DNA from: a virus
Length of the DNA stretch: 22,999 bases
Virus record (IMG/VR): IMGVR_UViG_3300008735_001284
Location: 1-22,999 of that record
Reading direction: 5' to 3' (one strand)
A model generated the notes under the pieces. The model saw only the letters and a program-made list of their open reading frames with translations. It searched no databases and was not told the origin of the DNA. The position numbers were made by a program, and so were the translations under genes. This document shows positions 1 through 22,999 of this stretch, one piece after another (position 1 is the first letter of the stretch; each line of letters opens with the position of its first letter).

Positions 1-188
1 GCGGCATTTCTCATACCGACTTTGTTGGCGTTAGGGTGAAGATAATTAAGTGTCATCCACTTATTATCTAACATCAAAAAACTTGCACTGTGTCCGTGTA
101 GTGAATAATTTGTATCATATGCATAGATATTGGGCGAGCATATCATAGAAAACACCACTACAGCCAAAGTAGTTATATACTTTTTCAT
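1..188 (-). CDS. Secreted protein, N-terminal fragment (cut by window edge)
   Basis: The visible 62 residues begin MKKYITTLAVVVFSMICSPN and continue IYAYDTNYSLHG. This is a clear Sec signal peptide with a basic N-terminus, a hydrophobic core and likely cleavage after IYA. The ATG at 188-186 is preceded by a GAGG Shine-Dalgarno about 12 bases upstream. The mature part (His/Asn/Tyr-rich, with a WMTLNYLHPNANK stretch) matches no family I recognise. It lies downstream of the tail-fibre-like gene on the same strand, with a spacer of about 50 bases. The rest of the protein is outside the window, so no function is assigned. A periplasmic or outer-membrane location is inferred from the signal peptide only. 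Confidence 0.7.
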   Translation of the reverse strand, partial: MKKYITTLAVVVFSMICSPNIYAYDTNYSLHGHSASFLMLDNKWMTLNYLHPNANKVGMRNA

Positions 189-238
189 AATTAAATTACC
201 TCAAGTATTAATTATCAAAAAATAATTTTAGGAGGTAA

Positions 239-1129
239 CTATTCGATAGTGCCAAATGTGGCCCATGTGCCAGGGTCACCTGATTCTATACAAACCCAAC
301 CAATTGGTTGGCCAATTGCTGGCTCTTGATTCCAAATAATCTCACTTCTATCATGCCAGCCTGGTTTTGGTTTAGAGTAGCCTGAGGACATTGTGACACC
401 ATCAAACTTAATATCACCACGTACTTCTAATGTAGCAGTGGGTTCGCGAGTGCCTATGCCAATATTACCATCAGTACAAACTGTCATATGTACTGCTTTT
501 TCACTTCCAAGCATATTAGTACCAAATACTAAATCAGTATTTCGAGCAGTACCAACATAACTTTTATCACCTACACCATCGACTACTAATTCAGCACCAC
601 TGTCATTTTGTATATGTAGTGCGCCAACAGGTTCAGAAGTATTAATACCAACACGATTGGTTAATGAATTAACGTGGAAACTATATCCTGCATCTAGATT
701 GCCAATTACAATCAACTTTTCTAAATGTCCCACTGTCCTTAAATTACTAAAGGCAATACCTGGACCTAATTCACTACGAGATAACACAGTATCATGTCCC
801 ATATGAATTAATCCTTGTTTACCTAAATGAATGCCATCTACTATCTCTTCTTGTGTAAATTTGTATTTGAGATTTTCTACAGTCATTGTACCACTAACTG
901 TAATATTAGTAACTTCTATATCATTACTAGTGATATTATCAACACTTAAACCATTATCATCTAGGTGTAAGGCAGGCTTGGTCGCTTCATCTTTAATACC
1001 AGTACTGGAAAAATTCGTTATCGTACCACCATCTATATAGTCACCACTTAGATCATTGGCGTCAAAATTGATATGTTCTATTTTAATAGAACTTGGTGAC
1101 ATTAATGTTTCAAATGTTGCTATGCTCAT
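239..1129 (-). CDS. Tail-fibre-like / virion appendage protein
   Basis: This 296-residue protein has the repetitive beta-rich look of phage fibres. An N-terminal Asn/Thr/Ile-rich stretch (about residues 15-90, with alternating NIT/GTI elements) is followed by at least two RVGINTSEPVGALHI / IGIGTREPTATLEVRGDI repeats (about residues 158-240). These are the 'VGIGTxxPxxxLxV' repeats common in tail fibres and trimeric adhesins. The C-terminus (WHDRSEIIWNQEPAIGQPIGWVC) may be a small tip domain. An AGGA ribosome-binding site precedes the ATG, and the gene starts 8 bases after the stop of the methyltransferase-like gene. No chaperone or pectin-lyase signature is visible. Its place as a structural protein is inferred from the repeats; the exact structural role (fibre, collar or baseplate spike) is not resolved. 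Confidence 0.6.
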   Translation of the reverse strand: MSIATFETLMSPSSIKIEHINFDANDLSGDYIDGGTITNFSSTGIKDEATKPALHLDDNGLSVDNITSNDIEVTNITVSGTMTVENLKYKFTQEEIVDGIHLGKQGLIHMGHDTVLSRSELGPGIAFSNLRTVGHLEKLIVIGNLDAGYSFHVNSLTNRVGINTSEPVGALHIQNDSGAELVVDGVGDKSYVGTARNTDLVFGTNMLGSEKAVHMTVCTDGNIGIGTREPTATLEVRGDIKFDGVTMSSGYSKPKPGWHDRSEIIWNQEPAIGQPIGWVCIESGDPGTWATFGTIE

Positions 1130-1137
1130 AATTTTTC

Positions 1138-1911
1138 CTATTGTGTCACTGATATAATATACTGACCACTATTACTATATATCGGTTTATACAATAATTT
1201 TTTATGCACTGTAAAATTAGTCCAACCGGCTGAAGCAGTATGATATGCCAGTTGTTTAAAAAACATTGCTTGACGTTGTTGTGGTTCAAATACTGTCATT
1301 TTTTTATTTGTTTGATCAATAGCATAAGAATAGTGCATCCACTTCTTTCTATCTTCCTGATCCCATTTTCTATAAGATACTAATATATATTCTACTCCAG
1401 CAGTACTAATATAAAATGGTTCAGTAAACATTTTATTATTGAATTTAATATTCTTATAATCCATTAAAGATGTTAATAAAATACCTTCTGTATGTAATAA
1501 AGACAACGCATTATGTAAATTAGTTCTTTGTTGATCTTCACTATTAGCATATGTAAAATATTGATCCAATGCTAATACAGCATCATATGGTTCTTGTTTA
1601 TCTTTATTCATATGATACTTAACACAAAATGCATCTAATGGCATATTGTGATTTTTAATTTTAACATCAAATTCCTTACACAAATTATTTACATATTTGA
1701 CAAGTTTTTTATTCTCAGAAATATAACTTACATCTAAACCTTGTAAGGCAAAATCTACTAATATACTATGAAATTCAAGACTTATAATTCTTTCAGGCGC
1801 TTTATGTTTTTCTTCAAATGCTCTTTGAATTATTGACGCCTTTCGCTGAATTACTTTTTCAATTTTTTCTTTATCAATTAGAAGTGTAGCGAAATCGTAA
1901 AAATCGTTCAT
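1138..1911 (-). CDS. Methyltransferase-like phage protein (degenerate Rossmann fold)
   Basis: This 257-residue soluble protein has the layout of a class I SAM methyltransferase. A hydrophobic strand (RIISLEFHSILVDFALQG, about residues 41-58) is followed by an acidic residue after the second strand (LDVSYISE), then PYDAVLALDQYFTYA (about 108-122), like the motif IV strand, and a GILLTSL strand (about 143-149) that resembles post-motif III. The glycine-rich SAM loop is not obvious, so it may be catalytically dead or a different Rossmann protein. The ATG at 1911 follows a CTAAATA late-type motif at 1955-1949. It is tail-to-head with the tail-fibre-like gene, which suggests co-expression late in infection. 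Other possibilities are a baseplate or fibre accessory protein. Confidence 0.5.
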   Translation of the reverse strand: MNDFYDFATLLIDKEKIEKVIQRKASIIQRAFEEKHKAPERIISLEFHSILVDFALQGLDVSYISENKKLVKYVNNLCKEFDVKIKNHNMPLDAFCVKYHMNKDKQEPYDAVLALDQYFTYANSEDQQRTNLHNALSLLHTEGILLTSLMDYKNIKFNNKMFTEPFYISTAGVEYILVSYRKWDQEDRKKWMHYSYAIDQTNKKMTVFEPQQRQAMFFKQLAYHTASAGWTNFTVHKKLLYKPIYSNSGQYIISVTQ

Positions 1912-1948
1912 TAAACGTAGGTTGCTCCATTAAAGTAATATCTACCAG

Positions 1949-1955
1949 TATTTAG
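1949..1955 (-). promoter_or_regulatory. T4-type late promoter motif CTAAATA
   Basis: CTAAATA reads on the minus strand and ends 37 bases before the ATG of the methyltransferase-like gene at 1911. It matches the T4-type late promoter core, which sits about 6 bases before the start site. There is no other gene between, so it is a plausible late promoter for 1911 and the downstream tail-fibre-like gene. A single seven-base AT-rich motif is weak alone; the support comes from its recurrence before several other starts in this window. Confidence 0.45.
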
Positions 1956-1986
1956 TTAAAATACCAATAATATTACTCGGAAAAAC

Positions 1987-2193
1987 CTACGTTTTAGGTG
2001 GTTCGCCTGTTGATGTAAACTCTAAACCAGCATATCTACCATGATATACCTTAGCATCGGGAGTTTTTTTAAATAATTTTATAGGGGTATCTGTGCCTAC
2101 AATAGCAACTTCCAGCATTTTATCATTTTTATGTAAAATATCTGCTGGAGCAACTTGCCCATTATCTACACAATGTATTTCAGTTCTATCCAT
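1987..2193 (-). CDS. Small hypothetical protein, 68 aa
   Basis: This 68-residue soluble protein (MDRTEIHCVDNGQVAPADIL...) contains short beta-like stretches such as MLEVAIVGTDTPIKLFKK and ends in a Pro/Thr tail. Its start overlaps the last 8 bases of the nucleoside 2-deoxyribosyltransferase gene, which indicates translational coupling. The fold could be a small SH3-like or Tudor-like barrel, but that is a guess. I do not recognise the family. It is kept as a real gene because it overlaps its upstream neighbour in operon style and fills the gap before the next promoter. Confidence 0.6.
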   Translation of the reverse strand: MDRTEIHCVDNGQVAPADILHKNDKMLEVAIVGTDTPIKLFKKTPDAKVYHGRYAGLEFTSTGEPPKT

Positions 2194-2650
2194 TGCCTAC
2201 GTAATCGTCAAATAATCCATGTATAACATCTACAGCATTTTGAAAATCTTCAAATACCCAATTAACATTTGCCCTAATTAAAGGATGCTCTGTTAAGTAC
2301 TCATCATCTGTTACTAATATAATAGGTTTCTTTAAACCAATTGCCCAACCAATCTCAATAGTTGTACCATAAGATGGCCGACGTTGGTTTAATTCACGTG
2401 GCATATATGCAAGAATTAAATCACACTTTTCTGTGTCATACCAATTCTTTGCCGCTATTGCTCCGGGGGAATTGTAACGTGGGTCGTTACCTGGGCCGTA
2501 TGTTTCTCCTTCCATAGGCTCACAACGTAGTGGGGAAATTCCAATTATGTTTGTGTGTAATTTATCACGAACATAACTGCGCCAGTCGTTTGCTTCCTGA
2601 TAATTGCATTGCGCTATCGGGCCAGCAAGGTAAATATATTTTTTAGTCAT
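2186..2650 (-). CDS. Nucleoside 2-deoxyribosyltransferase-like protein
   Basis: The 154-residue protein has the hallmarks of the nucleoside 2-deoxyribosyltransferase family. It starts with KYIYLAGPI (residues 4-12), has a CDLILAYMP strand with Asp77, and carries YGTTIEIGWAIGLKKPIILV (about 94-113), where Glu99 aligns with the catalytic Glu. The family exchanges bases between deoxyribonucleosides or hydrolyses the N-glycosidic bond, and phages use such enzymes in nucleotide salvage. Length is normal. The ATG at 2650 lies 6 bases after the -10 box of a sigma-70-type promoter and has no Shine-Dalgarno, so its mRNA may be leaderless. It overlaps the small downstream gene by 8 bases. The substrate cannot be read from sequence. 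Confidence 0.8.
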   Translation of the reverse strand: MTKKYIYLAGPIAQCNYQEANDWRSYVRDKLHTNIIGISPLRCEPMEGETYGPGNDPRYNSPGAIAAKNWYDTEKCDLILAYMPRELNQRRPSYGTTIEIGWAIGLKKPIILVTDDEYLTEHPLIRANVNWVFEDFQNAVDVIHGLFDDYVGNG

Positions 2651-2656
2651 GCTATG

Positions 2657-2685
2657 ATTCTATAGCAAATCGTGTAAAATGTCAA
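2657..2685 (-). promoter_or_regulatory. Sigma-70-type promoter for the deoxyribosyltransferase gene
   Basis: On the minus strand TTGACA (2685-2680), a 17-base spacer and TAGAAT (2662-2657) match the host housekeeping promoter consensus. The expected start site, 7 bases after the -10, is the A of the ATG at 2650. This predicts an early, host-polymerase-read and possibly leaderless transcript. Confidence 0.7.
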
Positions 2686-2686
2686 G

Positions 2687-2959
2687 TTATTTGTATTTCT
2701 CGTCGTTCCAGTTATCTAACTCTTTCCAGCCTTCCCAATTTGGGATAGATCTACGGATATTATTAGTATTACGTACAATTAATTTTGCTAATCCAAATCC
2801 AGCATATACAAATGGAAAAAATGCGTGAACAAATGACATTATTGACAAATAACCCAATAAAGCACCTGCTCTACATGCTATCCATGCGTGATAGCAGTAA
2901 TAAGAAAAATTACATTTACGATTCGCCGCGATCGCGGCATTTTTTAAGTGTCCAGCCAT
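2687..2959 (-). CDS. Small membrane protein, possibly DUF6356-like
   Basis: This 90-residue protein starts MAGHLKNAAIAANRKCNFSY and has a hydrophobic segment at about residues 29-62 (RAGALLGYLSIMSFVHAFFP and following), then a basic/acidic tail ending DNWNDEKYK. The order 'HLK...A...AGALL...VHAFFPF' resembles the DUF6356 family of small membrane proteins, which are common in alphaproteobacteria and have no known function. That assignment is from memory and tentative. A strong GGGAG Shine-Dalgarno precedes the ATG. The gene lies between an unknown 144-residue gene and the deoxyribosyltransferase promoter. Role: unknown inner-membrane protein with one or two membrane segments. Confidence 0.6.
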   Translation of the reverse strand: MAGHLKNAAIAANRKCNFSYYCYHAWIACRAGALLGYLSIMSFVHAFFPFVYAGFGLAKLIVRNTNNIRRSIPNWEGWKELDNWNDEKYK

Positions 2960-2989
2960 TAACCATCTCCCTTAATTAATGTTATTGAG

Positions 2990-3424
2990 TTATACTGACT
3001 CTGCTAAACCACGACCAGGATGACCTTGTAAGAAAGCATCTACTTCAGATGGTCTAATTTGATGTACACTCCCATGTTCATCATATACAAGTTCTGTTTT
3101 TTCATCAGCAGTATCAATACCTGCGGCTTGTAGAAACATTTCTTTATTAAAGCGAGGATTATCCTTCTCAAACATTGCTACTAAACGACTCGCATAGTCA
3201 TCACGAGTATCATTATCACTAATACTTTTTAACATATCAGCAAATAATTCAAAATGTTGCTTGGTAAATGCTTCGTCTAATTGCTGGCCAGGCAACAATT
3301 CTCCATCTTCATCTAACTTAAGAGTTTGTTCTATTTCACCCTCTTCTAATATTGTTTCAGGATCAATTTTTTCTTTCGTAAGTAACTCTAACGTTGTTAG
3401 AATATCTTTCATCTGTGTGCTCAT
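2990..3424 (-). CDS. Hypothetical acidic protein, 144 aa
   Basis: This soluble, acidic 144-residue protein is rich in Glu/Asp and Leu. The N-terminal third is helical (MKDILTTLELLTKEKIDPET), the middle carries DEAFTKQHFELFADMLKSIS, and the C-terminus ends in SEVDAFLQGHPGRGLAESV. No cysteine pairs, signal peptide or catalytic motif are visible. The ATG at 3424 faces a plus-strand gene across a short divergent region containing late-type motifs on both strands (for example TATAAATG, 3443-3436 minus). It resembles small virion or head-assembly accessory proteins in general character only. I do not recognise a family. Confidence 0.6.
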   Translation of the reverse strand: MSTQMKDILTTLELLTKEKIDPETILEEGEIEQTLKLDEDGELLPGQQLDEAFTKQHFELFADMLKSISDNDTRDDYASRLVAMFEKDNPRFNKEMFLQAAGIDTADEKTELVYDEHGSVHQIRPSEVDAFLQGHPGRGLAESV

Positions 3425-3451
3425 AATAATGTTTCCATTTATATGTATTTA

Positions 3452-3458
3452 TTAAATA
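3452..3458 (+). promoter_or_regulatory. T4-type late promoter motif TTAAATA
   Basis: TTAAATA ends 5 bases before the ATG at 3464. This spacing recurs at 5830, 6656, 14653, 15484 and 20237. In T4-type late promoters the start site is about 6 bases after this element, which would place +1 on the ATG. The motif also decides the start of the downstream gene in favour of 3464 over the in-frame ATG at 3443, which lies upstream of it. Confidence 0.5.
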
Positions 3459-3463
3459 TTAAT

Positions 3464-4387
3464 ATGAAGTTAGATTTAACCAAACAATATATTGACTTAG
3501 AAACTGTTAATAAATTTATTGAATACAATTCTGATTTTTCTGACGTAAGACCTATACCAAATCCACATTTAGACGTAGTGTTTATGAGTTATAATGAGAA
3601 AGATGCTGATAAACATTATAAATTATTAAAAAAACGTGTACCTAACGCTAAACGTGTAAATGGTGTTAAAGGAATACTTAATGCGTATAATGCGTGTAGG
3701 GAAATAACAGAAACTCCATACTACTTTATAGTTGAAGGAGATTCTATGGTATGTAAGGATTTTAACTTTAAACCACCGCAAAAATGGACTAAACACTTAA
3801 CCACATTAACTAATGACGAAATTAGTTATGAATATGTTAAAAGAAAACATAATATTAATTGGAATTCATTAAATCCGGTAAATGGTGAGATACTTAATCA
3901 TAGTCCTGTGGCTTTAGTTTGTAAAAGCACAAACAATTATAACTTATTTGAAAAATTCAAACTGCCTAATAATTATGACATCGATAATACATATGAAATA
4001 TTTGATGAAACTATAATTGAGGAAGATTATTGGAAAATGTGGGGTTCATGGCAAGAAAATAACATAGCAAGCATAAGTTTTTTTAATACCTCGCCATATG
4101 ACTCATGGAAAACAGGATTTAGAATTGGAAATAGACTAACTTATAAACTTCTTAATGAGACAAATAAACAAAACCATAATGATTATACTATAAGATTAGA
4201 TAAATGGTCTAGTGTAGGATATGAGCAAAAAAATGGTAAATACTGTATAGAAGGAGTGACATACGGCATAAAATGTGCTAAAATATGTAATAATTGGATA
4301 GAGGAATACAGAAATACTTCAGACAATTATGATTGGTTAAGAGAAACTTTTGAGAAAGAATATGGAACACAACATAATACTAACTGA
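3464..4387 (+). CDS. Glycosyltransferase-like protein (marine phage family)
   Basis: This protein of about 307 residues shares with the gene at 11701-12438 the pattern LDVVFMSYNEKDADKHYKLL, then PNAKRVNGVKGI and YFIVEGDSMV. This is the nucleotide-sugar-binding end of a GT-A-like fold: a beta strand, the conserved Y-N/K-E, the 'hAKRVxGVxGI' block and an acidic triad where a DxD motif would sit (EGD here, DGD in the paralogue). The C-terminal half (NIASISFFNTSPYDSWKTGF and onwards) is also of this type. An in-frame ATG at 3443 exists, but the late motif at 3452-3458 argues for 3464. The gene overlaps the start of the HesB gene by 26 bases. Likely role: glycosylation of a virion, DNA or host surface component. 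Donor and acceptor are unknown. Confidence 0.6.
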   Translation: MKLDLTKQYIDLETVNKFIEYNSDFSDVRPIPNPHLDVVFMSYNEKDADKHYKLLKKRVPNAKRVNGVKGILNAYNACREITETPYYFIVEGDSMVCKDFNFKPPQKWTKHLTTLTNDEISYEYVKRKHNINWNSLNPVNGEILNHSPVALVCKSTNNYNLFEKFKLPNNYDIDNTYEIFDETIIEEDYWKMWGSWQENNIASISFFNTSPYDSWKTGFRIGNRLTYKLLNETNKQNHNDYTIRLDKWSSVGYEQKNGKYCIEGVTYGIKCAKICNNWIEEYRNTSDNYDWLRETFEKEYGTQHNTN

Positions 4388-4691
4388 AACAGCAAAAAAA
4401 CAGTTACTAACAGTTGCTACTAAAAATGACGTACCATACGTCCGCTATTCACTTGATGGCGGCGGGTGCTCAGGCTTAATTGGCAAATGGGAAAATTCTG
4501 ACGAGTTAGAAGATGGTGATATTACTTTTGATTTAGGTGAGAGTAAACAATTCCTCATTGATAAATTTACAATTACACATATGACTGGTGCAACAATTGA
4601 TTATACTGGTGATTTTATGCCAGCATTTAAAGTTACCATCCCAGATACTGCATCTTGTGGGTGTGGTGAATCCTTTATGATGAAGGGTTAG
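4362..4691 (+). CDS. HesB/IscA-type iron-sulfur cluster carrier
   Basis: This 109-residue A-type carrier protein has the three ligand cysteines in canonical places: GGCSGLIGKW in the first half and CGCGESF near the C-terminus. It matches IscA/ErpA/HesB in length and order. These proteins accept or deliver Fe-S clusters to apo-enzymes in the cytoplasm. The gene starts inside the 3' end of the glycosyltransferase-like gene; the ATG at 4362 is preferred to an upstream TTG at 4350. Its last 17 bases overlap, tail to tail, the end of the HAD gene on the other strand. HesB-like genes are known cargo in marine T4-type phages. A client in this window could be the radical SAM protein at 20237, but that is only inference. 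Confidence 0.88.
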   Translation: MEHNIILTETAKKQLLTVATKNDVPYVRYSLDGGGCSGLIGKWENSDELEDGDITFDLGESKQFLIDKFTITHMTGATIDYTGDFMPAFKVTIPDTASCGCGESFMMKG

Positions 4692-5268
4692 TAATAAAGT
4701 TGTAAATATCTTTCCAATTTTTAGCAACTAAAGCAGGGCCTGGATAATCCATATTATGACCATGTTCCATTAGTATACCACGCAACCCCATTTTTTCGCC
4801 AGTATCTACATTTTTCATTTTATCTTCTATCCACCAGCATCCTGAGTCCCTATAAGGTTCTAATGCGTCATCTTTATCAACGCCAGTATCTAAACAAACT
4901 ACTTTTTCAAATGCGGTTTCACCAAACAATTTGGCTAAATTCTGTTCTCTTAAACGTATCGCGTGTCTATTCAAACTTAATGATGTAATTGCGTGAAATG
5001 CGTAACCATGTTGCTCATGTAATTTTTTTACATAAAACATAGCATCTCGTAATGGGGGGAGGAAACCTATTGAAGCACTCTCATTAAAAAACTCTGTTAA
5101 TTTTTTAGCATTTGTACCAGTTATACCAAAACGCTTTGCTACGCTATAAACTAGTTTATGCCCATCTTCTGCTGTGTGTCCGTGCTCTTCCATCCACGTA
5201 TGAAACGCGAATTCCCAGTCTAGCAAGACACCATCAACATCGGTTAATATGATTCTATCTTTCTTCAT
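4675..5268 (-). CDS. HAD-superfamily phosphatase, 5'-nucleotidase-like
   Basis: This 197-residue protein starts MKKDRIILTDVDGVLLDWEF, a textbook HAD motif I with nucleophile Asp10 and acid/base Asp12. A Thr/Ser motif II lies in AFHAITSLSL, and a C-terminal acidic region GCWWIEDKMKNV acts as motif IV. The cap insertion and size fit phage 5'(3')-deoxyribonucleotidase-like or Cof-type HADs. The ATG at 5268 is chosen over an in-frame ATG at 5322 because the longer form adds 18 unconserved residues before motif I. It lies downstream of the FmdB gene and converges on hesB with a 17-base overlap. Substrate is not determined; nucleotide monophosphate turnover is plausible. Confidence 0.75.
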   Translation of the reverse strand: MKKDRIILTDVDGVLLDWEFAFHTWMEEHGHTAEDGHKLVYSVAKRFGITGTNAKKLTEFFNESASIGFLPPLRDAMFYVKKLHEQHGYAFHAITSLSLNRHAIRLREQNLAKLFGETAFEKVVCLDTGVDKDDALEPYRDSGCWWIEDKMKNVDTGEKMGLRGILMEHGHNMDYPGPALVAKNWKDIYNFITNPSS

Positions 5269-5333
5269 TGTTGAGTGACTTGTGAGTAGTGTTGCCAAAG
5301 AATTTACTTCTAAGGTAACCATTATATTCGTAT

Positions 5334-5537
5334 TTACGAGTCATTGCTAGAAGGTTTAGTGGTGTTTTTATACCAACCATCTCCTTTTAAAATAAATGAT
5401 GATAATGAGGGTACTCTTTTAAATGTTTTCTCGCCACAATTTGGGCAAAATTCTATTGGCTCATCCTTAATGGATTGTGTTATTTCTAGGGTATGTTCGC
5501 AATTATCGTCTTCACATTTGTATTCATAAGTTGGCAT
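5334..5537 (-). CDS. FmdB-family zinc-ribbon protein
   Basis: This 67-residue protein starts MPTYEYKCEDDNCEHTLEIT and continues with CPNCGEKTFKRVPS and SFILKGDGWYK. It matches the FmdB family: an N-terminal 'PxYEYxC' motif, a CPxCG zinc knuckle and a C-terminal 'F.L.G.GWY' motif. The family is small and poorly understood; FmdB was named as a putative regulator. The ATG at 5537 overlaps the upstream stop by one base (TGATG), and a TTG three bases upstream is the only other start. A GAGG Shine-Dalgarno lies within the end of the upstream gene. It is a small cytoplasmic Zn-binding protein, possibly transcriptional or ribosome-linked. Confidence 0.85.
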   Translation of the reverse strand: MPTYEYKCEDDNCEHTLEITQSIKDEPIEFCPNCGEKTFKRVPSLSSFILKGDGWYKNTTKPSSNDS

Positions 5538-5830
5538 CAATCATCCTCTCGAATAATTACTCTATGTTTAATTACTGGGTCTGCTAATTGTATCATTGTT
5601 ACTTCTTTTAATGAACCTGCATAAATTTTAGTATCACCTTCAAACTTTCTCATAACACGTTCTAACCATATCACTTGATTAGAGTGTTCTAACATTTGTA
5701 CTTCTTTCTGTGTTCTATGGGATTTTCTTGGATTTAATTTCCACATGCGTATTGGACGCCACGCAAACCATTCATGCCATTGGCTCAGTCTAATTGCTCG
5801 TTCTTCTCTTGTTTCTCGTGTCCAGCGCAT
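5537..5830 (-). CDS. Hypothetical tryptophan- and arginine-rich protein, 97 aa
   Basis: This basic 97-residue protein has five Trp in the first 31 residues (MRWTRETREERAIRLSQWHE and WFAWRPIRMW), followed by HRTQKEVQMLEHSNQVIWLE and a C-terminal beta-like stretch (VTMIQLADPVIKHRVIIRED). No known domain is recognised. The ATG at 5830 lies only 4 bases after a CTAAATA late motif and has no Shine-Dalgarno, so the message could be leaderless. It is coupled by a one-base overlap to the FmdB gene. It could be a nucleic-acid-binding or virion protein, but nothing visible decides this. Confidence 0.6.
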   Translation of the reverse strand: MRWTRETREERAIRLSQWHEWFAWRPIRMWKLNPRKSHRTQKEVQMLEHSNQVIWLERVMRKFEGDTKIYAGSLKEVTMIQLADPVIKHRVIIREDD

Positions 5831-5834
5831 AAAC

Positions 5835-5841
5835 TATTTAG
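5835..5841 (-). promoter_or_regulatory. T4-type late promoter motif CTAAATA
   Basis: CTAAATA (5841-5835, minus) is followed by GTTT and then the ATG at 5830. The spacing puts the predicted late start site at or within one base of the start codon. It is one of a set of late-type words at the same distance from starts. Confidence 0.55.
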
Positions 5842-5843
5842 TT

Positions 5844-6656
5844 TCATAAAAATGCTGTGCTTGTAATAGGAACGGGATTGTAATAATTCTCAATTAGTTC
5901 GCAGTCATCATCAAATCTAACATCTGCTGTAGGACTGTATTCCATAACTAATATTTTGCAAGGGAGTTTTGTTTCGTTATATATACGGTGAAATTGTCCT
6001 GATGGAACATAAAAATGCATATACTTTGTTAATGAGCGGGTTTTTAGTTTATTAACATCTTCTGGCCAAGCATATTCTACTTGACAATCACCTTTAGCAA
6101 CAAACCAAAATTCACTTTTCTTCTTATGACGTTCCATTTGCATTGTTGCGCCGGGATCTAAATGTACTTCCTTTACACGACATGTTGTGTCATTGTACAA
6201 TACATTATAATAACCAAATTCCTCATACGACATACCAAATTTATAATTCTTAATTAAGTCACTTGAGGAGTTTTTCTTGTCATCACCGCCAATACTAAAC
6301 ACAAATTCTACACCCTCTACTTCTTGTTCTGGAACATTATCTTTACCACGATCTCCACCATTAGCAAATACAATTGTGTCATCAGGGTAATGTCTTTTAA
6401 CTTTGTTTAATGCATCTATAGCAGTATTGTCATTATCATTAAACGAGAAAACTTCATCCACCATTTGTAAATTGCGTACAATAAGGCGTCTTTCCTCAAA
6501 TAACATAAAAGACCTGCCTTTTTTGCGTTGAAGCCACTTATCACTGTTTAACGCCACTACGAGTTTATCTCCTAGTGCTTTGGCTGAATTAAATAAAGCG
6601 ATATGTCCTTTATGGATAGGGTCGAAACCGCCTGAAACTACTATAATCTTTGACAT
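5844..6656 (-). CDS. Cytidylyltransferase-cupin fusion protein
   Basis: This 270-residue protein has two domains. Residues 1-135 are a nucleotidyltransferase of the TagD/RfaE-C type: VSGGFDPIHKGHIALFNSAK holds the HxGH motif (His15-His18), and KNSSSDLIKNY stands where the ISSTxIR motif should be. Residues about 150-255 are a cupin: EVHLDPGATMQMERHKKKSE, then FWFVAKGDCQVEY and YVPSGQFHRIYN, the pattern seen in the C-terminal domain of type II mannose-6-phosphate isomerase/GDP-mannose pyrophosphorylase. The enzyme probably activates a sugar- or alcohol-phosphate with CTP for glycan synthesis. It has both a sigma-70-type promoter and a late motif upstream. The combination is unusual; the cupin could bind the sugar or act as an isomerase. 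Confidence 0.75.
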   Translation of the reverse strand: MSKIIVVSGGFDPIHKGHIALFNSAKALGDKLVVALNSDKWLQRKKGRSFMLFEERRLIVRNLQMVDEVFSFNDNDNTAIDALNKVKRHYPDDTIVFANGGDRGKDNVPEQEVEGVEFVFSIGGDDKKNSSSDLIKNYKFGMSYEEFGYYNVLYNDTTCRVKEVHLDPGATMQMERHKKKSEFWFVAKGDCQVEYAWPEDVNKLKTRSLTKYMHFYVPSGQFHRIYNETKLPCKILVMEYSPTADVRFDDDCELIENYYNPVPITSTAFL

Positions 6657-6661
6657 GTTAA

Positions 6662-6668
6662 TATTTAA
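6662..6668 (-). promoter_or_regulatory. T4-type late promoter motif TTAAATA
   Basis: TTAAATA (6668-6662, minus) lies exactly 5 bases before the ATG at 6656 of the cytidylyltransferase-cupin gene. It matches the spacing of the other putative leaderless late starts. Confidence 0.5.
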
Positions 6669-6669
6669 C

Positions 6670-6677
6670 TATAAATA
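6670..6677 (+). promoter_or_regulatory. T4-type late promoter motif TATAAATA (plus strand)
   Basis: This exact T4 late consensus TATAAATA points toward the plus-strand cargo genes starting at 6738. It predicts a start site near 6683 and a leader of about 55 bases, containing an AGGAAAGAGG ribosome-binding region at about 6721-6730. Confidence 0.5.
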
Positions 6678-6692
6678 TACTTAACATATACT

Positions 6693-6721
6693 ATTATATT
6701 ATATTTCAATGATATTGTCAA
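6693..6721 (-). promoter_or_regulatory. Perfect sigma-70-type promoter
   Basis: On the minus strand, TTGACA (6721-6716), a 17-base spacer and TATAAT (6698-6693) are full consensus. The predicted start is near 6686, giving a leader of about 30 bases to the ATG at 6656. It shares the short divergent region with late-type motifs on both strands. Confidence 0.75.
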
Positions 6722-6737
6722 GGAAAGAGGAATAATA

Positions 6738-7037
6738 ATGCCACACACAGTCAAATATAAAATAACATCTCTATTAGATGCAGAAAAAGTTTACAGTTCA
6801 ACTACTGATTTTTGGAATGATCATAGCGAATATTTAGATGATGTATCTTCTAAAAGAGAAGAATATGAAACTGACAGAGTAATATCTAAAAGTCAAGAAT
6901 TAGCAGAAGATGGATTATCAGTTATAACTACAAGAGAATTTGTAGATGAAGCAAAATATAATGAATATATGTCTCTGGTTATGGGAATAACACCATCTAA
7001 AGATACTACACTAAAGTTTGAGAAAATTTCTTTATAA
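6738..7037 (+). CDS. Hypothetical protein, 99 aa
   Basis: This soluble 99-residue protein (MPHTVKYKITSLLDAEKVYS...) is acidic, with a helical middle (SEYLDDVSSKREEYETDRVI) and a C-terminal segment containing TTREFVDEAKYNEYMSLV. The pattern (strand, long helix, strand, helix) suggests a small alpha-beta fold like ferredoxin-like stress proteins, but no family is recognised. The ATG is preceded by AGGAAAGAGG. It opens a run of five plus-strand genes with short spacings or 4-base overlaps. Its position at the head of the TctA/FkbM/TctC cargo suggests co-expression; its function is unknown. Confidence 0.6.
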   Translation: MPHTVKYKITSLLDAEKVYSSTTDFWNDHSEYLDDVSSKREEYETDRVISKSQELAEDGLSVITTREFVDEAKYNEYMSLVMGITPSKDTTLKFEKISL

Positions 7038-7054
7038 ATTTACATTATAAACGT

Positions 7055-7693
7055 ATGAATGATGATGATAAAGCACTTTTACGATTATATTCTATGGTTG
7101 ATTGGATTGAACTGAATAGATTTAACCATAAAAAGTTATTAAAAGAATTAGAAATATTCAAACTTAACTGGAAACGTTATAACCCTAGTAAACCAAATAA
7201 CAGATGGGGATTAAGTGTGACCAGCATTGATGGTGGTCTCCACGGTGTTCCTGATTTAACAAGTTTAAGAGATTATGAAATAGAAACAGGGCAAGTAATA
7301 CATAATCATGATATTAACGTAACAACCCCTGTATATGATCATTGCGAGGAATTACAAAATCTTTTAGAACCATGGAAACCATGGTTAGGTCGATGTCATT
7401 TTCTTCGTATGGATTCAGGAAGTTTTTTTCCAGACCATTTTGATATTAATAAAGAAGATTATACTTACGAAGAAATTAGACTAGTTGGCTTTGTTAATAC
7501 TAACGAATATCAATTCAAATGGATATATGATGATAAAATCATAAAAGGCAGAAACGGCAGTATTTGGTATTTTAATGGTAACAAAAGACACAGTGTTCAC
7601 TCAGTAGCAAATAATATGATGTTATTAGTTATTTGTTTAAAATTTGATAAACATTTATTTCAAAAAGTATTAGATCTTGGTCATGTACAGTGA
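7055..7693 (+). CDS. 2OG-Fe(II) oxygenase, aspartyl/asparaginyl beta-hydroxylase-like
   Basis: This 212-residue protein has the double-stranded beta-helix signature. RCHFLRMDSGSFFPDHFDIN carries an HxD metal triad (His128, Asp130), and YFNGNKRHSVHSV supplies the distal His (179 or 182). The N-terminal half has RWGLSVTSIDGGLHGVPDLT, a block I associate with marine-phage hydroxylase-like proteins. The family uses 2-oxoglutarate and O2 to hydroxylate proteins or small molecules; a clear 2OG-binding Arg after the distal His is not obvious, so catalysis is uncertain. Its stop overlaps the GTG start of the TctA gene (GTGA), implying coupling. Possible substrates include a virion or host protein, or a compound handled by the neighbouring transporter. 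Confidence 0.65.
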   Translation: MNDDDKALLRLYSMVDWIELNRFNHKKLLKELEIFKLNWKRYNPSKPNNRWGLSVTSIDGGLHGVPDLTSLRDYEIETGQVIHNHDINVTTPVYDHCEELQNLLEPWKPWLGRCHFLRMDSGSFFPDHFDINKEDYTYEEIRLVGFVNTNEYQFKWIYDDKIIKGRNGSIWYFNGNKRHSVHSVANNMMLLVICLKFDKHLFQKVLDLGHVQ

Positions 7694-8976
7694 TTCTATT
7701 ATTGTGGTCTTTATTTGGCATAGCAAGTGGAATAATTTTTGGAATCATTCCCGGCGCTGGTCCATTTTTAGCAATAGCAACAGTTTATGCTATATTGGCA
7801 AACACTGAGCCAATTAATATTTTAGCATTTTATATAGCACTCATAATAACATCAAATTATACAAACAGTGTTACTGCTATACTTTATGGAATTCCTGGTG
7901 ACGCGACAGCAGTTACTACTGCAAGAATTGGTCATAAATTATTTACAAAAGGAGTTGGCCATCTTGCTGTAAGTAGCAACGCAATAGCAAGCAGTATAGG
8001 TTCTATATTTGCCGTAGGAGTATTTCTACTATTTTTCCCACAAATATTACATATTTTTAAATTTTACAATAGTACTATTCAATTAATTGTTATTGGTTTA
8101 GCAATTATACTAATAACATTATACACAAAACAACAAATATATAAAACATTGCTTCTTTTTATATTAGGAGGTGTGCTTGCCAAAATTGGATTTAATAATA
8201 CTACATATGAAACATGGGGCACATTTGGTATAGATTACTTAACTTTGGGCATACCGTTTAGTAGTATAATGATAGGCTTGTATATTATTCCTGAAATATT
8301 AAAATTTAAAAATTTAACTATCAGTACACCCAAAAAAATAACTAAATTTGCTATAGGAAAAAATACGTTACCTGCAACAATGTTAGGAAGTGTTGTTGGA
8401 TTCTGGTGCGGACTTATACCTGGCATTACTAATATTCTAGGAAGTTTTGTTAGTGCTAATTTAGTAAAAAAATTCTTTAGAATGCCAAACTTAAAAAGTA
8501 TTTCAGCGGCCGAAGCGGCAAATAACAGTGGAGCATTGAGTAGTTTATTACCATTACTGATACTTGGCATACCAATTGTAGGAAGTGAGGTACTAATATA
8601 CTATTTGATGATGTCTCAAGGTTATATATTCAATTTAGAGACAATTAAATCAGAATTTTTCTCTATACTTTATTGTATTCCAGTTATAATACTAATTTGT
8701 CTATTATTATCATGGACAGGTTTTAACATGTTAGGTAAAATAGCATATCTTTATAAAGAACACAAAAATATAGTGAGCATTGGTATTGTAAGCATAATAT
8801 GTATAATGAGTATTCAAATTTATCCAGTAGCAGAGTGGATGCTTATTTGTTTAATAGTATTAACTATACTAGGATATTATATGAGAAATTTAGATACATT
8901 TCCAGTAATATATGGGTTCTTTTTAACTGACTTATTTTGGGATAACGCAATAAGAATAATAATAATATATCAATGA
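7690..8976 (+). CDS. TctA-family permease (tripartite tricarboxylate transporter large subunit)
   Basis: This 428-residue, highly hydrophobic protein has the paired half-repeats of TctA. GIIFGIIPGAGPFL lies near residues 14-27 and TAILYGIPGDATAVTTARIG at 62-81. The second half carries CGLIPGITNILGSF and AAEAANNSGALSSLLPLLIL followed by GIPIVGSEVL. Those motifs are strongly diagnostic. TctA forms the main channel of the tripartite system, which imports carboxylates with TctB and a periplasmic TctC protein. At 428 residues it is shorter than the usual 490-510, mainly toward the C-terminus. No TctB is seen. The GTG start overlaps the upstream stop and its own stop overlaps the FkbM start (ATGA). 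A TctC-like binding protein lies two genes downstream. Confidence 0.85.
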   Translation: MILLLWSLFGIASGIIFGIIPGAGPFLAIATVYAILANTEPINILAFYIALIITSNYTNSVTAILYGIPGDATAVTTARIGHKLFTKGVGHLAVSSNAIASSIGSIFAVGVFLLFFPQILHIFKFYNSTIQLIVIGLAIILITLYTKQQIYKTLLLFILGGVLAKIGFNNTTYETWGTFGIDYLTLGIPFSSIMIGLYIIPEILKFKNLTISTPKKITKFAIGKNTLPATMLGSVVGFWCGLIPGITNILGSFVSANLVKKFFRMPNLKSISAAEAANNSGALSSLLPLLILGIPIVGSEVLIYYLMMSQGYIFNLETIKSEFFSILYCIPVIILICLLLSWTGFNMLGKIAYLYKEHKNIVSIGIVSIICIMSIQIYPVAEWMLICLIVLTILGYYMRNLDTFPVIYGFFLTDLFWDNAIRIIIIYQ

Positions 8977-9623
8977 AATTAACAAACGATAAACATTTTT
9001 ATATACCAGAAGAAGATCATTGTGGTTGGCGTTGGAGTGCTAATTACGAATTTAATCCTTACTTATCTACAATAAAACAAATTGTTAATAAGAATATAGC
9101 TTTAGATATTGGTGCTCATGTAGGCATTTGGTCCAAAAGACTTGCCTATGAATTTACAAAAGTGATAGCATTTGAACCAATACCACAACATATAGAATGT
9201 TGGGAAACAAATGTATTAGAAAAGAATGCAAGTTTAAACAAAGTGGCAATTTCTGACAGGGCAGGCACAGCAACTATGAAATATATAAATTATTTCACTG
9301 GTATGTCTACCTTACACTATAATGCTGAAGAAATGGAAATAGAATTTAAAAAACTTACAAAGAAAAAAGTTATACAGACTCCAAAAGATATATCTGTTAA
9401 CACTAAAACAATAGATAGTTATGATTTTCATAATGTGGATTTTATTAAAATGGATGTGGAAAGTCACGAATTAGAGGCATTAAAAGGTGCAGAGAAAACA
9501 ATAAGAAAATTTAAACCACCAATTTACATTGAGATAGTAAATAAGGATGCCTACATTTTTTTAACAGAATTAGGATATAGACAAAAGGAAGATTTTGGTA
9601 ACGATCATTATCTATTTAACTAA
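8973..9623 (+). CDS. FkbM-family methyltransferase
   Basis: This 216-residue class I SAM methyltransferase has motif I as ALDIGAHVGIWSKRL (Asp45-Gly51). The acidic residue after the second strand is in VIAFEPIPQHIECWE, and the FkbM-type C-terminal block is VDFIKMDVESHELEALKGAE followed by PPIYIEI. Family members O-methylate sugars or small molecules. The start codon overlaps the TctA stop (ATGA). This places it translationally coupled to a transporter gene, which is unusual; phage FkbM genes are more often found among glycan genes, and this phage has such a cluster nearby. Acceptor unknown. Confidence 0.85.
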   Translation: MKLTNDKHFYIPEEDHCGWRWSANYEFNPYLSTIKQIVNKNIALDIGAHVGIWSKRLAYEFTKVIAFEPIPQHIECWETNVLEKNASLNKVAISDRAGTATMKYINYFTGMSTLHYNAEEMEIEFKKLTKKKVIQTPKDISVNTKTIDSYDFHNVDFIKMDVESHELEALKGAEKTIRKFKPPIYIEIVNKDAYIFLTELGYRQKEDFGNDHYLFN

Positions 9624-9638
9624 TACCAAGAATTGGTA
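9624..9638. repeat. Perfect inverted repeat before the binding-protein gene
   Basis: TACCAA-GAA-TTGGTA is a perfect 6-base inverted repeat with a 3-base loop, placed just after the FkbM stop codon. A second palindrome, TTGATATCAA, occurs at 9671-9680. Both lie in the 78-base gap before the periplasmic binding-protein gene. They could be operator sites or a weak RNA hairpin that sets the ratio of binding protein to permease. There is no T-tract, so a terminator is unlikely. Confidence 0.35.
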
Positions 9639-9701
9639 CCATATATCAATAATAAAGTAAATAAAATTAGTTGATATCAATTACAACAAGGAGTTAAATC
9701 A

Positions 9702-10472
9702 ATGAAAAAAGTTATAGTAGCACTATCTATGCTTTTAACTTCTTTTTCAGCTACAGCAGATGACAGTTATACAATCGTAAATGCTGGTAGCGACTCAGGA
9801 GATTTTAAAGCAGTATTGTCAATGATTGGCAATCAAGTTGATAGTAAATTTATACAGGCCAATAATCCTGTAGTTGCGGCCAGTCATTTTAATAATAAAA
9901 ATGTACTTACTATGTGGAGTACAGAGTGGCCAGGCGATTCATCTATGCCATCAGTAGAAATGAATGAAAATACAATTATCGGTATTATGACATATGAAAC
10001 AATAATGTGTTCTCGCACTTTTACTTCAATGTCAGACATGTCTGGTAAAACAATTAAAATAGCAACATGGGGGAAATCACCCCCTGTTAAAAAATTCCTT
10101 GATAGGGTAGGAAAAGACAATAATATAAATTTTGTTATTGTTCCTTATGACGGAAGTGGTGCAACTACCAGAGGTTATCTAGGAAACGACACTGATACTA
10201 TTTTTACAACTCAAACTAAACAAGCTAAAGTAGAAGCGGATGGTAAATGCTTTGCATTTAGTGCAAATGGAGATTTAGATTTTGCATTTGTTGATGTTAT
10301 TGTATCTATCAACGCATCTAAAACTGCCGTAAACAATGCTCGAAGTGTTGTTGCTAAACTAGTACAATCAGAAGCATGGGAAACTGCATTTGGTGGAACT
10401 ATGACATATATAATTAATAGTGGTGCTATAACTTCTAAAGTTAATAGTGCTATTAGTAATTTTTCAAATTAA
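9702..10472 (+). CDS. TctC/Bug-like periplasmic solute-binding protein
   Basis: This 256-residue protein has a signal peptide (MKKVIVALSMLLTSFSATA, cleavage before DDSY). The mature part follows the TctC order: an initial strand YTIVNAGSDSGDFKAVLS, then SGKTIKIATWGKSPP (the 'G.G' strand), and NFVIVPYDGSGATTRGYL, which matches the family's hallmark 'hVPYkGsg' ligand loop, then a TDTIFTT strand. TctC proteins bind carboxylates in the periplasm and deliver them to TctA/TctB. It is shorter than the usual 300-330. An AAGGAG Shine-Dalgarno sits ideally before the ATG. Strongly expressed binding protein after a spacer is typical for such operons. Its stop shares the TTAA tetranucleotide with the convergent ATP-grasp stop. 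Ligand unknown. Confidence 0.7.
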   Translation: MKKVIVALSMLLTSFSATADDSYTIVNAGSDSGDFKAVLSMIGNQVDSKFIQANNPVVAASHFNNKNVLTMWSTEWPGDSSMPSVEMNENTIIGIMTYETIMCSRTFTSMSDMSGKTIKIATWGKSPPVKKFLDRVGKDNNINFVIVPYDGSGATTRGYLGNDTDTIFTTQTKQAKVEADGKCFAFSANGDLDFAFVDVIVSINASKTAVNNARSVVAKLVQSEAWETAFGGTMTYIINSGAITSKVNSAISNFSN

Positions 10473-11704
10473 TTTTCATATATAATACACGCCTGTAACT
10501 GTTCTGAAATGGATCTATGTTTACTATCTAAACTAGATCCATTTTTTTCATCTGTTGACAACATAATCTCAATCCCTTTTGGTATATACATATTTTCAGG
10601 CAACGTATAACCAGGTTTTAATTGATGCAAACTTGTATCTCTTATATAAGGTTTTAAATGAGATATATCACTAATACTTTTAATTTTTCCTGGTTTTATA
10701 TTAGCAATAGTCCATAGAAAATGTTTCCTTAAAGGAATAAACTTATCTTGTAATATAGATGAAAACAATTCATTATCATGTATTTGATCCATAAAAGATA
10801 TACCACCACCAGGACGAGGATTTAAATCAATTATTTTTATATTACCATCATACATATAAAAGTCTGGGCCAGAAAATATCATATCTTTTATTTCTAATGA
10901 AGTAACAAATGTACTTAAAAAATGTTTAGCAATTTCTACTAATTTAATAGGTACTTCATTTTCATTAATACTACGATGCGAAATAACTTGATTATCTTCT
11001 AACTTTATTGATAACCAAAATATTATTTCAGGAATACCTTTTTTCGTAATACGAGTATAAAGTCCAAACACTTGTGTACTAATCGATAAACATTCTTGTG
11101 CCATTAAATGATATCTTATATTATTGAAATCTGGATGGGCAAATCCTTGTTTATTATCTTTAAAAAATGTTGGCCCTAACTCTTTCATAAAACTATTTTT
11201 ATTTTTAAAACTTGTATATTCATAATCTTTATAAGGAGTTAAACATCTCATACCTGATCCAACAGTAGGTTTAACAAATATTCCTTTATCTTTAAATATA
11301 TCTAAATCTTCATGACATACAGGTATAACACTATCTGGTATAAGTTCTCCAAACCCTATTTCTTTACAATGATTATCAAACTTTTGTTTATCAGACAACA
11401 CTTGTGCTGTTTCATAATATAAATTACTTAACCCATAATATTGCTCAAGTTTGCATTGTAATGGCAACAGATCTTCAGTAAGACTGTAAACTACATCTAC
11501 TTCTTTTACATCTAATAGAATTTGTTTAATATCATATGTCGAGTTTATAAACAACTCCGCCCTATATATTTCAAAACTTTCAATTTGATCTGGCCAATAA
11601 TGATCTGACACAAGAAATACTCTATGATTTAAAAGTTTTAACCCTTTAATCATACCAGTACATTTATTCCAACCTCTACTATGGCACAATAATAATATGT
11701 TCAT
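10469..11704 (-). CDS. ATP-grasp ligase-like protein
   Basis: This 411-residue protein has a Rossmann-like N-terminal domain (MNILLLCHSRGWNKCTGMIK). An ATP-grasp core follows: DKGIFVKPTVGSGMRCL is the ATP-binding lysine/glycine strand, and MIFSGPDFYMYDGNIKIIDL then NPRPGGGISF holds the acidic and Asn metal ligands. ATP-grasp enzymes join a carboxylate to an amine or thiol through an acyl-phosphate. The C-terminal 100 residues are unassigned. It is the last gene of a minus-strand trio with a methyltransferase and a glycosyltransferase-like gene, and overlaps the latter by 4 bases. A role in modifying a sugar with an amino acid, or in making a peptide-like compound, is inferred. Substrates are not visible. 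Confidence 0.75.
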   Translation of the reverse strand: MNILLLCHSRGWNKCTGMIKGLKLLNHRVFLVSDHYWPDQIESFEIYRAELFINSTYDIKQILLDVKEVDVVYSLTEDLLPLQCKLEQYYGLSNLYYETAQVLSDKQKFDNHCKEIGFGELIPDSVIPVCHEDLDIFKDKGIFVKPTVGSGMRCLTPYKDYEYTSFKNKNSFMKELGPTFFKDNKQGFAHPDFNNIRYHLMAQECLSISTQVFGLYTRITKKGIPEIIFWLSIKLEDNQVISHRSINENEVPIKLVEIAKHFLSTFVTSLEIKDMIFSGPDFYMYDGNIKIIDLNPRPGGGISFMDQIHDNELFSSILQDKFIPLRKHFLWTIANIKPGKIKSISDISHLKPYIRDTSLHQLKPGYTLPENMYIPKGIEIMLSTDEKNGSSLDSKHRSISEQLQACIIYEN

Positions 11705-12438
11705 ATAGTAATTTTTATTTTATACTGTTTTTGATATAATTTTTCTTTTAATTCATTAGTTACATCTATATAGTTTTCAATATTAGAATTTGTAAATAAC
11801 TCTTCTAAAAATTTAAAATCATTAACGTCTTGAAGACTAATTTTATTATCTATAGCATATAAAAAGCCAAGTCTTGCTCCAAACGCACAAGATTTTCCAT
11901 TTTTTACTTCTCGTTTTATACACCATGAAAGTGTATAATTTATTCTAGGTTCACCAAACAACGAATGTGTTTTAAATGCTTCTCTAAACCCTGCACAAAA
12001 TGCTTGATATGTAGAACTATTAATGACAGTTTCACCAACACAAACATTTCCATCAGTTTGTTCAATATTATCACATCTATACCATTCTAAATTTTTATTA
12101 AAGTTATCTTTTGTTATATAGTTAAATGTATTTTTAGTCCAACATTTTATAGATCCACTTGCATCTGTAGCACCTAATATACTATTTTTTGTAGGATATC
12201 TAATTAATTGATTATCATTAGTAAAATTAAACTCTATATCTTTTAAATTATCCCAAACCACTGTATCACCATCTACAGTAATAAAGCAATCAGACTCATT
12301 TAATTTAGATGCTTTATAATATGCCTCATAAATCCCTCTTACTCCATGAACCCTTTTAGCATGAGGAAATTTACTTAACAAATCTTGATAATTTACTTCA
12401 GCATTGGGTTCTTTATAAGAAATGAAAATAATATCCAA
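11701..12438 (-). CDS. Glycosyltransferase-like protein, paralogue of 3464-4387
   Basis: This 245-residue protein starts with TTG (12438), the only in-frame start after the upstream stop; an AGGT sequence lies upstream. It begins MDIIFISYKEPNAEVNYQDL, then PHAKRVHGVRGIYEAYYKAS and CFITVDGDTVVW, with DGD as the probable DxD metal motif. It is a clear relative of the gene at 3464, where the triad is EGD. The C-terminal part has GETVINSSTYQAFCAGFREA and a CIKREVKNG stretch. The family is frequent in marine phages, usually annotated glycosyltransferase or hypothetical. It sits between a methyltransferase and an ATP-grasp gene, both coupled by overlap or 1-base spacing, suggesting one pathway. Confidence 0.65.
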   Translation of the reverse strand: MDIIFISYKEPNAEVNYQDLLSKFPHAKRVHGVRGIYEAYYKASKLNESDCFITVDGDTVVWDNLKDIEFNFTNDNQLIRYPTKNSILGATDASGSIKCWTKNTFNYITKDNFNKNLEWYRCDNIEQTDGNVCVGETVINSSTYQAFCAGFREAFKTHSLFGEPRINYTLSWCIKREVKNGKSCAFGARLGFLYAIDNKISLQDVNDFKFLEELFTNSNIENYIDVTNELKEKLYQKQYKIKITI

Positions 12439-12439
12439 T

Positions 12440-13048
12440 TCATTTTCTACCTATTAACATATAACGAGTATATCCTGCAACATTAATATCCAACTCCCCA
12501 CCGTATAAGAGATTACTTATATAACATTGTTGTTTAAATTCCTCTAAACTATCAACACAATTAACATGTTCTTCTAATTCATTAAAATTATTACTTTGCA
12601 ATACTAATAATTTGTTATCTGGAATATTATCATACCAATCACTAAAGTTTTTTATATGTTCACAGGATGTATTAATAATAGTATCACACTTATTGTAGTC
12701 TAAATTATGTATATCTTCTGTTATTGCCATAAACCTATTAACGTATTTGAAAGAATTCATATCATTTGCTATTTGGGTGCAAAATGAATCTATGTCATAC
12801 GAATAAATTCTAATAATAGGAAGTTTACTAATAAACAGCATAGAAGCCAATTGGCCATACCAACCACCACATATATACACAATGCCTAAATCCACATCCC
12901 AGTGTAGTAATTTATCAACAAGCCATGATTTACTTTCTAACTGTCCTTTACTAAAAACATTTTCCCAATTAGCATTTGGATACTTGCTTGTTAATTTATC
13001 TATACTATGCGATCGTAGCGTATTTGTCAAGGTTTCGTTCGAATTCAT
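12440..13048 (-). CDS. Class I SAM-dependent methyltransferase-like protein
   Basis: This 202-residue protein has DLGIVYICGGWYGQLASMLF (about residues 52-71), corresponding to motif I with a GGWYG SAM loop, and IIRIYSYDIDSFCTQIANDM, where the aspartates occupy the ribose-binding position. NKCDTIINTSCEHIKNF resembles motif IV with a catalytic-like NTSCEH. The last strand pair ends AGYTRYMLIGRK. The family occurs in T4-type marine phages as an unassigned methyltransferase. The start overlaps the last 44 bases of sbmA; no better start is available downstream. It leads the trio with the glycosyltransferase-like and ATP-grasp genes. Acceptor unknown. Confidence 0.7.
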   Translation of the reverse strand: MNSNETLTNTLRSHSIDKLTSKYPNANWENVFSKGQLESKSWLVDKLLHWDVDLGIVYICGGWYGQLASMLFISKLPIIRIYSYDIDSFCTQIANDMNSFKYVNRFMAITEDIHNLDYNKCDTIINTSCEHIKNFSDWYDNIPDNKLLVLQSNNFNELEEHVNCVDSLEEFKQQCYISNLLYGGELDINVAGYTRYMLIGRK

Positions 13049-14039
13049 GCAAACGTTTCCATATGCTTCTTAGTTCTGTAATTGTAGTCCAGTTATGTAA
13101 GAACAATGCAAATCCACCATGTACTTTCTGGAATGCATTAGATACTTGTACTACTACACCTAACAATATTGCACCAGTAAACAAACCCGGGCCTACTATT
13201 AAGTATGGAACAATAATCATAAATTGATCATACATAATCATCCACGTATCAAAATATCCATAATGAAGATATAGTCTCTGATAGTTAAAACGTATGCCAG
13301 TAAATAAACTCCACAGTGTTTCTGGCTGTGCATAATTTACTTTGTCATCCTCACCTAATACAAGGTCTTTTCTAAATGCCGCTTCTACTTTTTGGTTATT
13401 GTATTCAAGTCCAGGCAGTTTCCAACCCACAAACCATGAAATAATTATACCACCAACCGATACTGTTAACGCAGTCCAAACTAATGAGCCGGGTATATCA
13501 CTAAAGAATGGAATAGCAACGTGCTCACTTAATCCCCACAATACTGGAATAAATGCTACAAGTGTCATAATTGCTCTTACTACTTGGAGTCCCAATGATT
13601 CTACAATTCGTGCAAACCGGTTGCAGTCTTCTTGAATACGTTGAGACGCACCTTCTATTTCTTCTTTAACTGTGCGCCAACGCGGAATATAATCAAATGT
13701 CATTGCTTGTCGCCAACGCAATCCATATATACGGGTAAACCATCCAGTTAGCACCGCCAAAATAACATATGGGAACGCTAAAACTGCGAATGACGGCTCG
13801 CCTTCAAAGCCATTAAGCCAATAATCAAAACTGAGTAACTTGTCGTAAAATAGTGCAATACCTTCTGCTGAGTTGTCTTTGTATGTACCCGATGTTTGTA
13901 GTAAGTTATAAAAGCCACCGTACCATTTGTTTATTGCTACAGTTATTTGTACTTGTACCCACAATGATAAAACTAATAATCCCCCACCACCATATGCCCA
14001 TAAGGCCCATTTTTTACTTCTAAAAAATGCCTTAATCAT
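13005..14039 (-). CDS. SbmA/BacA-family transporter
   Basis: This 344-residue integral membrane protein agrees closely with E. coli SbmA. Shared blocks include NKWYGGFYNLLQT (residues 38-49), IEGASQRIQEDCNRFA (128-143), AIMTLVAFIPVLWGLSEHV (156-174), KLPGLEYNNQKVEAAFRKDL (207-226) with VLGEDD, and RFNYQRLYLHYGYF. SbmA is a proton-driven peptide importer of the inner membrane that takes up microcins, proline-rich peptides and bleomycin. This copy lacks about the first 70-75 residues of E. coli SbmA, so it has fewer N-terminal membrane segments. It overlaps both the upstream small gene and the downstream methyltransferase. In a phage it may supply peptides or vitamins, or alter sensitivity to peptide toxins; that is inference. 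Confidence 0.85.
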   Translation of the reverse strand: MIKAFFRSKKWALWAYGGGGLLVLSLWVQVQITVAINKWYGGFYNLLQTSGTYKDNSAEGIALFYDKLLSFDYWLNGFEGEPSFAVLAFPYVILAVLTGWFTRIYGLRWRQAMTFDYIPRWRTVKEEIEGASQRIQEDCNRFARIVESLGLQVVRAIMTLVAFIPVLWGLSEHVAIPFFSDIPGSLVWTALTVSVGGIIISWFVGWKLPGLEYNNQKVEAAFRKDLVLGEDDKVNYAQPETLWSLFTGIRFNYQRLYLHYGYFDTWMIMYDQFMIIVPYLIVGPGLFTGAILLGVVVQVSNAFQKVHGGFALFLHNWTTITELRSIWKRLHEFERNLDKYATIA

Positions 14040-14307
14040 GCTTTTTATCCTTGTATCGATATATTAGTGTATCTATTAATTGAAGTATAATTGTTAAGTC
14101 ATGGTTGAAATCATTATTTGTAGTATCGATACCGTGCTCATCTAATAAAGCTAACGTATCCCACAACCAAACTTCGGATATTACGCGAGTTGTTTCATCA
14201 TTGAAAATGTCATCTCCTTTGCCGTGAAAGTCAGTTTCAATAATTTCCTTTAACGGAATTCTGTCTGCTTTCTTCCCTTCAAAGTCAATAACATTATCGT
14301 CACTCAT
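14032..14307 (-). CDS. Hypothetical acidic protein, 91 aa
   Basis: This 91-residue acidic protein starts MSDDNVIDFEGKKADRIPLK and contains NDETTRVISEVWLWDTLALL, ending in a helical DLTIILQLIDTLIYRYKDKK. The ATG at 14307 overlaps the upstream stop and is preferred to a start 60 bases further up, which would lie deep in the neighbour. It is a soluble, mainly helical protein of no recognised family. It is sandwiched in overlap between the DUF6614-like gene and sbmA, so it is probably translated with both. Confidence 0.6.
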   Translation of the reverse strand: MSDDNVIDFEGKKADRIPLKEIIETDFHGKGDDIFNDETTRVISEVWLWDTLALLDEHGIDTTNNDFNHDLTIILQLIDTLIYRYKDKKHD

Positions 14308-14653
14308 CAGGCCAATCTCTGAATAATGCGTGTTGTATATTGTCTGCAACATGCTGATTAAAGGCATGATGCTTTGTTTTAAGTTGACTTTCTATTTCGT
14401 CTAATGCATGATGTTCTACTTTAGCGACTCTCTGAAAAGCATTTTCTAATTGAGACATGTCTTTTGTTTCAATCATAATATGCCATTCAGGCAAATCTTG
14501 TATACTACGAAAGCCTAATTTACACCGAGTAATACGATAAGACTCGATTTTGTGTTCTTCTTTGAGTGATTTTAAAAATTCTCGAAGGTTATGTGCCCAT
14601 TCTTTATCGGTAATATCACCTTCGATATCACACCAAACATGATAGATATCCAT
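14300..14653 (-). CDS. DUF6614-like protein
   Basis: This 117-residue protein starts MDIYHVWCDIEGDITDKEWA and has ESYRITRCKLGFRSIQDLPE, then WHIMIETKDMSQLENAF and NIQHALFRDWPDE. The order 'MDIYH.W...', 'GFRITRRKLGF', 'EFHVMIE', 'ALYRDFP' matches my recollection of DUF6614, small dimeric alpha-beta proteins found in alphaproteobacteria and phages, with no known function. The start lies 5 bases after a CTAAATA late motif and has no Shine-Dalgarno, so the mRNA may be leaderless. It heads the run leading into the 91-residue gene and sbmA. Confidence 0.7.
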   Translation of the reverse strand: MDIYHVWCDIEGDITDKEWAHNLREFLKSLKEEHKIESYRITRCKLGFRSIQDLPEWHIMIETKDMSQLENAFQRVAKVEHHALDEIESQLKTKHHAFNQHVADNIQHALFRDWPDE

Positions 14654-14658
14654 ATAGA

Positions 14659-14665
14659 TATTTAG
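14659..14665 (-). promoter_or_regulatory. T4-type late promoter motif CTAAATA
   Basis: CTAAATA (14665-14659, minus), then TCTAT, then the ATG at 14653. The predicted late start site is the A of the start codon. It could drive the DUF6614-like gene, the 91-residue gene and sbmA. Confidence 0.55.
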
Positions 14666-14679
14666 TGTAGGATTTAGTC

Positions 14680-15111
14680 TTATGGTTGGTTTTGTGGTAT
14701 GGGACCGAGATTAAAACTTTCGCAGTGGCCGACCGCTTCACAGTCTATTATGCTAATATCTGCTTTTAATTTAGCACGTTCTAGCATTTCATACCAATGT
14801 TCTTCACTTTGATAACCTGCCCAACGTACTAGTTCGCGTTTATTAACTTCATCCCATATAATAAACGTAGGAACAGCATATAATCTCTTTATATTGCCTT
14901 CCCAATAATGCTCTAAATATTCTTGATTTGCAATAATACCATTAGTGATGTCTATTTTTATCATTGGTAAATCAATATCATCATAAAACTCTGGAATTTC
15001 GTCTATCCAACGAGCACAAACAGGGCACCAGTTAGCAGTAACTACTAACAATTCCAATGCTTGTGCGGGCATAGCCACTAATAATAGCAATACAAATAGG
15101 AACTTTTTCAT
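14680..15111 (-). CDS. Secreted thioredoxin-fold protein
   Basis: This 143-residue protein has a signal peptide (MKKFLFVLLLLVAMPAQA) directly followed by LELLVVTANWCPVCARWIDE, the WCxxC redox motif of thioredoxins (CPVC). Then come IDLPMIKIDI and LYAVPTFIIWD, where the Val-Pro is the conserved cis-proline. GYQSEEHWYEML completes the fold. The C-terminus has an extra Cys pair (IDCEAVGHC). It probably acts in the periplasm on disulfides, for example during virion or envelope protein folding. The ATG at 15111 is chosen because it gives a standard signal peptide; an in-frame ATG 21 bases upstream would overlap the previous gene. Confidence 0.75.
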   Translation of the reverse strand: MKKFLFVLLLLVAMPAQALELLVVTANWCPVCARWIDEIPEFYDDIDLPMIKIDITNGIIANQEYLEHYWEGNIKRLYAVPTFIIWDEVNKRELVRWAGYQSEEHWYEMLERAKLKADISIIDCEAVGHCESFNLGPIPQNQP

Positions 15112-15112
15112 A

Positions 15113-15484
15113 TCAATTTGATTTAACTTCAATTGCGTTCATTTGTTCACGCAGATTAACTTCTTCACTTACTTGTTTATAAATTTTAATATTTTCTTGA
15201 ATTTCTTTTAATTCGTTCTCTAGATGATTTAATCTCATATTCTGTTCAGCATCATCAGGTAATGAACCCAATTCACCACGAGGCCATTTAACACGAAATT
15301 CATTATTTGCTTTAACATGGACATCTTGAATTGCTAGATTATGCTCTAAAAACGTAATACGTCCTGTTACATTAAAATAACCAGTAATAGCAAGACCTAC
15401 AAAGACGAACAATGCTATCAAATTACGAACTGGGATAGTTATCATTGATGAATCACTAACTGTCATACTTGTTTGTTTACTCAT
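15113..15484 (-). CDS. Single-pass membrane protein with coiled coil
   Basis: This 123-residue protein has one membrane helix (about residues 18-37, VRNLIALFVFVGLAITGYFN) after a polar N-terminus. A conserved-looking basic/hydrophobic block follows (NNEFRVKWPRGELGSLPDDA), then a predicted coiled coil (about 80-115, MRLNHLENELKEIQENIKIY). Topology is probably N-in, with the coiled coil in the periplasm. The ATG at 15484 lies exactly 5 bases after a TTAAATA late motif. It sits immediately upstream of the secreted thioredoxin-fold gene. I do not recognise the family; a spanin- or anchor-like role is possible but unsupported. Confidence 0.65.
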   Translation of the reverse strand: MSKQTSMTVSDSSMITIPVRNLIALFVFVGLAITGYFNVTGRITFLEHNLAIQDVHVKANNEFRVKWPRGELGSLPDDAEQNMRLNHLENELKEIQENIKIYKQVSEEVNLREQMNAIEVKSN

Positions 15485-15555
15485 GCCAATATTTAAAGTG
15501 ATGTTTTAATGATTAAAGCACTACTATATTACTGCTGTAAATTATCCACTATTAT
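15482..15555. repeat. Imperfect direct repeat, copy A (split in two blocks)
   Basis: Two blocks match copy B at 16150-16195. 15482-15502 (CATGCCAATATTTAAAGTGA and one further base) matches 18 of 21 bases, and 15531-15555 (ACTGCTGTAAATTATCCACT plus ATTAT) matches 23 of 25. A 28-base stretch separates the blocks here but not in copy B. The two copies flank the 2OG oxygenase gene at 15552-16085; the second block of copy A contains its stop codon. Confidence 0.7.
15490..15496 (-). promoter_or_regulatory. T4-type late promoter motif TTAAATA
   Basis: TTAAATA (15496-15490, minus) is followed by TTGGC and the ATG at 15484, the same 5-base spacing as the other putative leaderless late genes. It lies inside repeat copy A, and a near-identical element occurs in copy B. 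Confidence 0.55.
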
Positions 15556-16085
15556 TTCATATTAGCTTGTTCATTTTCTAAAACTATTGGATTACCATCT
15601 TTATCGGTTTTAGCGTACATAATATAAAGACTTAATCTTTTATAATTACATTTGGGAACCGAATGAACAATTCTTGGTTCAAGATAATTATGATTAATAT
15701 AACCCCTATTTAAACCATATTTTATTATTTTGTCTGAACCATCCATTTTAAATATAGTTCCAAAATTATCATTATCATTTAAATAAATTTGTATTGCAAG
15801 ATGAACTTTATAATTATCAACATGATTACTCATAGAGAATCCTGGTTCATCCTTCCACAAAAAGGCATTATTAATAATAACAGGGTGATCAACTGCGGTT
15901 TTTATAACAGAATCACAAAATTTCTCAATATCTTGTTTAACATCTAAATCCCAAAGATCTAATTTTTTACGAATACCACTCGCAACAGAATAATTTATAT
16001 CCACAAATTCATTATTGTTTGCAATCGATAAGATTTTATCAAGAATTTCTTGAGGAAAGAAATCTTTTACTTCAGTAACACGCAT
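15552..16085 (-). CDS. 2OG-Fe(II) oxygenase
   Basis: This 177-residue protein has the double-stranded beta-helix core: AFLWKDEPGFSMSNHVDNYK with HxD (His88, Asp90), VHLAIQIYLNDNDNFGTIF, distal His141 in EPRIVHSVPKC, and Arg150 in YKRLSLYIMYAK, nine residues later, as the 2-oxoglutarate anchor. All four key residues are present, so activity is likely. Similar small oxygenases are abundant in marine T4-type phages with unknown targets (proteins, sugars or DNA bases). It has a sigma-70-type promoter and a strong GGAGGA Shine-Dalgarno, and is flanked by imperfect direct repeats, as expected for an inserted cargo gene. Confidence 0.8.
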   Translation of the reverse strand: MRVTEVKDFFPQEILDKILSIANNNEFVDINYSVASGIRKKLDLWDLDVKQDIEKFCDSVIKTAVDHPVIINNAFLWKDEPGFSMSNHVDNYKVHLAIQIYLNDNDNFGTIFKMDGSDKIIKYGLNRGYINHNYLEPRIVHSVPKCNYKRLSLYIMYAKTDKDGNPIVLENEQANMK

Positions 16086-16128
16086 AAATCGTCCTCCATT
16101 ATTAATAAAATGGTAGTCGATTATGATT

Positions 16129-16157
16129 AATATATAGCTATGTTACCGCCATGTCAA
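16129..16157 (-). promoter_or_regulatory. Sigma-70-type promoter for the 2OG oxygenase gene
   Basis: On the minus strand, TTGACA (16157-16152), a 17-base spacer and TATATT (16134-16129) match the consensus closely. The predicted start near 16122 gives a leader of about 37 bases with GGAGGA before the ATG at 16085. The TTGACA sits inside repeat copy B. Confidence 0.65.
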
Positions 16158-16195
16158 TATTTAACGTAATACTGCTATAAGTTATCCACTATTAT
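16150..16195. repeat. Imperfect direct repeat, copy B (continuous)
   Basis: This is the undivided version of the repeat at 15482-15555: CATGTCAATATTTAACGTAA then TACTGCTATAAG and TTATCCACTATTAT. On the minus strand it keeps TTAAATA plus 5 bases plus ATG, but the ATG is followed after three codons by a stop (Met-Ala-Val-Thr). So a late promoter and start site appear to have been copied here without a gene. Confidence 0.7.
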
Positions 16196-16200
16196 AAATA
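16193..16200 (+). promoter_or_regulatory. T4-type late promoter motif TATAAATA (plus strand)
   Basis: This exact T4 late consensus lies 12 bases before the TTG start at 16213, so the transcript would begin near 16206 with a leader of about 7 bases. No other plus-strand promoter is visible for this single gene. Confidence 0.55.
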
Positions 16201-16212
16201 GAACTTTACAGG

Positions 16213-16794
16213 TTGCTACCTAAATTGAATAACTTTTTCATTGACCCTGATATTTGCTTTGACGTGAGCAAATTACAGGATGCATTGCGCGAAGTTGATT
16301 CGCGAGTCGCAAGACAATCTCCTTTAGGCAAAAGAGACATCAATGCTATTTGTCTAACACAAATTCCCGGTGATCCAAACTCTATCACAGGTGGTAATGT
16401 AAGAGGATTATTTTGGACACGCCCAACAAGCAGTGGTGAAGAGGTCCAACGAGAAAATCCAATAGACGAATCCCAATATACTGAGTTTGTTAAACTATTT
16501 GAAGATACTTACTTCAAAGAAGTATACGATACACTTATTCCCAATTATAAATTAGGCAGAGTAAGATTGCTTTGGAAAATGCCACGCACAACATTGAGTT
16601 GGCACAGGGATCCTGAACGCAGATTACACATACCTATCGTAACCAACCCAGGCGCACTAATGATTATTGATGATGAAGTAAAACATATGCCCGCAGATGG
16701 CAAAGTATGGATTACTGATAATACAAAATATCATAATGCGTTTAACGGAGGCGAGGAAGATCGCGTCCATTTAGTTGCTACAGTTATAGAATAA
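16213..16794 (+). CDS. Aspartyl/asparaginyl beta-hydroxylase-family 2OG oxygenase
   Basis: This 193-residue protein carries the family signature WKMPRTTLSWHRDPERRLHI then PIVTN. His131 and Asp133 form the HxD pair, R/HIPIVTN is the typical strand, MPADGKVWITDNTKYHNAFN supplies distal His174, and Arg184 in EEDRVHLVATVI is the 2OG anchor. It lacks any membrane segment, like bacterial and phage members. It probably hydroxylates Asp/Asn or a related group on a protein or small molecule. No ATG is available: the frame opens after a stop at 16195-16197 and the best start is TTG at 16213 (a second TTG lies at 16225). It is a lone plus-strand gene with its own late motif, convergent with the tmRNA. 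Confidence 0.8.
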   Translation: MLPKLNNFFIDPDICFDVSKLQDALREVDSRVARQSPLGKRDINAICLTQIPGDPNSITGGNVRGLFWTRPTSSGEEVQRENPIDESQYTEFVKLFEDTYFKEVYDTLIPNYKLGRVRLLWKMPRTTLSWHRDPERRLHIPIVTNPGALMIIDDEVKHMPADGKVWITDNTKYHNAFNGGEEDRVHLVATVIE

Positions 16795-16819
16795 GGAAAG
16801 GCCCTAAACGGGCCCTTCC
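16786..16819 (-). terminator. Probable terminator of the tmRNA transcript
   Basis: GGAAGGGCCC, loop GTTTA, GGGCCTTTCC forms a 10-base stem when read on the minus strand, with one G-U pair. On the plus strand that position would be an A-C mismatch, so the hairpin suits the minus (tmRNA) transcript. It is followed by TTATTCTAT, a moderate T-tract that overlaps the 3' end of the convergent plus-strand gene. Confidence 0.6.
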
Positions 16820-16825
16820 AAAAAA

Positions 16826-17002
16826 GCAGATTGGGTAACAAGGTATGCTCTATACCCCGGAATACTGCCGTGATTAAGCGGCTAATGCGTATTCGTAATA
16901 ATCGTCGTTTGCAATTATTTTAGTTTGCTGTTTTTTAACATGGAACTGCTCCCATGTGTCGTCCGTATATCGTCCTCACCCTGTCGAAGCCATGTCACCC
17001 CC
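16826..17002 (-). ncRNA. ssrA: tmRNA coding piece (permuted, two-piece ssrA)
   Basis: The minus strand begins GGGGGTGACATGGCTTCGAC at 17002, the standard tmRNA 5' end. Its first seven bases pair with CACCTCC of the acceptor piece at 17195, including a G3-U70 wobble, the alanyl-tRNA synthetase identity element. AGGGTG just after pairs with CATTCT of the acceptor piece (helix P2). A pseudoknot-like hairpin, ACATGG/CCATGT, precedes the tag frame at 16912-16874. After the tag, GGTAT/ATACC forms a further hairpin. The tmRNA rescues stalled ribosomes with SmpB. The gene order (acceptor piece first, coding piece second) is the circularly permuted form. The 3' end near 16826 is estimated from pairing and could be off by some bases. 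Confidence 0.9.
16874..16912 (-). other. tmRNA proteolysis-tag reading frame
   Basis: The frame opens at GCA AAC GAC and reads ANDDYYEYALAA, then TAA. The E. coli tag is ANDENYALAA, so the start (AND) and the degron (ALAA, read by ClpXP/ClpAP) are kept, with an aromatic/acidic middle. This confirms that the RNA is a tmRNA and predicts the tag added to stalled proteins. Confidence 0.92.
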
Positions 17003-17003
17003 G

Positions 17004-17147
17004 TCAAAAAAAGATTAAGTATACTATACCACCAATAATAATTATGTCGGCACAGATACTCCATGCGACATATATTTTAAACATATATTCTATAGCTTTC
17101 CTGAAAGGCCTTGGTAATGTTTTTATCTTGTTCCGGAGGAATCGCAT
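17004..17147 (-). CDS. Small membrane peptide inside the tmRNA intervening segment
   Basis: This 47-residue frame reads MRFLRNKIKTLPRPFRKAIE, then YMFKIYVAWSICAD and IIIIGGIVYLIFF. The basic N-terminal half (positive-inside) is followed by one strongly hydrophobic segment (about residues 26-47). GGAGG stands 8 bases before the ATG. The TGA (17006-17004) ends one base before the tmRNA coding piece begins, so the frame fills the intervening segment. It overlaps the 34-residue frame upstream by 71 bases. It resembles small phage holin-, antiholin- or regulatory-type membrane peptides in shape, but no homologue is recognised. Expression is not proven; the Shine-Dalgarno and its exact fit are the support. 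Confidence 0.5.
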   Translation of the reverse strand: MRFLRNKIKTLPRPFRKAIEYMFKIYVAWSICADIIIIGGIVYLIFF

Positions 17148-17181
17148 CGTCGCTTCCTCCTATCAATGTATTATAGTTCAT
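17077..17181 (-). CDS. Small acidic peptide inside the tmRNA intervening segment
   Basis: This 34-residue frame (MNYNTLIGGSDDAIPPEQDK then NITKAFQESYRIYV) starts 13 bases after the encoded CCA of the acceptor piece. AAAGGAG lies directly after that CCA, 6 bases before the ATG. If tmRNA processing cuts after CCA, the released fragment would begin with a ribosome-binding site. The peptide is soluble, with no recognised family. It overlaps the membrane-peptide frame in a different frame and may serve mainly to couple its translation. Confidence 0.42.
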   Translation of the reverse strand: MNYNTLIGGSDDAIPPEQDKNITKAFQESYRIYV

Positions 17182-17194
17182 TTTAATCTCCTTT

Positions 17195-17261
17195 TGGTGG
17201 AGGTGGTGGGGATCGAACCCACGTCCAGAATGCATATTGTCTACATCATACGACAATAAAG
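17195..17261 (-). ncRNA. ssrA: tmRNA acceptor piece (permuted, two-piece ssrA)
   Basis: On the minus strand the piece ends CACCTCC-A-CCA at 17195, with the CCA encoded. Before it is a perfect T arm (GTGGG, loop TTCGATC, CCCAC), and before that CATTCT, which pairs with AGGGTG of the coding piece. A hairpin (TATTGTC/GACAATA) lies at 17236-17258. The piece starts straight after the bL33 stop codon, so it is most likely made by processing of the operon mRNA. The 5' end is estimated. It lies 192 bases before the coding piece, as expected for a permuted ssrA gene. Confidence 0.88.
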
Positions 17262-17435
17262 TTACTTACTTATTTTCTTTTCTTCATATAAAACATGTTT
17301 GCGTACAACTGGGTCATACTTTTTTAATTTAAGTTTATTGCCACCCATCTTTCTTTTATTAACGGTTGTGGTATAATAATGCCCGGTACCAGCAGTTGAT
17401 ACTAATTTAATAATTGTAATATTTTTACTTGCCAT
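17262..17435 (-). CDS. rpmG: 50S ribosomal protein bL33
   Basis: This 57-residue protein begins [20 protein letters not shown], then [20 protein letters not shown] and [17 protein letters not shown]. It agrees nearly throughout with E. coli L33 (IKLVSSAGTGHFYTTT; LKKFDPVVRQHVIY) and has the family length. It has no cysteines, so it is the zinc-free form. bL33 sits near the 50S E site. The ATG overlaps the upstream stop by one base (TAATG) and the stop abuts the tmRNA acceptor piece. A phage copy could be incorporated into host ribosomes, alongside the phage bS21 at 21910. Confidence 0.93.
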
Positions 17436-17779
17436 TACCATGCATCCTTAAATTGTGGTTTAGCGAAATTATCATTTTCTATAACATGTTCTTTTACTTC
17501 TTCTTTATCACCATAAGATATATTTTGCGGTGGCACATCTACAGAACTTCCTGTAGTATAAAATCTTGATGCTGTTTGTACATCATCAAAACTTTGTGAT
17601 TTTTGTCCCATTGCTTTATCGAAAATGTCTTTATAGTCATTATAAATTTCCATATAGCTAGAAGGACCATATTTTTTCTCGGCCTCATCTGTGACAAACT
17701 TAACATACTCTGATGCTAAAGTCAAATCACCACCTGCTAATTTAAGACATTCTAATCTTATATGTGTTGAATCAATCAT
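17435..17779 (-). CDS. Hypothetical protein, 114 aa
   Basis: This soluble protein has a helical N-terminal half ([20 protein letters not shown], then [20 protein letters not shown]) and a polar, low-complexity C-terminal half ([20 protein letters not shown]). The first half resembles small helical phage proteins that begin with a conserved 'R.ECLKLA' motif, but I cannot name a family. It overlaps the upstream 53-residue gene by 4 bases (ATGA) and the bL33 start by one base, so it is translated within the same operon. Confidence 0.65.
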
Positions 17780-17937
17780 TCTTCGCCTTTAAATAGTGTC
17801 CATGCACCATAAATTATTGCGCCCCAGGCCGCCCACTTAACCAGTGGTGAAAATAAGAGGCATACTACACCAACAGCGACTAATACGCCGCCATCCCATG
17901 ATGATCTTTCTGCCCATCGTGCTTTTAAATAGTCCAT
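17776..17937 (-). CDS. Small membrane protein, 53 aa
   Basis: The protein reads MDYLKARWAERSSWDGGVLV, then AVGVVCLLFSPLVKWAAWGA and [13 protein letters not shown]. It has two short hydrophobic segments (about residues 17-29 and 34-47) and a WDGG motif at the first. AGGAG precedes the ATG, and a TATAAATA late motif lies 22 bases upstream. It overlaps the next gene by 4 bases. Small two-segment membrane proteins of this pattern occur in T4-type marine phages without assigned function. A membrane-located role is inferred only. Confidence 0.7.
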   Translation of the reverse strand: MDYLKARWAERSSWDGGVLVAVGVVCLLFSPLVKWAAWGAIIYGAWTLFKGEE

Positions 17938-17959
17938 ATTGTTATTCTCCTATGGTTTA

Positions 17960-17967
17960 TATTTATA
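17960..17967 (-). promoter_or_regulatory. T4-type late promoter motif TATAAATA
   Basis: The exact consensus TATAAATA (17967-17960, minus) is followed after 22 bases by the ATG at 17937, with AGGAG in between. It would drive the 53-residue gene, the 114-residue gene, bL33 and the tmRNA as a late unit, separate from the longer message starting upstream of 20185. Confidence 0.6.
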
Positions 17968-17972
17968 AAATA

Positions 17973-18275
17973 TTAATTATCTGCTTCTATTTTTACTTGT
18001 AACGGGTAATTATTGTTACGAGATAGTACAGTGGTTTCAATACCTTTTTGTTCTGCTATTTCATACGGCAATACTGCTACTATAGCAAACCCTTCTTGAT
18101 GTATTTTATGTGTCAAATCTTGTGCGGCATCAATGGCATGCATAAAAATAGACATTAAACAATTTACAACAAAATCCATTGGTGTAACATCATCATTAAT
18201 AAAAACTACCTTATACAAAGGTGGTTCTTTTAACTTTAAATTTTCTTCTATTTTAGTTGCAGTATCTGACATCAT
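17973..18275 (-). CDS. clpS: ClpS, adaptor of the ClpAP protease
   Basis: This 100-residue protein has the ClpS core: YKVVFINDDVTPMDFVVNCL (residues 21-40) matches E. coli [20 protein letters not shown]. Asn27, Asp28, Thr31 and Met33 form the N-degron pocket, and His59 in THKIHQEGFA closes it. ClpS delivers N-degron proteins to ClpA and at the same time reduces ClpAP breakdown of SsrA-tagged proteins. The N-terminal tail of about 19 residues, needed for action on ClpA, is present. The start overlaps the upstream stop (ATGATG; either ATG possible). Finding ClpS in the same operon as a tmRNA fits a combined effect on host proteolysis. Confidence 0.9.
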   Translation of the reverse strand: MMSDTATKIEENLKLKEPPLYKVVFINDDVTPMDFVVNCLMSIFMHAIDAAQDLTHKIHQEGFAIVAVLPYEIAEQKGIETTVLSRNNNYPLQVKIEADN

Positions 18276-18910
18276 TGTTGCTCATAATTCTTTTTTGGCC
18301 CTTCCATTAAGTCACGTAAATTATATACTATAAATTTTCCTGGATTACGTTGCCCTGCTCGTCCTTTATGTTTAGCGGCTCTCTTCCATTCTAAGACCAT
18401 TGGATTACCTTGTTCTCGTGCTTCTTTTGCTTGCTTTAACTTTTTCTGCAATTTTTTAGTATACGGTAATTTATATAATCGAGTATCTGTTTTACCTAAA
18501 TGTTTAACCCATAATTCAATAACTTTACCTTGTCTTTGGCCGTCCATTACAATTACTTTTCCAACAGGAATCGTAGGATAAGCATACCCTAGAACGTCAT
18601 TTAACTTATCCATTGTACTATATAATAAGAAAAAAAGCAAGGGAATTGTTAAGAATTTGATGTAAAGTTTCGCAGGAGTACGTATTAATATATAACTAAC
18701 AAGAATAATTAACAACACCGCAGTAATAAACTCAATATTAAACGCATATAGTATATCATACCAAGCATTCCATTCAAGTTTCTCATCACCTGCTATTGTG
18801 GAAAAATCTATTGCTTTTTCTTGTGCTGTTGCCATAATATTTGCCTCTGCATTGTTTTGATGATGACTTGCGTCTGTAATGTTTTGAGTTTCTTGTTGTT
18901 CATCAATCAT
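18272..18910 (-). CDS. Membrane protein of the proton-channel operon, 212 aa
   Basis: The protein starts MIDEQQETQNITDASHHQNN, a polar N-terminus of about 55 residues. Two adjacent membrane helices follow (about 58-102: AFNIEFITAVLLIILVSYIL and LYIKFLTIPLLFFLLYSTMD). The C-terminal half is very basic (KKLQKKLKQAKEAREQGNPM, AAKHKGRAGQRNPGKFIVYN) and may be cytoplasmic, perhaps nucleic-acid or ribosome binding; a short VGKVIVMDGQRQGKVIELWV resembles a KOW/SH3-type strand pair. The ATG at 18910 overlaps the upstream stop by one base; an ATG at 18922 is also possible. It follows the MotA/ExbB-like and ExbD-like genes in overlap and is probably part of the same complex. No family is recognised. 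Confidence 0.65.
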   Translation of the reverse strand: MIDEQQETQNITDASHHQNNAEANIMATAQEKAIDFSTIAGDEKLEWNAWYDILYAFNIEFITAVLLIILVSYILIRTPAKLYIKFLTIPLLFFLLYSTMDKLNDVLGYAYPTIPVGKVIVMDGQRQGKVIELWVKHLGKTDTRLYKLPYTKKLQKKLKQAKEAREQGNPMVLEWKRAAKHKGRAGQRNPGKFIVYNLRDLMEGPKKNYEQQ

Positions 18911-19734
18911 CAATATCCCCATAAGTGTAAAAATTCTTCTTTAATACCAGCAAAATTGCCAGCAGGATCAGGGGGCACTGGTGACTCAGGTGTTTGGTCT
19001 CCATGTGTACGTTCAATTAAATTTCCGTCAGGGCCTTCATGATATGTTGATTGCCACCTTTGGTCATATACAAATGGTGTCATATATGTATTAACATCTG
19101 TTATATGATAAATCTTTTCTTCAGTTAGTTCTCCACCTTTTCGTTTAGTATATGTTTCTTCTACTACAGTAAAATTAAACGCTGTTTTTTCTTGCCCTGG
19201 TTTAACCAAATCAAATTTAATTAAACCTTTAGATTTATATGGATTAATTCTAATTAATTCCACTGTGACAGGTGCAGTTATTTCTTCTTGTGGTACATCT
19301 GCAGTAGAGCCTTGCCTATACGCATAATAATGAATATTAACAGTCCATTCGCCTGGAAGGAAACCACGTATTGTAACAATCTCTTGATTCATATCACTTG
19401 TTACATAACGACCATCTGCTAATTGAACAGTGTCATTACTAGTACCTAGATCATCTCGATCCAAATGCATCAGTCCTCTATCCCTGCCTCTAAAACTAAC
19501 AATTTGTCCTAATGGATCTCTAACCCACATGTCAATATCTTTAGACGATCCTTCAGGCCAAGTTAATATGAGCAATATCTCTGCCTTTGGATCTATTTTT
19601 TTATCTGTGGGGACAGGAGGTGCTATAAGCAAGAATGCTATAACAAAAAGGAACACAAAACCGATTAAAGTATTAAACAATAAATCAGTAAATCCTAATC
19701 CTGATAAATATCTGTTACGCTTTCCTGTGGTCAT
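18910..19734 (-). CDS. ExbD/MotB-like membrane protein with periplasmic beta domain
   Basis: This 274-residue protein has one N-terminal membrane helix, GFTDLLFNTLIGFVFLFVIA (about residues 14-33), preceded by a basic cytoplasmic tail. Asp17 sits at the start of the helix exactly as the proton-carrying Asp of MotB/ExbD/TolR. The large periplasmic part has SKDIDMWVRDPLGQIVSFRG and LDRDDLGTSND, then FLPGEWTVNIHYYAYRQG, which resembles the DUF2135/YfaP-type beta-sandwich ('DIDlhV.dP.G', 'pG.Y.v.v.yy'). No OmpA-like peptidoglycan domain is seen. It overlaps the end of the ExbB-like gene by 20 bases. With that gene it should form an ion-driven motor-type complex. Partner and task unknown. Confidence 0.7.
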   Translation of the reverse strand: MTTGKRNRYLSGLGFTDLLFNTLIGFVFLFVIAFLLIAPPVPTDKKIDPKAEILLILTWPEGSSKDIDMWVRDPLGQIVSFRGRDRGLMHLDRDDLGTSNDTVQLADGRYVTSDMNQEIVTIRGFLPGEWTVNIHYYAYRQGSTADVPQEEITAPVTVELIRINPYKSKGLIKFDLVKPGQEKTAFNFTVVEETYTKRKGGELTEEKIYHITDVNTYMTPFVYDQRWQSTYHEGPDGNLIERTHGDQTPESPVPPDPAGNFAGIKEEFLHLWGY

Positions 19735-20185
19735 ATTCTAAGTTCATCAATTGTAATTTGGTAATAATTGAGCACACAAGGCCTACCAATGTAGTTGTTA
19801 ACGCGGTACTCATTCCCGCGGCCATATCTCGTATAACTTCCTTGGCTTGTCCTATATTAGTTAAATCTAAGTCAGCAAAAGCGCCACCTAGCATTATGAT
19901 AAAACCTGTTACTGTACCAATTAACCCCAAAGTTATCATTGATTCAGCAAAGAACCATGATACTTCTATTGTGCGGAAATTTAAAGGTCGGCTTTTATAG
20001 AGTTTGTATGATTGATGTCCTAAATGGGCAGTTAAACCATAAAACAGTATTAATATACCAAAGCTTATCTTGGTTTGGTCTAAATGCCAGAGGGTGACCC
20101 ACATATCGAAATAATGTACTACTGCCGTTGAGGCAAGTACAGCACATGTTATTAGCCACCACTTGAGAAAGCAATTTGATCGCAT
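19715..20185 (-). CDS. MotA/TolQ/ExbB-family proton channel protein
   Basis: This 156-residue protein has four predicted membrane helices. The last two carry the family signature: FFAESMITLGLIGTVTGFII (about residues 78-97) corresponds to the 'LGLLGTVxG' helix, and AAGMSTALTTTLVGLVCSII (about 120-139) to the 'GlxxALxtTxxGL' helix. The polar Thr residues that line the ion path are present. It is short compared with ExbB (244) and TolQ (230), with a small cytoplasmic loop. These proteins form pentamers around an ExbD/MotB dimer and use the proton gradient to do work. AGGAG precedes the ATG, and a CTAAATA late motif lies upstream. It leads the operon that ends in the tmRNA. Confidence 0.8.
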   Translation of the reverse strand: MRSNCFLKWWLITCAVLASTAVVHYFDMWVTLWHLDQTKISFGILILFYGLTAHLGHQSYKLYKSRPLNFRTIEVSWFFAESMITLGLIGTVTGFIIMLGGAFADLDLTNIGQAKEVIRDMAAGMSTALTTTLVGLVCSIITKLQLMNLEYDHRKA

Positions 20186-20209
20186 TCGTCGCTCCTAATC
20201 CGTCTTCAG

Positions 20210-20216
20210 TATTTAG
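20210..20216 (-). promoter_or_regulatory. T4-type late promoter motif CTAAATA
   Basis: CTAAATA (20216-20210, minus) is followed by a predicted start near 20204, a leader of about 19 bases with AGGAG, and the ATG at 20185. It is a likely promoter of the proton-channel/ClpS/bL33/tmRNA operon, back-to-back with the plus-strand late motif at 20224. Confidence 0.55.
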
Positions 20217-20223
20217 CGCAATC

Positions 20224-20231
20224 TATAAATA
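20224..20231 (+). promoter_or_regulatory. T4-type late promoter motif TATAAATA (plus strand)
   Basis: The exact consensus TATAAATA is followed by TTGGA and the ATG at 20237. The predicted start site equals the start codon, so the radical SAM message may be leaderless; no Shine-Dalgarno is present. Confidence 0.6.
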
Positions 20232-20236
20232 TTGGA

Positions 20237-21316
20237 ATGAATCCAAATCATAAATTCTTCTGCATAGAACCATATGTTAGTATGTCAATAACAGAACCTG
20301 GCAAGGTATTTTGTTGTTGTTTACATGAAGGAGGTAAAGTAACTACTCCTGACGATGTATGGAATGATCCTTACCTTAAAGATATTAGAGCAAAATTTGA
20401 CCGGGGAGAAATACCAGAAGAATGTGAAGGTTGCGTCGAAAACGAAAAACATAGTGACGGACGCTCGAGTAGAAGACTAGACGTTAACAGAAATTGGTTA
20501 AAACTACATAATAATTATGAAGATTACATCGATTCTGATGCTCCATATAGATTTGATTTTTGGGTAGGTAATTTATGTAATTTAGCATGTAATACATGTA
20601 CATCTTATTATAGTTCAACATGGAATACGTTACTACAAAGACCGGCTGGCCATGATAGAAATCACAGAAACAGCATTGATATAAAAGAATGGAAACCTAT
20701 TACTGAAGATCCTCCAAACATTGATTATAAAAATTTAGAATGGATACATTTTAATGGTGGAGAACCATTACTCACAGCTACTCATCTTAAAACTTTAGAA
20801 AAAATACCAAAAGAACAACGAAGTTCAGTACGAGTAGAATATAATACTAATGGTACAGTAAAAGTAGATACTAATAGTGAAAAATACAAAATCTTTAAAG
20901 AATTTAGATCAGTTACCATGACATACAGCATAGATGGCATAGATGATGTTTTTGAAGAAATTCGTTGGCCGGCAAAATGGAATAAAGTAAGAGATAATAT
21001 AGATAATTGGGTTGATCAAGTATGTGCAACTAAAGTAAGTGACAATTGGTTTTTTATGATAGGATTCAATTTAACAAAATCAGCATATAATTACGATTCA
21101 ATTAATGAAACAATAGACTACATCAAAGAAAGATGGACTGAACCTGTAAAAAATTATCTCATTCCGGAATACAAAAATTGGAACTATTATGATATGATAT
21201 TCTTATGCAACGATCACAGATCTATGAATTTTACCGATAAAGATTTTGAAGAATTTACACAAACCAAAGAGTTCATACGTGAAAAAGAGTTAATTGATCG
21301 GTTAAGAAAACGATAA
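20237..21316 (+). CDS. Radical SAM protein with N-terminal cysteine-rich domain
   Basis: This 359-residue protein has a radical SAM cluster motif C114-x3-C118-x2-C121 (NLCNLACNTCTS), followed by LEWIHFNGGEPLLTATHLKT, the GGEP motif for SAM binding. Upstream is a separate Cys-rich unit: FFCIEPYVSMSITEPGKVFC (Cys9, Cys26-28) then IPEECEGCVENE (Cys63, Cys66). This follows the SPASM/twitch pattern ('C..P', 'G.v..C', 'iP..C..C') but at the N-terminus. Related proteins are found in marine phages as 'twitch domain radical SAM' with no known substrate. The C-terminal half (DGIDDVFEEIRWPAKWNKVR) completes the barrel. It needs Fe-S clusters, which the phage HesB carrier could help supply. Confidence 0.85.
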   Translation: MNPNHKFFCIEPYVSMSITEPGKVFCCCLHEGGKVTTPDDVWNDPYLKDIRAKFDRGEIPEECEGCVENEKHSDGRSSRRLDVNRNWLKLHNNYEDYIDSDAPYRFDFWVGNLCNLACNTCTSYYSSTWNTLLQRPAGHDRNHRNSIDIKEWKPITEDPPNIDYKNLEWIHFNGGEPLLTATHLKTLEKIPKEQRSSVRVEYNTNGTVKVDTNSEKYKIFKEFRSVTMTYSIDGIDDVFEEIRWPAKWNKVRDNIDNWVDQVCATKVSDNWFFMIGFNLTKSAYNYDSINETIDYIKERWTEPVKNYLIPEYKNWNYYDMIFLCNDHRSMNFTDKDFEEFTQTKEFIREKELIDRLRKR

Positions 21317-21321
21317 ATATA

Positions 21322-21350
21322 TTGACATATCATAGTAATGGTGCTATAAT
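21322..21350 (+). promoter_or_regulatory. Perfect sigma-70-type promoter of hsp20
   Basis: TTGACA (21322-21327), a 17-base spacer and TATAAT (21345-21350) are full consensus. The expected start is 21357. A GATAAATA late-like word lies just upstream at 21312-21319, across the radical SAM stop codon, and may add late transcription. Confidence 0.85.
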
Positions 21351-21356
21351 ATGTAT

Positions 21357-21415
21357 ATGAGTGCTCAATTTGGAGGCTCATAAACTTACTCGCTTAACAT
21401 AAGGAGGAACTTAAA
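21357..21415 (+). promoter_or_regulatory. Candidate ROSE-like RNA thermometer in the hsp20 leader
   Basis: The 59-base leader folds into two hairpins. The first pairs ATGAG (21357-21361) with CTCAT (21377-21381) and CTC with GAG inside it. The second (21386-21409) hides the Shine-Dalgarno: CTC (21389-21391), bulged G (21392) and CTTA (21393-21396) pair with TAAG (21400-21403) and GAG (21404-21406). The opposing strand reads UCGCU, which matches the UYGCU hallmark of ROSE elements, where a bulged or non-canonical G melts with heat. ROSE elements control small heat-shock genes in proteobacteria. Folding was done by eye. Confidence 0.65.
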
Positions 21416-21847
21416 ATGACTGAGTATAGAATCACTGCGGGAAATCTTATCCCCACACTTAACCGACACATGGTCGGATTCGATCGCTTATTTGGCGATA
21501 TGGACAGGCTTTTTACACATCAAGCACCGTCCTACCCACCCTACAATATTGAACGCATCAGCGACTCTGAGTATGTAATTACCATTGCCGTTGCTGGGTT
21601 TTCTCAGGGTGATCTTTCAGTAACTGTTGATAATGGACAATTGACTGTCGCTGGTCACAAAGAGGACTCAGACGAACAGAATTGGCTACACAAGGGCATC
21701 GCAACACGCGACTTCAGACGCTCTTGGAACTTGGCAGAATATGTCGAAGTTGTATCGGCAGTATGCAAGGACGGAATGTTAAAGGTTAGTCTTAAACAGG
21801 AAGTACCTGAAGCACTGAAGCCAAAGGAGATCGAAATTAAGTTCTAA
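21416..21847 (+). CDS. Small heat-shock protein Hsp20 (IbpA-like)
   Basis: This 143-residue protein has an N-terminal arm with HMVGFDRLFGDMDRLF (compare IbpA 'vGFDrlF'), an alpha-crystallin domain from about residue 44 (YNIERISDSEYVITIAVAGF, then DLSVTVDNGQLTVAGHKED, and GIATRDFRRSWNLAEYVEV), and the terminal strand with KPKEIEI, a short I-x-I tail. It holds unfolding proteins in the cytoplasm without ATP. Length is typical. The ATG follows AAGGAGG, which the leader hairpin can cover. Hsp20 genes are a hallmark of T4-type marine phages. It is a single-gene unit with its own promoter and terminator, so expression can respond separately from its neighbours. Confidence 0.93.
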   Translation: MTEYRITAGNLIPTLNRHMVGFDRLFGDMDRLFTHQAPSYPPYNIERISDSEYVITIAVAGFSQGDLSVTVDNGQLTVAGHKEDSDEQNWLHKGIATRDFRRSWNLAEYVEVVSAVCKDGMLKVSLKQEVPEALKPKEIEIKF

Positions 21848-21870
21848 GTTTCGCTAACCCAAAGAGGAGA

Positions 21871-21895
21871 GGGGGGCATTGTGCCCCCCTTTTTC
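21871..21895 (+). terminator. Rho-independent terminator after hsp20
   Basis: GGGGGGCA, loop TTG, TGCCCCCC forms a perfect 8-base stem (21871-21889), followed by TTTTTC. It lies 24 bases after the hsp20 stop and before the convergent bS21 gene. The reverse strand lacks a T-tract, so it acts for the plus strand only. Confidence 0.9.
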
Positions 21896-21909
21896 TTCAC
21901 ACGGCAGGG

Positions 21910-22230
21910 TTAATATTTTCGTTTACGATGGATGGAATTTTCAGCAACTTCTTTTAAATGTCGCTTACGGGCAATGTCTTTAGCACGTTTTCTTGCAATA
22001 CTAGGTTTTTCATATTGTTCACGAGCTTTTAAATCTTGTAATTTACCGGAATTGGCTACTTTCTTTTTAAATTTGCGTAAGGCTTTATCCACATCACCAT
22101 TTTGCACCCAAACTTTAAGTCCAGATATTTTTACTGGACTAACTTTATAATCTATTGGTTTTCTATAAGGTTTCTTTCCACCTCTATTTTTATCCCAACT
22201 TGTATTTTTATTATTCCAATCCCGTGCCAT
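21910..22230 (-). CDS. rpsU: 30S ribosomal protein bS21 with N-terminal extension
   Basis: This 106-residue protein has a bS21 core from about residue 40: VWVQNGDVDKALRKFKKKVA then SGKLQDLKAREQYEKPSIAR and KRAKDIARKRH. It matches E. coli S21 ([35 protein letters not shown]). It is longer than the usual 65-75 residues because of a Lys/Asn/Trp-rich N-terminal extension of about 36 residues (MARDWNNKNTSWDKNRGGKK). bS21 binds near the anti-Shine-Dalgarno end of 16S rRNA and helps initiation; phage copies are known and may steer ribosomes to phage messages. GGAGG lies before the ATG, within the end of the upstream gene (1-base overlap). Confidence 0.92.
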   Translation of the reverse strand: MARDWNNKNTSWDKNRGGKKPYRKPIDYKVSPVKISGLKVWVQNGDVDKALRKFKKKVANSGKLQDLKAREQYEKPSIARKRAKDIARKRHLKEVAENSIHRKRKY

Positions 22231-22622
22231 TATTCCTCCAATTGTTTTATAGGCTCTATAATACTTTCTATTCTATTTGTGTTAAATAATCCTACTAGTT
22301 TAGCAGTTTTATCATCACACTTATAATAACAATTACTCTTACTTAATAACCAACCAAAGCATATTGCATCTCTCTCTACTTTTGCCCATTTAAGATTAAA
22401 TATTATTATACTACATCTTAGAGCTGTGTCAAGCATCCATTCTGTATCTCTCTCGGGAGTCATATCATTTATTGCTAAACAGCACTCTGCATCTATATTA
22501 TCAAGTACTAATATTAATTCACTTTGTTCGTCTTTACTAAAACCTGATATTAATATGTTTACATCAGCACCATAATATCTATCTGGTGGTGTTATTATTG
22601 TTAATTTATCCGCCGAGGACAT
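22230..22622 (-). CDS. Hypothetical protein, 130 aa
   Basis: This soluble 130-residue protein begins MSSADKLTIITPPDRYYGAD, with VNILISGFSKDEQSELILVL and a middle strand CSIIIFNLKWAKVERDAICF followed by GWLLSKSNCYYKCDD. Alternating strands and helices suggest a small flavodoxin- or Rossmann-like fold, similar in outline to nucleoside deoxyribosyltransferase or TIR-like folds, but no catalytic signature is clear. It is translationally coupled to bS21 (1-base overlap) and overlaps the end of the repeat-rich gene upstream by 17 bases. Family not recognised. Confidence 0.65.
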   Translation of the reverse strand: MSSADKLTIITPPDRYYGADVNILISGFSKDEQSELILVLDNIDAECCLAINDMTPERDTEWMLDTALRCSIIIFNLKWAKVERDAICFGWLLSKSNCYYKCDDKTAKLVGLFNTNRIESIIEPIKQLEE

Positions 22623-22999
22623 CTTGTCTGCTTAAATAATTTTGTAAGAACTCTTGTTCCTCATCTGTAAACTCTTCTATGTTTACACCACTATTTAAGC
22701 GAGTAAGTAAATTATCTACCTGTTCCTGATTAAAATTAGCAGTATTTTCAGCACCAGTTAGTTTAGTTTTTAATTGTGCTATTTCTTTTTCTAACTTTTT
22801 AACTTTTTTCTTATCCTCTTTTAATACTACTATGGGAGTGCCTTCTAATTGCTCTGTTTCTACTACAGTTTTTTCTACTATTTTTTCAACTTCTACCGGA
22901 ACTTCCTTAATTACTTCTACTTCCTTAATTACTTCTACAGGAACTTCCTTCTCTACTATTTTCTCAACTTCTACAATTTTTTCTACAATCTTTTCAACA
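22606..22999 (-). CDS. Repeat-rich Glu/Val/Lys protein, C-terminal part (cut by window edge)
   Basis: 130 C-terminal residues are visible; the frame is open to the edge. The first part is a low-complexity repeat of V/I-E-K/V units (VEKIVEKIVEVEKIVEKEVP, then VEVIKEVEVIKEVPVEVEKI). It is followed by a predicted coiled coil (EDKKKVKKLEKEIAQLKTKL) and a C-terminal tail NIEEFTDEEQEFLQNYLSRQ then DVLGG. The repeats suggest a rod- or beta-strand-like extended segment, as in scaffold or fibre-associated proteins. TAA at 22608-22606 lies inside the next gene (17-base overlap). Function unknown. The N-terminus is outside the window. Confidence 0.65.
   Translation of the reverse strand, partial: VEKIVEKIVEVEKIVEKEVPVEVIKEVEVIKEVPVEVEKIVEKTVVETEQLEGTPIVVLKEDKKKVKKLEKEIAQLKTKLTGAENTANFNQEQVDNLLTRLNSGVNIEEFTDEEQEFLQNYLSRQDVLGG
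22903..22938. repeat. Exact 18-base tandem repeat (two copies)
   Basis: TTCCTTAATTACTTCTAC occurs twice in direct tandem (22903-22920 and 22921-22938). It encodes the EVIKEV-type units of the repeat-rich protein on the minus strand. Flanking sequence shows diverged versions, so the region has probably grown by slippage or unequal recombination. Confidence 0.85.

Follow-up and report, generated by a model that had tools for sequence, protein, structure and literature searches.

The spacers, or intervening segments (IVSs), that separate the two pieces of permuted tmRNAs are regarded as waste. Permuted tRNAs and tmRNAs are treated in the accessible part of PMC3978253, and the accessible part of an article on the tmRNA database (PMC11915505) counts 36 intron forms, out of 883, that carry a homing endonuclease gene. 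These group I intron tmRNAs resemble the locus described here in carrying a protein gene within a tmRNA gene, but according to the same text (PMC11915505) the site is the T loop rather than the spacer of a permuted tmRNA. The article also records, in the part accessible, a tRNA-Ala or a repetitive element in permuted tmRNA spacers, one sequence each; there too the IVS carries cargo, but that cargo is an RNA gene or a repeat, and no protein gene is mentioned in that part. In the open-licence full-text literature that we searched, we came upon no description of a protein gene within the spacer of a permuted tmRNA.

The two ends of the hok mRNA pair with each other. As described in the accessible text of PMC11228461, hok encodes a small membrane protein with a shut ribosome-binding site that requires the leader frame mok to open it, and the mRNA is activated by processing of its 3′ end. 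The two-frame cassette described below (ORF1 and ORF2) is similar in having an overlapping leader and a putatively locked ribosome-binding site, a likeness that is drawn from sequence only and is weaker in the set of copies outside tmRNA genes; unlike the hok/mok mRNA, the RNA that carries ORF2 is a tmRNA precursor. ORF2 showed no similarity that would suggest kinship with hok/mok in Pfam, PHROGs (best E 0.048) or PDB (at E 1), and on these comparisons the relation is one of resemblance, not of kinship.

The locus lies in a 22,999-base virus record (IMGVR_UViG_3300008735_001284), which we analyzed as one window (Table 1). For a tmRNA to be called permuted, we looked for an acceptor piece upstream of the coding piece and a score above the curated threshold of one of three Rfam families (RF04321, RF01849 or RF01850). 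The window has this arrangement on its minus strand, scoring 119.7 bits with RF04321 (17255-16874; gathering threshold 47) and 99.6 bits with the beta-type model RF01850 (17306-16792). The coding piece begins with GGGGGTG at 17002, and the tag reads ANDDYYEYALAA (16912-16874). ARAGORN misreads this region (16640-17734), calling two tmRNAs with implausible tags, and other phage tmRNAs may be hidden from annotation by long, cargo-bearing spacers. Upstream of the tmRNA and on the same strand, a ClpS adaptor gene (17973-18275) and the bL33 gene form a phage protein-synthesis and degradation cluster; a MotA/TolQ/ExbB-type gene falls within 18272-20185 (Pfam 1.3e-6) and is followed by two genes that match nothing in Pfam.

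Table 1. Features of the permuted tmRNA locus and its two-frame cassette, in window coordinates.
Feature	Position	Strand	Basis
tmRNA acceptor piece, tRNA-like 3′ part ending in encoded CCA	17195..17255	-	Rfam RF04321, sequence
Intervening segment (IVS), 192 nt	17003..17194	-	between CCA and GGGGGTG
tmRNA coding piece, 5′ end to tag stop	16874..17002	-	Rfam, sequence
IVS base helix, 5′ strand, A+AAAGGAGATTA; includes ORF1 ribosome-binding site	17184..17195	-	12/12 pairs with 17017-17006, predicted fold
IVS base helix, 3′ strand, TAATCTTTTTTT; codes ORF2 C-terminus, reaches into stop codon	17006..17017	-	pairing, covariation, fold
ORF1, 34 aa, leader frame overlapping ORF2	17077..17181	-	recurrence of frame, start and ribosome-binding site
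ORF2, 47 aa, predicted single-helix membrane protein	17004..17147	-	relatives, pN/pS, hydropathy
ORF2 ribosome-binding site GGAGGAA, 5′ arm of putative locking hairpin	17154..17160	-	pairs with 17141-17135
UUCCUCC, 3′ arm of putative locking hairpin, just within ORF2	17135..17141	-	predicted fold, permutation test
Ribosomal protein bL33 gene, directly upstream of tmRNA	17262..17435	-	Pfam PF00471, 1.6e-14

Four other contigs carry an IVS identical to that of the window and are therefore uninformative about selection, but a T4-type major capsid protein is encoded by two of them, which are 235 kb and 158 kb long (2 positives among 26 records tested, the remainder mostly short), on which basis we assign the window to a T4-like phage, very likely its true source. 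A blastn search of the tmRNA region against deposited phages gave no match. A diverged relative, L066 (loci are given L numbers throughout), has an IVS of the same length in a syntenic setting: its bL33 is 65% identical over 52 residues to that of the window, and the next gene 36% over 106.

Both frames that a preliminary description had placed in the 192-nt spacer are present exactly as it gave them, in position, ribosome-binding sites and stop. The 47-codon frame, ORF2, has GGAGG 8 nt ahead of its ATG and ends with a TGA one base short of GGGGGTG. The proposal that it encodes a basic region plus one membrane helix agrees with prediction, the N-terminus being basic (net +7 over residues 1-25) and followed by a single hydrophobic stretch (hydropathy 2.24 over its best 19 residues, starting at residue 27). 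In L066 the frame is intact and its product is 66% identical to that of the window. Further relatives came from IMG/VR by a two-row profile (27 relatives) and by a profile lacking the C-terminus (the best 80 of 273). We read 103 of these 107 loci (L133, L134 and L138 were omitted as copies, L207 runs off its contig, and some contigs occur in both scans): 57 lie in an IVS, on both alpha- and beta-type tmRNAs, and 46 lie outside. We refer to these as nested and free copies; among the 27 plus best 80 of 273 relatives they represent 30 and 31 distinct proteins, respectively, with the L229 group counted as nested. A short basic or amphipathic start precedes the pattern KWM(F/L)KAYIxWSICADIxLxGGIVYLIFF, from which some C-termini differ, and all 60 proteins of at least 36 residues have the hydrophobic stretch (best 19-residue mean 1.5-2.5).

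Purifying selection acts in one frame only, that of ORF2, in nested and free copies alike. Over 61 distinct core sequences, pN/pS in the ORF2 frame was 0.188 for nested copies (166 pairs) and 0.165 for free ones (103 pairs), taken as raw proportions, uncorrected for multiple hits, from pairs less than 25% different, the pairs and clusters not being independent; the two remaining frames of these sequences gave 1.5-2.3 (nested 1.5 and 2.1). The A1 and A4 scans select patterned residues, so the conservation of IVYLIFF and Y.xWSIxAD is partly search-made, and without the codons used to find the loci the values were 0.311 and 0.243. That the frames are open by chance, or through conservation of the RNA loop, is hardly credible given this confinement of third-position bias to the ORF2 frame: free copies keep the protein with different codons and stops, and of 50 long alpha-type IVS clusters 17 hold an ORF led by a ribosome-binding site against 1.08 expected (among the matches listed). 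One feature does fit such a reading, in that the TGA of ORF2 sits in an IVS end (TTTTGAT or similar) shared with phage IVSs that lack an ORF, and the position of the stop is therefore partly determined by the tmRNA. That the spacer harbors a conserved protein-coding gene, as the preliminary description implied, is close to certain on the comparison of relatives, and the frame conservation that it asked for holds for ORF2 in L066 and beyond.

ORF2 has no match above the cut-off in Pfam, none in PDB at E 1 and a best E of 0.048 in PHROGs, and its small-protein family is missing from both Pfam and PHROGs. The Pfam family DUF2542 (E 0.011; 16.7 bits, under the cut-off of 25) was dropped. One contig scan of bacterial genomes with the pattern GIVYLIFF, which passes over families ending otherwise, found no relatives; its sole match, L161, was discarded, agreeing only in the last residues, at the end of another frame. 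Searches of deposited phages by tblastn gave either no match or only chance-level ones (E about 2-10), although the low-complexity filter may hide short hydrophobic queries. The suggestion that ORF2 may be a holin or antiholin in particular gained no support: it matches no holin family, and the neighbors with matches are bL33 and ClpS rather than a lysis cassette. Its product would most likely act at the host membrane during infection.

An open frame in a stable-RNA spacer has a precedent in Coxiella, where the accessible part of PMC4990558 describes the S23p ORF of a 23S rRNA spacer as apparently untranslated in vivo, excised by RNase III and a case of reductive evolution. Both there and in the window, a protein frame lies in the excised spacer of a stable RNA (PMC4990558, same part), and this general layout, together with the degraded look of the L229 group, would be expected if the nested gene were a decaying selfish insert. 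We consider that very improbable, as ORF2 is under purifying selection, has no nuclease or transposase match, and is full-length with its usual start in all but one of the 30 distinct nested proteins, a count that favors intact copies because the loci were found by similarity. The purifying selection and the leader frame also set it apart from the S23p ORF. In the L229 group itself (L229, L232, L233, L234 and L237), the nested frame occupies a longer IVS, lacks the usual ORF2 start, has a changed C-terminus and stops 12 nt before the coding piece; the cassette is perhaps decaying within these spacers, and their state indicates that ORF2 decay does occur.

The tmRNA around ORF2 is intact, all 21 nested records tested scoring above the cut-off of RF04321, as against a permuted tmRNA above cut-off in 4 of 29 non-nested records, many of them fragments. 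Among nested loci assigned by the type models, the window, L066 and L236 are beta, and L135, L149, L153, L172, L178, L229 and L240 are alpha. Some free copies lie near a tmRNA, ORF2 ending 43 nt upstream of it in L183, 173 nt in L201 and 450 nt in L189; a weak match in the L190 record was rejected, being tRNA-end-like on reading. On a protein tree of 60 proteins and 40 columns, the best arrangement requires 11 changes between the nested and free states and well-supported branches force at least 4, many forks being unresolved and the bootstrap not settled. Closely similar pairs in opposite states include L239/L204 (89% identical), L172/L183 (85%) and L136/L137 (81%). Cis-regulatory RNAs lie close behind some of these phage tmRNAs, with a manA RNA in L183 (1813-1987) and in L172 (2807-3015).

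The ends of the spacer are predicted to form a base helix, and in nested copies the letters of this helix serve two codes. When the first 12 bases of IVSs of at least 40 nt, nested and plain, were compared with the last bases, the two ends of the same IVS paired at 10.15 of 12 positions compared to 6.63 for mismatched ends (120 distinct ends); many standard kinds of pair occur at most positions, and the helix is therefore backed by covariation. In nested copies the strand AAAGGAGATT doubles as the ribosome-binding site of ORF1 and the strand AATCTTTTTTT as the end of ORF2. The acceptor pattern captured 18 of the distinct nested ORF2 ends, of which 16 pair at 8 or more positions, the exceptions being L145 and L172 at 5 of 12. 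Those two have IVSs of about 264 and 295 nt, in which ~100 nt of additional sequence lies between CCA and the cassette, and the base helix has been lost while the cassette is kept. In L183 the helix, TAAGGAGATTGG with CCAATCTCTTTA, closes a gene-free spacer. In the distinct YL[IV]FF endings, C is the third base of the Ile/Val codon in 12 of 14 nested cases vs 0 of 5 free ones (Fisher p 0.0018), a choice demanded in nested copies by helix pairing, and the stops of the same endings are TGA in 13 of the 14 nested and TAA in 4 of the 5 free. At the level of sequence, this codon choice shows the demands of RNA helix and protein acting at once.

The second frame, ORF1, has its ribosome-binding site, AAAGGAG, directly after the acceptor CCA. 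We scored an ORF1-type leader where the frame one base before that of ORF2 had a start with a ribosome-binding site and at least 25 nt of overlap into ORF2, and found it in 23 of the 25 nested clusters and in 15 of the 23 free ones; shuffles of the upstream bases lead one to expect 1.07 and 0.62. (L212, which has no ATG giving 35-60 aa, is omitted from this count, and L147 was scored as lacking ORF1 solely because its leader site is GAAGA.) When ORF2 was recoded behind the real upstream bases, 17.75 of the 25 nested clusters and 9.57 of the 23 free ones still scored; an overlapping frame by itself therefore says little, and the argument for ORF1 is carried by the sequence ahead of ORF2. Of the two overlapping genes originally proposed, the pairing of frames stands, as they recur together, whereas the second protein does not: no similarity is detectable between the ORF1 peptides of the window and L066, and on that ground we rejected ORF1 as a conserved protein. 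A functional ORF1 peptide, which would make the pair two overlapping genes, is in our estimate unlikely. It would explain why the frame recurs in register with its own ribosome-binding site and why many copies have the acidic residues D-E-E-P-x-S in common; these shared residues, however, coincide by eye with the ribosome-binding site and first codons of ORF2 read in the other frame, the window and L066 peptides are dissimilar, and the frame is absent from 8 of the 23 free clusters.

A role for ORF1 in opening ORF2 is suggested instead by the predicted hairpin, which encloses the ORF2 AUG. In nested clusters, the observed mean stem score was matched in 0 of 2000 partner permutations. The free set gave a weaker signal: 57 of 2000 for all free clusters, 269 of 2000 (not significant) for those with ORF1 and 1257 of 2000 for those without. 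Stem scores averaged 15.0 in the 38 clusters with ORF1; the 10 that lack it, two of them nested, averaged 10.5 (p 6e-5). The predicted fold of the window's precursor has a z of -4.1, with both the locking hairpin and the base helix present in the MFE structure. ORF1 is likely, on this pattern, to be a leader that opens ORF2.

The spacer also holds cargo unrelated to ORF2. Viral contigs were sampled with an alpha-type acceptor pattern that ignores the spacer, giving at least 120 loci; a coding piece was matched in 116 of 120, and two of the other four show a variant by eye. The expectation that permuted tmRNA spacers are short holds only in part, since the IVSs of these 116 loci, among the matches listed, measured anywhere between 4 and 499 nt. 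Eleven of the 116 (again among the matches listed) have an ORF2-type gene. The long-IVS excess cited above concerns clusters with an IVS of at least 90 nt and an ORF of at least 30 codons, compared with dinucleotide shuffles; leaving out the ORF2 type, it is still 12 of 42 against 0.84 expected among the matches listed, and most of these led ORFs are unrelated to ORF2. One, in L263, encodes a DUF6356 protein (Pfam 2.7e-8), and some stop inside the coding piece, with the stop ending 13 or 33 nt in. A family with the pattern ...ICINNYSxxHA... (L261, L264, L345, L349, L350 and L352) likewise stops inside the coding piece, and its six distinct members give a pN/pS of 0.33. In L068, a locus obtained with the first acceptor pattern, a 454-nt IVS on the minus strand contains a whole staphylococcal-nuclease-like gene (Pfam 2.2e-11), and the tmRNA is nevertheless recognized by Rfam, over a span of 636 nt. 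A frame with the pattern GRNVHG..PPEWYYTENEW.R..G.G..PPER fills the spacer in L003, L009, L014, L026, L027, L044, L056, L067, L086 and L090; pN/pS is 0.49 over 10 distinct sequences, and in the 6 loci that we checked no stop interrupts the frame along the acceptor piece. It may overlap the tmRNA itself.

The explanation that we find probable is that a recurrent two-frame cassette, found in and out of tmRNA genes, occupies the loop between the permuted tmRNA pieces, and that the transcript is a dual-use RNA with a leader-gated ORF2. The hairpin around the AUG would shut the ribosome-binding site of ORF2, so that ribosomes would have to translate ORF1 first, melting the hairpin. In the folded precursor, pairing to the 3′ end of the IVS would occupy the ORF1 site in turn; if that helix were cut or opened during tmRNA maturation, or if translation preceded folding, ORF1 and then ORF2 could be made. 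Only one base separates the stop of ORF2 from the 5′ end of the coding piece, so cleavage at that end would yield an IVS messenger with its stop still in place. One phage transcript thus seems to serve as both tmRNA and messenger, and it is a fair guess that maturation of the tmRNA governs the messenger or sets it free.

A rival account has, in our judgment, not quite even chances: ORF2 is real, but the IVS is merely a tolerated parking place in a packed genome, the gene being translated from uncut precursor or breakdown products and maturation playing no regulatory role. ORF2 copies do exist outside tmRNAs, the nested/free changes on the tree fit such an account, and the same slot is used by unrelated genes, several of which stop inside the coding piece, so that only an uncut precursor would let ribosomes reach their stop. 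The retention in nested copies of a helix pairing the ORF1 ribosome-binding site with the end of ORF2 speaks against it, an objection softened by the gene-free spacer of L183, where the same helix occurs and may thus serve maturation alone. At the other extreme, the precursor could be a deliberate bifunctional RNA with maturation as the switch of a self-limiting circuit and the spacer as a general cargo slot, which we regard as doubtful. In such a scheme the closing helix of the uncut RNA would shut the leader's ribosome-binding site and cutting would free a short messenger for the membrane peptide, whose dose would consequently track the rate of tmRNA production. Where a nested frame runs into the tmRNA, cutting would yield a stop-less messenger, and the newborn tmRNA would tag and remove the peptide; trans-translation represses the arfA mRNA, which has no stop (PMC10107115, accessible part), and this sets a precedent for stop-less nested frames. 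The spacer would then hold small infection genes across several phage groups.

Under the leader-gated reading that we prefer, a ribosome-rescue RNA would double as a messenger. A protein gene is kept by selection in the tmRNA spacers of many phages, in letters that also hold the RNA's base helix, and this may account for such genes and their tmRNAs having escaped annotation.

The cultured phage Melnitz (L159, MZ577097.1; OM43 host) offers a system in which the coupling of tmRNA maturation to protein output could be tested. The accessible part of PMC9004378 says no more of its tmRNA than that it stands under a glutamine riboswitch. It is a permuted tmRNA like that of the window, of the same RNA class by Rfam and with a spacer closed, by eye, by a base helix. 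Its spacer contains a 41-codon frame starting at 3100 with a GGAG leader (MFKWLSKTRLVVITRDYF...), which the record leaves unannotated, giving only the tmRNA there. This frame differs from ORF2 and has relatives in L275 and L330, the three pairs giving pN/pS values of 0.112/0.283, 0.228/0.726 and 0.155/0.611. The known glutamine riboswitch lies behind the tmRNA, at 3402-3450.
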